Source of the DNA: Bryobacteraceae bacterium
Lineage (GTDB): Bacteria > Acidobacteriota > Terriglobia > Bryobacterales > Bryobacteraceae
Assembly: GCA_030041985.1 (NCBI GenBank)
Contig: JASIAM010000287.1
Location: 1 to 56,228 of the forward strand
DNA: 56,228 nt
Direction of reading: 5' to 3'
The notes beneath the pieces were generated by a model that was not told the DNA's origin, did not search any database, and saw only the letters and a program-made list of their open reading frames with translations. The position numbers were made by a program, and so were the translations under genes. Numbering within the stretch: the stretch's first letter is position 1; each line of letters opens with the position of its first letter. Positions 1-56,228 of the stretch are shown here, piece after piece.

Positions 1-1105
1 TCCGCCGGAACAGCAGGGTCGCTCCCGCCAGCACAATAGCTGAAGTCAACACCAGAACTAAGATATCGGTGCCCACCGCGGCAAATCCGGCGTCTTTGAG
101 CAGCAGCGTGCGAAAACTGTGGACTGCGTACGTGAACGGGTCGCCTACCGCTATCCACCGCAGCCAACTGGGAAAACCGGCAATGGGATATACCGCCCCG
201 CTGGGAAAAAACAGCAGCGTGTTCAGCACGCCGAAAATAGCCCGCGGCACCAGCGGGTCGTTGATGCGCGCCATCAGAAAGAACATCATGCCGATCAGCG
301 CGATCGAACTGAGTATCACCATCACTGTCAACTGCGCCAGGCGCACCGGTTCGAAAAAGTCGGGGACCTGCGCGATCACCGCCCCCAGTATCAGCACCGT
401 CTCCCCCGCCAGCACCGCTTTAATCACGCCGGAAAGGTTGAAGCCGAGAATCAGCTCCCACTTGGTGATTGGCGTTACCATGTAGCCTTCGTGCAGCCCG
501 CGCGACTTATCGTCGATATACAACATGCCGCCGCCGATCATCGCCGTGACGAAGATCGCCAGCACCATCGAACCCGGCAGCAGATACTTGATGTAATTGA
601 TATACGGATACACCTCGACGACATCGAGTGCCGCCTTGTCCGGCTCGCGCGACGGCACCGGGGGCGCGTTGATGGAAGTGACCAGGTCCGACATCTGGGC
701 GCCCAAAGCGTCAGCCACCGAGCGATCGGTATTGTCCGTAATCAACGCCAGCCGCGGCTGGTGCTGTTCCATCAGATCGCGCGAATAACGCTGCGGAATG
801 ATCAGCACCCCGCTCACGACGCCCTTGCGCAGATCGCTGAGCGCGCTGCCTTCGTCCACATAGTCCGAGGGCAGGAAGGTGCGCGCGTTGGCGCCCACCG
901 CGCGGACGCGCTCCAGCACATCCACCGATTTCGGCCCGTGATCCAGGTTGACGATGCCGAGGTGGGCATTTTTGATATTGCCTCCAAAAGCATTGCCGAG
1001 AATCACCAACTGTACCAGGGGCAGCACTAACGAGGCGACAATCAGCGCGGGGCTGCGGCGGAATTTGCGCATATCGCGCTCCACTAAAGCCAGTGCTCGC
1101 TTCAT
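1..1105 (-). CDS. ABC-2 type transporter permease, 3' end off the window
   Basis: Membrane component of a multidrug-type ABC exporter. Reading leftward from the ATG at 1105 the protein begins MKRALALVERDMRKFRR, then a first membrane segment (about residues 18-36). A large extracytoplasmic domain follows, then about five hydrophobic helices near the C-terminus, the usual layout of the YhhJ/ABC2_membrane_3 family. About 368 codons lie in the window and the family is about 370-380 residues, so little is missing. The start overlaps the stop of the ATPase gene as ATGA (1102-1105), which implies translational coupling. Family assignment is confident. The transported substrate cannot be told from sequence. 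Confidence 0.88.
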   Translation of the reverse strand, partial: MKRALALVERDMRKFRRSPALIVASLVLPLVQLVILGNAFGGNIKNAHLGIVNLDHGPKSVDVLERVRAVGANARTFLPSDYVDEGSALSDLRKGVVSGVLIIPQRYSRDLMEQHQPRLALITDNTDRSVADALGAQMSDLVTSINAPPVPSREPDKAALDVVEVYPYINYIKYLLPGSMVLAIFVTAMIGGGMLYIDDKSRGLHEGYMVTPITKWELILGFNLSGVIKAVLAGETVLILGAVIAQVPDFFEPVRLAQLTVMVILSSIALIGMMFFLMARINDPLVPRAIFGVLNTLLFFPSGAVYPIAGFPSWLRWIAVGDPFTYAVHSFRTLLLKDAGFAAVGTDILVLVLTSAIVLAGATLLFRR

Positions 1106-2121
1106 CGCGATCTTCCTTTCAATGGCTGGCCGGCGGGAGCGGCGGTCTCCACCGCTTCCGTGAGGCCGTGGCCTGTGTAATGCAGAAAAACGTCGTCCAG
1201 GCTGGTGGATTGCACCGACAAGCCCTTGAGCTCGAGCTTGCGCACCCGCGCCAGCTCCACCAGTTCCTGCGCCGTAGCCGGACCGCGGTCGCTCGAAATA
1301 CGGTATGTAGCGGAGCCCAGCGCATTCACCGACTGCACGGCCGGCAAGGCCTCGAGGGCGGCAATGCCTTCGGGCAGATCGGGCGAGAACTGCACCTCAA
1401 TACGGCTCGCCCCCGGAACGGAAGCCTTGAGCGCCACTGGCGTGTCGAGCGCTACCATCTGCCCGCGATCCACAATGGCCACCCGGTCGCAGAGGCGATC
1501 CGCTTCCTCCATATAATGCGTGGTGAGAAGCAGCGTGCGGCCCTGCTCGACGCGCAGATGGGTGATCATCTCCCACACGGAAACGCGCGAGACCGGATCA
1601 AGGCCGGTGGTCGGCTCGTCTAAAAACAGGATTTGCGGGTCATGCACCAGGCCGCGCGCGATCTCCAGGCGCCGCCGCATGCCTCCGGACAGGGTAGAGG
1701 CCAAAGCGTCCGCGCGGTCCTGCAGCCCCACGGCTTCGAGCAGCTCCTCGGTACGCTGCCGGCGCCGCGCCCCAGTGATTCCGTACAGGCGCGCGTGTAT
1801 CCCCAAATTTTCGGCGCAGGTGAGTTCCGGATCGCTGGTCATGTTCTGCGGAATAACGCCAATGCTCGCACGCACCGCATTGGGGTCGCGCATCACATCG
1901 TGCCCGGCCACGACCGCCGTGCCACTGGTGGGCGGCACCAGGGTTGTCAGCATGCGGATGAGCGTGCTCTTGCCCGCGCCATTTGGTCCCAGCAGTCCGA
2001 AGATCTCGCCGCTTCGCACCGTGAAGCTCACGTTATCGACTGCCTGCAGCTTGCCAAAACGTTTGCTGATACTCTCCACCGCGATGGCCACGCCGTCCTG
2101 TACTGGCTTCTGCTCGGCCAT
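1102..2121 (-). CDS. ABC transporter ATP-binding protein, DrrA-like
   Basis: ATPase of the efflux operon, 339 residues. Walker A GPNGAGKST is at residues 45-53, the signature LSGGMRRR at 144-151, Walker B ILFLDEP at 164-170 and the switch His in TTHYMEEAD at 200-208. The roughly 100 residues after the nucleotide-binding domain match the C-terminal extension (DUF4162 type) of daunorubicin-resistance-like ATPases. It starts 5 bases after the stop of the HlyD gene and overlaps the permease by 4 bases, so the three genes form one exporter operon. The likely role is export of a drug or lipid. The substrate is unknown. Confidence 0.93.
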   Translation of the reverse strand: MAEQKPVQDGVAIAVESISKRFGKLQAVDNVSFTVRSGEIFGLLGPNGAGKSTLIRMLTTLVPPTSGTAVVAGHDVMRDPNAVRASIGVIPQNMTSDPELTCAENLGIHARLYGITGARRRQRTEELLEAVGLQDRADALASTLSGGMRRRLEIARGLVHDPQILFLDEPTTGLDPVSRVSVWEMITHLRVEQGRTLLLTTHYMEEADRLCDRVAIVDRGQMVALDTPVALKASVPGASRIEVQFSPDLPEGIAALEALPAVQSVNALGSATYRISSDRGPATAQELVELARVRKLELKGLSVQSTSLDDVFLHYTGHGLTEAVETAAPAGQPLKGRSR

Positions 2122-2126
2122 GGCGC

Positions 2127-3329
2127 TTATTCCTTAACGGCCGCGGCCGGCTCGCGCGGCGGCAAGGCGGGCACCGGCAGCATCACCCAAGCGGTCATGC
2201 CCAGCGGAAGCTGGCCATTGGGGTTCGGCACGCGCACCCGAATGGCCACCGTCTTGATGTCGCGCTTCACGCGGCTCACATCGCGCTGTGTGGCGAAATC
2301 GGCTTCCACGGCTTTATAAATCACCGGGCCGCTGACCTCTCTGCCCGAGGGCAGGCGCACGCGCAGAGTCTGGCCCATGGCGATAAGATCGGCGTAGGTC
2401 TCCTCGACATCGGCATCCACCCAGGTGGAGCTCAGGTCGAACAGGGTGATGATGGGATTGCCAGGATTCACTACTTCGCCTTGCCGCGCCGCGCGCAGCG
2501 TGACGATGCCGCTAGCCGGCGCGTAAATATTGGTCTGGCCAAAACGCGCGGCGGCGGCTTCCGCGTTTGCTTTGGCCTGCGCTTCGGCGGCCTGCAATGC
2601 GGCGGTTTGCCGCTGCTGCACGGCCACCTGGCGCGTTTCCTGCTCCGCATCCGCCATCGCTGCTTCCGCCGCCGCCACCGCGCGCTTCAGCGCATCGCCC
2701 CCGGCCTGCGCCGCCGCCACCGCGCGTTGTGCCGCCGCCACCGCGGCTTCCGCCGCCTGCTCGTTGGCCTTGGCGGAATCGAGATCGGCTTGGGCCGACA
2801 CCAAATCCTGCGGCGGATTGATGTCTTTTTCCACCAGCGGCCGGATGCGGTTATAGTTGTCCTGCGCTTTGGACACCGCGGCGCGCGTCTGCGCTACCTG
2901 CGCTTGGGCCTGCTGCATTTGGGCGCGCGCCTGTGCCGCCTGCGCGTCTGCCTGCTCCTGCTGGGCCTGCGCCTGCGCCACCTGGGCTTGCGCCTGCCGA
3001 ACTTTGGTGGGTAGCGTCTCCTGCAGCAGCTCCGTCTGAGTTACCGATTGCAGCGCATTGGCGCGGGCCTGGGCAATGGCTTGGTCGGCTGCGCCCTGGT
3101 CAGCGCGCAACTCTTCCTGATCGAGCACCGCCACCAGGTCACCGGCCTTCACCCATTGCCCATCCTCCACCGCCAGCTTCACGATTCGCCCCGTAATCTT
3201 GCTGCCCACTACCACTTCGTTGCCATCCACCGTGCCGGTAAGCACCAGCGTCTGGGGACGGGGACGCTCCGCCCACCAGATTCCCGCAGCGGCTGCTACC
3301 AGCACCAGAACAAGGATCACTCGTTTCAT
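2127..3329 (-). CDS. HlyD-family membrane fusion (periplasmic adaptor) protein
   Basis: Adaptor subunit linking the ABC exporter to the outer membrane, 400 residues. An N-terminal membrane anchor (about residues 4-20) is followed by a biotinyl-lipoyl-like half (TVDGNEVVVGSKITGRI). A long Ala/Gln-rich coiled-coil hairpin spans about residues 75-265, the second lipoyl half contains YAPASGIVTLRAARQGE, and a beta-barrel domain ends the protein. The many QAQAQ and AAAQ heptads are typical of YhiI/YbhG-like adaptors. First gene of the operon; an AT-rich stretch unlike the rest of the window lies just upstream. Confidence 0.92.
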   Translation of the reverse strand: MKRVILVLVLVAAAAGIWWAERPRPQTLVLTGTVDGNEVVVGSKITGRIVKLAVEDGQWVKAGDLVAVLDQEELRADQGAADQAIAQARANALQSVTQTELLQETLPTKVRQAQAQVAQAQAQQEQADAQAAQARAQMQQAQAQVAQTRAAVSKAQDNYNRIRPLVEKDINPPQDLVSAQADLDSAKANEQAAEAAVAAAQRAVAAAQAGGDALKRAVAAAEAAMADAEQETRQVAVQQRQTAALQAAEAQAKANAEAAAARFGQTNIYAPASGIVTLRAARQGEVVNPGNPIITLFDLSSTWVDADVEETYADLIAMGQTLRVRLPSGREVSGPVIYKAVEADFATQRDVSRVKRDIKTVAIRVRVPNPNGQLPLGMTAWVMLPVPALPPREPAAAVKE

Positions 3330-3410
3330 GCGCAGAACCTCATTTACGATTCGAAACCAAAATTAATTGTAAACCAAATCATTGTTAACTCAAATAATCT
3401 CCGCAGGCAG
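3330..3410 (-). promoter_or_regulatory. AT-rich promoter/operator region of the efflux operon
   Basis: About 80 bases immediately upstream of the HlyD start are strikingly A+T-rich in an otherwise GC-rich window. On the coding strand they contain two similar boxes, GATTTGGTTTAC and ATTTTGGTTTCG, spaced about one and a half helical turns apart. Such spacing is compatible with a regulator site, and efflux operons of this type are often controlled by TetR-family repressors. No such repressor gene is in the window. The promoter role is inferred from position and composition. Confidence 0.35.
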
Positions 3411-3495
3411 GGGGCTGGGGATTAGGGTCTGGGGACTAGCAAAACGCGGGCGGGCAGGCCACATTTTCGACCCCCGGCCCCTAATCCCCAGCCCC
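3411..3495. repeat. inverted pair of G-rich heptamer arrays (CTRRGRR type)
   Basis: The left arm 3411-3434 and the reverse complement of the right arm 3471-3495 share GGGGCTGGGGATTAGGG and then a G-rich end (about 22 of 24 matching), with a 36-base loop. Each arm reads as tandem heptamers: CTGGGGA, TTAGGGT, CTGGGGA, CTAG. The element sits between the efflux operon and the sugar dehydrogenase gene. The same heptamer family recurs at 4793-4870, 20051-20075 and 44964-44993. A large hairpin could form in RNA, but there is no adjoining U tract, so a classical terminator is not supported. Confidence 0.75.
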
Positions 3496-3549
3496 TAAAA
3501 AAGACGACACTCCGCTGTCAGAAGTTCTGCGAAAACGGGGCGCAGGCCG

Positions 3550-4722
3550 CTATTGCGCCGGCTCGATGCGGATCAGCTCGCCGTTTTCCTCATCGGTCAG
3601 AACGTACAAGAGTCCGTCCGGCCCCTGCCGGACATCGCGGATACGCTGCCGTATTTCGGTGAGGAGGGATTGCCGCGCGGTTTCATCCCAGTTCTGGTCG
3701 AAGACGATCCGTTCCAGGTGCGGATATCCTTGCGCTGCGCCGCCCAGCATAGCGCCGACGAACACGTTGTTCTTCCACTGCGGAAAACGATCGCCGGTAT
3801 AAAACGCCATGCCCGAGGGTGCAATCGAAGGCGCCCAAAACACGATCGGCTGAATCATGCCTTCCCCGAAATTGGGGATTTTCGGCCCCGTGTATTCGCG
3901 CCCGAAACTGACTTTGGGCCAGCCATAATTGCCGCCTGGCTTGAGGATGTTGATTTCATCGCCACCGTAAGGGCCGTTCTCGTTATTCCACATCTCGCCG
4001 GTAACCGGGTTCAATGCGAGTCCCAAAGAGTTGCGGTGGCCCATGGTGTAGATTTCGGCTTTGTAACCGGCATGGCCCTCGAAGGGATTGCCCGGCGCGG
4101 CGGTCCCATCGTCGCGCAGCCGCAGCACTTTGCCGCGCAGGCTCCCCGGCTCCTGGGCCGCATTGCCGTTCGATGCGCCCGTGGTCATATACAGCATGCC
4201 GTCCTTGCCCCACGCAAGGCGAGATCCCGAACCGCCATCCCCCGCCCACGGATCGCATACCAGAATGTCTTTTACATCCACGAGTTCATGCCCTTCCAGG
4301 CGTCCGCGCGCGAGCGTAGTGGCCACCAGGTCTTTGCCGATATCCTTGGTATAGGTGAGATACACCACGTGATTCTGCGCGAACTGCGGGTGCAGCAGAA
4401 TTTCCATCAACCCGGAGAGGCGCACCGAATGCACCGGCGGCACACCGGCAATCGGTTCCGGATCGAGCTTGCCATCATGCACCAGCCGCAGCTTGCCGTT
4501 GCGTTCGGTCACCAGCAAATCGCCATCCGGCAAAAAGGCGAGACTCCAGGGATGCCACAGCCCGGAAACCATAATGACGGCGTGGGTCGGCGTAGGCGCT
4601 GCCTTCTTCGCACCCTTTGGCTGTCCATAGGCTTGTGGAGGCGCCAGGCTCAAGGTTCCCAGCATCCCGGCACAAGCCAGAAGACAAGGCAGAACCACTC
4701 GGACGCGCGCACGGCATTTCAT
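3550..4722 (-). CDS. PQQ-dependent sugar dehydrogenase (glucose/sorbosone dehydrogenase family)
   Basis: Soluble six-bladed beta-propeller quinoprotein, 390 residues from the chosen start, predicted periplasmic. The ATG at 4722 is preceded by AAGGAGAT at good spacing and gives an immediate signal peptide (MKCRARVRVVLPCLLACAG, cleavage near AYGQ). The longer ORF start at 4746 lacks this. Family marks include LWHPWSLAFLPDGDLLVTER, the GSRLAWGKDGMLYMTTG blade, AEIYTMGHRNSLGLALNP, ENGPYGGDEINILKPGGNYG and a final RIRDVRQGPDGLLYVLTD. These match the GSDH/YliI (Asd) family. The electron acceptor and the true sugar are unknown. No PQQ biosynthesis gene lies in the window. Confidence 0.9.
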   Translation of the reverse strand: MKCRARVRVVLPCLLACAGMLGTLSLAPPQAYGQPKGAKKAAPTPTHAVIMVSGLWHPWSLAFLPDGDLLVTERNGKLRLVHDGKLDPEPIAGVPPVHSVRLSGLMEILLHPQFAQNHVVYLTYTKDIGKDLVATTLARGRLEGHELVDVKDILVCDPWAGDGGSGSRLAWGKDGMLYMTTGASNGNAAQEPGSLRGKVLRLRDDGTAAPGNPFEGHAGYKAEIYTMGHRNSLGLALNPVTGEMWNNENGPYGGDEINILKPGGNYGWPKVSFGREYTGPKIPNFGEGMIQPIVFWAPSIAPSGMAFYTGDRFPQWKNNVFVGAMLGGAAQGYPHLERIVFDQNWDETARQSLLTEIRQRIRDVRQGPDGLLYVLTDEENGELIRIEPAQ

Positions 4723-4792
4723 AGGCAGATCTCCTTCGCGAACCACAGTGGTTGCAAGCTATCATGCCGGGCAGGACCGCTGCAACCGGCCA

Positions 4793-4870
4793 GGGGCTAG
4801 GGACTGGGGACTAGTCAGACGCGAACCACGCGAGCCGTTTCCAGCCCCCAGTCCCCAATCCCCGGTCCCC
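4793..4870. repeat. second inverted pair of G-rich heptamer arrays
   Basis: The left arm 4793-4814 (heptamers CTAGGGA, CTGGGGA, CTAG) faces the right arm 4841-4870. The reverse complement of the right arm contains GGGGATTGGGGACTGGGGG. The arms match over about 18 of 22 positions with one base of slippage and a loop of 26 bases. It lies between the divergent sugar dehydrogenase and aguB genes and has the same design as the element at 3411-3495. Confidence 0.7.
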
Positions 4871-4897
4871 CCAGCGAGCGCCGCTTACAATTAAGAG

Positions 4898-5779
4898 GTG
4901 CAGCGCGCCCATTTTCAAGTCGGCCTCATCCAAATGTCCTGCTCGCCCGATCCCGCGGAGAACCTCGTCAAAGCCGAATGGCGGATTCGCGAGGCGGCCG
5001 GCAATGGCGCGCAGATCGTTTGCGTCCAGGAACTGTTCCGCTCGCAGTATTTTTGCCGCGAAGAGCGCGCCGACTTGTTCGACTTGGCGGAGCCCGTTCC
5101 TGGTCCCACCAGCGAATCGTTCGCCCGGCTCGCGCGCGAACTGAAAATCGTCGTGATCGGATCGGTGTTCGAGCGGCGCACAGCGGGCGTGTATCACAAT
5201 ACGGCCCTGGTGATCGATGCCGATGGCGATCTGCGGGGCCTCTACCGCAAGATGCACATCCCGGACGATCCACTGTATTTTGAGAAATATTACTTCACGC
5301 CCGGCGACCTGGGATTCCGCTGCTTCGATACCCGCTACGCGCGCGTGGCGCCGCTGGTGTGCTGGGACCAGTGGTATCCGGAGGCGGCGCGCTTGGCCGC
5401 GCTGCACGGCGCGCAAATTCTGTTCTATCCGACCGCCATTGGCTGGCATCCGGCGGAGAAGGCGGAGTACGGAACGGCGCAGCACGATGCCTGGCGCACC
5501 ATCCAACGCGCCCACGCCATCGCCAACGGCCTTTTTGTGGCGGCGGTGAATCGCGTCGGATTCGAAGGGCCGCCCGATCATGGCCTGGAATTCTGGGGCG
5601 GTTCTTTTGTGGCGGACCCTTTCGGGCAGGTGCTGGCGGAAGCCCGCCACGATCGCGAAGAGACGCTCATTGTCACCTGCGATCCGCGGCGAATCGAAGA
5701 CGTGCGGCGCAACTGGCCCTTTCTGCGCGACCGGCGCATTGATGCGTACGCAGGCATTACGAACCGGGTGATCGATTGA
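4898..5779 (+). CDS. aguB: N-carbamoylputrescine amidase
   Basis: Nitrilase-superfamily amidase, 293 residues, hydrolysing N-carbamoylputrescine to putrescine, CO2 and ammonia. The catalytic triad is visible: Glu in QELFRSQYFC, Lys in YRKMHIPDDP and Cys in PLVCWDQWYPE. FYPTAIGWHP and the FWGGSFVADPFG region are characteristic of the AguB subgroup. The start is a GTG with a weak AAGAG upstream. Its stop overlaps the start of the agmatine deiminase gene by four bases, so both steps of the agmatine route are made from one transcript. Assignment is firm from motifs and neighbour. Confidence 0.95.
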   Translation: MQRAHFQVGLIQMSCSPDPAENLVKAEWRIREAAGNGAQIVCVQELFRSQYFCREERADLFDLAEPVPGPTSESFARLARELKIVVIGSVFERRTAGVYHNTALVIDADGDLRGLYRKMHIPDDPLYFEKYYFTPGDLGFRCFDTRYARVAPLVCWDQWYPEAARLAALHGAQILFYPTAIGWHPAEKAEYGTAQHDAWRTIQRAHAIANGLFVAAVNRVGFEGPPDHGLEFWGGSFVADPFGQVLAEARHDREETLIVTCDPRRIEDVRRNWPFLRDRRIDAYAGITNRVID

Positions 5780-6819
5780 TCCACAGCGTCGCCCTCCACG
5801 GAGGCTACCGCATGCCGGCGGAGTGGGAACCGCACGAAGCTACCTGGATCGCCTGGCCGCACAATCGCGAGGATTGGCCGGGGCGCTTCGGTCCCATTCC
5901 CTGGGTGTATGCCGAGATTGTGCGCAAATTGAGCCGCGTGGAGATGGTGCGCATCCTGGTGCGCGATGGGGATCTGGAACAGCACGCGCGGCGCGTGTTA
6001 TGCAAAGTGGGCGCCCACATGAACGCAGTGGAATTTCTCGAACTGCCGACGAATCGCGTGTGGATGCGCGATTCAGGGCCTTTGTTTGTGAAGAACCAGC
6101 AAGGCGAACTGGCGCTGACGTGGTGGCGCTTCAATGCATGGGCAAAATACGACGATTACGAATTGGACGCGCAGGTGCCCGGCGCGATTGCACGGCACTT
6201 GAAACTGCCGGTGCGCCAGACGAACGTGGTGCTCGAAGGCGGCAGTATCGACGTCAATGGAGCGGGGCTGCTGCTGACCACCGAAGAGTGCCTGCTTAGC
6301 CCAGTGCAGGCGCGCAATCCCGGGATGCCGCGCGACGAAATCGAATCGTACCTGGGCCGGCTTCTCGGCGCGACTCGCGTGATCTGGCTGCGCAACGGCA
6401 TCGCGGGCGATGATACGCATGGGCACGTGGACGATATCGCGCGCTTCGTAGCGAAGGATACAGTGGTGGCCGCGTGGGAGAGCAATCGCGACGAAGCCAA
6501 TTACGAACCGCTTCTGGAAAACGAACAATTGCTGCGCGCGGCGGGGCTGGAAGTTTTCCGCCTGCCCATGCCCGAGCCGCTGTATTTCGCGGGGCAGCGC
6601 CTGCCGGCGAGCTACGCGAATTTCTACATCGCTAACGGGCTGGTGCTCGTGCCGACATTTAACGATCCCCATGACCGTGTGGCGCTTTCGGTCCTCGCCA
6701 AAGCATTCCCGGATCGCGAAGTCACCGGTATCAACTGCACGGAGCTGATCTGGGGCCTCGGCGCATTGCACTGCATGACGCAGCAGCAGCCGGCTTCTAA
6801 AGCGCTCCCTCTTCAATAG
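5776..6819 (+). CDS. aguA: agmatine deiminase
   Basis: Converts agmatine to N-carbamoylputrescine, 347 residues. Diagnostic blocks are MPAEWEPHEATWIAWPH near the N-terminus, NRVWMRDSGP, EGGSIDVNG, GHVDDIARF (catalytic His) and the catalytic Cys in LIWGLGALHCMTQQQP. The suggested start is a TTG inside TTGA overlapping the aguB stop; an ATG at 5812 (MPAEWE) is the alternative but would cut the usual short leader. The 3' end overlaps the end of the convergent E2 gene by 23 bases. With aguB it supplies putrescine from agmatine; no arginine decarboxylase is in the window. Confidence 0.95.
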   Translation: MIHSVALHGGYRMPAEWEPHEATWIAWPHNREDWPGRFGPIPWVYAEIVRKLSRVEMVRILVRDGDLEQHARRVLCKVGAHMNAVEFLELPTNRVWMRDSGPLFVKNQQGELALTWWRFNAWAKYDDYELDAQVPGAIARHLKLPVRQTNVVLEGGSIDVNGAGLLLTTEECLLSPVQARNPGMPRDEIESYLGRLLGATRVIWLRNGIAGDDTHGHVDDIARFVAKDTVVAAWESNRDEANYEPLLENEQLLRAAGLEVFRLPMPEPLYFAGQRLPASYANFYIANGLVLVPTFNDPHDRVALSVLAKAFPDREVTGINCTELIWGLGALHCMTQQQPASKALPLQ

Positions 6820-7924
6820 CCAGGGCGAGATCGTTCAGAAAGAGGGCGGCTTGCGCGCCATCCACCACGCGATGATCGCTTGAGAGAGTGAGCGTCATCA
6901 TCGGCCGAATGCCCGGCTGCCCATCGACGGGAACCACGCGATCCTTGATGCGGCCCACGGCAAGGATAGCGGCCTGCATGGGTGTGATGATGGCGCTGAA
7001 CGCGTCCACGCCGTACATACCCAGGTTGCTGATGGTGAACGTGCCGCCGGTAACATCCTGGGGCCGCAGTTTTCCGCTGCGGGCGCGTTCGGCGAGTTCG
7101 CGGCGCGCGGCGGCGATTTCCGCCAGTGATAGCGAGCCGGCATTGGGGATCACCGCGGCCACCACGCCATCGTTCACCGCGACTGCCAGGCCAATATTCA
7201 CGGCTGGATGCAACTCGATCGATTGACCCACCCAGTGCGCGTTTAGCTTGGGATACTTGGGCAGCGCGCGGGCCACCAGTGCGATGAGCAAATCAGTGTG
7301 GGTGATCTCGCGGCCCAGACGCTCGCGCGCGGCGGTGAGCGCGCCGGCATCCACTTCGCGAACGAGGAAGAAATGCGGCGCGGACTTCCAACTCTCTGTG
7401 GTGCGCTCGGCCATCAGGCGGGCCACGGCGCTGAGAGGAGTGATAGCAGGTTCGCGTGCAGGTGCTTTCGCGGCGGCTTCCACATCTTCACCGGTGATGG
7501 TTCCATCGGGGCCTGTGCCGCGAATTTTGCTGAGATCGACGCCCAGCTCTTTCGCCAGCCGTTTGGCCTTGGGGGAGACTTTCGCCGTGCCCCGAGCCGG
7601 CGACGGCGGAGCGAGCGTGGGCGCTTCCGAGACGGGCGCCACGCGGCGCGCAGTGGGAGTGTCCGTTTCCGCTGGAGGTTTTTCGCCGGGCGCAACGATC
7701 CAGGCGATAGTGCGGCCCACGGGAACATCTTCGCCGGCATGCGAACGCACCCCAGCCAGCACGCCATCCGCGGGCGCTTCCACTTCGAAGGTGATCTTAT
7801 CGGTTTCGACTTCCACCAGCGGCTCGCCTTTGGTGATCGAATCGCCTTCGTTTTTAATCCAGGAGAGAATCTTGCCGGTTTCCTGCGCCAGCTCCAGAGC
7901 CGGCATCACGACGCTAAAGGCCAT
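6797..7924 (-). CDS. dihydrolipoamide acyltransferase (E2) of a 2-oxoacid/acetoin dehydrogenase complex
   Basis: Core acyltransferase of a 2-oxoacid dehydrogenase complex, 375 residues. It has one N-terminal lipoyl domain (lipoyl-Lys in VETDKITFEVEAP), a Pro/Ala linker and an E1/E3-binding domain (VSPKAKRLAKELGVDLSKI). The catalytic domain ends in the active-site block LSSDHRVVDGAQAA. With a single lipoyl domain and this length it resembles acetoin dehydrogenase or branched-chain type E2 rather than the multi-lipoyl PDH of enterobacteria. It is the last gene of the operon, 3 bases after the M24 gene. No strong ribosome site is seen. The substrate is unresolved. Confidence 0.92.
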   Translation of the reverse strand: MAFSVVMPALELAQETGKILSWIKNEGDSITKGEPLVEVETDKITFEVEAPADGVLAGVRSHAGEDVPVGRTIAWIVAPGEKPPAETDTPTARRVAPVSEAPTLAPPSPARGTAKVSPKAKRLAKELGVDLSKIRGTGPDGTITGEDVEAAAKAPAREPAITPLSAVARLMAERTTESWKSAPHFFLVREVDAGALTAARERLGREITHTDLLIALVARALPKYPKLNAHWVGQSIELHPAVNIGLAVAVNDGVVAAVIPNAGSLSLAEIAAARRELAERARSGKLRPQDVTGGTFTISNLGMYGVDAFSAIITPMQAAILAVGRIKDRVVPVDGQPGIRPMMTLTLSSDHRVVDGAQAALFLNDLALAIEEGAL

Positions 7925-7927
7925 GGC

Positions 7928-9238
7928 TTATCTGCTTTGTTCGACCAGTTCCGGCAGCGGCGCAGGCTCGGCCTCGCGCACGGTGGGCAGCGGTCCGTTC
8001 ACCGTGAAATACTGCGTGCCCGCGATCAGCAGTTTTTCAGCCGGAAAACGGGTAATCACCTCGTGGCCGGTTTCGGTGACCACGATTTCCTCTTCGATGC
8101 GGGCGGCGCTCCAGCCATCCTTCGAAGGCCAGAAAGTCTCCAGCGCGAACACCATGCCCGGTTTAATTTCGTGCGAGTGCTCGAGCGAAACCAGGCGGCT
8201 GATTACCGGCTTTTCCCAGATCGCGAGGCCGATGCCGTGGCCGAATTGCAAGGCGAAGGCCGCCTCTTCATTGGGAAAGCCGAATTCCTGCGCTTTGGGC
8301 CATACGGCGGCGATCTGTCCGGTAGTGCAGCCGGGCCGCACCAGCGAAATAGCCGCGTCCAGATATTCGCGGCAGCGCTTGTAAGCGTCAACCAGAGCAT
8401 GCGACGCGTAGCCGATGGAGAAGCAGCGATAGTAACAGGTGCGGTAGCCCATGTAGGAGTGCAGAATGTCGTAATAGACCGGGTCGCCGGGACGCAGGAC
8501 GCGATCGGAAAACAGGTGCGGGTGCGGATTGCAGCGCTCGCCGGAAATGGCGTTCACGCCTTCCACATATTCTGATCCCAAATCGTAAAGTACTTTACTT
8601 GCCAAGCCAACTGCTTCGTTTTCGCTGAAGCCGGGCTTCATGGCGCGGTAGAGTTCTTCGTAGGCGGCATCCACCATCATGGCGGAGGTGTTGAGCAGCG
8701 CGATTTCGTCCTGCGATTTGATGACGCGGGCATCGCTCATAAGCTGCTGGCCATCGATCACCGTGATACCCTCGCGCTGCAGGGCGAAGAGGATGGGCGG
8801 CTCGACCACGTCAATGCCGAGAGGCTCTTTATCGAGGTCACGCATTTCCAGCTCGATTTTGACTTTGCGTGCGACATCTTCGGCGCGGCCCATTTCCGGG
8901 GACATCGCGCCACGCAACAGCGGAATGCCCGCGCGCGAGCGTTCCCCAAGCCAAGGGCAGTTGAGCTGATGATGCCGGGCGGCGGAGCCGAAATCCCACA
9001 AGATAGGCTCATCGCCCTGGGGCAGCAGGGTGAAACGGCTGATCTTGTCCTGCGCCCACGTGCCGATATGAGTGGCGGTCAGGTAGCGCACGTTGTTCAT
9101 ATCGAAGCACAGCAGAGCGCCCATTTCCGATCGGGCCAGCAGTGCTTTCGCGCGCGCGAGACGGTCGCGGCGCAGGCGGTCGAAATCGATCCGCTGCTCC
9201 CAATCGACCGCCATGGTTCCGTGAGTTTTCAGTGCCAC
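7928..9238 (-). CDS. M24-family (Xaa-Pro aminopeptidase-like) protein with altered metal site
   Basis: Pita-bread fold metallohydrolase, 436 residues, GTG start preceded by AGGAGG. An N-terminal creatinase-like domain (about 1-175) precedes the M24 domain. By spacing against methionine aminopeptidase the ligands would be Asp257, position 268, His334 (QFGHGIGLAIWE), Glu367 (FALETFW) and a Glu at 382-384. Position 268 is Cys where the family has Asp, and the usual His after GHGIG is Trp. So four of five ligands remain. It sits between E1 beta and E2 of an oxoacid dehydrogenase operon. A DMSP-lyase-like or other non-peptidase activity is possible. The function is open. Confidence 0.8.
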   Translation of the reverse strand: MALKTHGTMAVDWEQRIDFDRLRRDRLARAKALLARSEMGALLCFDMNNVRYLTATHIGTWAQDKISRFTLLPQGDEPILWDFGSAARHHQLNCPWLGERSRAGIPLLRGAMSPEMGRAEDVARKVKIELEMRDLDKEPLGIDVVEPPILFALQREGITVIDGQQLMSDARVIKSQDEIALLNTSAMMVDAAYEELYRAMKPGFSENEAVGLASKVLYDLGSEYVEGVNAISGERCNPHPHLFSDRVLRPGDPVYYDILHSYMGYRTCYYRCFSIGYASHALVDAYKRCREYLDAAISLVRPGCTTGQIAAVWPKAQEFGFPNEEAAFALQFGHGIGLAIWEKPVISRLVSLEHSHEIKPGMVFALETFWPSKDGWSAARIEEEIVVTETGHEVITRFPAEKLLIAGTQYFTVNGPLPTVREAEPAPLPELVEQSR

Positions 9239-9256
9239 TTGACGCCTCCTATGAAT

Positions 9257-9334
9257 GGCCGCAGATGAACACAGATGAACACGGATAAGAATTTGGGGGG
9301 TTTAATCTGCGTTCATCTGTGTTCATCTGTGGCC
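9257..9334. repeat. inverted repeat built of decamers (CAGATGAACA)
   Basis: The left arm 9257-9286 and the reverse complement of the right arm 9305-9334 match at 27 of 30 bases, with an 18-base loop. Each arm contains tandem decamers CAGATGAACA. It lies between the E1 beta stop (9345) and the ribosome site of the M24 gene, inside the operon. Sequences of this sort are scattered in many environmental bacterial genomes. Here it would fold into a strong stem in the mRNA between cistrons and might affect processing or polarity; that role is inferred. Confidence 0.85.
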
Positions 9335-9344
9335 GATTATGGTT

Positions 9345-10346
9345 TTAGTTTTTTCCCAATAGTACGCGGGCGGCTTCGAACACCGCCTTCTCTGTAGGCA
9401 CGGTAGCGTCTTCGAGCGGCGGCGAGAACGGAATCGGTACGTGCATCGCGCCTATCCGCTTTACCGGCGCTTCCAGGTCGAAGAAGGCCCCTTCCGCGAT
9501 TACCGAAGCCAGTTCCGCAGTCGCGCCGTACCGGCCATATCCTTCATCAACCACAATTACGCGAGATGTCTTCTTAGCCGATTCAATCAGCGTTTTCTCA
9601 TCCAGCGGCCACAACGTTCGCGGGTCGATCACTTCTGCGCTAATGCCATACTCTTCGAGCATCGCCGCCGCGCCCAGCGCTACTTGCACCATGCTGCTGG
9701 TGGCCACGATGGTGACGTCGTCTCCCTCGCGCTTGATATCCGCCACTCCCAGCGGAATGGTGTACTCATCGGCGGGCACCGGGCCCTTCAGGCGGAACAT
9801 CATTTTATCTTCGAAGAATACTACGGGGTTCTCGTCGCGGATGGCCGATTTCATGAGGCCCTTGGCATCGTAAGGCGTGGAGGGCAGCACGACTTTGAGG
9901 CCCGGTATATGACAGAACCACGCATGCAGCGATTGCGAATGCTGAGCCGCCGAGCGGCGGGTTGCGCCCAAAGTGGTCCGCATGACCATGGGCACTTTCC
10001 ACTTTCCGCCGGACATGTAGTGTACCTTGGCCGCCTGGTTGACCATCTGGTCCATCGTCAACCCGATGAAATCACCGAACATGATGTCCACCACGGGACG
10101 CATGCCGGTCATCGCCGCGCCCACGGCGATGCCGGTGAAGCCGGCTTCGGAGATGGGTGTGTCGAGCACGCGCTCGGGGCCAAACTCATTCACCAGGCCG
10201 TTGAGGACTTTGAAGGCCGTGCCTGCTTCGGCGACATCCTCCCCAAGAACGAAGACGCGCGGGTCGCGGCGCATCTCTTCCGCGAGAGCCTCGCGCACGG
10301 CTTCGCCCATGGTGATTTCGCGCGTGGCAGTTAAGGTTTCAGGCAT
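9345..10346 (-). CDS. 2-oxoacid (pyruvate/acetoin type) dehydrogenase E1 component, beta subunit
   Basis: Beta half of the TPP-dependent E1 enzyme, about 333 residues. Typical blocks are EEMRRDPRVFVLGEDVAEAG, VLDTPISEAGFTGIAVGAA, RPVVDIMFGDF, QHSQSLHAWFCHIPGLKVV and VIDPRTLWPLD. I chose the ATG at 10346 because AGGA lies five bases upstream; the ATG six bases earlier is too close to that site. It overlaps the end of the alpha-subunit gene. With the alpha subunit and E2 it makes an acyl-CoA from a 2-oxoacid or acetoin. No E3 gene is in the operon. Confidence 0.94.
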   Translation of the reverse strand: MPETLTATREITMGEAVREALAEEMRRDPRVFVLGEDVAEAGTAFKVLNGLVNEFGPERVLDTPISEAGFTGIAVGAAMTGMRPVVDIMFGDFIGLTMDQMVNQAAKVHYMSGGKWKVPMVMRTTLGATRRSAAQHSQSLHAWFCHIPGLKVVLPSTPYDAKGLMKSAIRDENPVVFFEDKMMFRLKGPVPADEYTIPLGVADIKREGDDVTIVATSSMVQVALGAAAMLEEYGISAEVIDPRTLWPLDEKTLIESAKKTSRVIVVDEGYGRYGATAELASVIAEGAFFDLEAPVKRIGAMHVPIPFSPPLEDATVPTEKAVFEAARVLLGKN

Positions 10347-11334
10347 ACACATCCTGGTCCACTTGATTCACCGGCGGATATGGCGCAGCGATAGCGAACG
10401 CTACCGCCTTTTCCATCTCCGACCGCACCTCCTCCTGGATCTCATCGAGGTTGGCGGCCGGAAAGCCTTGGCTTACGACCCACTCGCGAAGAACCTGGAT
10501 GGGATCGCGCTCGCCTTTCCAGTTTTGCTCTTCCTGTTTGGAGCGATAATAGTCGCGGCTGACATCGCCCACGTGGTGGCCCAGAAACCGGTAGGTGTTC
10601 GCCATAAGAAAAGATGGGCCGGCCCCCTCACGAGCGCGGTCCACAAGCTGCTGCGCCATTGCGTACACGGCACGAACATCCTGCCCATCCACGCTCTCGG
10701 CGCGCAGTCCGAAGCCGGTGGCGCGCGTCAGGATATCGCCAGCAGTGGTATCGGAATAGTGCGTGTATTCGTTGTACAGATTGTTCTCGCAAAGATAAAC
10801 CACGGGCAGCTTCCAAAGCGCGGCCATGTTCATGACCTCATAGAGCACGCCTTGCCCGAGCGCGCCTTCGCCAAAGAAGCACACGCACACGCGGCCGTTC
10901 CCCAAGCGTTTGGCGGCCAAGGCTGCTCCGGTAGCAATCCCGGCGCTGCCGGCGACGATGGCGTTCGCGCCCAGATTGCCCGTGGCAGGGTCGGCAATGT
11001 GCATGGAGCCGCCCTTGCCCTTACAGTAGCCGGCCTCCTTACCGAGCAGCTCGGCAAACATGCGGTCGAGCGCTGCCCCTTTGGCTACGCAGTGGCCGTG
11101 TCCCCGATGGGTGCTGGTGATGTAATCATCGGGCCGCAGGGCCTCGCACACACCTACGGCCACTGCCTCCTCACCGATGTAGAGGTGAGCCAGGCCGGGC
11201 ATGAGCGCACGGGTATAGAGGTCGTTCACATGTTCTTCAAAGCGGCGAATCATCACCATGCGGCGATACATGCGCAGCGAGCGTTCGCTTTCCGCGGCGG
11301 CATCGGTTTGGGTGGGGAAAGTGGCGGTGCTCAT
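10339..11334 (-). CDS. 2-oxoacid (pyruvate/acetoin type) dehydrogenase E1 component, alpha subunit
   Basis: TPP-binding half of E1, 331 residues. Marks are EEAVAVGVCEAL, STHRGHGHCVAKG, GKGGSMHIADP and the TPP motif FFGEGALGQGVLYEVMNMAA followed by ENNLYNE. The usual GDG of the TPP/Mg motif reads GEG here, an Asp-to-Glu change that might be tolerated. Its ATG overlaps the stop of the beta-hydroxyacid dehydrogenase gene as ATGA, so translation is coupled. The acetoin-dehydrogenase subgroup is a plausible match, but no acetoin regulator is near. Confidence 0.93.
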   Translation of the reverse strand: MSTATFPTQTDAAAESERSLRMYRRMVMIRRFEEHVNDLYTRALMPGLAHLYIGEEAVAVGVCEALRPDDYITSTHRGHGHCVAKGAALDRMFAELLGKEAGYCKGKGGSMHIADPATGNLGANAIVAGSAGIATGAALAAKRLGNGRVCVCFFGEGALGQGVLYEVMNMAALWKLPVVYLCENNLYNEYTHYSDTTAGDILTRATGFGLRAESVDGQDVRAVYAMAQQLVDRAREGAGPSFLMANTYRFLGHHVGDVSRDYYRSKQEEQNWKGERDPIQVLREWVVSQGFPAANLDEIQEEVRSEMEKAVAFAIAAPYPPVNQVDQDVYA

Positions 11335-12212
11335 TTCAATACTCCTGACATGCGGGCCAGCACTTCGAACATAATGGCGAAATCCTGTTTTTCGAGCCCC
11401 ATGGCCCTCGCAGCGTTAAGGTATTCGTTGCAGGTGGAAGTCGTCGGCAAGGGCACTTTCAGTTGGCGTCCCAATTCCAGGGCCAGCAGCAGATCTTTCT
11501 GCATCATGTTGCAATCAAACCACGCCTCATCGGGCATTTTCAGGACGAAGGGCCCGCGGTATTGCACCATGGGCGACGCGATGGCACTGTGGGTCAACAC
11601 CTCGACGGCAGTCTCGCGCGCAATGCCGCCCTTTTCGGCTAACAGCACGCCTTCGCAGAAGGCCAGCATCTGCGAGGTCAAGCTGAGATTCGTGGCAATC
11701 TTCATGACTAACGCCAGGCCGTTTGCGCCAACGTATGTAGCTTTGACGCCGATATCGAGGAAAAGCGGCTTCACCTTATCGAACGATTCGCGGCGTCCCG
11801 CGGCCATGAAGGAAAGCTTCCCCTGTTCGAGTGTAATCACACTGCCGGAGACGGGCGCATCCATCATGTCAGCGCCTTTCTGCCGGACTTTGTCGGCCAA
11901 AGCTTTGCTGAGCTCCGGGCTGACGGTGCTGATATCGACCCAGAGTTTGCCCGCGCCCAGTCCAGCGATCACGCCATTCGGACCCTCGGCGATCTTTTCG
12001 AGCGCGGCCGAATTGGTCACCATGGAGAAGGTAAACTCGGCGGATTCGGCGGCGGCGCGCGGCGAATCGGCGAAGCGCATGCCTTTATCGATCAGCCACT
12101 GCGCTTTCGAGCGCGTGCGATTGTATCCGGTAACGTGGTGCCCCTTTTCGAGCAGGCGCGCGGCCATGCGCCCGCCCATCGTGCCTAGTCCGACAAACGC
12201 AAGATTGGCCAT
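11331..12212 (-). CDS. NAD(P)-dependent beta-hydroxyacid dehydrogenase (3-hydroxyisobutyrate dehydrogenase-like)
   Basis: Reductase of the 3-hydroxyisobutyrate / glyoxylate-succinic semialdehyde reductase family, 293 residues from the ATG at 12212. The Rossmann motif LAFVGLGTMGGRMAARLLEK is at the extreme N-terminus, which decides this start over the upstream ATG at 12260. The substrate-binding block is MDAPVSGSVITLEQGKL and the catalytic Lys lies in NGLALVMKIATNLSL. One base separates it from the stop of the aldehyde dehydrogenase gene, and its own stop overlaps E1 alpha. The pairing with a semialdehyde dehydrogenase suggests interconversion of a hydroxyacid and its semialdehyde; the substrate is unknown. 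Confidence 0.9.
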   Translation of the reverse strand: MANLAFVGLGTMGGRMAARLLEKGHHVTGYNRTRSKAQWLIDKGMRFADSPRAAAESAEFTFSMVTNSAALEKIAEGPNGVIAGLGAGKLWVDISTVSPELSKALADKVRQKGADMMDAPVSGSVITLEQGKLSFMAAGRRESFDKVKPLFLDIGVKATYVGANGLALVMKIATNLSLTSQMLAFCEGVLLAEKGGIARETAVEVLTHSAIASPMVQYRGPFVLKMPDEAWFDCNMMQKDLLLALELGRQLKVPLPTTSTCNEYLNAARAMGLEKQDFAIMFEVLARMSGVLK

Positions 12213-12213
12213 G

Positions 12214-13578
12214 CTATTCGACCCAGACCGTTTTGATATTGGTGAACTCGTGGATACCATGCACCCCGAGTTCGCGCCCGTGTCCGGACCATTTTACGCC
12301 CCCGAAGGGCAGGCGAGGATCGGAGACCACCATCTTATTGATGAAAACCATTCCGGCTTCGAGTTCGTTGACGAAGCGTTCGCGTTCGGCCGGGTCGTTG
12401 GTCCAGGCGCTCGCGCCTAGCCCGAATCGCGTATCGTTGGCAATGGCGATGGCCTGATCGATATCTTTCGCCCGAAAGACGCACGCTACGGGGCCAAACA
12501 GCTCTTCCTGGTAGGCGGGCGAATCTTTTGGAATATTGGTTAACACCGTAGGCGCATAAAAGGCTCCGGGCCGGTCGAGCCGATGGCCGCCCGTCAGAAC
12601 GTGCGCGCCCGCTTTGACACTCGCATCCACGGCTTGCTCGAGGTCTTGAACGGCGCCATCGGAGGATAAAGGTCCCAGTTCCGTCCTGAGGTCCATGGGA
12701 TCGCCGATCGTCACCGACTGCATTTTGGCAGCGAAGCAGCGTTCAAACTCGTCGGCCACCGGCTCGGCAACGATGAAACGTTTGGCGGCGATGCACGACT
12801 GGCCATTGTTGACCAAACGGGCTTTCACGGCCCAATTGACAGCCTCTTCGAGCTTGGCGCTGGGCATCACCACGAAGGGATCGCTGCCGCCCAATTCGAG
12901 AACCACTTTCTTAATGCGGCGGGCGGCGGAAACACCCACTTCCACGCCTGCGCCCTCGCTGCCTGTAAGCGTCGCGGCAGCCACGCGCGGATCGGCCAGC
13001 ACGGCCTCCACCTGGCGGGAACTAATGAGCAGCGTCTGAAAAGCGCCTGTAGGGAACCCCGCGCGATTCAGGATCTCTTCGATTTTGAGCGCGCACTGCG
13101 GAACATTCGAAGCATGTTTGAGCAGCCCGACATTGCCCGCCATCAGGCTGGGCGCGATGAAGCGGAAAACCTGCCAGAAGGGGAAATTCCACGGCATTAC
13201 GGCCAGCACCACTCCCAGCGGCTGATAGTGCACATAGCTGCGCCGGGCACCGGTTTCGACAACTTCGTCGGCCAGGAACCGCTCGGCGTTTTCCGCGTAG
13301 TAGCGGCACGCCCACGCGCACTTGGCGGCCTCATCCACTGCGGACCGAAAGGTTTTGCCCATTTCGGTGGTCATCAGCCGGCCGAGATCCTCTTTTTCGG
13401 TCTCCAGGATTTCGGCGGCCTTCCGCATCATGGTGGAGCGTTCAGCGAAAGGCAGGCTGCGAAACGCGGGAAACGCCTCGGCGGCCAGCGCGAGTTTGGC
13501 CTCAATTTTGGCATCGGACAGCGCTTCGAAGGTCCGCAGCACTTCGCCGGTAGCGGGATTGATCGTGGCAATGGCCAT
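12214..13578 (-). CDS. NAD(P)-dependent aldehyde dehydrogenase, succinate-semialdehyde dehydrogenase-like
   Basis: Aldehyde dehydrogenase of 454 residues, close in size and N-terminal pattern (ATINPATGEVLRTFEAL) to the Sad/YneI branch of succinate-semialdehyde dehydrogenases. The catalytic Glu lies in KKVVLELGGSDPFVV and the catalytic Cys in NNGQSCIAAKRFIV. NAD-site blocks VLAVMPWNFPFWQVFRF and LTGSEGAGVEVG are intact, as is the C-terminal LPFGGVKWSGHGRELG. It is the first gene of the six-gene operon; the 141-base divergent region to the MFS gene would hold both promoters. The true aldehyde is uncertain. Confidence 0.92.
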   Translation of the reverse strand: MAIATINPATGEVLRTFEALSDAKIEAKLALAAEAFPAFRSLPFAERSTMMRKAAEILETEKEDLGRLMTTEMGKTFRSAVDEAAKCAWACRYYAENAERFLADEVVETGARRSYVHYQPLGVVLAVMPWNFPFWQVFRFIAPSLMAGNVGLLKHASNVPQCALKIEEILNRAGFPTGAFQTLLISSRQVEAVLADPRVAAATLTGSEGAGVEVGVSAARRIKKVVLELGGSDPFVVMPSAKLEEAVNWAVKARLVNNGQSCIAAKRFIVAEPVADEFERCFAAKMQSVTIGDPMDLRTELGPLSSDGAVQDLEQAVDASVKAGAHVLTGGHRLDRPGAFYAPTVLTNIPKDSPAYQEELFGPVACVFRAKDIDQAIAIANDTRFGLGASAWTNDPAERERFVNELEAGMVFINKMVVSDPRLPFGGVKWSGHGRELGVHGIHEFTNIKTVWVE

Positions 13579-13719
13579 AGGTTCTGCCCCCGGAGGAAAC
13601 GATCAGTCTATCAGTAACTGCGCCCTGCGAACGGGACGAGTCCTCACGATAGGTGCGCCACGCCGGCAAAAGCGCCAACCAATTTGCGCTTCCCATCGAG
13701 GCGCGCGTACACTTGCGGA

Positions 13720-14961
13720 ATGCGGCGATGGCTCACACTCCTGCTGCTCAGCGCGGGCCTGGTAATCGCTTACGTAGACCGCACCAATCTCTCGGTCGCC
13801 CTGGCGGCGAGTGCGTTTCGCAGCTTCTTTCATCTGACCGATGCCCAAAGAGGCGTCATCAATTCGGCGTTCTTCTGGAGCTACACGCTGCTGCAGATTC
13901 CGGCTGGGTTGCTGGTCGATCGTTGGGGAGTGAAGCGGCCAGTAATCCTGGGACTGTTTCTCTGGTGCATCGCCAGCGCGGCCACAGGCAGCGCCGCGGC
14001 GCTATGGCAATTGATTGCCTTGCGGCTGCTGCTAGGGGTGGGCGAATCCGTTATCTTCCCCGCGGGTCTCAGTTGGATACACCGCAATATCGAAGAACGC
14101 GGCCGCGGCCTCGCCGCGGGAATCTTTGTGAGCGCTACCAAATGGGGACCCGCCATCGGCGCGCCTTTGGCGGCACAGTTCATTAGCCGCTTCGGCTGGC
14201 GGACCATGTTTCGCGCCCTTGGCATTGGCGGTCTGGCCTGGCTTGTGCCGTGGGCGCTGTGGGCGAGTGACGGCAAGCGACCAGTCCGCACCCTAAAATC
14301 GCACGCCTCCGGCGCGGGATTTGCAAGCGTGCCAGCTCTGCTCCGGTCGCGGATTGTTTGGGGCACCATGATCGGAACGTTCTGCTACAACTATTTCCTC
14401 TTCTTTTCCATTACCTGGCTGCCTGCCTATTTCGTGGAGCGCCGTCACCTGTCACTCGACTCTATGGGGTTCTACACCATGTTCAGTTTTGCGGGTACCG
14501 CGATCGTGGCCATTCTGGCGGGCGCCGCAGCGGACTGGCTCATCCGGCATGGCGCTGATGCCGCTGCCACGCGCCGCTGGTTCACCATTGCCGGATTGCT
14601 GGGCGCTTCGACCGAGGTGTTGGGCGCTCTGGCGCAATCCGATAAGCGAGCCATATTTTTCGCGATGTTTTCCATGGCCGGACTGGGGCTGGCAACGGCC
14701 AACTATTGGGCGCTTACCCAGACCCTCCTACCAGCGGCGGCTGCCGGCCGTATCGCGGGCGTACAGAATACCGCGCTGAACCTCGCCGGCATCGTGGCGC
14801 CGATTCTGACCGGATGGCTGAAGCAGGTGACCGGCAGCTACACCGTTCCCATGCAAACCATCGGAGTTTTTCTGCTCATTGGCGTATCGGCGTACTTGCT
14901 ATTAGTGCGCGCTCAGCCGGCGCCTCTCGGAGCAATGGAGGAAGCGATAGGAGAATCATAA
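13720..14961 (+). CDS. MFS transporter, anion:cation symporter (ACS)-like
   Basis: Twelve-helix major facilitator of 413 residues. The ATG at 13720 starts directly with helix 1 (MRRWLTLLLLSAGLVIAYVD). It has the ACS-type YVDRTNLSVAL, the loop 2-3 motif LLVDRWGVKRPVILG and RLLLGVGESVIFPAGLSWI. These blocks are usual in transporters for hexuronates, tartrate, phthalate and other organic acids. The gene is divergent from the oxoacid dehydrogenase operon, so it may import the substrate of that operon; this is inference from position only. Confidence 0.88.
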   Translation: MRRWLTLLLLSAGLVIAYVDRTNLSVALAASAFRSFFHLTDAQRGVINSAFFWSYTLLQIPAGLLVDRWGVKRPVILGLFLWCIASAATGSAAALWQLIALRLLLGVGESVIFPAGLSWIHRNIEERGRGLAAGIFVSATKWGPAIGAPLAAQFISRFGWRTMFRALGIGGLAWLVPWALWASDGKRPVRTLKSHASGAGFASVPALLRSRIVWGTMIGTFCYNYFLFFSITWLPAYFVERRHLSLDSMGFYTMFSFAGTAIVAILAGAAADWLIRHGADAAATRRWFTIAGLLGASTEVLGALAQSDKRAIFFAMFSMAGLGLATANYWALTQTLLPAAAAGRIAGVQNTALNLAGIVAPILTGWLKQVTGSYTVPMQTIGVFLLIGVSAYLLLVRAQPAPLGAMEEAIGES

Positions 14962-15012
14962 GAATCGCACCCGCGGCTCCCGGTGCACTACAATACCCTC
15001 CGAGGACACTAA

Positions 15013-16608
15013 ATGAGACGCCCGATCTTGCTTACTGCAGCGTTTACCTTTTTCGCGGGCTCCGTATGGGCGCAGCTTGCGCAGCCGCCGGCCGGAGTAT
15101 CAGAGGGAGCCGTAAAGGACCTCATGAACCTGTGCCCGGCTAATCCCGAACTGGGCAAACTGGACGCCTCGCCTATCTGGTCGGGCTGGGGTGGGGCGAA
15201 CAATGCCCGCTATCAAACCAAAGCTGCTGCGGGCCTCACACCAACCGATGTGCCCAAGCTGCAACTCAAGTGGGCATTCGGACTTCCCGGCGGCCAGAGC
15301 ATGTATTCGCAACCGTCTGTGGCATTCGGCAGAGTGTTCGTGGGGAATGACAACGGCGTGGTGTATTCGCTCGATGCCAAGACGGGCTGCGTTTACTGGG
15401 CCTACCAGGCCGATATGTTTGGCCGGTTCGCTCCCATCGCCGCACCGATCTCGGGCTACCGCGGCGCCCGGTACGCCATCTTCTTTGTCACCCGCTCCAC
15501 CACCGCCTACGCGCTCGACGCGCATGATGGCAAACTGCTCTGGAAAACGCAGGTCCGGACCGGACTCAATAATTTGAGCGCCACGGCGGCTTATTATGAC
15601 GGACGGCTTTATGTCCCGATGTCCGGTACAGAAACGCTGGTGGGCGCGGATCTCAAGTATGAGTGCTGCCGGTCGCGCGGAGCGGTGGCCGCGCTCGATG
15701 CCAATACGGGCAAGGTGCTGTGGCGCACCGAAACCATTGCAGAGCCTCTCCGCCAGCTCGGCGAAAACGCCAATGGCACCGAACGGTGGGGACCGGCGGG
15801 CGCTTCGGTCTGGAATACGCCCACCGTCGATGCCAAGCGACGATTGATCTACGTAGGCACGGGCAACAACTTCGGACGGGTTGCGGCAGCGACCAGCGAT
15901 TCCATACTGGCCCTTCGCATGGAAGACGGCAAGATGATGTGGCATCACCAGGAGTTCGAGGGCGATACATTTATGGCCCGCTGCAAGGCCACCAACGGCG
16001 CAGACTCCAATTGCCCCGAGAAGCTGGGTCCGGACTACGACTTCGGCGGTTCCTCTGCAATTCTCGAAACCGTCAACGGCAAGGACATCCTGTTGGCCGC
16101 GGGAAAGGGTGGCGTGGCGGTGGCGCTCGATCCCGATCATCAAGGCGAGCTTCTGTGGCGGACCCAATTGTGGGAAACGCAAGCGCCATCGGCCTCCGGT
16201 TTAGTCGTGTGGGGCGGGGCGGCCGATGGCTCGCACGTGTACTATCCGTTGCAGCAGCCGGGCGGTGGATTGAAAGCGCTCGACATCCGAACTGGCAAGG
16301 TGGATTGGAATGCGACGATTGATGCTGACCGGCGTGGACAGGCAGGTCCGGCCAGTGCGATCCCGGGAGTCATCTTCACCGGCGGATGGGATGGAATTCT
16401 GCGCGCGGTGGATGCCGGCGGAAAGGTGATCTGGTCGTTTAACGCGGTGCGGGATTTCGATACGGTCAACCACGTAGCCGCTAAGGGAGGATCGTTCGGC
16501 TGTGCCGGTGCGGTGATCGTTAATGGCATGGTCTTCGCCACGTCTGGGTACCCCGGCACATTACGTGGCACACCGGGCAATGTCCTGCTTGCATTCGGAG
16601 TGGAATGA
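15013..16608 (+). CDS. exported PQQ-binding quinoprotein (polyvinyl-alcohol dehydrogenase-like)
   Basis: Secreted eight-bladed propeller quinoprotein, 531 residues, with a clear signal peptide (cleavage after SVWA). Blade repeats of the PQQ type recur, for example VVYSLDAKTGCVYW, TAYALDAHDGKLLWKTQ, AALDANTGKVLWRTE and LKALDIRTGKVDWN. A vicinal Cys pair (YECCRSRGA) precedes one blade, reminiscent of the disulfide in quinoprotein alcohol dehydrogenases. The short N-terminal segment holds no CxxCH haem site, so electrons must go to a separate cytochrome. The substrate is unproved; the polyvinyl-alcohol dehydrogenase branch is the nearest I recognise. Confidence 0.85.
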   Translation: MRRPILLTAAFTFFAGSVWAQLAQPPAGVSEGAVKDLMNLCPANPELGKLDASPIWSGWGGANNARYQTKAAAGLTPTDVPKLQLKWAFGLPGGQSMYSQPSVAFGRVFVGNDNGVVYSLDAKTGCVYWAYQADMFGRFAPIAAPISGYRGARYAIFFVTRSTTAYALDAHDGKLLWKTQVRTGLNNLSATAAYYDGRLYVPMSGTETLVGADLKYECCRSRGAVAALDANTGKVLWRTETIAEPLRQLGENANGTERWGPAGASVWNTPTVDAKRRLIYVGTGNNFGRVAAATSDSILALRMEDGKMMWHHQEFEGDTFMARCKATNGADSNCPEKLGPDYDFGGSSAILETVNGKDILLAAGKGGVAVALDPDHQGELLWRTQLWETQAPSASGLVVWGGAADGSHVYYPLQQPGGGLKALDIRTGKVDWNATIDADRRGQAGPASAIPGVIFTGGWDGILRAVDAGGKVIWSFNAVRDFDTVNHVAAKGGSFGCAGAVIVNGMVFATSGYPGTLRGTPGNVLLAFGVE

Positions 16609-16717
16609 TCGGGCTGTGCGGAAAGTGCCAGAATCTCGGTGGATCTTCTCACATTCCGCGCGGCCTTGACGAAGCGCTCTATCGCCCGCCCCTTCATCAT
16701 GAAATCAGGGGGTGGAA

Positions 16718-17200
16718 ATGCAGGATTATACGGCCATCAAAGATGTCATAGGTATTTGCCGCGACGCCGAGCAAGGTTACCGGGGGGCGGCCAATGCCGT
16801 GAAATCGCCGCTGCTCAAAGGCTTGTTCGAGGAATACTCCATACAGCGCGGCGAATTCGCTAACCAGCTTCGCCAAGCCGCCCGGAGTATGGGGATGGAG
16901 GTGCCTGACACCTCCGGAATCGGTGGAGTTTTGTACGCCGGATGGATGGAGTTAAAAGGCGCGCTGAGCAGAAATGACGAGCATCAGATACTGGTCGAGA
17001 CCGAGCGCGGTGAGGATTTCTCGGTGCGAGCGTATCGCCAGGCGCTCGCGCTGAATCTCTCTGAGGAGGTCCGAACGATTGTGCAGGATCAATTTGCCGA
17101 GATTCAGAGGGCTCATGACCAGATTCGGGCGCTACGCGATACTACCGGGAAAGGTCAGGCGCCGGAAGAGACCCAGACAGATAGGATGAAAGGAGTGTAG
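16718..17200 (+). CDS. PA2169/DUF2383-type four-helix-bundle protein
   Basis: Cytoplasmic protein of 160 residues with the ferritin-like four-helix layout of DUF2383 proteins: an opening CRDAEQGYRGAANAVK helix, LFEEYSIQRGEFANQLRQAA, a Gly-rich turn and a later helix pair with SEEVRTIVQDQFAEIQRAHD. The family is often found in stress-induced loci but has no settled function. I prefer the ATG at 16718 because GGGGGTGG sits just upstream; a GTG six bases earlier is also open. It stands alone, 110 bases after the quinoprotein gene. Confidence 0.75.
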   Translation: MQDYTAIKDVIGICRDAEQGYRGAANAVKSPLLKGLFEEYSIQRGEFANQLRQAARSMGMEVPDTSGIGGVLYAGWMELKGALSRNDEHQILVETERGEDFSVRAYRQALALNLSEEVRTIVQDQFAEIQRAHDQIRALRDTTGKGQAPEETQTDRMKGV

Positions 17201-17247
17201 CTCTTCGCCCGGCGGCTTCCGTTCGATAGCGTTGTAGAATGAGGGGG

Positions 17248-17574
17248 ATGAGCGACGAGCCACGTCCTGAGCGGGAAGAGGAAGCCTTTGAGATGCCGTT
17301 GCCGCCTGCGTCTTTCGAGTTCCTGGTGATGTCATTCCGGGCACAGGCGGAAATGCAATTGGGATTGATGCACTTCGGGGAAGAGGAAAAGCCCAAGCCG
17401 GAACTCAAGCTGGCCCGGCATACCATTGACTTGCTGGGCGTCCTGCTCGAGAAAACCAAGGGCAACCTGTCACTCGAAGAGCAGCGGATGCTGGAGAATT
17501 CTCTTACCGAACTGCGGTTCCGTTATGTACAGATTTCCGAGGAAACTGCGCAAGCCTCCGCGCCGAAGTCGTGA
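17248..17574 (+). CDS. DUF1844 family protein
   Basis: Small acidic protein of about 108 residues matching the DUF1844 pattern: PPASFEFLVMSFRAQAEMQL, then GLMHFGEEE, then HTIDLLGVLLEKTKGNLS and a final helix ENSLTELRFRYVQI. The family is common in Acidobacteriota and deltaproteobacterial lineages and has no known function. Either the ATG at 17239 or that at 17248 could be used; GAGGGGG lies immediately before the second. The stop abuts the ATG of the following metallo-hydrolase, so the two are probably co-expressed. Confidence 0.75.
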   Translation: MSDEPRPEREEEAFEMPLPPASFEFLVMSFRAQAEMQLGLMHFGEEEKPKPELKLARHTIDLLGVLLEKTKGNLSLEEQRMLENSLTELRFRYVQISEETAQASAPKS

Positions 17575-18393
17575 ATGGCCGCAACCTCATCCATACCGGC
17601 GCGAACGCCTGGATTCAAAATTACCGTGCTGGGTTCGGGGACAAGCGTAGGTGTGCCCACCGTGGGGTGCCACTGCGCGGTATGCAACTCTACAGATCCC
17701 CGCGATAAACGCCTTCGCCCCTCGATCCTGGTGAGCTACGGAGGCCGCAATGTTCTCATCGACACGACGCCCGATTTTCGAACACAAGCGCTGCGGATCA
17801 ACCTGGAACGCCTGGACGCCGTAATTTTCACACACTCCCATGCCGACCACATCATGGGCCTCGATGACGTGCGGCCCTATAATTTCCGGCAAAAGGGGCA
17901 GATTCCTATTTATGCATCCGCGGACACGATGGCCGCGATTCGCCGCTCGTTTCTGTACATTTTTGACGAAACCAAGAAGGAATCGAATGTTCCGCAACTG
18001 GCGACGAACGTAATCAACGGAGCGGGCTTCGATCTGTTTGGCCTGGAGTTTCTCCCCATTCCGGTGTTGCACGGCAGCGCATCCATTTACGGTTTCCGTT
18101 TCGGTGGGGCGGCCTATTTGACCGACCACAGCGCAATTCCGGAGGCGTCCATGGACCGCTTGCAAGGGTTGGACGTGCTGTTTCTCGATGCCTTGCGCCA
18201 CAAGCCCCATCCCACGCACTCTACTGTAGAAAGCTCCGTGAAAACGGTGGAGAAACTGGCGCCGCGCCGCGCGTTTTTCACCCACATCTCCCACGATCTG
18301 GCGCACGAGCGGACGGAGAGCCTGTTGCCGCCCAATGTGCGCCTGGCGTTTGACGGGCTGGAACTGGTGGTGGAAGGCTCCGAAGCCGCATGA
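17575..18393 (+). CDS. MBL-fold metallo-hydrolase, PhnP-like phosphodiesterase group
   Basis: Metallo-beta-lactamase-fold hydrolase of 272 residues. The metal motif HSHADH is at residues 87-92, preceded by LIDTTPDFRTQAL. The N-terminal LGSGTSVGVPTVGCHCAVC block and HISHDL near the end match the PhnP/phosphoribosyl cyclic phosphodiesterase group, in which the Cys cluster can hold a further metal. The real substrate in this organism is unknown, since no phosphonate genes are nearby. It abuts the DUF1844 gene upstream and overlaps ribF by four bases (ATGA). Confidence 0.87.
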   Translation: MAATSSIPARTPGFKITVLGSGTSVGVPTVGCHCAVCNSTDPRDKRLRPSILVSYGGRNVLIDTTPDFRTQALRINLERLDAVIFTHSHADHIMGLDDVRPYNFRQKGQIPIYASADTMAAIRRSFLYIFDETKKESNVPQLATNVINGAGFDLFGLEFLPIPVLHGSASIYGFRFGGAAYLTDHSAIPEASMDRLQGLDVLFLDALRHKPHPTHSTVESSVKTVEKLAPRRAFFTHISHDLAHERTESLLPPNVRLAFDGLELVVEGSEAA

Positions 18394-19355
18394 GAGTCTA
18401 TCGCAGCCTCGCCGAAGTGCCCGCCGATTTCGGTCCATCGGTACTGACCATCGGCAATTTCGATGGTGTCCACTTCGGCCATCGAAGAATTCTGAAGCGC
18501 GCGGCCGCCTTGGCCAGAGAGCGCGCGTGGAAGGCGTCCGCGTTGACGTTCGATCCCCATCCGACCCGCATCGTGGCTCCCGAACGGAGTCCGAAGCTGT
18601 TGACTTCTCCTGAGCGGCGCGCCGAGTTGATGGCGGAAGAGGGAATCGAACAGGTATTGATCCTGCCGTTCACGCGCGAGTTGGCCGAATCGAGCCCGGA
18701 GGACTTTGTCCGCCAGATAGTTGTCGAAACGCTCGGCGCGCGCGCCGTGCTGGTGGGCGAAAATTTCCGCTTCGGCCGGCGGCAGGCCGGTACGGCGAGC
18801 CTGCTGCAGGAACTGGGCCGCCAATTTGGTTTTGCGACAGAAATCATTCCGACCGCAGCCTGCCGCGGGCGGACCATCAGCAGTAGCTTGATCCGCCGGG
18901 AAATCGAAGGAGGCCGCGTGGCGCTGGCGCGCCGTTTCCTCCAACACGCGTACGGGCTGGAGGGCGAGGTGGTGAAAGGCCATGGTATCGGCGCGCGCCA
19001 AACCGTGCCCACATTGAACCTGGCCACCAGCGCGGATGTAATTCCCGCACGCGGTGTCTACCTCACCAAGACATACGATCTCGAAGGCGTCCGCCACTGG
19101 AACTCCATTACCAATGCCGGTTACCGGCCGACATTTGGCGCGAGCCCCGAGTTGTCGATCGAAACGTTTTTGTTGGACCCGCTCGTAGGGGAGCCGCCGC
19201 GCCGTATCCGCGTGGAATTTCTCTGCCGTGTGCGCGAAGAACGTCAATTCGAAACGCCGGAGGCATTGAAAGCGCAAATCCTCAAGGATGTCCGTGTCGC
19301 GCGGAACTACTTCCGCCGCGTGAAACTCAGGCTCGCGCGGCTTGCGCCAGCCTAG
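18390..19355 (+). CDS. ribF: bifunctional riboflavin kinase / FAD synthetase
   Basis: Makes FMN and then FAD from riboflavin, 321 residues. The N-terminal adenylyltransferase domain shows LTIGNFDGVHFGHRRIL, ALTFDPHPTR, VLVGENFRFGRRQAG and ISSSLIRREIEGG. The C-terminal kinase domain shows GHGIGARQTVPTLNL, ITNAGYRPTFG and IETFLLD. Both domains are complete. Its ATG overlaps the stop of the MBL hydrolase gene. No FMN riboswitch is visible upstream, as expected for an internal operon gene. Confidence 0.96.
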   Translation: MRVYRSLAEVPADFGPSVLTIGNFDGVHFGHRRILKRAAALARERAWKASALTFDPHPTRIVAPERSPKLLTSPERRAELMAEEGIEQVLILPFTRELAESSPEDFVRQIVVETLGARAVLVGENFRFGRRQAGTASLLQELGRQFGFATEIIPTAACRGRTISSSLIRREIEGGRVALARRFLQHAYGLEGEVVKGHGIGARQTVPTLNLATSADVIPARGVYLTKTYDLEGVRHWNSITNAGYRPTFGASPELSIETFLLDPLVGEPPRRIRVEFLCRVREERQFETPEALKAQILKDVRVARNYFRRVKLRLARLAPA

Positions 19356-19369
19356 CGCGCACCGCCGCC

Positions 19370-20068
19370 GTGAACAACGCTCTCATGCCGCTTGCACATT
19401 TTCTGCTAAGCGGCTTCTCCATTGTTCTGATCGACCTGGTCCTGGCCGGCGACAACGCCCTGGTGATCGCCTTGGCCGTGCGTTCTCTGCCTCCTCAGCA
19501 GCGCCGACTGGGCATCGTGTGCGGAGCAGGACTGGCGGTGGTTCTGCGCATTGCGTTAACGGTGTTTGCGGCACGCCTCTTGACGCTGCCGTTTCTCAAA
19601 CTTGCGGGTGGCTTACTGGTGCTCTGGATTGCGTTCAAGGTGCTGGTGGATGTGAGCGAGAAGCAAGCGGGCGCCCCGGCTCCACGCCGCTTCTTCCAAG
19701 CGATCTGGCAAATCACGGCCGCCGATCTCACCATGTCGATTGATAACATTCTGGCGATTGCCGGCGCTTCGAATGGCAATTTCTGGTTGATCGTGTTCGG
19801 GCTGGGAGTCAGCATCCCGTTCGTGATTTTCTCGAGCAACCTGCTTTCAAAACTGATGGACCGGTACCCGATCCTGATTTATTTGGGAGTAGCGATTCTG
19901 GGTAAGGTGGCAGGAGACATGATCGTGGGTGATCCGTTCCTGAAGGAAAGGATGCGGCCATCACCGGCAGCGCACTACATTATAGATGCGGTGCTGATTG
20001 TGGCAGTCCTGGCGTTGGGAATGGCGGCCGGCCGCCGCAAGCGGCAAAACCTGGGGGCTGGGGGCTAG
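19370..20068 (+). CDS. TerC/YjbE-family integral membrane protein
   Basis: Polytopic membrane protein of 232 residues with about seven helices. The family motif LIDLVLAGDNALVIALAVR lies near the N-terminus and the second half repeats the acidic pattern (ADLTMSIDNILAIAG), as expected for TerC proteins linked to manganese or other metal export. The start is a GTG at 19370 or an ATG at 19385. The last residues, LGAGG and the TAG stop, are encoded by a G-rich heptamer repeat (20051-20075), so the natural C-terminus may have been altered by the repeat. Confidence 0.88.
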   Translation: MNNALMPLAHFLLSGFSIVLIDLVLAGDNALVIALAVRSLPPQQRRLGIVCGAGLAVVLRIALTVFAARLLTLPFLKLAGGLLVLWIAFKVLVDVSEKQAGAPAPRRFFQAIWQITAADLTMSIDNILAIAGASNGNFWLIVFGLGVSIPFVIFSSNLLSKLMDRYPILIYLGVAILGKVAGDMIVGDPFLKERMRPSPAAHYIIDAVLIVAVLALGMAAGRRKRQNLGAGG

Positions 20069-20075
20069 GGACTGG
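20051..20075. repeat. G-rich heptamer array at the 3' end of the terC-like gene
   Basis: Heptamers CTGGGGG, CTGGGGG, CTAGGGA and CTGG follow one another without gap. The array runs through the last five codons and the TAG stop of the TerC-like gene. No opposing arm is visible within 60 bases, unlike the elements at 3411 and 4793. Confidence 0.7.
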
Positions 20076-20120
20076 CGGGCGTTTTCCAGGAACGAACCCA
20101 AACGGGGCGAGACGTCCGGC

Positions 20121-20993
20121 TTATTGCTTCTCAAGGTATGCGACGGTTCCGGCGATCTCTTGTTTCAGGCTGGCTTGATCGGTTTGGTCTGCCAGATGTT
20201 GGAGCCAAAGAAGCGTTTGTGCCGGGGACCGCGACGATTCGGGAATCATTTCCGGATGTTGAAACGTAGCGCGGATAATCGAGAGCACATTGCGTGTCTC
20301 GCTTTCGCTGAGCGCATTGACACCGATAAGCTGCTGGATCAGTTCTCCGACTTCGTCTCCTAGTTTTCCATGCGATGACTGCAGGTTGATGTGTGTCGCT
20401 TCCGGATTCGGCGCAGGACCACTCATCAGGTATTCCAGGATTTGCATGTGATATTGGTCCGGCGTCATGGAATCCGGGCGGCCCGGAACTACTCTGCCAT
20501 CGGGCGTACGAAACGGACTACCCGAATTCCAGGGACTTACAAAAGTTTGGGTCCCTTCGGAGGTTTCGCAACTCATGAAGGTGTTAGGCCCGCTTCCGCC
20601 CATGAGTGCGTGCCCGCCGGGCAGGCATGGTGCTTCCACTGAATACTGAAGGACGGGGTTGGCGATTTTGCCACCGACGGTCCAGACTTCCTTCCAATCG
20701 CCGAAGTCTCGCTTTTCGAACTGCCCGGTGGTGGACCAGCGGCCTGTGTTGCCGGTCGAGCCGATTATGGGTCCCCAATCCGTCCGGCCCTGCATGGTGG
20801 TTCTCACGCTAACAGGCTGGTTGGGCGAAGCGGTGATCAGAATTTCGAAGCGGTCGCCAATTTGAAAATCGCGGCTGAAGGGACGACTCACGTTGGCGAG
20901 CCGGACTAGCGGAACCTGAGCGGCTACGGGAAATGCTGTGAGAAACGGGATGAGCCACCCCATCCAGGTGGCCCATCCCACCTTGGCAAACAC
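20121..20993 (-). CDS. hypothetical exported protein
   Basis: Protein of 290 residues with a signal peptide (hydrophobic residues about 7-24, cleavage near PVAA). The start is a GTG with AGGAGGGG upstream at good spacing. The first 140 residues read as a beta-rich domain (GDRFEILITASPNQPVSVR, EVWTVGGKIANPVLQYSVE), reminiscent of Ig-like folds. A helical tail of about 80 residues ends the protein (LGDEVGELIQQLIGVNAL). I do not recognise the family. It has no obvious operon partner; the next gene downstream is convergent. Confidence 0.7.
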   Translation of the reverse strand: MFAKVGWATWMGWLIPFLTAFPVAAQVPLVRLANVSRPFSRDFQIGDRFEILITASPNQPVSVRTTMQGRTDWGPIIGSTGNTGRWSTTGQFEKRDFGDWKEVWTVGGKIANPVLQYSVEAPCLPGGHALMGGSGPNTFMSCETSEGTQTFVSPWNSGSPFRTPDGRVVPGRPDSMTPDQYHMQILEYLMSGPAPNPEATHINLQSSHGKLGDEVGELIQQLIGVNALSESETRNVLSIIRATFQHPEMIPESSRSPAQTLLWLQHLADQTDQASLKQEIAGTVAYLEKQ

Positions 20994-21035
20994 AATTACC
21001 CCTCCTGGGCTTAGTATGCCAGAGGCAACTCGGAG

Positions 21036-21674
21036 CTACGACTGAGTCGCGCTGTTCAAAGTGCTCGTAATGATCGACATCGGATCGAGCTGCTGATTGG
21101 TCTGCGAAGCCGACGTGTTGTTCCCGAAGAACATGGACATCAATTGGCTGAGCAGATCGGAGTTCGAAGAGCTTCCCGTCGCAGTAGAACTCGAAGTGCT
21201 GCTGCCACTGGTCGAGCTACTCGACGAGCTGGTCGAATCGGAAGACGAAGAGGCCATATGGTGATGATAGCCGTGGCCGCCACCGCCGATGGCTTGCGCC
21301 AAGTCCTGAATATTAGGAAGCGTGTTGTTCTGCGAAGCATTCTGGAAATCGGTAGCGAGCTGGTTGAGTTCGGATGCCTGGGAAGTGTCGCCATCCGCGC
21401 TAGCTGTTTGGGCAGCGCTCTGCAAATTGGTGGAAATCTGCGAGGTTACCTGTTGGTATTCGGTCGGGTTGGATTCCTGCATTTGTTGTAGCTGGCTCAA
21501 GATGCTGGCGAACGGCGAAAGCTGCGGGTTGCCGTCTTGCGGCAGCGTCAGCGATGATGGGTCGACGCTATTGGCGGTACTGCCGGCCGTCGTGCCGGAC
21601 CCGGTAGACCCCGTGGTGCCGAGGATCGACTCGATGTAAGGACTAACGAGGCTCGAAAGAGAGTTCACGTTCAT
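21036..21674 (-). CDS. hypothetical Ser/Gln-rich low-complexity protein
   Basis: Protein of 212 residues from an ATG at 21674 preceded by AAGGGCGAT; an ORF extends upstream to 21872 but without a ribosome site. The middle is helical and Gln/Ser-rich (FASILSQLQQMQESNPTEYQ). It is followed by a Gly-His patch (GGGGHGYHHHM), a run of almost only Ser/Thr/Gly and a hydrophobic C-terminal helix (DLLSQLMSMFFGNN). There is no signal peptide. I do not recognise a function; the composition suggests a disordered linker between two short helical parts. Confidence 0.6.
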   Translation of the reverse strand: MNVNSLSSLVSPYIESILGTTGSTGSGTTAGSTANSVDPSSLTLPQDGNPQLSPFASILSQLQQMQESNPTEYQQVTSQISTNLQSAAQTASADGDTSQASELNQLATDFQNASQNNTLPNIQDLAQAIGGGGHGYHHHMASSSSDSTSSSSSSTSGSSTSSSTATGSSSNSDLLSQLMSMFFGNNTSASQTNQQLDPMSIITSTLNSATQS

Positions 21675-21885
21675 ATCGCCCTTATCGGCATTTTCCGTGC
21701 CACCTGTAATCGATTGAAAACAGGGTGGCCCGTCCTTCGGAGCGCGGCAAGTTTCTGGCTCGATGGCAAAGTTCTGGCGCGCGGGTAATCGCGGACTCGA
21801 GGATACGCCAGCAATGTCTCCGGCTTCAATTCGGCCTTCTCTGCGGGCTGCGTCATGAACGACTTCGTCCACACCCAGCCGGTGT

Positions 21886-22128
21886 TCACAATCCGGAGGC
21901 GTGATTAGAATGGCGCTTCGACATCAATTCGTCCGGCGATTCCGCCGCTTGCCGAATCACGGACTTCAAGCGTAGAACCAACTCCTTACCCATCGCCAAC
22001 TCCGCCGGGTCTCCTTTGTAGCCCGGCATTTTTGGGTCGATGAACTCCCGTCGGAACAACTGATCCGATATCAGAGTGACTAGAAGCAAGAGCTCTGATT
22101 GACTAACTTCGAACTTGATATTTTTCAT
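21886..22128 (-). CDS. hypothetical small protein
   Basis: Protein of 80 residues from the ATG at 22128, which is preceded by GGAGGCGAGGATT, a strong ribosome site; a longer start at 22164 lacks one. It begins MKNIKFEVSQSELLLLVTLI and continues with two amphipathic helices and a basic end (SKRHSNHASG). No known domain. It lies between two other hypothetical genes on the same strand but with more than 200 bases on the downstream side, so an operon is not certain. Confidence 0.6.
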   Translation of the reverse strand: MKNIKFEVSQSELLLLVTLISDQLFRREFIDPKMPGYKGDPAELAMGKELVLRLKSVIRQAAESPDELMSKRHSNHASGL

Positions 22129-22621
22129 AATCCTCGCCTCCGCATTCACCATTTCGACGGGCACGAGTAGAGCTGCGCGTCACGCAAGCTCCCCCTATGG
22201 CCGGCCATAGTCAGGGTGGCCTGCGTCCGGTTCACGCGTATCGTTAAAACATCTGCATCGTTTGCACTCAATCACCATGGTTTGCCAGCCGCCGGCCATC
22301 GACACGGGAAACGAGTTCAGCCAGAAACTGGCCGCAACATAGAGCCGGCGCATCAACGGAATCACTCACAAAGGAGATGGTGCGGCGCGGTCCTTCGGTT
22401 GGAGGTCAGCGGGCGCATCAATAAGGCAGCGTTCGGAATCGGGTTTGACGACCGTCAGGAGAATTTTACGTTCCATGCACCGCTCCAAAACGAAGTGACA
22501 GCCAGGGAGTCGACGAGATCCCTTTTGGTCAACTCGGCCACATCAGTCTAAGGATCCCAATCACGATCAATAGGGTGCACGTCGACGGCACGGCTGTGTC
22601 GTACGGACGGCATTTGTTACC
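22129..22621. other. 493-base region without a supported gene
   Basis: No ORF here has both a ribosome site and protein-like composition. One plus-strand reading around 22400-22490 gives VSGRINKAAFGIGFDD, which faintly recalls the YceI family pattern, but it is too short and isolated to call. No hairpin terminator, repeat or RNA gene is evident. It separates two minus-strand hypothetical genes. Confidence 0.4.
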
Positions 22622-22981
22622 TCAGATTCGAAAGTCGCGCCAAGGCGATTCCGGTTGGGTCTCGACCGGCACTCCGGGCCGGTGGCGGGATGGTTTGCGA
22701 GCACCGGTGCGTTGGGCGCCGGCGAGCGCTTTGGTTTCGGCGAACGCCTGCAGATCGGCGCCGGTCAGTTCGTGCCCGCCCTCCCAGCCTCGTTCCAGGT
22801 CGGCCGTCAATTTGTTTCCTGAAAGTATAGGACCTTCTTGAATGCCGACACTATGGTCGCGGAAGATTGAAATGTCCGCTGAGACCGAGACTTCCTGCGG
22901 CGGCCGTCCGTCAGCGCGAACATCGAACCGATACACGCGGGAGTTCTCTCTCTGGTCAAAGCCCAGATACCGGATCTGCAC
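22622..22981 (-). CDS. hypothetical protein
   Basis: Protein of 119 residues from a GTG at 22981 with GGGGGGA four bases upstream. It begins VQIRYLGFDQRENSRVYRFD and contains a short beta-rich domain (VSVSADISIFRDHSVGIQEG) followed by a helix and a basic, probably disordered tail. The pattern, beginning with a YRFDV-type strand and a later IQEGP, resembles small single-domain proteins seen repeatedly in Acidobacteriota, with no known role. The composition is coherent and supports a real gene, though partners are absent. Confidence 0.6.
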   Translation of the reverse strand: MQIRYLGFDQRENSRVYRFDVRADGRPPQEVSVSADISIFRDHSVGIQEGPILSGNKLTADLERGWEGGHELTGADLQAFAETKALAGAQRTGARKPSRHRPGVPVETQPESPWRDFRI

Positions 22982-23167
22982 TAATCCCCCCTTTCGGGCG
23001 ATCGAGGATCGCCTCAATCTGTGGTCGCTAGATCTGCCGCCGGGTCCATGCCGCAGCGTTTTCGGTTACTTCTACATCGCGATCTGATTTACTCGCGATT
23101 TCGGCGGCCTTGCGCGCCTGAACGTCGCGACCGTCGTGAGTGGACGGCTGCGGCATTGAAGGGTTGG

Positions 23168-23479
23168 TTACCAGCGCGGCTCGCGCCGTTGACGACCAAA
23201 ACCGCCGGCGTTTCCGCGGCCGCCACCACCCTGGGGCTTGGGGCGAGCTTCATTGACGTTCAGCGCGCGGCCTTCAAAATCGGCACCGTTTAGACCGGCG
23301 ATGGCCCTCTCGGCTTCCTGGGTGTCGCTCATTTCGACAAACGCAAAGCCGCGGGAACGGCCAGTATCGCGATCCGTCACCAGATTGACGCGATCAACTG
23401 TTCCATACTGCTCAAACATGGCACGCACGGACGAGTCGGTAGCGGCAAAATCCAGATTGCCTACGAAAATATTCTTCAC
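23168..23479 (-). CDS. RNA-binding protein with a single RRM domain and Gly-rich tail
   Basis: RNA-recognition-motif protein of 103 residues from a GTG at 23479 (AAAGAGCAAGAA upstream). RNP2 reads NIFVGNLDF and RNP1 reads RGFAFVEM. The C-terminus is a Gly/Arg tail (GGGGRGNAGGFGRQRREPRW). This is the layout of bacterial Rbp proteins, first known from cyanobacteria, which bind RNA and are often cold-induced. A longer ORF upstream is possible, but residues before the GTG do not belong to the domain. Confidence 0.9.
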   Translation of the reverse strand: MKNIFVGNLDFAATDSSVRAMFEQYGTVDRVNLVTDRDTGRSRGFAFVEMSDTQEAERAIAGLNGADFEGRALNVNEARPKPQGGGGRGNAGGFGRQRREPRW

Positions 23480-23667
23480 TTCTTGCTCTTTTCTGTCTTT
23501 CAATTGTGCGGCAAGACGAGGCAGATCAGGACAGCCAAGCTCTGGCGGGACTTTTAAAAGGCACACCTACTATAGCACGAAATTCATCACTCCAAACCTC
23601 CAGCGAGGTGATTAATCACACCAAGCCTCACCCTCTCCAACGTTCGTCCCGCTATATCCGAAAGACT

Positions 23668-23808
23668 GGGGACGCTTATCTTCGCCGCGCCGAATCAGAA
23701 CACTCCCTCAATCAACGCGGCGCTGCCATTGCCGATTACACACGGGCGGCGGTTGAACTGCATCCGAACGAGCCTTCTCTGTTCTTGCACGGCGACAGGC
23801 AGTTGCTA
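23668..23808 (+). pseudogene. remnant of a TPR-repeat gene
   Basis: The plus-strand reading GDAYLRRAESEHSLNQRG continues into AIADYTRAAVELHPNEPSL and so fits one and a third tetratricopeptide units (AI-DYTRA-EL-PNE pattern). No start codon or ribosome site leads into it, and it dissolves before the PfkB gene. It lies in the 368-base space between the RRM gene and the PfkB gene, where nothing else is seen. Called from motif only, so confidence is moderate. Confidence 0.45.
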
Positions 23809-23847
23809 CACGGTCCCAGAGGCGCGGGTTGGTACAATACCTCTCTT

Positions 23848-24768
23848 ATGTCACTTGTCGTGGTTGGATCGGTTGCGTATGACGGCGTGGAGACGCCGCA
23901 TGGAAAAGTGGACCGGATGCTGGGTGGCGCTGCCACCTATATTTCGCTGGCCGCGAGTTATTTCACACCGGTGAAAATCGTGGCCGTGGTGGGGGAAGAT
24001 TTCGCGCGGGAGGACATGGAATTGCTCGCCTCGCGCAAGATCGATGTGAGCGGCATAGAGACCGTGGCCGGAGGAAAAACTTTCTTCTGGGCAGGCGTTT
24101 ATTCGGCGGATATGAACGACCGCACCACCCTGCGCACGGACCTCAATGTATTCGCCAATTTCAATCCCAAGCTGCCGGAGTCTTACCGGTCGTCGCGGTA
24201 TCTGCTGCTGGGGAACATTCAGCCGGCGCTGCAAAAGAGCGTGCGCCACCAGATGAACGGCGTCGAGTTCACCGGCGGCGACACCATGAATTACTGGATA
24301 CAGGATTTTCGTGGCGAGCTGCTCGAAACTATTCGCGAATGGGATTTCCTGCTCATCAACGATAGCGAAGCCCGCATGCTTTCCGGCTGTCACAATCTGC
24401 GGCGCGCGGCCCAAAGCGTGCTCGAAATGGGGCCGAAGATCTTGGTGATCAAGCGCGGAGAATATGGCGCGGTGTTGTTCACGCGGGATTTTCACTTCAT
24501 GGCGCCGGGATATCTGCTTGAAGACGTTTTCGATCCGACGGGGGCGGGCGATTGTTTCGCCGGCGGGTTCATGGGTTATCTCTCCGCATCGGGGGCGCGC
24601 TTGTCAGACGGCGGCTATGATGCCGCGCAATTGCGGAAAGCGGTGATTTACGGCTCGGTGATGGGAAGCTTTTGCTGCGAAAAATTCGGCGTGGATCGCT
24701 TCCGGACGCTTACCCGCGAGGAGATCGAGGCTCGCTACCAGGAATTCAAGAGCTGTACCGATTTCTAA
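23848..24768 (+). CDS. PfkB-family carbohydrate/nucleoside kinase
   Basis: Ribokinase-fold sugar kinase of 306 residues. It starts MSLVVVGSVAYDGVETPHGK, has the Gly-rich lid block MLGGAATYISLAASYF and the C-terminal signature VFDPTGAGDCFAGGFMGYL, whose Asp in GAGD is the catalytic base. Residues ILVIKRGEYGAVLF make the ATP-site strand. Several nucleoside kinases share such short N-termini, so the substrate could be a nucleoside or a sugar. A TTG-started membrane protein gene follows within 11 bases. Confidence 0.88.
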   Translation: MSLVVVGSVAYDGVETPHGKVDRMLGGAATYISLAASYFTPVKIVAVVGEDFAREDMELLASRKIDVSGIETVAGGKTFFWAGVYSADMNDRTTLRTDLNVFANFNPKLPESYRSSRYLLLGNIQPALQKSVRHQMNGVEFTGGDTMNYWIQDFRGELLETIREWDFLLINDSEARMLSGCHNLRRAAQSVLEMGPKILVIKRGEYGAVLFTRDFHFMAPGYLLEDVFDPTGAGDCFAGGFMGYLSASGARLSDGGYDAAQLRKAVIYGSVMGSFCCEKFGVDRFRTLTREEIEARYQEFKSCTDF

Positions 24769-24778
24769 GAAAGCAGTT

Positions 24779-26419
24779 TTGAAAAAGCAGTCTTTAAAAA
24801 AGCAAAAGGCGGTTTCTCTTTCGATCTGCCTTCTGCTCCTGGCGGCATGGAGCGCGGCGGCAACTTGGTGGTTTTACCAAAAGGGTGAGCTTTACAATTA
24901 CGGCGATGCGGAAGCGCACCTGAACATAGCGCGGCGGGTGCTCGATTCGCAAACGCCGGGTTACGAGCAGATCGGGCGGATTTGGCTGCCGTTGCCTCAT
25001 CTGTTGATGGCGCCCCTGGCGCGAAACGACTGGCTGTGGCGCAGCGGTCTGGCCGGTTCGCTGCCGGCGGGGGCCTGTTTTGTGCTCGCCGGCGTGTTTT
25101 TGTTTGCAGCCGCGCGGCGGATCTTCGATTCCACAGCGGCAGCGGCGGCCGCAGTGGCGCTGTTTGCCGCTAATCCCAATCTGCTGTATCTGCAGTCAAC
25201 GGCCATGACTGAGCCGGTATTCGCGGCATGCCTGATGGCACTGCTATATTTCACGGTGCGGTTCCGCGAAACACAGGGCTGGTTTTCCGCGGCTGCCGCA
25301 GGTGTGGCCGCAAGCCTGGGCGCGCTGGCACGCTACGAAGGTTGGTTTGTCATTCCCTTTGCCGCTGCCTATTTTTTGTGGGCCGGGCGCAAATACCGGT
25401 TCGCGGCGGCGGCGGTTTTTTCCATTCTCGCGGTTACCGGACCGGCGCTTTGGCTGGCGCACAATTGGTGGCTGACGGGGGATGTGCTGGATTTCTATCG
25501 CGGGCCGAACTCGCCTATGGCAATACAAGGAGCGGCCCCGTATCCAGGGCACGGGAACTGGCGCGTGGCCTGGCTCTATTACAGAACCGCGGTGTCTCTC
25601 TGCGCGGGCCCGGCTCTGTTTTGGATGGGTGTGGCGGGCGTGGCGGCTGCGCTACTCCGGCGCGCTGTCTGGCCGGTAATTCTGCTTCTGCTGCCCGGTG
25701 TCTTTTATGTGTGGAGCATGCATTCGGCGGCCAGCCCCATTTTTGTTCCCACGCTCTGGCCCCATACCTACTACAACACGCGCTATGGGCTCGCCGTGCT
25801 GCCGCTATTAGCGTTCGCTGCGGGCGCGCTGGTAGCGCTAGCGCCGCTTCAACGCCAAAGCGTTTTCAAGCAAAGCTGGGCGGCGGGGCTGGTGGTGGCG
25901 GTGGGCGTGGCGCCTTGGATTTTCCACCCCGGCCGCGAAAATTGGATGACGCGGGAAGAGGCGTTTGTCAATTCCCAGGGCCGGCGCCAATGGACCGAGG
26001 AGGCGGCTGATTACCTGCGGCCGCGGTACGTTGCGGGATCGGGGATCATCACCTTTTTCGGCGACCTGACGGGGATTTTTCGGGCGATGGGCTTGCCGCT
26101 GCGAGAAACATTTACCGCCGATAATGGTTTGCCGTGGAAGGCTACGGTAAGACGCCCGGACCTGTTTCTGTGGCAGGAATGGGCGGTGGTCATGGGCGGC
26201 GACGAGGTGCAGAGTGCTATTAATCGCGCCGGCCGCTATGGAATCCGCTACCGCCTGGAGAAAATGATTATCGCGGGGAGAGATCCGGTGATCGAAATTT
26301 ACCGGCGTATCGGAGGGCCGGAGGTTAGTGTAGGGCCTGAAGAAGTGGACGGCCCGGAACGCCGGCCAGAAGCCCGGCGGCAGGGCAGAAGCCCTGACCC
26401 CACTGGACGGCACGAATGA
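24779..26419 (+). CDS. membrane glycosyltransferase-like protein, GT-C fold (ArnT/PMT-like)
   Basis: Protein of 546 residues with about ten membrane helices and a C-terminal soluble part of about 150 residues. An acidic motif after helix 1 (YNYGDAEAHLNIARR) matches the first-loop Asp-Glu site of GT-C lipid-linked sugar transferases. RYEGWFVIPFAAAYFLW and YNTRYGLAVLPLLAFAAG are typical later helices. The start is a TTG at 24779 with only AAGAAAG upstream. The last 25 residues are Arg/Pro-rich and encoded by a GC palindrome-rich stretch. The stop overlaps the dapF start as ATGA. A role in glycosylating lipid or protein is inferred. Confidence 0.75.
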   Translation: MKKQSLKKQKAVSLSICLLLLAAWSAAATWWFYQKGELYNYGDAEAHLNIARRVLDSQTPGYEQIGRIWLPLPHLLMAPLARNDWLWRSGLAGSLPAGACFVLAGVFLFAAARRIFDSTAAAAAAVALFAANPNLLYLQSTAMTEPVFAACLMALLYFTVRFRETQGWFSAAAAGVAASLGALARYEGWFVIPFAAAYFLWAGRKYRFAAAAVFSILAVTGPALWLAHNWWLTGDVLDFYRGPNSPMAIQGAAPYPGHGNWRVAWLYYRTAVSLCAGPALFWMGVAGVAAALLRRAVWPVILLLLPGVFYVWSMHSAASPIFVPTLWPHTYYNTRYGLAVLPLLAFAAGALVALAPLQRQSVFKQSWAAGLVVAVGVAPWIFHPGRENWMTREEAFVNSQGRRQWTEEAADYLRPRYVAGSGIITFFGDLTGIFRAMGLPLRETFTADNGLPWKATVRRPDLFLWQEWAVVMGGDEVQSAINRAGRYGIRYRLEKMIIAGRDPVIEIYRRIGGPEVSVGPEEVDGPERRPEARRQGRSPDPTGRHE

Positions 26420-27207
26420 AAATACCTTTTACGAAGGCCCATGGCGCACGAAACGACTTTTTGCTCACGTGGTCGAAGGACGCGCCGGGGAGCGATTTAG
26501 CCGCGATAGCGCGCGCCATTTGCGATCGGCATACGGGGATCGGGGCGGATGGGTGGCTGATCGTGGGAACTGCGGGCGCTGAAGCCGAGGGAGAGATCCA
26601 CCTTTATAATTCCGATGGCAGCATGGCTGAGATTTCGGGCAATGGCACGCGCTGCGCGGCCGCCTTCCTGATCCGGCACGGATGCGCGCCAGGGCTGGTG
26701 CGCATCCGCACCGGAGCGGGCGTCAAGACGCTCCGCTTGCTGCAGCGGCGCGAGTTGTGGTTTCAATTCGAGATGAACATGGGGCGGCCGGAAATCGTGG
26801 CCGAGCGCTTCCCCTTGCCGCTGGGGGAAGGCGTTCGCGATGTTACGCTGCTGCGCGTTGGCAATCCGCAGTGCGCGGTGCCGGTCGAAGATTTTGAATT
26901 TGACTGGCGGGGAATCGGGTCTCGGATCGCAGTCCATCCCCACTTTCCCGAGGGCACCAACGTTTCCTTTTTCCAAGCCGTGGACGGGCACTCGATCGAA
27001 GCGCGTTTCTACGAGCGTGGCGCTGGAGAAACCATGAGCTCTGGCACGGGATCGACGGGGGCTGCCGTGGCGGCGGTTCTCCGTGGCATGGTTGCTTCGC
27101 CAGTGCGTGTGCGCACGCCTGCAGGTCCGATCGATATTCGCCTGGACGGCGACGTATTTCTTACCGGACCCGCGGAAATCGTGGCCGAAGGCGAATTCTT
27201 CGTGTGA
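26416..27207 (+). CDS. dapF: diaminopimelate epimerase-like protein, second catalytic Cys replaced by Ser
   Basis: Two-lobed epimerase of 263 residues. Family marks are KAHGARNDFLLTW, HTGIGADGWLIV, NSDGSMAEISGNGTRCAAA (catalytic Cys80) and VGNPQCAVPVEDFEF. The second active-site block should read GET-x-ACGTG but reads GAGETMSSGTGS, placing Ser209 (codon TCT at 27040-27042) where the other catalytic Cys belongs. DapF uses two cysteines to invert L,L- to meso-diaminopimelate, so this protein may be slow, or act on another substrate or reaction in the superfamily. Whether the genome has another dapF cannot be seen here. Confidence 0.82.
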   Translation: MKIPFTKAHGARNDFLLTWSKDAPGSDLAAIARAICDRHTGIGADGWLIVGTAGAEAEGEIHLYNSDGSMAEISGNGTRCAAAFLIRHGCAPGLVRIRTGAGVKTLRLLQRRELWFQFEMNMGRPEIVAERFPLPLGEGVRDVTLLRVGNPQCAVPVEDFEFDWRGIGSRIAVHPHFPEGTNVSFFQAVDGHSIEARFYERGAGETMSSGTGSTGAAVAAVLRGMVASPVRVRTPAGPIDIRLDGDVFLTGPAEIVAEGEFFV

Positions 27208-27219
27208 AAATAACTTCAA

Positions 27220-28551
27220 ATGTCTGATGTTGCTCCAATCGACAGTCTGGCAACGGCCACGATTCTGCAAGAAAAGATTCGCGCGCGCCGCGCCCGCGTA
27301 GGAATCGTGGGGCTGGGCTATGTTGGTCTTCCCTTGGCGGTAGAATTTGCGCGCGCCGGCTTCCCGGTAACCGGCATTGATGTCAGCCGCGCCAAAACAG
27401 AGCAGGTAAACCAGGGCGATTCGTACGTGGGCGATGTGCCCTCGGAGGTGCTCCGGCCGCTGGCCGAAAGCGGGAAACTGCGCGCCACCACCGATTTTTC
27501 CGCGGTGCTGGACCTGGACACCATTAACATTTGTGTGCCCACGCCGCTGCGCAAGACGAAAGACCCCGACATGAGCTATATCGTGTCGGCGTGCCAGGAG
27601 ATCGCCGCTCATTTACATCCTGGGCTGCTGGTGATCCTGGAGTCCACGACGTACCCCGGTACGACCGACGAATTGGTTCTGCCCATGCTTTCAAAATCCG
27701 GCCTGCAAGTGGGCCAGGATTTCTTCCTGTGTTTCTCGCCGGAGCGGGTGGACCCGGGTAATCCCAAATATCAGACGGCCAACATTCCCAAGGTAGTGGG
27801 CGGAGTGACTCCCGCGTGCACGGAAATGGGCCGCTTATTCTACGCGCAAGCGCTGGAGCGCGTGGTGCCGGTGAGCTCGACGCAAGTGGCCGAAATGGTG
27901 AAGTTGCTCGAAAACACGTTCCGCATGATCAACATCGGGCTGGCCAACGAGATCGCGCTGATGTGCGGCCGCATGGGAGTGAACGTGTGGGAAGTGATCG
28001 ATGCCGCCGCTACCAAGCCCTTCGGGTTCATGCCGTTTTATCCAGGCCCCGGGCTGGGCGGCCACTGCATTCCCATCGATCCGTTCTATCTCTCCTGGAA
28101 GACCAAGCAGGCGGGGATTGAAGCGCGCTTCATCGAACTGGCCGGATACATCAACGGGCAGATGCCTCACTTCGTGCTCTCCAAAGTGCAAGACGCGTTG
28201 AACGAAGCGGCCAAACCGCTGAAGGGATCGCGGGTGCATGTGATGGGCGTAGCGTACAAGCGCAACATCGATGACGTGCGGGAATCACCGGCGCTCGATC
28301 TGTTGCTACTGCTCCGGCAACGGGGCGCGGTGGTGAGTTACAGCGATCCATACGTGCCAGTGCTCGCCTTAGACGGGATCGACTTGCAGGCACAAGCACC
28401 GGAGGATGGAGCGGCTGAGGCGGATTGCGTGGTCATCGTGACCGATCATGCCGTTTTCGATTACCACGCCCTGGTGAAGCACGCCAAGCTGATCGTGGAT
28501 ACACGGAACTCGTTGAAGGGCTTTACCTCGGAGAAGATTGTGCGGCTCTGA
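27220..28551 (+). CDS. UDP-N-acetyl-hexosamine 6-dehydrogenase (WbpA/WecC family)
   Basis: Nucleotide-sugar dehydrogenase of 443 residues making a UDP-sugar uronic acid by two NAD-linked oxidations. The Rossmann block is VGIVGLGYVGLPLAVEFA, the catalytic Cys lies in GPGLGGHCIPIDPFYL and the C-terminal domain has VHVMGVAYKRNIDDVRESPA. The pattern favours the UDP-GlcNAc/UDP-ManNAc type over UDP-glucose dehydrogenase. It follows dapF by 12 bases and may serve surface polysaccharide synthesis together with the GT-C protein two genes upstream. Confidence 0.9.
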   Translation: MSDVAPIDSLATATILQEKIRARRARVGIVGLGYVGLPLAVEFARAGFPVTGIDVSRAKTEQVNQGDSYVGDVPSEVLRPLAESGKLRATTDFSAVLDLDTINICVPTPLRKTKDPDMSYIVSACQEIAAHLHPGLLVILESTTYPGTTDELVLPMLSKSGLQVGQDFFLCFSPERVDPGNPKYQTANIPKVVGGVTPACTEMGRLFYAQALERVVPVSSTQVAEMVKLLENTFRMINIGLANEIALMCGRMGVNVWEVIDAAATKPFGFMPFYPGPGLGGHCIPIDPFYLSWKTKQAGIEARFIELAGYINGQMPHFVLSKVQDALNEAAKPLKGSRVHVMGVAYKRNIDDVRESPALDLLLLLRQRGAVVSYSDPYVPVLALDGIDLQAQAPEDGAAEADCVVIVTDHAVFDYHALVKHAKLIVDTRNSLKGFTSEKIVRL

Positions 28552-28575
28552 GAGCCGAGTGGATGCGTGGGAGTT

Positions 28576-28590
28576 GGCAGGTCGCCTGCC
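28576..28590. repeat. short perfect hairpin GGCAGG-TCG-CCTGCC
   Basis: Perfect 6-base arms with a 3-base loop, 24 bases after the stop of the nucleotide-sugar dehydrogenase gene, followed by CCACTGACCCC. A similar block, GGGCAGAAGCCCTGACCCCACTGG, lies at 26384-26407 in the tail of the GT-C gene. No T tract follows, so it is either a factor-dependent transcript end or a small dispersed palindrome. Confidence 0.4.
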
Positions 28591-28602
28591 CCACTGACCC
28601 CG

Positions 28603-28805
28603 CTACAAGCCGCCGATTTGCCCGTGGCCCAGGATTTTCTGCGTTACACTCTTGTGATCCAAGGCGGTGTTGTGCCGCTGGGCGTACACGTAGTCTCCCA
28701 CGAACCATCCCATGGCGCCGCCCGCATATGTAAGCCAGAAACTTCACCCAGAATTTGTCGTGGTATTCGTGCGCGAGATAGACGCCAAGGCCATGGTGAG
28801 GTACG
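28603..28805 (-). pseudogene. broken gene for a small membrane protein
   Basis: On the minus strand one frame reads VYLAHEYHDKFWVKFLAY and, one base out of step, the next frame continues AGGAMGWFVGDYVYAQRHN and then DHKSVTQKILGHGQIGG and a TAG stop at 28603. Removing one base within CATATG at 28725-28730 joins them into one helix-rich protein with a Gly-rich membrane stretch. No start codon or ribosome site is found between this and the ftsK stop. It is either a decayed gene or a sequencing error in a very short one. Confidence 0.45.
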
Positions 28806-28823
28806 AAACAAGGCCTGGTCCAC

Positions 28824-31187
28824 TTATCGCAATTGATTCTCCACTTCGTGGAGCCAGTCGGGACGTTTGAGAACATCGCGCGGTTTGCTGCCGTCGGGCG
28901 GACCGATGATGCCATCGCGCTGCATCATATCGAGAATGCGCGCGGCGCGGCCGTAGCCCAAACGCAGGTGCCGCTGCAAAGTCGAAGTGGATGCTTTCCC
29001 CATCTGCACTACCAGGCGGACAGCGTCTTCGTACATCGGGTCCTGCTCTTCGCTCGCTGGCTCTTCCTCCGCGCCCGCTTCGTCTTCGCCCGGTGGCGCG
29101 ATCAGGTACGACTGATCGTATTCGGGCTTGGCCTGTGCCTTCCAGTGATCCACCACACGATTGATTTCCGTTTCGGTAACAAATGCTCCGTGCACGCGGA
29201 CGAGCCGCGAAGAGCCGGGCGGCAAAAAGAGCATGTCACCTTTACCCAGCAGATGTTCCGCGCCCATACCGTCCAGAATGGTCCGCGAATCGACACGCGT
29301 GGCCACACGGAAGCTGATGCGCGCGGGGAAGTTCGCCTTGATGAGGCCGGTGATGACATCCACGCTAGGACGCTGCGTGGCGAGCACCAGGTGCATGCCT
29401 ACGGCGCGAGCCATCTGCGCGAGGCGGGTAACGGTCTCTTCCACGTTGCGGCCTTCCAGCATCATGAGGTCGGCCAGTTCATCGATCAGAATCAAGATGT
29501 AGGGCAGCGGCTTGAGATCTTCCTGCGTATCGTCTTCGGGGAAGAGATTGCGCGGCTGCTCCTGCATTTTGCGCACTTTCTTGTTGAATTGGTCGAGATT
29601 GCGAACGCCGTATTCGGCCAGCAGGCGCAACCGCCGCTCCATTTCGAGCACAGCGTTCCGCAGCGCGTTGGTGGCCTTTTTGGGGTCGATGATTACGGGC
29701 GTGAGCAGGTGGGGGATGCCTTCGTACATGCCCAACTCGACGCGCTTGGGGTCCACCATGATCATGCGCACATCGTCCGGCGTGGCCTTGTAGAGGATCG
29801 ACATGATCATGGAGTTGATCATGACGCTTTTACCGGAACCGGTAGAGCCGGCAATCAGCAGGTGCGGCATGGAATCGAGCGCGGCCACGCGGATGCGGCC
29901 GTTGATGTCTTTTCCCAGCGGAATGGTGAGATGGGAGTTTGACTGGGAGAACTCTTCCGATTCGAGCATCTGGCGAAGGGCGATCAGCTCGCGGCGGGAA
30001 TTGGGCACTTCGATGCCGACTGTCGGTTTGCCGGGGATGCGCTCGATCAGGATGGATTCCGCCTGCAGGCCGAGGCAGAGGTCCTCGGTGAGATTGGTGA
30101 TGCGGCTGTACTTGATGCCGGCCTCGGGCTTGTATTCGAAAGTAGTGACCACGGGGCCGGGATTGATTTGCACCACATTGCCGAGGACATGGAACTCCTC
30201 GAATTTCGCTTTGATACGAACGGCGATGTCTTTGAGCTCCTGCTCATCGTAAGCGCTGCGGCCGGGCGGTTCGTTCAGCAAATCCGTGGCGGGCAGTTCC
30301 AAAGTGGAATTTTTGAGATCCGGTTCCGGCGCGGCAGGCGTGGAAACGGGCCAGGGAACAGGCGCCGGTGCGCGCACGGCCGCGGGCTCCGGCACTTCGA
30401 GGGGACAGATCGGAATCTCTTCGATGGCGCTGTATTCTTCGGGTGCGGAATCCGTTGCGGGCGTTTCGGCCACTTCGACAAATGGAGTGGGAGCGGCGGC
30501 CTCCGCTGTCTGCCGGCTTCGCGCAGAGGCAGCCTCCGCCCGTTTGCGTGCGCGTTCCTCGGCTTTTTCCGCAGCTCTTTGGGCGTAGGCCGCATGCAGA
30601 TGATCGAGGCGTTCGCGCCACCAGGCCATGCGCCGCTCGAGCCACGCACGCGGCGCAGCGAACCAGCGGGCCAGCTTGTCGAGAGAGAACGAGGAAACCA
30701 GATAAATGGAAATCATCAGGCTGCTGATGATGGCGATGAAGGCGCCCGCGGCATTCAGGCTTTCCAGAAGATAGCGGCTCAGCGCATAACCGAATAAGCC
30801 GCCCACGCGAATGTTACCGCCAAACAGGCGCCACGGCAGAAACGAAAGCGCAGCGCCGAGGCTGAGAGCCAGCAGCCCGGCGCCCATGGCCTTGGCGAGG
30901 CCGGATTCCAATTGCTCCGAGCGAATCCATTTCCAAGCCAACAGGAAACTGAGCAGCGGGAAGAGGAACGCGGCCGCGCCGAACGCTTGAAAAAAGAGGT
31001 CAGAGAGGTACGAACCCGGGTAGCCGACCAGGTTCAGGGGGCGCGCATCGGACGCTGTATCAAACGACGGATCCTGGGTATGGAACGACACCAGACTCAA
31101 CAGGATCACGAGGCCCAGCAACAGCAGCAGGAAACCAGTGAGTTCGTTCAGCCTCTTGTAGGGAGTCGGCGATAACAGCTTCATCAC
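28824..31187 (-). CDS. ftsK: DNA translocase FtsK/SpoIIIE
   Basis: Septal DNA pump for chromosome segregation, 787 residues. Four membrane helices occupy about residues 15-165, followed by a charged, Ala/Pro-rich linker (about 170-310). The motor domain follows: Walker A GSTGSGKS at 447-454 and Walker [11 protein letters not shown] at 564-573. The C-terminal gamma winged helix ([20 protein letters not shown]), which reads KOPS sites, is complete. The start is a GTG (31187) overlapping the uppP stop as GTGA, with an ATG next to it. The linker is short for the family. Confidence 0.95.
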
Positions 31188-32008
31188 GCTGGCCGGCGGA
31201 TGAAAGCCAGAACCACGACTATTATGCCAAAAATCACACGATAGTAGACGAAGGGCATGAGGCTGCTGCGACGCAAATAATGCAGGAACCAGTTGATGAC
31301 CATCCAGCCGGTAACGCCGCTGACAGCGATTCCGATGAGAAACGAGTGATCGAGAAATCCGTGCAGGCCGCTCTGCTTGTAGGTGTCGTACAGGTCCTTG
31401 GCGGCCGCGCCGGCGATGATGGGGGTGGATAGCAGAAACGAGAAGCGGGCGGCGGCTTCGCGGCCCAATCCGCGGGCAAGCGCGGCGCTAATGGTGCTGC
31501 CGCTGCGGGAAACGCCCGGAATCACGGCAAAGGCCTGCGCAATCCCGACGGAGACCGCATCGGGAACATTCAGTGAAGCCAGGTGGCGCAGATGGCGGGC
31601 GCCGCGATCGGCCAGGCCCATGAGAACGCCGACCGCGATCAACATCGCTCCCATCAGGACGGGAGTGCGCCAGTTGTTCTCGGCGTACTTGTCCAGAAGC
31701 GCGCCCGCAATGGCCGCCGGAATCGTCCCGATGACCAGCAGCCACAGCAGCATGCGATTGAGCTTCAGGTCATCGTCACTGCCGGTATGCATACCGAAGC
31801 CTTGTCCGATGATTTGAATCCAGTCCGGCAGGAAATAAATCAGCACCGCCAGCAGGGTGCCGATGTGCAGGGAAATATCGAAATCCAGACTCTCCGCATT
31901 CCATCCGAGCAACCAGGAGGTGAGGTAGAGATGGGCGGTGCTGCTGACCGGCAGAAATTCAGTGAGGCCCTGGATGATGGCCAGAATGATGACGTGGGCG
32001 AGCGGCAT
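31184..32008 (-). CDS. uppP: undecaprenyl-diphosphatase
   Basis: BacA-type membrane phosphatase of 274 residues that recycles undecaprenyl diphosphate to the carrier lipid used for peptidoglycan and polysaccharides. The two active-site blocks are [16 protein letters not shown] near the N-terminus and [17 protein letters not shown] in the middle, with about eight membrane helices. Its stop overlaps the GTG start of ftsK by 4 bases. About 100 bases separate it from the divergent thioredoxin-fold gene. Confidence 0.95.
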
Positions 32009-32109
32009 AAAGAATCAGCGTGAGGGATGAGGAGCAGGGAAGTCAAGCGAGGCGAGTGGCGCGAGCCGCCCTCTATGTTCTACTATTTCATCTGGAGGAA
32101 CGTACACTC

Positions 32110-32709
32110 ATGGCAGCGACGCCATCTACCATGCTCGAGCTGGGCACCACCGCCCCGGATTTTGCCCTTCCCGATGTCGTGTCCGGCCGGACTATTCGAC
32201 TAAACGCGTTTCAGGATAAGGACGTGCTTCTGGTGATGTTCATTTGTCATCATTGTCCGTTCGTGAAGCACGTAAAGAGCGAACTGGCGCAACTGGGCCG
32301 CGACTACTCCGGGAAGAGCGTCGGCATCGTGGCGATCAGTTCCAACGACCCCGCCGTTTCTTCCGACGATTCACCGGAAGGCTTGCGGCGCATGGCCGCC
32401 GAATGGGACTTGACGTTCCCCGTATGCTACGACGAGACGCAGTCCGTGGCCAAGAGCTACGAAGCCGCTTGCACGCCGGACTTTTACCTCTTCGATCGCA
32501 GCCGCCGGCTGGCATATCGGGGCCAGCTTGATGACAGCCGCCCGAGCAACCTGAAACCGGTAACCGGGGCCGACTTGCGGGCAGCCATCGAAGCGCTGCT
32601 GGCGGGCCGCGCGGTGAATGCGGAGCAGAGGCCAAGCCTGGGCTGCAACATCAAGTGGAAGCAAGGCAACGAGCCGGCCTATTATCCGGCAGCGGCCGCC
32701 GCTCACTAG
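32110..32709 (+). CDS. thioredoxin-fold protein, AhpC/TSA-like
   Basis: Thioredoxin-like protein of 199 residues. The ATG at 32110 has GGAGGAA upstream and begins the domain (LGTTAPDFALPDVVSGRTIR). The redox motif lies in FICHHCPFVKHVKSEL, a CHHC in place of the CGPC of thioredoxin. Later blocks are VGIVAISSNDP and ACTPDFYLFDRSRRLAYRGQ, as in the large group of predicted thiol peroxidase or thioredoxin-family proteins near AhpC. No signal peptide, so cytoplasmic. The partner is unknown. Confidence 0.87.
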   Translation: MAATPSTMLELGTTAPDFALPDVVSGRTIRLNAFQDKDVLLVMFICHHCPFVKHVKSELAQLGRDYSGKSVGIVAISSNDPAVSSDDSPEGLRRMAAEWDLTFPVCYDETQSVAKSYEAACTPDFYLFDRSRRLAYRGQLDDSRPSNLKPVTGADLRAAIEALLAGRAVNAEQRPSLGCNIKWKQGNEPAYYPAAAAAH

Positions 32710-32754
32710 GCGCCGCTCCTGAATGACGGGCCATTCAGCGGCCTCCCTCACATC

Positions 32755-33384
32755 GTGTTACCGGATGGCATCGACCTGGTGGAGCCGCGGTGGCCTGCAA
32801 TCGCGGCCATGGTGGCGATCGTGGGCCTGCGCTTTGCTCTTCCGCCAGCGTTGAGCCTGGGACCCGATTGGATATCGGCCCCGGTAGTGGGCGGATTTCT
32901 GCTGGCGATCACGGTGCTGCATCGATCGGGCCGGATGCGCGCCAATCAGATCATGGGGTATGTAATGTTGGCGATTGTTACCGCCGACATGGTTACCTCT
33001 CTTACGCTGCTGATCATCCGGCTGCCCGCGCATCGCGAATCGCCGCGGGAATTGCTCGTCGCGGCAATGGGGCTGTGGACCAGCAACATTCTGTTGTTTG
33101 CCTGTTGGTATTGGCGCCTGGATGGCGGCGGCCCGAATGCGCGCGACCGGCGCAAGAGCCATGATTCGGGCGCATTCTTATTCCCGCAGATGGAGATCCA
33201 CATACATAACTGGAAGCCGGGATTTGTGGACTACCTGTTTCTGGCCTTCAATACCAGCACGGCGTTTTCGCCCACGGATGTGCCGGTGCTATCGCGCTGG
33301 GCCAAGGTGATGATGATGGTGCAGTCGTCAATCTCGCTGGGCACCGTGGTAATTCTGGCGGCCCGGGCGGTAAATGTCCTTTAA
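32755..33384 (+). CDS. hypothetical membrane protein (DUF1345-like)
   Basis: Protein of 209 residues with about five membrane helices: AIAAMVAIVGLRFALPPAL, VVGGFLLAITVLH, VMLAIVTADMVTSLTLLII, LLVAAMGLWTSNILLFACWY and a C-terminal MMVQSSISLGTVVILAARA. A pore-loop-like stretch, YLFLAFNTSTAFSPTDV, precedes the last helix and recalls DUF1345 and two-helix cation-channel proteins. The start is a GTG at 32755 without a clear ribosome site. Function not known. Confidence 0.65.
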   Translation: MLPDGIDLVEPRWPAIAAMVAIVGLRFALPPALSLGPDWISAPVVGGFLLAITVLHRSGRMRANQIMGYVMLAIVTADMVTSLTLLIIRLPAHRESPRELLVAAMGLWTSNILLFACWYWRLDGGGPNARDRRKSHDSGAFLFPQMEIHIHNWKPGFVDYLFLAFNTSTAFSPTDVPVLSRWAKVMMMVQSSISLGTVVILAARAVNVL

Positions 33385-33398
33385 ATACGCTGCGCCTG

Positions 33399-33887
33399 CT
33401 ATCTTTTGTCCTTTTCGGCCGATGCGACGATGGCATTGAGCGTGGGAATGTCTTTGAGTGGGGGCGCCGTGCTCTTGAACGTGCGAATGTACGCGTAAAT
33501 GTCCTTCGCCTGCTTGTCGGAGAGAGAGGCCTGGCTGAAATTCGGCATCGATTGGGCGGGCGTCACCGGCGCAATGTTGGCACGGCCGCGAAGGAACGTA
33601 ATAAACGTTTGCTCGGTACTCAGATTTCCCCAGCGTCCGACGAAGGCCCGCGCTCCGGTCTCGCCGTTGTAGCCGTGGCAGGCATAGCAGCCGTAAGAAT
33701 AATAGAGACCTTTTCCCGCGGCTGCATTGCCGGTAACCGGGCTTGTAGGCTCGGGCTTGTTGCCGATGGCCCCACTGTCTCGTCCGCCGCCATTGCGGCC
33801 ACCGCCTTGAGCATATAGAGCTACCGCAGGCGCCATTAAGGCCACGATCGCTACGCTCAATCCAAACCAAAAACCATTGTTCTTCAT
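33399..33887 (-). CDS. exported c-type cytochrome (class I)
   Basis: Monohaem cytochrome c of 162 residues with signal peptide (cleavage after ALYA). A Gly/Asn/Arg-rich linker follows, then haem motif CYACH within YSYGCYACHGYNGETGAR. The axial Met candidate is in SMPNFSQASL, followed by KQAKDIYAYIRTF, the classical C-terminal helix. It starts 21 bases after the stop of the TPP enzyme gene on the same strand, so it may accept electrons from that protein or its pathway; this is inference. Confidence 0.9.
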   Translation of the reverse strand: MKNNGFWFGLSVAIVALMAPAVALYAQGGGRNGGGRDSGAIGNKPEPTSPVTGNAAAGKGLYYSYGCYACHGYNGETGARAFVGRWGNLSTEQTFITFLRGRANIAPVTPAQSMPNFSQASLSDKQAKDIYAYIRTFKSTAPPLKDIPTLNAIVASAEKDKR

Positions 33888-33908
33888 GCCGTCTTCCTTA
33901 ACGTCTTC

Positions 33909-35840
33909 TTAGCGAGGCTGCGTGATCACGTCGATCATGTAGGGCTCGCCGCGTTTCACCGAAGCCAAGCCCCGCTTCAGTGCCGCGGAGAGTTTCGCGG
34001 GATCAGTAATGGGGCCTTCGCCGGCCATGCCGTAGCCGGCCGCCATCTTGGAGTAATCGAGGAACGGATCGCGCAGCGTCGTCCCGACGTATGCGTTCTG
34101 TCCCCCGCGGCCGCGAACTCCGGCCATATATTCCACGAACATAAATTCCTGGTGCCAGGCGCGGTTGTTGTGCATCACGGTGAGCATGGGCAGCTTGTGA
34201 TGCACCGCGGTCCAGAGAACGCCCGGAGCATAGTTGAGGTCGCCATCAGTCTGTATGTTGATCACGATTCGATTGCGGGCCTTGGCTGCGAGCGCAGCGC
34301 CAACCGATGCGGGCGCGCCGTAACCCATGCCGCCGGCGCCCTGGCCTCCGAGATAGCTGTAAGGCTTATCGTGATCCCAAAGCTGCGCGTTGTGCCCGCC
34401 GGAGAAACCGCTGGGCGAGGAAAGGCACCAATCTTCGTTCATGATGAGCGGCCACAACTCCGCGTAAACGCGGGCGGTGCTGATCGGAGAGCCGTTCCAT
34501 CCGGCCCGTTTGTTTTCGACGGCCTGTTCGATGGCGGCCACCCGAGCCTCGTGGTTGGCGTGCGTGTTTTTGGTGATGCGATCCTGGATGCGCGTTTTGT
34601 GGTCCCCGGTGAGTTGGCGGTTCACTTCTTCGATGATCAGCGGAAGGCTGGCCTCGGCATCGGCTTGTATGGGAGGAGCGCTGGGAGTGGCGGCGCCACG
34701 TCCATTACCACGGCCTCTGCCTCCCCTGCCGCCGCCGCTGATGCCGCCGAAGCCGATATCATCATGGTCACGCTCGGCAGCCACTTTTGCGAGCGTCGGA
34801 CCGGTGATGGACGCTTGCGCGCCGCCCTCTTCGAGACCAAGCGTATAGTCGTAATGCGTGTCTGCCCCCGGCCCGCAAAGCGGATGCCGCTGCGGGAAGC
34901 TCATAGGGCCGTTCGTAGCAGCAGTGCTCGTGCACGCACCCACCAGTTCGGCCAGTTCGACCGCGCGCTTCACGCCTTCCGGCGTCCGCAAACGTCCCAC
35001 GGCGATTCTCGGGTTTTGCGCTTCCACCAAGCCTTTGGCGATCTCTCGCGCCTGCGTCGCATCGATGGTCACAAACTGCGGCGGTTTGTAAGCGGGCACC
35101 TTGGCATTGGGGGCGTTTTCCTTTTGCAACTCGGAAGTCAGCACCACCAGGGTTGGTCCCATCGGCGGCGTAATGGCCTCATTGTAAGCGCGCTGAATGG
35201 CCACCAGGGCATCGTCAAGGGTTTCCGGTTGCGCGTCCCACTTCGTAAAACTCCGCACCATAGCTCCCATGTCGTGGGCGGTGTGTGCAGCAATGAACCC
35301 GGGATCATTGCCGGCGATCATCAGCACCGGCACGCGGTCATAATAAGCCTGGTAAATCGACATCGACCCGTGTTGAATGCCGATGGTGCCGTGCAGCAGG
35401 GCTAGCATCGGTTTGCCTTCGGCTTTGGCGTACCCGTGCGCCATGGTCACGGCCGATTCTTCATGCAGCGCGGTGATGAACTCCGGCATATGGTTCCGCG
35501 GATTGCCATAGTTAATGAAAGACTCCTGCAAGCCTTCAAAACTCGACCCCGGATTGGCGGCGACGTATTCAACTCCGAGTTCCTTTAGCGTCTGTACCAT
35601 CAGGTCCGAGCCCGGCCGTGTGATCGTGCGCGTCACCGCAGGCGGCCGGATATTCCCGGATTCCCGTTCGATCTGTGCCTCCGTGGGAGCTGGCACGCCT
35701 GCTGGATTCGCGGTCGCGGCGGCGGTGCGCTGAGCCTGTGCCTCTTCTACAACGGGGGGCGTGGTTGCCAGCGCTGCTGCTCCGCCTGCTGTCTTCAAGA
35801 AGCTGCGGCGGCCGAAGGAAACTTTTGATGATTTCGCCAT
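33909..35840 (-). CDS. Tat-exported thiamine-diphosphate-dependent enzyme (acetolactate synthase/benzoylformate decarboxylase fold)
   Basis: TPP enzyme of 643 residues with a twin-arginine leader (KVSFGRRSFLKTAGGAAAL). The Pyr domain holds the catalytic Glu in ALHEESAVTMAHGYAKAEG and ends near VLMIAGNDPGF. A central domain carries a Gly/Arg-rich insert (SGGGRGGRGRGNGRG, about residue 375). The PP domain has the cofactor motif IQTDGDLNYAPGVLW with NNRAWHQEF about 25 residues on. All three domains are present, so it should be active. The substrate is unknown. Export of a TPP enzyme is unusual, since cofactor and folded protein must cross together. Confidence 0.87.
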   Translation of the reverse strand: MAKSSKVSFGRRSFLKTAGGAAALATTPPVVEEAQAQRTAAATANPAGVPAPTEAQIERESGNIRPPAVTRTITRPGSDLMVQTLKELGVEYVAANPGSSFEGLQESFINYGNPRNHMPEFITALHEESAVTMAHGYAKAEGKPMLALLHGTIGIQHGSMSIYQAYYDRVPVLMIAGNDPGFIAAHTAHDMGAMVRSFTKWDAQPETLDDALVAIQRAYNEAITPPMGPTLVVLTSELQKENAPNAKVPAYKPPQFVTIDATQAREIAKGLVEAQNPRIAVGRLRTPEGVKRAVELAELVGACTSTAATNGPMSFPQRHPLCGPGADTHYDYTLGLEEGGAQASITGPTLAKVAAERDHDDIGFGGISGGGRGGRGRGNGRGAATPSAPPIQADAEASLPLIIEEVNRQLTGDHKTRIQDRITKNTHANHEARVAAIEQAVENKRAGWNGSPISTARVYAELWPLIMNEDWCLSSPSGFSGGHNAQLWDHDKPYSYLGGQGAGGMGYGAPASVGAALAAKARNRIVINIQTDGDLNYAPGVLWTAVHHKLPMLTVMHNNRAWHQEFMFVEYMAGVRGRGGQNAYVGTTLRDPFLDYSKMAAGYGMAGEGPITDPAKLSAALKRGLASVKRGEPYMIDVITQPR

Positions 35841-35937
35841 GGTCTCTTTTCTCCTGCCCGAATAATCATATCAACATGTGGAGCTGGTGGCGAAAGCCGC
35901 CCGACCGTCAGCCTATACTATACGGAGAGAGGTGACC

Positions 35938-36939
35938 ATGCCTGATGAACCACGCCGCCGCTTATCGCGCCGTGCCGCGCTCGCTGCAGCAGCAGCCGCG
36001 ATCCCCGTTGATTTCGCCACGAAACTGAAAGCCCAGGCGCAGAGCTCGGCGCCTGGCGCAGCCAAAGAGGCCGAGCCGGCATGGAAAAAGCTTTTTGGCC
36101 CGGGCTTCCGCAATGAGCGCATCAAAACCGCCGGCGCGGAAATCAACGCCGTGATCGGCGGCTCTGGCCCGCCCGTTCTCATGTTTCATGGCGCGCCGCA
36201 ATCTCTCATCACCTGGCGGCTCATCGCGCCCGACTTGGCCAAAGAGTTCACTCTGGTGATGTGCGATCTGCGCGGCTACGGTGATTCCAGCAATCCGCCG
36301 GATGGTGACGACCACGCCAATTACTCCAAACGCCCCATGGCTCAGGACGGGGTGGATGTGATGCAGCACCTGGGCTACAGCAAGTTTCTAATGGTGGGCC
36401 ACGATCGCGGAGGCCGTATAGGGCGGCGCATGGCGCTCGATCATCCCGACAAAGTGGAAAAGCTGGTGGTGATGGATATCGTGCCCGCGCACTACCTCTA
36501 CAGCCACGTCACCCTGGATTTCGTGCGCGCGTATTTTCACTGGTTCAATTATCTACGCCCACCTCCCGGCCCCGAAAACGAGCTGAAGGCCCAGAATGAC
36601 AGCGCTCTATTGCGCGCAAGGGATGACGTTCAGCGCGAATATCTGCGGACGTCTGCCACCATGCAGAACATTCACTCGATGTGCGAGGACTACCGCGCTT
36701 CGGCTTCTATCGATCTGAAAAACGATGAGGCCGATGTGCGAGCCGGCAAGAAAATCCAGTGCCCGCTGCTGACTTTATGGGCGGCCAACGGCGCGATGGG
36801 CCGGCTCTACGACGTGCTCGCCATCTGGAAAGAGGAAGGCGTCAACGTCAGCGGCAAGGGCTTGCCGGGAAACCACTCTTTGCAGGAGAGCGCCCCCAAG
36901 GAGACGCTCGAAGAGATCCAGAAATTCCTAAGGGCCTAA
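35938..36939 (+). CDS. Tat-type alpha/beta hydrolase, haloacetate-dehalogenase-like
   Basis: Alpha/beta hydrolase of 333 residues; ATG at 35938 with GGAGAGAGG upstream. An RRRLSRRAALAAAAAAI leader fits a Tat signal. The family's active site is nearly complete: nucleophile Asp156 in GHDRGGRIGRR with the two Arg that bind carboxylate, then MDIVPAHYLY (acid). YFHWFNYL holds the His-Trp of the halide pocket, MCEDYRASASID is present and the catalytic His is in GNHSLQES. This pattern is that of fluoroacetate dehalogenases, though epoxide hydrolases share part of it. It is divergent from the TPP enzyme. Confidence 0.8.
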   Translation: MPDEPRRRLSRRAALAAAAAAIPVDFATKLKAQAQSSAPGAAKEAEPAWKKLFGPGFRNERIKTAGAEINAVIGGSGPPVLMFHGAPQSLITWRLIAPDLAKEFTLVMCDLRGYGDSSNPPDGDDHANYSKRPMAQDGVDVMQHLGYSKFLMVGHDRGGRIGRRMALDHPDKVEKLVVMDIVPAHYLYSHVTLDFVRAYFHWFNYLRPPPGPENELKAQNDSALLRARDDVQREYLRTSATMQNIHSMCEDYRASASIDLKNDEADVRAGKKIQCPLLTLWAANGAMGRLYDVLAIWKEEGVNVSGKGLPGNHSLQESAPKETLEEIQKFLRA

Positions 36940-36955
36940 GCGGCGCCGAGCCGGT

Positions 36956-37594
36956 TCAGCGCCACGCGGGGCGCCGGAACCGCCTTACCATCCAAACCAG
37001 CGCCGCCAAACCGATCGCCAGCGGCCATCGCCCGGAGGGTTCCGGTACTGTCGAAACACCTATCGAGCCATTAGCGAACGTCACTGGGAACAAGTTCCCG
37101 AACTGGTCCGAGACGCTGGTGAAAGCGGTGTTCGCGTTGAAATTGACTGGCGCGACTTGAGAAGGCACTCCCGGCGCCACATCGAAGGAGATCAGGCCCA
37201 ATCCGAAGCTCTGGCCCGGATTGACAACCGTAAACGAATTTGGAATGGCAGCTACATCCGCAGCGTCCAACGTCTGACCTGGGGCACTAAAACTAATCAC
37301 CGGCCCGAACAGCGAGTTCCCCGCGAATATATATGGAAAGAGGGTCGTTCCCGTAGTCGCTTGTTCAAAGGTCAATACGCTATCGGGCGTATTGATCTCG
37401 AAGCTGAACGCTTCCACGTCCACCGCCGATGCTCCAGTGTTAGTCAGGTAAATGTTGAACGCGTCATTCACCGAGCCGGCCGGTGCGGCCACCGTTTGCG
37501 CCGTCAGCAGCAGGTCCGCGTTTGCTAACGGCGCGCCTCCGAAACACACCGTCAATGCACCTAACAGGAACCAATTCCACTCGTGCTTCTGCAT
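36956..37594 (-). CDS. PEP-CTERM sorting-domain protein
   Basis: Secreted protein of 212 residues from the ATG at 37594 (GGAGGAAAT upstream). Signal peptide to about LANA, then a single beta-sandwich domain (NDAFNIYLTNTGASAVDVEA) and the C-terminal VPEPSGRWPLAIGLAALVW helix with a terminal Arg cluster. This is the full PEP-CTERM signal, cut and anchored by exosortase. No exosortase gene is here. It follows the giant surface protein by 41 bases on the same strand, so both may be co-transcribed. Confidence 0.9.
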   Translation of the reverse strand: MQKHEWNWFLLGALTVCFGGAPLANADLLLTAQTVAAPAGSVNDAFNIYLTNTGASAVDVEAFSFEINTPDSVLTFEQATTGTTLFPYIFAGNSLFGPVISFSAPGQTLDAADVAAIPNSFTVVNPGQSFGLGLISFDVAPGVPSQVAPVNFNANTAFTSVSDQFGNLFPVTFANGSIGVSTVPEPSGRWPLAIGLAALVWMVRRFRRPAWR

Positions 37595-37635
37595 TGTTGA
37601 TTTCCTCCGATCAGTTAACTGCAATTCCCTCCACC

Positions 37636-40600
37636 TTAAGGCAGTGACGTCCCTATTCTGGTACGCACTATCCCTACATCCACCGTATTCACCACGCCGT
37701 CGCCGTTGATATCGGCAAATATGTTGTACGGCGCCGCAATGGCGTTATTTACCCCCGTCAAATCCGCGGCGTTTACCACACCGTCGTCATTGAAATCGCC
37801 GAAAAGAACCTTGATGTTCTGGCTAAACCCGGCGCCGCCCGAGAGAGGATTGCCGGCAGCGTCCTTGATGGCATTAGCGCCGCTCCCCGCCAGAGTGGTT
37901 ACGAAGTTCCCCAGCGCGAGCGGGTTAATGGTCCAAGTCAGAGTGTTGGTTCCGACTCCACTTACGCTCGTGGCCGTGACGCCAGCCAGACTGGCGATAG
38001 TGGCCGTCGCAATGCTCTGGGAGAACACCACGGTAACGCCGGTAATCTCCCACGGCAGCCGGTTGCGGGTTGAAGTGGCGAGATTGAAGCGTTGCGAGCC
38101 GAAGTTCACGGAGTAAGAGACCACCGTGGGCGCTGTCGTGTTGATCACGATGCTCTTGTTGACGCTGAGCGATCCCGCAGCGCCGGGCGCCGGCAGCGTC
38201 AGGTTAGCGGGCGTGTTGCTCGAATCCGTGATCGTGCCGCCGTTGAGTGTAAGTGCGCTAGTAGAGGTTACATCGAGAGCCGGGCTATTCTGTCCGGCCG
38301 CCACCGTATAGGTGAAGGTCAGGGTCGCGGTGCCCGAACCTGAGGCGTACGCCGCCGTACCGCCTGAGTTGAGCGCGACGAGCGGAGTGCCAGTGACATT
38401 GACCGCGTGGCTGAAGGTGATCAGAATCGGGATGACCGCTCCTACGGTGTAGCTGCCATTCGCCACACTGGATGTGACGTTGGTGATGGTCGCTGCGCTA
38501 CCGACATTTCGCAACGAGAAGTTCGCGGTGAGGGAGTTGATGCTGGCAACTACGTTATAAGGTCCGCCCGCGATCCCGTTGGCAGTGATGGCCGTCGAAG
38601 TAGCCACGCCGTTAGCGTTCGTCACCGCGGTATTGATTCCTCCCGCGAATGTCACGCTGGCGCCGGTTTGCGCCGGAGCGGTAAACGTTACAGTGACGTT
38701 CGGCACGGGATTGCTGCCTGCGTCCAAAACCGTTGCCACCAGGGGATTCGCAAACAGCGTGTTGACATTCGCGCTTTGGCCGCTGCCACTGGTCGGCGTG
38801 ATACTGGCGGGCGCGCCAACTGTATTCGTCAAACTGAAACTGGTAGTGGCGCTCCCGGCGGTAACTCCCACCGAGTAACTGCCCACCTTATTGTTAGCCG
38901 TGAACGTACCCGGATTGGCCACGCCAGCGCCATTGGTGGCTACGGAAGTAGTTGCGGTACCCAAGAAGCTGAACACCCCGCTCTGCCCATTGGCGCCGGT
39001 GGTAGCCGTAAAAACTACTGGTGAATAATTGGGAATGGCTACGCCACCCCCGTCTTTCACCGTTACCGCGAGGCTGCCAAACGCCGTATTGATGGTTGCC
39101 GACTGCGTCTGGTTCCCATTGATCGAGATTGTGGCAGGCACCTGCACCACGGTCACGGTATCGGTGTTAGACATCACTGCTGTGCCAGAACTGGTATGAA
39201 CCAGGTCACCTCCGCCCCAGGCGCTGGCGGTGTTGGAAACCGAAATCGGAGAGTTGGCCGGTACATTTACTATCAACTGCAACGTGTTATATGCATTGCC
39301 GCCCGCCACCTGCTCGGTCGAAATGCAACTGACCGTGACAGGGTTCGTTATGGTGCTGCCGCAGGTCCAAACATTACCGGCCGAAGAGTAGGTATTCAGC
39401 GTGTAGCCGCTGGGCAACGTATCCGAGAGATTCGCGGTGCCCGAAGTGGTTCCATTCGCGGCTTCGTCGCTTACTGTGATAGTCCACTGGGCGGTCTGAC
39501 CCTGCGTAAAGGTCCCGGTATGACTCTTACTAATTGTCAATACGGGTGCGGTAGTGATTGTGATCGTATCACTCGCCTGGTTTGGAGTGATGCCTGCTCC
39601 GTGGACATTGACACTATTGGTCACTGTGGAAGGGGCCGCAGTAGAAACGTTTATGTTGAGCGTCAGCGTCGGATAAGTATTGCCCTGAGCAACCGGAGTG
39701 TCGTTGGTGCAGGTCACCGTCTGGCCGCTTGCCGAGCAGGACCAGCCCGTACCGGAAAAGCTCTGGTAAGTGAATGCGGCATTCAAGGTATCTGTGACTG
39801 TAAGAGGATTAGTTCCCAGAGGATCGCCGGTGGAGCCGGGTCCATTGTTGGTAATCACAGTAGTGAGCTGCGCTCCCGCCTCGCCTTGTACGAAATTGCT
39901 TCCCGCTCCATTCGTACCCACATGGTTCTCATTGATCCCGACGCTTACCGCATTCTCGGTGAAATCCATGCACCAGCCATTATTTACACCGCCGGTGGTA
40001 TCGTCTGCGGTTTGGTTGAAGTACAGGCTCCACGTCCCATTGCCGTTGGTGTTCCCGTAAACGCCGTTGAGCGTAGACGATCCCGCCGTCGCAGCGTGCT
40101 GGAAGGTGCTGGGAAGCGTATAGAACGGACTGGCGGTGTAAGAAGTAGAGGCCGTGCAGCTTGCAGGCGCGAGTGTGGTCGCCGGAACGGCGGGGAAAGG
40201 GGCGGGACATGTCACCGATGCAGGCGTGCCCGAGTCGGTAAAGGTGTAATTATTCGGCCCGAAACTGTTGTTACTCGTTAGATCGGAGAAAAAGTCCAGA
40301 GTCTGCGCTCTCGTGGGAGCCGAACTGCCGTTGGGTCCCACCAGCAACGAATCCAGAAAATTGCCTCCGCCGGAGGGCATGTGAAATTGCTCCAAAGTCA
40401 AGGTGACAGACGAAATCGTCCCCGGCATGTTGGTGACGAAAATGTTCGAGGGATTGGGCGCCGCCGGGCCTTTGTCATTGGGAGGAGCCTGATCCGCCGG
40501 AATGGTGATGGCGTTGAGATTGCAGTAGGTGTAAGAATTTCCGCTGACGGCCGGCGCGGGAGTCGTCGCATCCACGCGGAACTGAAGGGTTCCGGTGTTG

Positions 40601-42615
40601 TCGTTGAAGGTCGAGCCGTCCTGGAAGATGGCCGAAATCAGATGATCGCCTTCGATCAGTGAACTCGTGGTAATGCTGGCCGTGCCGTTCGAAACGTTGG
40701 GGGTTCCCAGGGTAGTCACCAAGCCACTCGCCGTATAGGTGTCAGTAAAGGTCACGGTGCCGGTGTTTACCGTCGAACTGGCGGATACGGTGGCGGTGAA
40801 AGTCACACTCGCGCTTAGGGCGGCTCTTTGTGTTGTCGCCCCATTCACCGTCGCCTGAACGCTAACCGAGGTTGGCACCCCTGTGGCCGGGCTGATATCG
40901 ATGCACCAACTGCCCAAGTTAGTTGTCGTGAGTGATCCGGAATCGTCATACAAAAATAACGACCAAGGACCATGCGCCGTCGCGCCCGCGAACGTACTGA
41001 GGAAAGTAGCGGACCCCGATGGCTGCGCCGCGGAGATGTTCCCAGTTATCGTTGGCGCAGGAGCGGGAGGCGCCGGCGTGAATGGGCTGACCGTATAGGC
41101 CGTTGGTTCGTAAGTGCCGCTGGCGAGCGTGCCGGCAGAGCTTTCCGGCATGGATGAGCCGCCATCCTGGATATGATAGGTGCCGCCGTTGAAAACACTG
41201 GTTCCGACGCCGTCGATGAAATCGTAGGCCTGCCCGCCTGGCGCGAGCAACAAAAGATGAGCGGCGGTGGAGGTACTGCTGTTCACTAGAAAGTCGTTCA
41301 ACACCACCGACACCGTATTTACCGAGTTCGCAATGTTAGTGTTGATGCCGTCCCCGACAAAAATGACCGAAGGATACGGATTCGTGTTTTCCGTGGATCC
41401 CGCCGGCGCCCAGGACGAGTGGTTCGAATCTCCGTTTCCGGCGATCTCCGGCGTCCCCGGGCCGGTTCCGGTAGTGTTGGGGTTGCAGTATTGCGTCCCA
41501 GTGTTTACCGCGTGGTTCTGCATGAATACCGCAGAATTGCCGGAGCTTGCAACATACGTGCTGTTGCCGGAATAACTGGCTTCGAGTGACCGGTAGCCCT
41601 CTTTCGAAATGGTCGTGGAGCATGTTGCGCTGCCGCCGGAAAGAGTAACGGAATCGCTTCCGCCGTTGCATGACAAATTGGTCGTCGTTCCGTTCGAGAT
41701 ATCCTGGAATGTGACTGTGCCGGTAGGCGTGCCGCTGCTGCCGCTCACGTCCGCCGTGAGCACGATCGTGCTGTCGTTTCCGGAAGTGTAGGCCGCGCCA
41801 GCCTGTACATGCGTGGGGTCGGTTGAAGCTGGGGTACTGACGCTCAGCGAGGTGGCACTGGGCACCGACGCCGCTGTGTACGTAAATGTGATGCTCCACG
41901 AGCTGAAGCTGACCTGCGTCTGCTCGCGCGCCGTGGCTACCAGATACAGCGTCCAAGTGCCGCTTACGGTGTCACCCGTGAAGACATTGGTTAAAGTCGA
42001 TGTCCCTTGGTTCGCTGGAACGTTCAGGTCGCTGTTATTGAAACCGCTGATCACCGCCCCGTAATCCGGAGCGCCGGTCGAAAACGTGTCGGCATAGGCA
42101 GCCGGCTTATAATTCACCGAGCTGTTCGCGGCCGGACTCCAGTTCCCGACATTCGAATCCGTGCCATTACAGCTTGGCAGCACATTGCTGCTGCTGTCGG
42201 AGATGGTCAAAGTAATGTTGCTTTGGCCAGAAGCGCCTCCGTGGCCGATGCAGCGCATCAGCTCGAGATTTCTACCGCTGGGGGATATCAAAAGCAGGCC
42301 CATATCGCGGGACCCCGTGATGGGCACGCTAGGCGAGGTGTTGAACACGGCCGAATAGCCATTGAGGGTGATGCTCACGGTGCTGACCAGCGGGTTGCCC
42401 GCCGCAGAGACCGCTATCGGCACTGGCGTCCCCGCCGTTGTGGTGCAACTACTGGAGCAACTCTCGGAACTGTTATCGACCGAGACCGATGAGCCCGAAC
42501 TGCTCGTCACCGTGCAGGGGCTTGAGGCGCACGCGGCGTGCGCCGGTACCGAAAACGCCCCCACCAGCAACACAAGTGCTATCAAGAAAGCAACCCGGCT
42601 TAATTTCTCACCCAT
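37636..42615 (-). CDS. giant exported multi-domain surface protein (P-domain-like, Ig-like, DUF11, dockerin-type end)
   Basis: Protein of 1659 residues, ATG preceded by AGGAGGCCGGGG, signal peptide to VPAHA. Three domains end in W-S/T-L-Y and NGWCMDF/GSWCIDI patterns of the proprotein-convertase P-domain (about 60-250, 375-580, 690-915). An Ig-like Big_3-type repeat lies at about 255-370. Two DUF11 repeats follow (920-1160), then invasin-like Ig repeats (about 1165-1370). The end has two Ca-binding loops, GDFNDDGVVNAADLTGV and DINGDGVVNTVDVGIV, as in type I dockerins. No catalytic domain is seen. A structural or adhesive surface role is inferred; there is no C-terminal anchor. Confidence 0.88.
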   Translation of the reverse strand: MGEKLSRVAFLIALVLLVGAFSVPAHAACASSPCTVTSSSGSSVSVDNSSESCSSSCTTTAGTPVPIAVSAAGNPLVSTVSITLNGYSAVFNTSPSVPITGSRDMGLLLISPSGRNLELMRCIGHGGASGQSNITLTISDSSSNVLPSCNGTDSNVGNWSPAANSSVNYKPAAYADTFSTGAPDYGAVISGFNNSDLNVPANQGTSTLTNVFTGDTVSGTWTLYLVATAREQTQVSFSSWSITFTYTAASVPSATSLSVSTPASTDPTHVQAGAAYTSGNDSTIVLTADVSGSSGTPTGTVTFQDISNGTTTNLSCNGGSDSVTLSGGSATCSTTISKEGYRSLEASYSGNSTYVASSGNSAVFMQNHAVNTGTQYCNPNTTGTGPGTPEIAGNGDSNHSSWAPAGSTENTNPYPSVIFVGDGINTNIANSVNTVSVVLNDFLVNSSTSTAAHLLLLAPGGQAYDFIDGVGTSVFNGGTYHIQDGGSSMPESSAGTLASGTYEPTAYTVSPFTPAPPAPAPTITGNISAAQPSGSATFLSTFAGATAHGPWSLFLYDDSGSLTTTNLGSWCIDISPATGVPTSVSVQATVNGATTQRAALSASVTFTATVSASSTVNTGTVTFTDTYTASGLVTTLGTPNVSNGTASITTSSLIEGDHLISAIFQDGSTFNDNTGTLQFRVDATTPAPAVSGNSYTYCNLNAITIPADQAPPNDKGPAAPNPSNIFVTNMPGTISSVTLTLEQFHMPSGGGNFLDSLLVGPNGSSAPTRAQTLDFFSDLTSNNSFGPNNYTFTDSGTPASVTCPAPFPAVPATTLAPASCTASTSYTASPFYTLPSTFQHAATAGSSTLNGVYGNTNGNGTWSLYFNQTADDTTGGVNNGWCMDFTENAVSVGINENHVGTNGAGSNFVQGEAGAQLTTVITNNGPGSTGDPLGTNPLTVTDTLNAAFTYQSFSGTGWSCSASGQTVTCTNDTPVAQGNTYPTLTLNINVSTAAPSTVTNSVNVHGAGITPNQASDTITITTAPVLTISKSHTGTFTQGQTAQWTITVSDEAANGTTSGTANLSDTLPSGYTLNTYSSAGNVWTCGSTITNPVTVSCISTEQVAGGNAYNTLQLIVNVPANSPISVSNTASAWGGGDLVHTSSGTAVMSNTDTVTVVQVPATISINGNQTQSATINTAFGSLAVTVKDGGGVAIPNYSPVVFTATTGANGQSGVFSFLGTATTSVATNGAGVANPGTFTANNKVGSYSVGVTAGSATTSFSLTNTVGAPASITPTSGSGQSANVNTLFANPLVATVLDAGSNPVPNVTVTFTAPAQTGASVTFAGGINTAVTNANGVATSTAITANGIAGGPYNVVASINSLTANFSLRNVGSAATITNVTSSVANGSYTVGAVIPILITFSHAVNVTGTPLVALNSGGTAAYASGSGTATLTFTYTVAAGQNSPALDVTSTSALTLNGGTITDSSNTPANLTLPAPGAAGSLSVNKSIVINTTAPTVVSYSVNFGSQRFNLATSTRNRLPWEITGVTVVFSQSIATATIASLAGVTATSVSGVGTNTLTWTINPLALGNFVTTLAGSGANAIKDAAGNPLSGGAGFSQNIKVLFGDFNDDGVVNAADLTGVNNAIAAPYNIFADINGDGVVNTVDVGIVRTRIGTSLP

Positions 42616-42909
42616 CCCCGGCCTCCTTCAGTCCTCACTTGATGAAAAAATGGCTTAGCCCTCACAGAGGGCCGAAATGTAGAATACCGTACGCGAGTAC
42701 CTGTAGTCAGAACTTTTTTGTACTGTCCGTACTATGTCGCAGTTTCTCTTAGGAACTCCTCAGGTATTCCCCCCCAGCCCCCTTGGACAGCAAATTCATA
42801 TTTGTATGAAAGGAAATAATTCTTGCCAGACGCCGGAAGATAGTGATAGTGTGAACGGGATAACACAAAAGTTAAGAAAGAAACGTGTCAGCCAAGGAGG
42901 TTCCGCGCT
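42616..42909. promoter_or_regulatory. 294-base divergent intergenic region of surface-protein and tail-collar genes
   Basis: Control region shared by the giant surface protein gene (leftward) and the three collar genes (rightward). On the plus strand TTGCCA (42823-42828) and GATAGT (42845-42850), 16 bases apart, form a plausible promoter. About 50 bases later AAGGAGG lies before the collar gene start. The stretch 42780-42890 is A+T-rich relative to the window. No hairpin or repeat. Assigned from position; no direct evidence. Confidence 0.4.
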
Positions 42910-43416
42910 ATGAGCCAACCGTATGTCGGCGAGTGCCGCCTGGTGGGTTTCAGTTTTGCCCCAGTAGGGTGGTCGATCTGTAACGGTCAACTGATCTCTA
43001 TCTCGGAGAACTCCACCCTCTTCCAACTGATCGGCACCACTTATGGCGGCGATGGTACCAGCACCTTCGCCCTCCCCAATCTGCAATCGCGGGTTCCGGT
43101 GCATCAGGGGTCCGGAATGGTTATCGGGCTACCGGGCGGACAGGAGACCGTGACCCTCACCACGCAGCAAATGCCTGGTCACAACCACCCTTTGCAGGCC
43201 ACTAAGAACACTGCCGGCAGCAGCCAGGTTAGCGGTAACGTGCTGGGCGCTGCCGCGGCGGCAGCCTATAACGCAATCAGTCCCGCCCCGAGCTCAGCCA
43301 TGAATCCGAACGCCGTTTCCCAAACCGGCGGCAGCCAACCGCATGACAACCTGCAGCCTTATCTTGCACTGAACTGGATTATCTCGCTGTACGGCATTTT
43401 TCCGAGTCAATCTTAG
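42910..43416 (+). CDS. phage tail-collar (MdpB-like) protein 1
   Basis: Protein of 168 residues with one phage tail-collar domain. It opens MSQPYVGECRLVGFSFAPVG and has the family core WSICNGQLISI-(N)-LFQLIGTTYGGDG with FALPNLQSRVPVHQG. An Ala-rich middle follows, and the C-terminal block GGSQPHDNLQPYLALNWI. There is no signal peptide. It is the first of three paralogues in a row, with a very strong ribosome site. Similar proteins are called microcystin-dependent protein MdpB in some genomes, a name without established function. No other phage genes are near. Confidence 0.9.
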   Translation: MSQPYVGECRLVGFSFAPVGWSICNGQLISISENSTLFQLIGTTYGGDGTSTFALPNLQSRVPVHQGSGMVIGLPGGQETVTLTTQQMPGHNHPLQATKNTAGSSQVSGNVLGAAAAAAYNAISPAPSSAMNPNAVSQTGGSQPHDNLQPYLALNWIISLYGIFPSQS

Positions 43417-43432
43417 AAAGGATCTCTTAGAT

Positions 43433-43936
43433 ATGGCTACTCCTTATCTTTCCGAGCTCAAACTCGTCTCCTTCAGCTTTGCCCCGCGTGGTTGGGCGCT
43501 CGCCAACGGCCAGTTACTGCCCATCAATCAAAATCAAGCTTTGTTCTCGCTCCTCGGCACTTACTATGGGGGAAATGGAATCCAGAACTTCGCGCTACCC
43601 AATCTACAAGGGCGCGTGCCGCTGCACAGCGGCAGCGGATTTAATATCGGCCAAAACGGAGGCGAGGCGGCGCACACCTTAAGTATCAATGAGATGCCCG
43701 CGCATGCCCACTCGCTCCAAGGGATCAATGCGACGCAGAACACGGGCGGCCCGGGCAACGCGTTTCTGGCCAACACCGGAAGCGCCAATTTTTATGCACC
43801 CCCCAACAACCTGTCTCCCATGTTCCAGGGCGATATCCCCAATGTGGGCGGGAGCCAACCACACCCCAATCAATCGCCGTACCTGGTGATGAACTGGATT
43901 ATCGCACTCCAGGGAATCTACCCGAGCCGCAACTGA
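43433..43936 (+). CDS. phage tail-collar (MdpB-like) protein 2
   Basis: Protein of 167 residues, paralogue of its two neighbours. Key blocks are FSFAPRGWALANGQLLPI, LFSLLGTYYGGNGIQNFALP and NLQGRVPLHSGSGFNIGQ. HTLSINEMPAHAHSLQG carries the His-rich turn often seen in collar domains, and the protein ends with GGSQPHPNQSPYLVMNWI. Start 16 bases after the previous stop, with AAAGGATC upstream. The Cys of paralogue 1 at the CNGQ position is Ala here. Expression should be linked to the other two. Confidence 0.9.
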   Translation: MATPYLSELKLVSFSFAPRGWALANGQLLPINQNQALFSLLGTYYGGNGIQNFALPNLQGRVPLHSGSGFNIGQNGGEAAHTLSINEMPAHAHSLQGINATQNTGGPGNAFLANTGSANFYAPPNNLSPMFQGDIPNVGGSQPHPNQSPYLVMNWIIALQGIYPSRN

Positions 43937-43955
43937 ACAAGAGGAGAATATCAGG

Positions 43956-44474
43956 ATGTCCGATCAATTCGTCGCCGAAATTCGCGTCTTTCCCTTCGAC
44001 TTTGCCCCGGTTGGTTGGGCCCAATGTAATGGCCAGATTTTGCCGATTTCCCAAAACACAGCGCTGTTTTCGCTGCTTGGGGTGAATTATGGCGGTGATG
44101 GCAAGTCCAATTTCGCATTGCCCAATCTGCAAGGGCGCATTCCGGCCGGCTACGGCCAGGGAACTGGACTGAGCCCTTATAGCATCGGGCAGAGCGGAGG
44201 CGAGCCAACGGTGTCGCTGTTGTTATCACAAATGCCCGCCCACACCCACAGTTTACTGACGGACAATATCAACGGCCCCGACAACACTTCGCCCGCCAAT
44301 GCCGCGCTTTCTTTCCCCGTCAATATGTATTCGACGCAAACCAGTCCGGTAGTGCAGATGGCCCAGCAGGCGATCAGTCCTGCCGGGGGGAGCCAGCCGC
44401 ACAATAACTTGATGCCGTATCTCACGCTGAACTTTTGCATCGCCCTGCAGGGAATTTACCCAGCTCGGTCTTAG
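43956..44474 (+). CDS. phage tail-collar (MdpB-like) protein 3
   Basis: Protein of 172 residues, third paralogue. Blocks are FDFAPVGWAQCNGQILPIS, ALFSLLGVNYGGDGKSNFAL, PNLQGRIPAGYGQGTGL, LSQMPAHTHSLLTDN and GGSQPHNNLMPYLTLNFCI. Ribosome site AGAGGAGA lies upstream. The three copies are well diverged from each other outside the shared blocks, so they are an old triplication rather than a recent duplication. They might form a heteromeric fibre or tip. Ends three bases before the GNAT gene. Confidence 0.9.
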   Translation: MSDQFVAEIRVFPFDFAPVGWAQCNGQILPISQNTALFSLLGVNYGGDGKSNFALPNLQGRIPAGYGQGTGLSPYSIGQSGGEPTVSLLLSQMPAHTHSLLTDNINGPDNTSPANAALSFPVNMYSTQTSPVVQMAQQAISPAGGSQPHNNLMPYLTLNFCIALQGIYPARS

Positions 44475-44477
44475 CTG

Positions 44478-44960
44478 GTGTCTACCCTCGCCGTTCGTCC
44501 CGCGCTGCCGCAGGATGAAGTCTTCCTTTACGAGTTGTACGCCGCCATTCGCGGTCCCTTGTTCGCGCTCGCGCCGATTACGCCAAACCAACGGGAGGAC
44601 CTGCTGCGCATGCAGTTTCGCGCGCAGCTTTCCTCCTACACGCAGCAGTTCCCCAACTCCTGTTATCACGTGGTATTACTCGATAGCAAGCCCGTCGGCC
44701 GGCTGTGGGTTGCGCCCGGCGATGGCGCCTTCCTCCTGGTCGATATCGCCATCCACCCGAGCCTGCAGAGCAAAGGCCTCGGCACGGTATTGATTCAACG
44801 GCTTCAGCAGGAAGCGCAGAACCTGAAGCTCCCGATCCGCTCCACCGTGGATCGCTTCAATCCCGGGTCACTCAAGTTCCACCAGCGCCTGGGATTCCAA
44901 ATCGTGCGGGAAGACCTGCTCGAATACTATATGGAATGGCGCCCGGCGCCGCTGCTGTAG
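44478..44960 (+). CDS. GNAT-family N-acetyltransferase linked to the collar genes
   Basis: Acetyl-CoA-dependent acyltransferase fold, 160 residues. The acetyl-CoA loop is in LVDIAIHPSLQSKGLGTVLI, and SLKFHQRLGFQIVRED is the usual last helix-strand pair. The GTG start lies three bases after the stop of collar gene 3 and has no ribosome site of its own, so translation is probably coupled. This suggests a role tied to the collar proteins, for instance modifying them, but no substrate is known. Confidence 0.87.
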   Translation: MSTLAVRPALPQDEVFLYELYAAIRGPLFALAPITPNQREDLLRMQFRAQLSSYTQQFPNSCYHVVLLDSKPVGRLWVAPGDGAFLLVDIAIHPSLQSKGLGTVLIQRLQQEAQNLKLPIRSTVDRFNPGSLKFHQRLGFQIVREDLLEYYMEWRPAPLL

Positions 44961-44963
44961 GTT

Positions 44964-44993
44964 CCAGTCCCTAGTCCTCAGCCCCCAGTCCCC
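44964..44993. repeat. G-rich heptamer array (minus-strand sense) at the 3' end of the DUF4062-like gene
   Basis: Read on the minus strand the bases form heptamers CTGGGGG, CTGAGGA, CTAGGGA and CTGG. The CTAG unit provides the TAG stop of the DUF4062-like gene and the array encodes its last residues (GLGAED). It lies between two convergent genes; no second arm is seen. Confidence 0.7.
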
Positions 44994-45489
44994 TGTTCGA
45001 GACAATTGCCCGCACCCACTCTCTCGCTGCCCCTTCGACTTGCTCCCGTAGGCTCTCCGCCTTATCAAAACAAAACACGCGCACATTGGGTTGCTCCTCG
45101 AGTTCCCTGCGGAACGCCAGAATCTCCGGGTCCGTCTCGCGCGGCGCCGCTTTGAGAAACACGATCACTTCCCGCATGGGTAGCGCCGTATCATCACGGC
45201 ATTCCAGAGCCAGGTAGAACATCTTCCGAAACAGGTTCTTTGGTCCCCAGTCGTCCTCGAATATCTGCAGGAAATAGGCGCACTGCCGGATATTATCGGC
45301 AACTGCGCCTCTGTAATCGACGATGTGGGAGTCATTTGTCAGTCCGAGCGTGGCCAACAGAATCTTACCGGGCATGGCCTCACTCGCATTGACTTCGCTA
45401 ATCGCATTCCGGCAGGTTTCGCGTTCTCTCTCCAGGTCACCAGGCGCCGAGAGAAACACCGAGTGCATATCGAAGCCATGCTTCCACAT
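44971..45489 (-). CDS. stand-alone DUF4062-like protein
   Basis: Protein of 172 residues. The start region reads MHSVFLSAPGDLERERETCR, close to the VFISST-DL-EER opening of DUF4062 domains, and DNIRQCAYFLQIFEDDWGPK continues the alpha/beta pattern. DUF4062 normally forms the N-terminal part of NLR-like, helicase or kinase-like proteins and often occurs in defence loci. Here it ends without a partner domain, and its last six residues come from a heptamer repeat, so it may be truncated. Start at 45489, or the ATG at 45468. Confidence 0.7.
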   Translation of the reverse strand: MWKHGFDMHSVFLSAPGDLERERETCRNAISEVNASEAMPGKILLATLGLTNDSHIVDYRGAVADNIRQCAYFLQIFEDDWGPKNLFRKMFYLALECRDDTALPMREVIVFLKAAPRETDPEILAFRRELEEQPNVRVFCFDKAESLREQVEGAAREWVRAIVSNRGLGAED

Positions 45490-45593
45490 ACCGTAGACCG
45501 TTGATGGGGCGCGGTCAGCAAGTGTAGCACAATCGAGAGCGGCGACTCCGGCTTTGAAGCGACTCTCTGACGCGCCGGTGGTACGCTTGGGGC

Positions 45594-48335
45594 ATGGACC
45601 GCCACCAGATTGAACGCGGCCGCCGGCGGACGCGCTCGTCCCTGGCCACCCGGATTACTCTCATCGTGATCGCGCTGCTGTTGCTGCTGGGCGCGCGGTC
45701 CATTGCCTCGTACACCATCGATTTCCAGTGGTGGAACGAAATGGGGCAATTGAACACCTGGTTCAGTCTGCTGATCTACAGCGTGGCCCCGCTGATCGGA
45801 GCGACCCTGCTGGCTTTCGCCGCTCTGTGGGTGGCTCACGCGCGCGCTTTGAAATTTGCCGGCACGGGTTTGCACGAGCATCCGATTTACGCGCGTGTTT
45901 CCGCGCTCCTGCTGCTTTTGCTGGGTTATCTGATCGCGGCCTCATCCGTGGATACCTGGACTGTAGTGCGCTACGCCGGCTCGCGCGGTCTTCCGGCCGC
46001 AGCCACAGCTTGGCACGACACGGTTTTCCAGAAGCCGCTATCGTTTTACCTCTTCGACCTGCCTTTCTACCTTTCCGTGCGCAGCTATATTCTGGCGCTG
46101 GTGATTTTCTGCATTCTTACGTACTGGATTGCAGCTCGCGGGTGGCAATTGCGCTACCGGCTGCCGCAACTGCGGGAAGCGCCCGAGTTCGATCCCTCGG
46201 TGCTGCGTCTCGAAGGCGGTCTGGAATCGAAATTCCTGCGCGGCGCGGCGGTGGCGCTGCTACTGGCGTTTGCGCTGCGCTTCTTTTTGGCGCGCTACGA
46301 AATGGTCTATAACGACCACGGCACCTTCATGGTGGGCATCGATTACGTCGACCAGAATATCGGCATTCCTCTGCAGTGGCTGGTGATTTTCGCGTGTCTG
46401 GCGGCGGCGGTGCTGGTGTGGATGGGCCGCTGGCTGCTGGCAAGCTCGATGGCACTGGCGCTGGTGGTGGCGTTTATTGTACCGCGCGCGGTAAGCGCGC
46501 TGTACGTGGGGCCAAACGAAATTTCGCTCGAGCGGCCTTACATCGATGCCCATATACATGCCACGCGCAGCGCCTATGGCCTCGAACAGAACGTAAAGGA
46601 GGTGGAATTTAAAGCGCAGCCGGAAGGGCCGATCGATGTGGCACAGAACCGGCCGCTGCTCGATAACGTGCGCCTGTGGGACTGGCGCGCCTTTCACGAC
46701 ACCATTACCCAAATTCAGGCACTCCGTCCCTATTATGTATTCCAGGGCGCTGACGTGGATCGCTATACCATCGACGGCCAATACCGCCAGGTGCTGCTGT
46801 CACCCCGCGAACTCGATCTCAGCCAGTTGCCGGCGGCGCGCGCAAACTGGATCAATCCGGCATTCATCTACACGCATGGGTACGGCTTGGTGATGGCGCT
46901 GGCCAGCCAGATCACGCCCGATGGCCTGCCGGTGCTGCTCATCGATGACGCCCCGCCGCAGGTGAAGACCAAAAGCCTCAAGCTGACCCGGCCGGAGCTG
47001 TATTACGGCGAAGTCACCCATGAGCCGGTATTCGTCGATACCGCGCAGGACGAGTTCAACTATCCTTCCGGCGAAAGTAACGTGTCTACCCATTACAGCG
47101 GCAAAGGCGGTTTTCCGATTTCTTCGTTTCCGCTACGCCTGGCCGCGGCGATCCGGGAAGGCCAGCCGAACATTCTGCTAACCGACTATTTGACACCGAG
47201 CAGCCGCATGATGATTTACCGGCGCGTGCCTGAGCGGCTCAAGAAGCTGGCGGGTTTTCTCGACTGGGATAGCGACCCCTACCTGGTGATTACGGAATCG
47301 GGGCGCCTGGTGTGGATGGTGGATGGCTATACGACTTCGGACGCGCACCCCTATTCGCGGGCGGTGGAAGTGCCCGACATGGGCCGGATCAATTACATTC
47401 GCAATGCCGTGAAGGCCACGGTGGACGCATACGATGGGGAGACGCATCTTTATGTATTCGCGCCCAATGACCCGATCATAGCCGCATACGAGAAGTTGTT
47501 CCCGGACCTGTTCCTGCCGGCCTCCGCCATGCCCGCCGATTTGCGGGCGCACGCGCGCTACCCGGAAACTCTGTTCGACATTCAGGCCGAAATCTATCGC
47601 ACCTACCATATGCTCGACCCTCAATCTTTCTACAACAAGGAGGATCTGTGGGACTTGGCGCGGCATGTAACGACACAAGAACAAGGGTCCGATAGCGTCA
47701 GCCCGACTTACGTGGTCGCGACGCTGCCGGGCGAAACCCAGCCGGAGTTTCTGCTGCTGACTCCCTTCACCCCGCGCAATAAAGACAACCTGATTGGCCT
47801 GATGGTAGCGCGCTGCGACGGGCCGAACCTGGGGCAGATTGTGGTGCTGCAGCTTTCGAAACAAGAGCTGATCTTCGGCCCCATGCAGGTTAACGCGCGC
47901 GTCAACCAGGATCAGACGATTTCCAAGGACCTGACGCTGTGGAACCAGCAAGGCTCGCAGGTGCTGCGCGGCCAGACGCTGGTGCTGCCGGTGGGAGACA
48001 CGTTCCTGTATGTAGACCCGATTTACATCCAGGCGACCGAAGCGCGCATGCCGCAATTGAAGAAGGTGGTGCTGGCAGTGGGCAACAGGCTCATCTACGC
48101 CGATACCTACGAGCAGGCCCTCCAGCAGCTTTCGAGTGGTGCGCAGCAACTGGTCCAGCAGGCGAGCGCGCCGGCCGCTACGGCGCCTGCGGCAGCAGGA
48201 GCAGCGGCGCCCGCGCAAGATCCGCGAATTGCGCGCGTACGCGAACACTTGCAGCGCTATCGTGAGTTATCCGCACAAGGCAAGTGGGCCGAGGCAGGCA
48301 AGGAGTTGGAAGCGATTGAGGCGGAGGTGAAGTGA
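45594..48335 (+). CDS. UPF0182 family membrane protein
   Basis: Large protein of 913 residues of the COG1615/UPF0182 family, known from cyanobacteria, actinobacteria and others, function unknown. Seven hydrophobic helices lie in about the first 300 residues (for example LATRITLIVIALLLLLGARS). The long extracytoplasmic domain has the typical YYGEVTHEPVFVDTAQDEFN, GKGGFPISSFPLRLAAAIRE and DPYLVITESGRLVWMVDGYT blocks. An Ala-rich tail and a final helix follow. Complete. The stop overlaps the DinB gene start as GTGA. Confidence 0.92.
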   Translation: MDRHQIERGRRRTRSSLATRITLIVIALLLLLGARSIASYTIDFQWWNEMGQLNTWFSLLIYSVAPLIGATLLAFAALWVAHARALKFAGTGLHEHPIYARVSALLLLLLGYLIAASSVDTWTVVRYAGSRGLPAAATAWHDTVFQKPLSFYLFDLPFYLSVRSYILALVIFCILTYWIAARGWQLRYRLPQLREAPEFDPSVLRLEGGLESKFLRGAAVALLLAFALRFFLARYEMVYNDHGTFMVGIDYVDQNIGIPLQWLVIFACLAAAVLVWMGRWLLASSMALALVVAFIVPRAVSALYVGPNEISLERPYIDAHIHATRSAYGLEQNVKEVEFKAQPEGPIDVAQNRPLLDNVRLWDWRAFHDTITQIQALRPYYVFQGADVDRYTIDGQYRQVLLSPRELDLSQLPAARANWINPAFIYTHGYGLVMALASQITPDGLPVLLIDDAPPQVKTKSLKLTRPELYYGEVTHEPVFVDTAQDEFNYPSGESNVSTHYSGKGGFPISSFPLRLAAAIREGQPNILLTDYLTPSSRMMIYRRVPERLKKLAGFLDWDSDPYLVITESGRLVWMVDGYTTSDAHPYSRAVEVPDMGRINYIRNAVKATVDAYDGETHLYVFAPNDPIIAAYEKLFPDLFLPASAMPADLRAHARYPETLFDIQAEIYRTYHMLDPQSFYNKEDLWDLARHVTTQEQGSDSVSPTYVVATLPGETQPEFLLLTPFTPRNKDNLIGLMVARCDGPNLGQIVVLQLSKQELIFGPMQVNARVNQDQTISKDLTLWNQQGSQVLRGQTLVLPVGDTFLYVDPIYIQATEARMPQLKKVVLAVGNRLIYADTYEQALQQLSSGAQQLVQQASAPAATAPAAAGAAAPAQDPRIARVREHLQRYRELSAQGKWAEAGKELEAIEAEVK

Positions 48336-48817
48336 GTATTATGGCAAGCGATACTGGCGTCCGCGAACATCTGATCTGGCTGCTCGAAGGGGGACACGCG
48401 CACGCGAAGTTCGATGATGCCGTGGCGGGCCTCTCCAAAGAGCACATCGGCGCCCGCCCGCAAGGGGCGCCGTATTCGGCTTGGGAACTGCTGGAGCACA
48501 TACGCCTGGCGCAGCACGACATGTTGCACTTCAGTATGTCTGCCGATTATGTCTCGCCAGCGTGGCCGGAAGGTTATTGGCCGGGCGCCCCGGCGCCGGA
48601 ACACGAGGGCGACTGGAACAAATCCGTTCGGGCATGCCGCAAAGATTTGGCCGAGTTTATCGGTCTGATTCGTGATCCGGCGCAGGACATTTATAAACCG
48701 TTTCCGTGGGGCAACGGCCAGACGCTGATGCGCGAGGCGCTACAGATCGCCGACCACAATGCCTATCACCTGGGACAGTTGGTGCTGGTCCGCAGGCTGC
48801 TGGGGAATTGGAGCTAG
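48332..48817 (+). CDS. DinB-family protein
   Basis: Four-helix bundle metalloprotein of 161 residues (DinB/YfiT group). Candidate metal ligands are His in LLEHIRLAQHD and the HxxxH of IADHNAYHLGQLVLVRR. A Trp-rich loop (SPAWPEGYWPG) and PFPWGNGQTLMREALQI fit the family. Start GTG within the GTGA overlap with UPF0182. Family members include thiol transferases dependent on bacillithiol or other small thiols, but most are of unknown function. Confidence 0.87.
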   Translation: MSIMASDTGVREHLIWLLEGGHAHAKFDDAVAGLSKEHIGARPQGAPYSAWELLEHIRLAQHDMLHFSMSADYVSPAWPEGYWPGAPAPEHEGDWNKSVRACRKDLAEFIGLIRDPAQDIYKPFPWGNGQTLMREALQIADHNAYHLGQLVLVRRLLGNWS

Positions 48818-48837
48818 GGCGAGGAACAGATGCCACA

Positions 48838-49140
48838 ATGGACCGAACGAGGGCTGGATTGATGGACGTCGAGAAAAAGATGGAGTTCATACGTACCCAA
48901 CTGGCTCAAGTCGCCGCGCTGCAAGCTGTGGCCGAGCGGCGGCAGGCCCGCAGCGACGTGCTCCTTAATCGCGCCATTCGCCTTGCCGTACGGGAAGCAC
49001 GCCAGGAACGAAAGAAGCGCCGGGAAACCGGCCAGAAATGGGATGACTACTTTACCAGGCTCGCCGCAGCCCAGTTGCTAACCCAAGAAGCACTCAAACG
49101 TTTTATCGAGGAGCGCCGCCGCGGCAACGGAAAAGCGTAA
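48838..49140 (+). CDS. small coiled-coil protein
   Basis: Protein of 100 residues (or 92 from the ATG at 48862, which has GAGGG upstream). Nearly all helical, beginning DVEKKMEFIRTQLAQVAAL and ending DDYFTRLAAAQLLTQEALKR and a basic tail. Such proteins recur in Acidobacteriota genomes. Positions of Leu, Ile and Val suggest a parallel coiled coil. No function known. It follows the DinB gene by 20 bases and may share its transcript. Confidence 0.65.
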   Translation: MDRTRAGLMDVEKKMEFIRTQLAQVAALQAVAERRQARSDVLLNRAIRLAVREARQERKKRRETGQKWDDYFTRLAAAQLLTQEALKRFIEERRRGNGKA

Positions 49141-49187
49141 GCACCGGGCTCGGAATTAGCCGCCGGGCCGGCGGCGCGCCGCGCGCT

Positions 49188-50162
49188 TCACTCAGTCCGC
49201 CGGTGCTGCCACAAAACGCACAGCGCTGTGTTGTACAGTGCCAGCGCCGTAGTGATTTGTCCCAGGTGGTTGTCGCAGGGGGAAATATATCCGGCCTGAT
49301 CGACGACGTCGGGGTGCAGATTGCCATCAGTGGAGCAGTCGATCACCACCGCGCCCTTTTTGACGTGCCGCACCAGGTCCGCTTCCGAGCGCGCCGGGAA
49401 TGCCGTCACTACAATATCGGCCGCTTCCAGAAAATGATCGCGATCTTCGTGCCGCGTTTGCACATGGCAGACGGTGGTGGTGGCGCCGATGCGCAGCAGC
49501 ATGCTTTGCAGGGGTATTCCAATGCGCGCGGAACTGTTGAGGATCACCACCGCGGGACCGGGCTCGTCCAGTCCTTTGGGAAACATCGCCTGGATCGGTT
49601 CGTAATGATGCAACAAAGCAAGAACCGCCCGGGCGGTGCACGGCACCACGCCCTCGTACTTCTGCTCCTCGTCGAAGGTTTTGACATTCAGCGACATGCG
49701 CCCGGAATTCTCGATGGTCAGTCCCTCGATGTCTTTCTCAGGCCGAATGCGCAGAAGGAAATAATCTTCGGTGCGGTCGAAAGGTGTGGGAAAGAAGATA
49801 AACGTGCCGTGGATTTTGTCACTCACCTGGGCGCCCATGATGAGCAATTCCAATGCGTCCGCGCTTTGGGCCTCCTCTACGCGGAAATCCAGGCCATGCT
49901 CGCGAAATTTGCGGCTCATGAAGCTGGCGTACCGCCGGCAACCGCGGTCCAATTCCAGATGAGGGAGCCGGGGCAGGAACGCCGCCACGCGAATCCGCTC
50001 GCGGTCGATTCCCTTGCGATCGATTTCCCGTAATTTGTGTTCGGCCTGCTGAAAAGCCTTCTGCGCCACGGCGGCGCAATTGAGCAATTTTTCCGAGGGA
50101 ACCTGCTTCGTCCAACTCGCGTCCGGGGCGAATACATCCTGAGGGGGCAATAAACCCGTCAT
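49188..50162 (-). CDS. FolD-superfamily NAD(P)-dependent methylenetetrahydrofolate dehydrogenase-like protein, no cyclohydrolase Lys
   Basis: Protein of 324 residues related to FolD but closer in pattern to the monofunctional yeast MTD1 type: KIHGTFIFFPTPFDRTEDY, PEKDIEGLTIEN, VVPCTARAVLALLHHYEP and IGIPLQSMLLRIGATTT. FolD has Tyr-x3-Lys (YVASK) as the cyclohydrolase catalytic pair. Here it reads RRYASFMSRK with Met82 at the Lys position, and the Gln of LVQLP is Phe. So dehydrogenase without cyclohydrolase activity is likely, and cofactor choice may be NAD. It may also be a different pathway enzyme. Single gene, divergent from the helicase. Confidence 0.72.
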   Translation of the reverse strand: MTGLLPPQDVFAPDASWTKQVPSEKLLNCAAVAQKAFQQAEHKLREIDRKGIDRERIRVAAFLPRLPHLELDRGCRRYASFMSRKFREHGLDFRVEEAQSADALELLIMGAQVSDKIHGTFIFFPTPFDRTEDYFLLRIRPEKDIEGLTIENSGRMSLNVKTFDEEQKYEGVVPCTARAVLALLHHYEPIQAMFPKGLDEPGPAVVILNSSARIGIPLQSMLLRIGATTTVCHVQTRHEDRDHFLEAADIVVTAFPARSEADLVRHVKKGAVVIDCSTDGNLHPDVVDQAGYISPCDNHLGQITTALALYNTALCVLWQHRRTE

Positions 50163-50223
50163 AGTCCAGTCGCCTTTAGGATAAAATAGATTTAGCCTCC
50201 CCCGTTATTGTTTTCGTCCTGCC

Positions 50224-53200
50224 ATGCGCGTTTCCGATCTGTTTGCATCTGAATTTGACAGCCGCAGCCGTTCGCGCGGCGCTGCTTATTACCGTTCCGG
50301 AGCCGTGGTCATTCATGAAGGCGGCGATAACGCAGTGAATGCGGAGGTTCACGGCGAATCCGGCCGTTACGACGTCGAAATAGGTCTCGACGACGTGGAC
50401 GGCTTCGGGATGTGGTGCGAGTGCCCCTACTTCGGCGCCAACGGACCCTGTAAGCACCTGTGGGCTACCCTGCTGGCCGCGGAAGCCCGCGGCTACCTGC
50501 GCAAGGTGCTTCCGGCAATGCTCCCTCCGTCCGGCTATGACCTGTTCGGCGACCCCATCAATCCCGCAGCGCCCGCGCTGCAACTGGTGAAGCGGGACGT
50601 TCCCCCTCCGCCCAAGCCGCCTGTCTGGCTGAAGCAGCTTCACGAGCTGGCCGGCCAGTCAACCCGTTCCGCTGCCCATTGGCCCTCCGCGCGCCAGCTC
50701 CTTTATGTGATCGATGTGCCCTCCAGCATGCACGGCGCGGCGCTCGTCATCAAGCTCTTGGCGCGCGAACCCAAAAAGGCCGGCGGCTGGAAGAAGCCCG
50801 CACCCCCGCGCCTGGACCGCAATGCGCTCCATTCTTTACCGGACCCCGCCGATCGCCACATCGTCGGCATGCTCTCCAGCGCTACTGGCCAACATGACTG
50901 GATGTCGTCATCCTGGTACGAAGGGCTGCCTGCCAACTACCGTCTTCTGCACCCGCTCTCCGGCACCCTGATGCCGCTCATCGCCGGCTCGGGGCGCGCC
51001 ATGTTGCAGATGGACATCATTGGCCACGAACTGCTCCCTCTCGCCTGGGATCCCGCTGGCCCGTGGCACTTCCATCTCGGCTTGAACCGGCAGGCGGATG
51101 GCAACTGGGCTATCACCGGCACTCTGCGGCGCGAGGGCGAAGAGATGGATATTTCCGCGCCCGTGCTGGTCACCGAGGGCGGCCTCGTATTTACGCGAGA
51201 CCGTGTTGCGCCGCTGGCGGAAGACACCCGCTTTGCGTTGATTGCCTACCTGCGCCACGCAGGCCCGATTACCGCCCGGGACCACGAAGCCAGGCAACTC
51301 CTCGGCGCCGCGCTGGAGCACGTGGGCGAACATCTGGACGTTCCCGAGGAGTTGCGTTACGAGGAACTCCATGTCGCAGCGAAGCCATGCCTCACCATTC
51401 GCAGTCCGCAGCGCGGCTCCTGGAATCCCGAACGCTTGCGCGCCGCGCTTAGTTTCGATTACCAGGGCCGCCGCGTGCCGGAATCAGCGCCTTCCCGCGG
51501 CATTTACGACACCGAAGCCGGAACCTTCCTGGTGCGCGATTTTGCGGCGGAGAACGCGGCCCGCCAGCTTCTCACAGACCTCGGAGTTTCGGCGCTTCCC
51601 GCGCGGCAGTATGAAGAAACCGATCCCGCTTGGGACCTGCCCGCCAAGAAACTTCCAGCCGTGGTGGTTGCCTGCGTGGCCGCCGGGTGGCACATCGATG
51701 CCGATGGCAAAGTGTTTCGCCGTCCCGGCGCCATGCGCGTGGAAGTAGCCTCGGGAATCGACTGGTTCGATCTCAACGGAGAGGTCGATTATGGGGAAAC
51801 CACTGCCAAACTTCCCGATCTGTTGGCAGCCGTGCGGCGCGGCGAGAACATGGTGCGGCTGGGCGATGGAACGTATGGCCTGCTACCCGAAGAGTGGCTC
51901 AGCCGGTTCGGCGCAGTCGCCGGACTAGGGCAGGCCACCGATGGGGCCCTCCGCTTCCGCCGCAACCAGGCTGGCCTCCTCGATGCCTTGCTGGCCGCGC
52001 AGCCCGAAGCGTCGTGCGACCAGACCTTCACCCGCCTGCGCGATCAGTTGCGCGCTTTTCGCGGCATCCGTGCCGCCGCGCAGCCCGCCGGTTTTTCCGG
52101 CCAGCTCCGCGAGTATCAGCGCGAGGGAGTCGGCTGGATGCATTTCCTGCGCACTTTTGGTTTCGGCGGCTGCCTGGCCGATGATATGGGCGTCGGCAAA
52201 ACAGCGCAGGTGCTGGCTCTGCTGGAGCACCGTCGCGCGCTGCGTCTAGCTGGCGCCGAAACCAACGGTGCAGGGGATCCCGCACCTTCCGCCCCCTCGC
52301 TGGTGGTCGTTCCCAGATCGCTGGTCTTCAATTGGAAACAGGAGGCCGCGCGTTTCGCGCCGCAGCTTCGCGTCCTCGAACATACCGGCGGCGGGCGCAG
52401 TCTCAATGGTTTCTCCGGCTACGACGTCGTTCTCACCACCTACGGCACCCTGCGGCGCGACGCCGTGGAATTTAAGGACCTCGAGTTCGATTACATCGTG
52501 CTCGATGAAGCCCAGGCCATCAAGAACGCCGATACGGAATCCGCCAAAGCCGTGCGCCTGTTGCGCGGCCGCAATCGCCTCGCCCTCAGCGGGACACCCG
52601 TAGAAAATCATCTGGGCGAGTTGTGGAGCCTGTTCGAGTTTCTCAATCCCGGCATGCTCGGCGCAGCGAGTGTATTTAAGCTGGCCGGAAGCGCCGCCCG
52701 CAATCCCAGCGAGGAAACGCGTCACCTGCTGGCCAGCGCCTTGCGGCCTTTCATCCTGCGGCGCACCAAGGAGCAGGTCGCCCGCGAACTGCCCGTCAAA
52801 TCGGAGCAGACCATCTACTGCGAACTGGAGGGGCCGCAGCGCAAGCTCTATAACGAACTACGCGCGCATTACCGCAACAGCCTGCTGCATCGGGTAGAAG
52901 AGAAAGGTATGGCGAACAGCCAGATGCAGGTCCTCGAAGCCCTGCTGCGGCTTCGCCAGGCCGCCTGTCACCCGGGCCTGCTCGATTCCAAACGCGTCAA
53001 AGAGTCCAGCGCCAAGCTCGATGTTCTGATCGCCCAATTAGAGGAGGTCATCGAAGAGGGCCACAAAGCCTTGGTGTTCTCGCAATTCACCAGCCTGCTC
53101 GCTATCGTGCGGCAACGGCTGAACGACGCCGGCGTCACCTACGAATATCTCGACGGCGCTACGCGCGATCGCCAGCAGAGCGTCGATCGCTTTCAGAACG

Positions 53201-53514
53201 ACCCCGCGTGCCCCCTGTTCCTGATCAGCCTCAAAGCCGGAGGCCTGGGCCTCAATCTCACCGCCGCCGAATATGTCTTTCTGCTCGACCCCTGGTGGAA
53301 CCCCGCCGTAGAAGCCCAGGCCGTAGACCGCGCCCACCGCATCGGCCAGACACACCAGGTGTTCGCTTACCGTCTGATCGCGCGGGACACCGTGGAAGAA
53401 AAGGTGCTCGAGCTGCAAAGCACCAAGCGCGATCTGGCGGCAGCCATCATCAGCGAAGACAACAGCCCGCTGCGCAACCTGCGGCGCGAAGATCTGGAAC
53501 TACTGCTTTCGTAG
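50224..53514 (+). CDS. SNF2-family helicase with N-terminal SWIM zinc finger
   Basis: DNA-dependent ATPase of 1096 residues. The SWIM finger is CxC at 65-67 and CxH at 76-78 (CECPYFGANGPCKHLW). A long middle part of unknown fold leads to motif I DDMGVGKTAQVLAL (about 655), motif II VLDEAQAIKN (about 760) and motif III ALSGTPVENHLGELWSLF. The second RecA lobe holds LVFSQFTSLLAIV, AGGLGLNLTAAEYVF and DRAHRIGQTHQVFAYR. All motifs are complete. Bacterial homologues are often linked to chromatin or repair functions and in some cases to defence; no partner is near, and the next gene downstream is broken. Confidence 0.94.
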   Translation: MRVSDLFASEFDSRSRSRGAAYYRSGAVVIHEGGDNAVNAEVHGESGRYDVEIGLDDVDGFGMWCECPYFGANGPCKHLWATLLAAEARGYLRKVLPAMLPPSGYDLFGDPINPAAPALQLVKRDVPPPPKPPVWLKQLHELAGQSTRSAAHWPSARQLLYVIDVPSSMHGAALVIKLLAREPKKAGGWKKPAPPRLDRNALHSLPDPADRHIVGMLSSATGQHDWMSSSWYEGLPANYRLLHPLSGTLMPLIAGSGRAMLQMDIIGHELLPLAWDPAGPWHFHLGLNRQADGNWAITGTLRREGEEMDISAPVLVTEGGLVFTRDRVAPLAEDTRFALIAYLRHAGPITARDHEARQLLGAALEHVGEHLDVPEELRYEELHVAAKPCLTIRSPQRGSWNPERLRAALSFDYQGRRVPESAPSRGIYDTEAGTFLVRDFAAENAARQLLTDLGVSALPARQYEETDPAWDLPAKKLPAVVVACVAAGWHIDADGKVFRRPGAMRVEVASGIDWFDLNGEVDYGETTAKLPDLLAAVRRGENMVRLGDGTYGLLPEEWLSRFGAVAGLGQATDGALRFRRNQAGLLDALLAAQPEASCDQTFTRLRDQLRAFRGIRAAAQPAGFSGQLREYQREGVGWMHFLRTFGFGGCLADDMGVGKTAQVLALLEHRRALRLAGAETNGAGDPAPSAPSLVVVPRSLVFNWKQEAARFAPQLRVLEHTGGGRSLNGFSGYDVVLTTYGTLRRDAVEFKDLEFDYIVLDEAQAIKNADTESAKAVRLLRGRNRLALSGTPVENHLGELWSLFEFLNPGMLGAASVFKLAGSAARNPSEETRHLLASALRPFILRRTKEQVARELPVKSEQTIYCELEGPQRKLYNELRAHYRNSLLHRVEEKGMANSQMQVLEALLRLRQAACHPGLLDSKRVKESSAKLDVLIAQLEEVIEEGHKALVFSQFTSLLAIVRQRLNDAGVTYEYLDGATRDRQQSVDRFQNDPACPLFLISLKAGGLGLNLTAAEYVFLLDPWWNPAVEAQAVDRAHRIGQTHQVFAYRLIARDTVEEKVLELQSTKRDLAAAIISEDNSPLRNLRREDLELLLS

Positions 53515-53527
53515 TCCCCGCCACGCC

Positions 53528-53732
53528 TCAGCGCGAATATTTCGGATGTTTCCGCAGCGCCTTGTGGATCGCCTTCCAGCGCCGCTTCTCCATACTTCTT
53601 GCGTGCAAGTCTTGCTCGCTGACGTGATGCCGCAGTTCCCTCTCCAGCTTCTGATAGCTCTCCCAGCGCGCGTGGTCGATCGCGCCGCTCGCCCGCGCCT
53701 TTAGCGAACAGTCATAGGCGGCCGTTTCCCCT
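53528..53732 (-). pseudogene. rsgA: C-terminal remnant of rsgA (ribosome small-subunit GTPase)
   Basis: The minus strand reads SGAIDHARWESYQKLEREL, then about 25 residues later MEKRRWKAIHKALRKHPKYS and TGA at 53528. The spacing and the WESYQKL-REL and RRWKAIHKA-RKH patterns match the end of RsgA. Upstream the frame meets TAA at 53733, and no GTPase or zinc part is present. It lies directly beside a heptamer array (53761-53790). No start codon is in the fragment, so I call it a decayed remnant. Confidence 0.65.
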
Positions 53733-53760
53733 TATGGCACGCGACCGCCTTGCTTCAAAG

Positions 53761-53790
53761 CTGAGAGCTGAGAACTGAGAACTGACAACT
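53761..53790. repeat. A/G-rich heptamer array beside the rsgA remnant
   Basis: Units CTGAGAG, CTGAGAA, CTGAGAA and CTGACAA repeat with a period of exactly 7, the A-rich version of the CTRRGRR heptamer seen elsewhere in the window. It lies 28 bases beyond the point where the rsgA remnant breaks off and about 100 bases before the ribosome site of the next gene. The rest of the 391-base space from 53515 to 53905 shows nothing else. Confidence 0.7.
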
Positions 53791-53905
53791 AAAAACCTCC
53801 CGACCTGCCCTTGCGCCCGCTGCGCCCCTTTGACTTCGACCATCCGCAAACTATAAAATCCTACCGAGCGATCGGGTGTCCGTCACTCACAACGGAGGGG
53901 ATCGC

Positions 53906-55261
53906 ATGAAGAACGTTTGTGCGTTTTTGTGTGGTTTGGGAGTGTTCGCGGCATGGCCGTGCACCACGTCCGCCGCGGAGTTGACCGGCAAAACGGTGAC
54001 GTTTGCCAAAGATGTTGCGCCGATTTTTCAGGAAAAGTGCCAGGATTGCCATCGCAAGGGATCGATGGCACCCATGTCCCTGGTGACCTACGAAGAGACA
54101 CGCCCCTGGGCGAAGGCCATCAAACAGCGCGTGATGACGCGCAGCATGCCGCCCTGGCATCTTGATAAGACAGTCGGCATTCAGAAGTTTCAGAACGACA
54201 TCTCGCTGAGCGACGAACAGATCGCAATTATCGCGCGGTGGGTGGATGAGGGCGCTCCTCAGGGTGACCCTAAGGACATGCCACCGCCCAAGCAGTGGCC
54301 GGATTATAGCGGCTGGCAGCTCGCCAAGCAGTTCGGGCAGCCGGATCTGGTCATCAAGTCGGAACCGTATACCATGCCGGCTCACGGGCAGGATGTGTGG
54401 TTCAAGCCCATCACTCCCATCCCACTCACGGAGGCGCGCTGGGTACGCGCGGTGGAGATCCGGCCCGCAAGCCCGGCCGGACGCCGCATTACGCATCACG
54501 TGCTGGCTCGCCTTCTGCAAACGGAGCCGGACGCACCGGCAGATGATCTGAGCTCGGGAGGCGGCGATGCGGGGCTTCTGATGGAGTGGGCCATCGGCAA
54601 GAACTACGATATCTATCGCCCCAATACCGGCAAGCTGCTCTTGCCCGGCTCGCGCATCTGGTGGGAGATGCACTACCATGCCGTGGGCGAAGAGATTCGT
54701 GACCACGCCGAACTCGGCATATATTTCTATCCCAAGGGCCAGGAGCCGAAATATCGCACGCATCTGACTCTGTTTGCTGCCACCCCCAACACAAACGGTC
54801 CGCTCGACATCCGGCCGAATTCCATTTCGGAGACGGAAGGTTTCCACGTGCTGAAGCAGGCCGCGCGGCTCGAAAATTTCCAGCCCCACATGCATCTGCG
54901 GGGGAAGGCCATGGAAATGGAAGCCATTCTACCCGATGGCACGCGCGAAATCCTGAGCTATGTCGACCACTTTAATTTCAACTGGATGATCAACTACATT
55001 TATGCGGACGATGCTGCGCCAGTGCTGCCGAAAGGGACCATTATTCATGTGCGCGCCTGGCATGACAATACAGCCGCCAACCCCAACAACCCTGATCCCG
55101 ACCAGTGGGTCGGATGGGGAGACCGCACGATCGACGAAATGGCCCACGCGTGGGTGAATGTCACCTATTTGAGTGACGAGGATTACCAGGCTTGGGTCGC
55201 TAAGCATAAGCAGACGCAGCAAGCCAGTGCAGCCGGACCCAACCCCACCGCGCGGAATTAA
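53906..55261 (+). CDS. exported protein: cytochrome c-like N-terminus fused to copper type II monooxygenase-like domain
   Basis: Protein of 451 residues, ATG at 53906 with CGGAGGGG upstream, signal peptide to about TTSA. A haem-type motif CQDCH lies in FQEKCQDCHRKGSMAPM, with a later Met-rich loop (RVMTRSMPPWHLDK). The larger part carries His pairs and an HMHLRG-Met block (FQPHMHLRGKAMEMEA), RRITHHVLARLL and WEMHYHAVGEE, which resemble the copper-binding sites of the ascorbate-dependent monooxygenase (PHM/DBH) fold. An oxidative extracytoplasmic function is inferred. Followed after 6 bases by a secreted partner. Confidence 0.75.
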   Translation: MKNVCAFLCGLGVFAAWPCTTSAAELTGKTVTFAKDVAPIFQEKCQDCHRKGSMAPMSLVTYEETRPWAKAIKQRVMTRSMPPWHLDKTVGIQKFQNDISLSDEQIAIIARWVDEGAPQGDPKDMPPPKQWPDYSGWQLAKQFGQPDLVIKSEPYTMPAHGQDVWFKPITPIPLTEARWVRAVEIRPASPAGRRITHHVLARLLQTEPDAPADDLSSGGGDAGLLMEWAIGKNYDIYRPNTGKLLLPGSRIWWEMHYHAVGEEIRDHAELGIYFYPKGQEPKYRTHLTLFAATPNTNGPLDIRPNSISETEGFHVLKQAARLENFQPHMHLRGKAMEMEAILPDGTREILSYVDHFNFNWMINYIYADDAAPVLPKGTIIHVRAWHDNTAANPNNPDPDQWVGWGDRTIDEMAHAWVNVTYLSDEDYQAWVAKHKQTQQASAAGPNPTARN

Positions 55262-55267
55262 GCTACG

Positions 55268-56122
55268 ATGGCTCGCCGCTTTTGGTTATGCGCGATTCTG
55301 AGTCTGGCCGCCGCGATCGGGCTGGTAGTCCGCGCGGACCAATTGCCGCTCGAGCCACCGCATAACTCCGGCCAGAGCATCACCGGGGCGTACGAGGGAT
55401 GGTTCAAGAATCCGGATGGCAGCTTCAGCCTGCTGGTGGGATATTACAACCGCAATCAGAGGCAGGATCTCGATGTCCCCATCGGGCCAAATAACCGCAT
55501 CGATCCCGGCGGGCCGGATCGCGGCCAGCCCACGCATTTCCTGCCCGGCCGGCAATGGGGCATGTTCACCATCACGGTGCCTAAAGATTTCGGCGGCCAG
55601 AAGCTTACCTGGACTATCGAAGCCAATGGCTCTCCGACAACCGTTCCCCTGAGCCTGAAGCCATTGTGGGAGCTTTCGCCGTTCGCCGATGCGACCGGAA
55701 ACGCGCCCCCGTTTATCGGCTTCTCGGAGAAAGGGCCGTTTTCACAAGGGCCGCGGCCGATCACAACGACACTCAAGACTACCCTCACCCATTCCCTGTC
55801 ATTGACCGTCTGGGTGGCCGATGATGCCAAACAGCCGCCCATCGCGCCGCGAACCAAGTTGCCGCCAGTGTCCGTGACCTGGAGTAAGTTTCGCGGCCCT
55901 GGGACAGTCACGTTCTCCAAGGAGCGGCCTGCCGTGGAAAACGCCGAATTCGAAGCCCCGCCCAATACTGCCTTCCGCGGCAAGGCTACCACCGGCGCAA
56001 CCTTCAGCCAACCGGGGGATTATGTGCTGCAAGTGGTGGCGAATGACTCGACCGGTCCGGGAGGCGGCGGATTCCAGTGCTGCTGGACCAACGCACAGGT
56101 GAGCGTAACGGTCCAGCAGTGA
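55268..56122 (+). CDS. hypothetical secreted protein, partner of the cytochrome c/copper protein
   Basis: Protein of 284 residues with signal peptide (cleavage near VVRA). It opens with SITGAYEGWFKNPDGSFSLL, a beta-rich domain, and ends in an Ig-like strand pattern (FSQPGDYVLQVVANDSTG) with a Cys pair (FQCCWTNAQVSV). I recognise this as a pattern common beside cytochrome c genes in Acidobacteriota, but it has no assigned function. The six-base gap to the preceding gene suggests one transcript. The last 106 bases of the window after it hold no visible feature. Confidence 0.7.
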   Translation: MARRFWLCAILSLAAAIGLVVRADQLPLEPPHNSGQSITGAYEGWFKNPDGSFSLLVGYYNRNQRQDLDVPIGPNNRIDPGGPDRGQPTHFLPGRQWGMFTITVPKDFGGQKLTWTIEANGSPTTVPLSLKPLWELSPFADATGNAPPFIGFSEKGPFSQGPRPITTTLKTTLTHSLSLTVWVADDAKQPPIAPRTKLPPVSVTWSKFRGPGTVTFSKERPAVENAEFEAPPNTAFRGKATTGATFSQPGDYVLQVVANDSTGPGGGGFQCCWTNAQVSVTVQQ

Positions 56123-56228
56123 GCCGGTGGCAGGGCGGCACCGCTCAACTTTCCATTCGGCACCCGGGATGTATGTTCCGGGCTACGGTCCAGGCACTGT
56201 TTACGATCGAGGTGGAGCAATTCGCAAC

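Follow-up and report, generated by a model that had tools for sequence, protein, structure and literature searches.

In the current explanation of cofactor-independent racemases, a cysteine thiol/thiolate pair removes a proton of pKa ~29; a hydroxyl, with a pKa of ~16, is expected to be a far worse base, and engineered serine mutants agree with this. Among these enzymes is the diaminopimelate (DAP) epimerase DapF, whose product is an essential building block for cell wall and lysine. The first catalytic cysteine of DapF is the Cys of the signature C-[GI]-N-[GA]-x-R (PMC8225329), namely Cys75 in the Anabaena enzyme (PMC12039745), in which both catalytic cysteines stand at helix N-termini, the helices and main-chain amides being held to lower their pKa, and in which N13, N66, N164, N197, E215 and R216 contact DAP (PMC12039745). 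Serine has a precedent in this fold, in two enzymes of the proline racemase superfamily: Ser93/Cys255 in 4-hydroxyproline 2-epimerase (4HypE) and Ser90/Thr256 in trans-3-hydroxyproline dehydratase (t3HypD) (PMC4113996). Here we describe a dapF homologue from a Bryobacteraceae bacterium that carries serine at both catalytic positions.

Results

The window, meaning the whole stretch of 56,228 nucleotides analysed, holds a dapF homologue encoding 263 aa at 26416..27207 on the + strand, the strand on which the codons and flanking genes located below also lie. The window protein was recognised by the DapF equivalog TIGR00652 (195.9 bits vs a cut-off of 114.65) and by PF01678 (137.5 bits vs 34.7), its sole Pfam match at E 0.001. 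When the sequence of Anabaena DapF (PDB 9mro) was numbered in the alignment, Cys75 and Cys224 fell exactly on Ser74 (codon TCG, 26635..26637) and Ser209 (codon TCT, 27040..27042), positions that we take to be those of Cys73 and Cys217 in H. influenzae DapF. Because these two serines occupy the Cys75/Cys224 positions, both catalytic cysteines are serine, and the window DapF is, by alignment, a double Cys-to-Ser replacement at the catalytic sites (Ser/Ser type, first site/second site). The second catalytic motif reads GETMSSGTG (27028..27054), the canonical form being GETxACGTG. An earlier note on this DNA had reported this motif with Ser209 at its TCT codon and had placed Ser209 at a catalytic cysteine, and both points were borne out, the one by translation and the other by the alignment with Cys224. 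It had also taken Cys80 (codon TGC, 26653..26655) for the remaining catalytic cysteine, which was wrong: this residue, part of GNGTRC, falls on Anabaena Cys81, a non-catalytic residue that ends the GNGxRC motif, and the true first site is Ser74. Neither the Cys of C-G-N-G nor that of A-C-G-[TS]-G, by which a canonical thiol/thiolate DapF was recognised, is present in the window protein.

An AlphaFold2 model, for which the window protein was aligned with 36 of its 39 relatives, predicted the two-domain DapF fold (pLDDT 94.4, pTM 0.91), with helices 75-87 and 210-222 starting directly after Ser74 and Ser209. Among the structural matches listed, the best was Anabaena DapF 9mro (Z 36.2, rmsd 1.8, 255 residues), further DapF matches being 3ejx (Z 35.2) and 5m47 (Z 33.1), and proline-racemase and PhzF folds ranked lower, at Z 27 and below. 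The Pfam scan at E 0.001 gave no match of the window protein to families of the proline racemase superfamily (4HypE, t3HypD) or to PhzF/PrpF-type isomerase families, to which the likeness is one of fold only. The bifunctional DapF/glutamate racemase (NF038284) belongs to the DapF family, as the window protein does, but its model scored 64.2 bits on the window protein vs a cut-off of 350. At the six DAP-contact positions the window protein has N13, N65, N150, N182, E200 and R201; N13, N65, N182, E200 and R201 (Anabaena 13, 66, 197, 215 and 216) were kept in 116/116 Ser/Ser proteins, and N150 (Anabaena Asn164) in 109/116.

We then examined homologues in two sets. Named loci, a set biased to relatives of the window gene because it was found with the window protein, gave a readable DapF in 39 of 40 cases (one 17-residue fragment, L042, and two copies of the window gene, L001 and L002, were dropped before counting), of which 37 were Ser/Ser and 2, both from other phyla, Cys/Cys. 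The alignment of Acidobacteriota homologues proposed in the earlier note was run on 149 evenly sampled genomes of the phylum. The window protein found a match in 137 of them, the window's genome included; Ser at both sites was common, with 78 Ser/Ser, 58 Cys/Cys and 4 Cys/Ser among the 140 genes read, while two of the 12 genomes without a match to the window protein match PF01678 and stand outside these counts. The serine codons were TCN in 106/115 and AGY in 9/115 at the first site, and TCN in 108/115 and AGY in 7/115 at the second. A sequencing error, which the earlier note had allowed for, is excluded by the recurrence of both serines in more than 100 independent homologues, including 37/39 named-locus and 78/140 phylum genes. 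Gene decay is excluded by the same recurrence together with dN/dS values of 0.09-0.13 between the window gene and four relatives (a fifth pair was saturated), which point to strong purifying selection. The possibility, also raised in that note, that serine at this site is widespread in proven DAP epimerases stood in part: it is widespread in homologues, but no proven epimerase was found among them. Among 115 matching plasmid records, ten dapF genes were read, nine of them Cys/Cys and one Cys/Ser. Viral contigs, when scanned, yielded four dapF loci: 1 Ser/Ser, 1 Cys/Cys and 2 near-identical Cys/Ser.

In a tree of 96 of the 197 rows, with both trait columns hidden, the Ser/Ser proteins formed three groups, SS1 (support 97, starred), SSH (100) and SS2 (100), and the state needs three changes. 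By the AU test, holding SS1 and SS2 together was rejected (p 0.0196), holding all three groups together was borderline and not rejected at 0.05 (p 0.053), and holding SS1 with SSH was not rejected (p 0.725), its likelihood being above that of the free tree; these p values are optimistic because the groups were named after the tree was seen. Ser/Ser likely arose at least twice on this evidence, and three origins are possible.

Several further forms were seen among the homologues. The Ser/Ser dapF of a viral-collection contig (L194) grouped with SSH genes of family f23, and three genomes (G065, G076 and G106) have an SSH-group Ser/Ser gene beside a divergent Cys/Cys gene. Divergent Cys/Cys DapF-like proteins of f23 (L169-L173, L175-L177 and L180) have Asp at position 66 and CSN for CGN, and since the score of one of them, 99.8 bits, does not reach the DapF cut-off, another substrate is possible for them. 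Cys/Ser DapF proteins of Acidobacteriota (L116, L118, L122 and L120), possible intermediates, come from genomes without LysA above the cut-off. A Sphingomonas morindae plasmid (L198) and two viral contigs (L191 and L192) encode Cys/Ser proteins that also have a Cys at 227 (SGSC), in which the second catalytic cysteine has perhaps moved by one helical turn. Val stands for the DAP-contact Asn164 in 41/62 of the Acidobacteriota Cys/Cys set (such as L111-L168), and this Cys/Cys form is a separate subtype, mostly from genomes without LysA above the cut-off.

To place the gene in its pathway, we searched the window's genome (G000; 6.0 Mb, 98% complete), in which one PF01678 gene was found; the second, canonical dapF for which the earlier note had suggested looking was not found there with PF01678. 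Four close genomes, when rechecked, had one gene each over the PF01678 cut-off, and third PF01678 matches of two sampled genomes (G049 and G147) lay below it at 21-22 bits. A meso-DAP dehydrogenase (Ddh) acting in place of DapF in G000 was rejected, as TIGR01921 gave no match there; Ddh exceeded the TIGR01921 cut-off in 1/149 genomes, a Cys/Cys one. A cluster on another contig of G000 carries, on one strand, a DapE-like deacylase, Asd, LysC (aspartokinase), DapB, DapA and DapD, the last five each scoring above a cut-off and the deacylase below all. The direct L,L-DAP aminotransferase route was also rejected for G000, since the best candidate fell below the cut-offs of TIGR03540 (423 vs 593) and TIGR03542 (126 vs 364.7), and the DapD route was found instead; the best hit of that candidate was an alanine transaminase model, also below its cut-off. 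A succinyl-DAP aminotransferase was not identified in G000. LysA, which decarboxylates meso-DAP, scored 485 bits vs its equivalog cut-off of 297.9, and MurE, whose gene is broken across contig ends, contains TSDNPRSE, in which DNPR is the usual meso-DAP motif of this enzyme.

Because DapB, DapA, DapD, LysA and a DNPR-type MurE are present, L,L-DAP is very likely made and meso-DAP needed in G000, where the window DapF is the only recognised route from L,L-DAP to meso-DAP. From this pathway context we infer that the window protein epimerises DAP. It is probably the cell's working LL-/meso-DAP epimerase, using a thiol-free Ser/Ser acid-base pair, a reading that we favour because of the kept DAP pocket, the predicted fold, the wide conservation and the lack of any other DapF or Ddh match in the genome. 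Direct use of L,L-DAP by MurE and LysA, which would leave the DapF homologue nearly dispensable, is very improbable: some actinobacteria have L,L-DAP in the cell wall, but the window gene is under strong purifying selection with an intact pocket, LysA scores as an ordinary family member, over its equivalog cut-off, and the DNPR motif, the usual sign of meso-DAP, was found in MurE of 19 of the 20 Ser/Ser genomes read. A literature search on the cell wall of these bacteria yielded nothing useful. An unlikely alternative of another kind is that the window protein is a DAP-binding pseudoenzyme or regulator and that meso-DAP comes from an unrelated, unrecognised epimerase. Such a role would fit the loss of both catalytic thiols, as comparable mutants of relatives are almost inactive, and E. 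coli DapF is reported to bind RppH too (PMC4227774). However, this explanation requires an extra enzyme of a new kind in many genomes, the same Ser/Ser pair seems to have been reached in two lineages or more, and all 116 Ser/Ser proteins keep five pocket residues and the two serines, which a pseudoenzyme need not do.

Across the sampled genomes, 49 of the 68 genomes of SS1, the main Ser/Ser clade, had LysA above the cut-off together with a Ser/Ser DapF as the sole DapF found; a further 5/68 had a LysA match of 200-298 bits and 14/68 less or none, and Ddh exceeded its cut-off in 0/68. The 49 genomes span 25 family codes, and 48 of them are at least 90% complete. LysA exceeded the cut-off in 9/55 Cys/Cys-only, 0/7 SS2 and 0/4 Cys/Ser genomes, and a Fisher test of 49/68 vs 9/55 gave p 7e-10, a value that ignores phylogeny and may only reflect lineages. 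The 19/68 SS1 and 7/7 SS2 genomes without LysA above the cut-off speak against a Ser/Ser DAP epimerase.

The gene lies between a GT-C-like membrane protein with a PMT_2 domain (24779..26419, Pfam), whose gene shares 4 bases with the start of dapF, and a nucleotide-sugar dehydrogenase (27220..28551; TIGR03026, 429.6 bits vs a cut-off of 189.8), so that the setting first described from the letters holds. With simple ORF calling, a similar GT-C-like gene was upstream in 30/112 and a similar sugar dehydrogenase downstream in 19/107 Ser/Ser neighbours, and neither was seen at the Cys/Cys or Cys/Ser loci compared. Among 58 neighbours of 30 Ser/Ser loci, an HtrA/DegP protease was the commonest (5), and a DapE-ArgE-type deacylase (3/58) was the only lysine-type family, both among the 25 of 140 families listed for Ser/Ser; the list for the comparison set gave 25 of 161. 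The neighbour scan of Cys/Cys and Cys/Ser loci covered 35 of the 39 ORFs listed. The distance from lysine genes, to which the earlier note had given weight, is real, in that the lysine genes found in G000 lie on three other contigs, but it makes a weak argument: the position is unremarkable because sampled dapF neighbours are rarely lysine-type among the families listed. Elsewhere, the window encodes a 1096-aa SNF2-type helicase (50224-53514; 423 bits vs a model cut-off of 1200) and a 913-aa protein of PRK00068 type, below cut-offs (45594-48335).

The same note had read the loss of a catalytic cysteine as a change into a dehydratase or an enzyme for another substrate, which we found unsupported and regard as highly unlikely. 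Ser/Thr or Cys/Thr pairs do go with trans-3-hydroxyproline dehydratase (PMC4113996, PMC4364671), but 4HypE with its Ser/Cys pair shows that Ser need not mean dehydration (PMC4113996). Moreover, the window protein keeps the DAP residues and is the sole PF01678 product of a genome whose DAP pathway needs an epimerase, and the neighbours, among the families listed, offer no catabolic context.

Finally, we looked for residues that might compensate for the missing thiols. Positions specific to Ser/Ser (conserved to 80% or more in Asn164-type Ser/Ser proteins and shared by no more than 40% of 12 canonical sequences that have Asn164) were only Leu16, Cys36, Ala44, Ala83 and the two catalytic serines, and no clear compensating change near Ser74 or Ser209 stands out in 116 Ser/Ser proteins. 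It is doubtful that the protein, while a DAP epimerase, uses another group as its base (Glu72, a bound water, or Cys36/Cys80) with the serines only positioning it, although in t3HypD it is an Asn side chain that positions the catalytic Ser (PMC4113996). Glu72 (codon GAG, 26629..26631), two residues before Ser74, occurs in 106/116 Ser/Ser vs 12/74 Cys/Cys proteins, and 6 of the 10 Ser/Ser proteins without it carry Cys at position 227; yet 7/12 canonical sequences have this Glu too, and a test on independent tree pairs had 2 pairs, too few to reach significance, so that Glu72 as a helper of Ser74 is a speculative lead only. All 116 Ser/Ser proteins keep Cys36 or Cys80 (Cys80 is missing from 14/116, Cys36 from 5/116, and none lacks both), so a residual thiol role is formally possible, but neither is universal in Ser/Ser and each is frequent in Cys/Cys enzymes as well, and we rejected them as the replacement cysteine. 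In family f21, six Ser/Ser proteins (L050, L051, L069, L074, L082 and L084) have Cys at Anabaena position 227 (SGTC, not SGTG), and at Anabaena position 73 their Glu is replaced by Gly; a relocated thiol at 227 is possible in them.

Discussion

A DAP epimerase with a Ser/Ser pair would keep the geometry of the canonical enzyme, with serines replacing cysteines at the two helix ends and flanking the alpha-carbon of the bound DAP from both faces. One serine, deprotonated with the help of the helix dipole and main-chain amides, would take the alpha-proton, and the other would give a proton from the opposite face; these acid and base roles are what we infer for the pair. Several described enzymes speak against it. 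A single Cys-to-Ser change left PddB with <0.1% activity, and similar remnants are cited for a DapF (PMC8225329); Cys-to-Ser in HisR greatly reduced turnover (PMC11602996); Cys-to-Ala almost abolished C. glutamicum DapF (PMC5296763); and the sole natural Cys-free pair that we found described in the family, Ser/Thr, belongs to a dehydratase and not to an epimerase (PMC4113996). Either a hydroxyl would be made basic in a new way, or a low rate would be enough for the cell, or the role of base would fall to another group. The broader claim, that much of Acidobacteriota depends for its meso-DAP solely on a thiol-free Ser/Ser DAP epimerase, reached at least twice independently, has in our estimate an even chance of being correct.

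If the Ser/Ser version sustains a large group of bacteria, the thiol/thiolate explanation of these enzymes would be incomplete, and the group would offer a natural system showing how a hydroxyl becomes basic enough. Thiol-directed DapF inhibitors and a Cys-based active-site signature would then miss the Ser/Ser enzymes, a catalytic change that automatic annotation would have hidden. No description of a Ser/Ser DapF or of a natural Ser/Ser epimerase was found in searches of an open library of papers.

Compared with known systems, the window protein stands nearest to Cys/Cys DapF (TIGR00652; Anabaena 9mro, C. glutamicum 5m47 and H. influenzae 1gqz), with which it shares family, fold, DAP contacts, the acid/base positions at two helix N-termini and the pathway setting, and from which it differs in having serine at both catalytic cysteines. 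The redox-switch disulfide of C. glutamicum DapF (PMC5296763) would be missing from it, because it has no thiol/thiolate pair. The engineered H. influenzae variants C73S and C217S (PDB 2q9h and 2q9j, matching the window model at Z 30.1 and 29.6) have the same replacement at the same positions, but singly and made in the laboratory, whereas in the window protein both occur together, naturally and conserved. 4HypE and t3HypD share the fold class and a natural Ser at the first site, but belong to another sequence family with another substrate, have Cys or Thr and not Ser as the second residue, and position their Ser by an Asn three residues on, where the window protein has Gly77 (PMC4113996). Collectively, judged from sequence, the Ser/Ser DapF appears to be a variant of the known DapF enzyme, in which the Ser/Ser pair is what is new.
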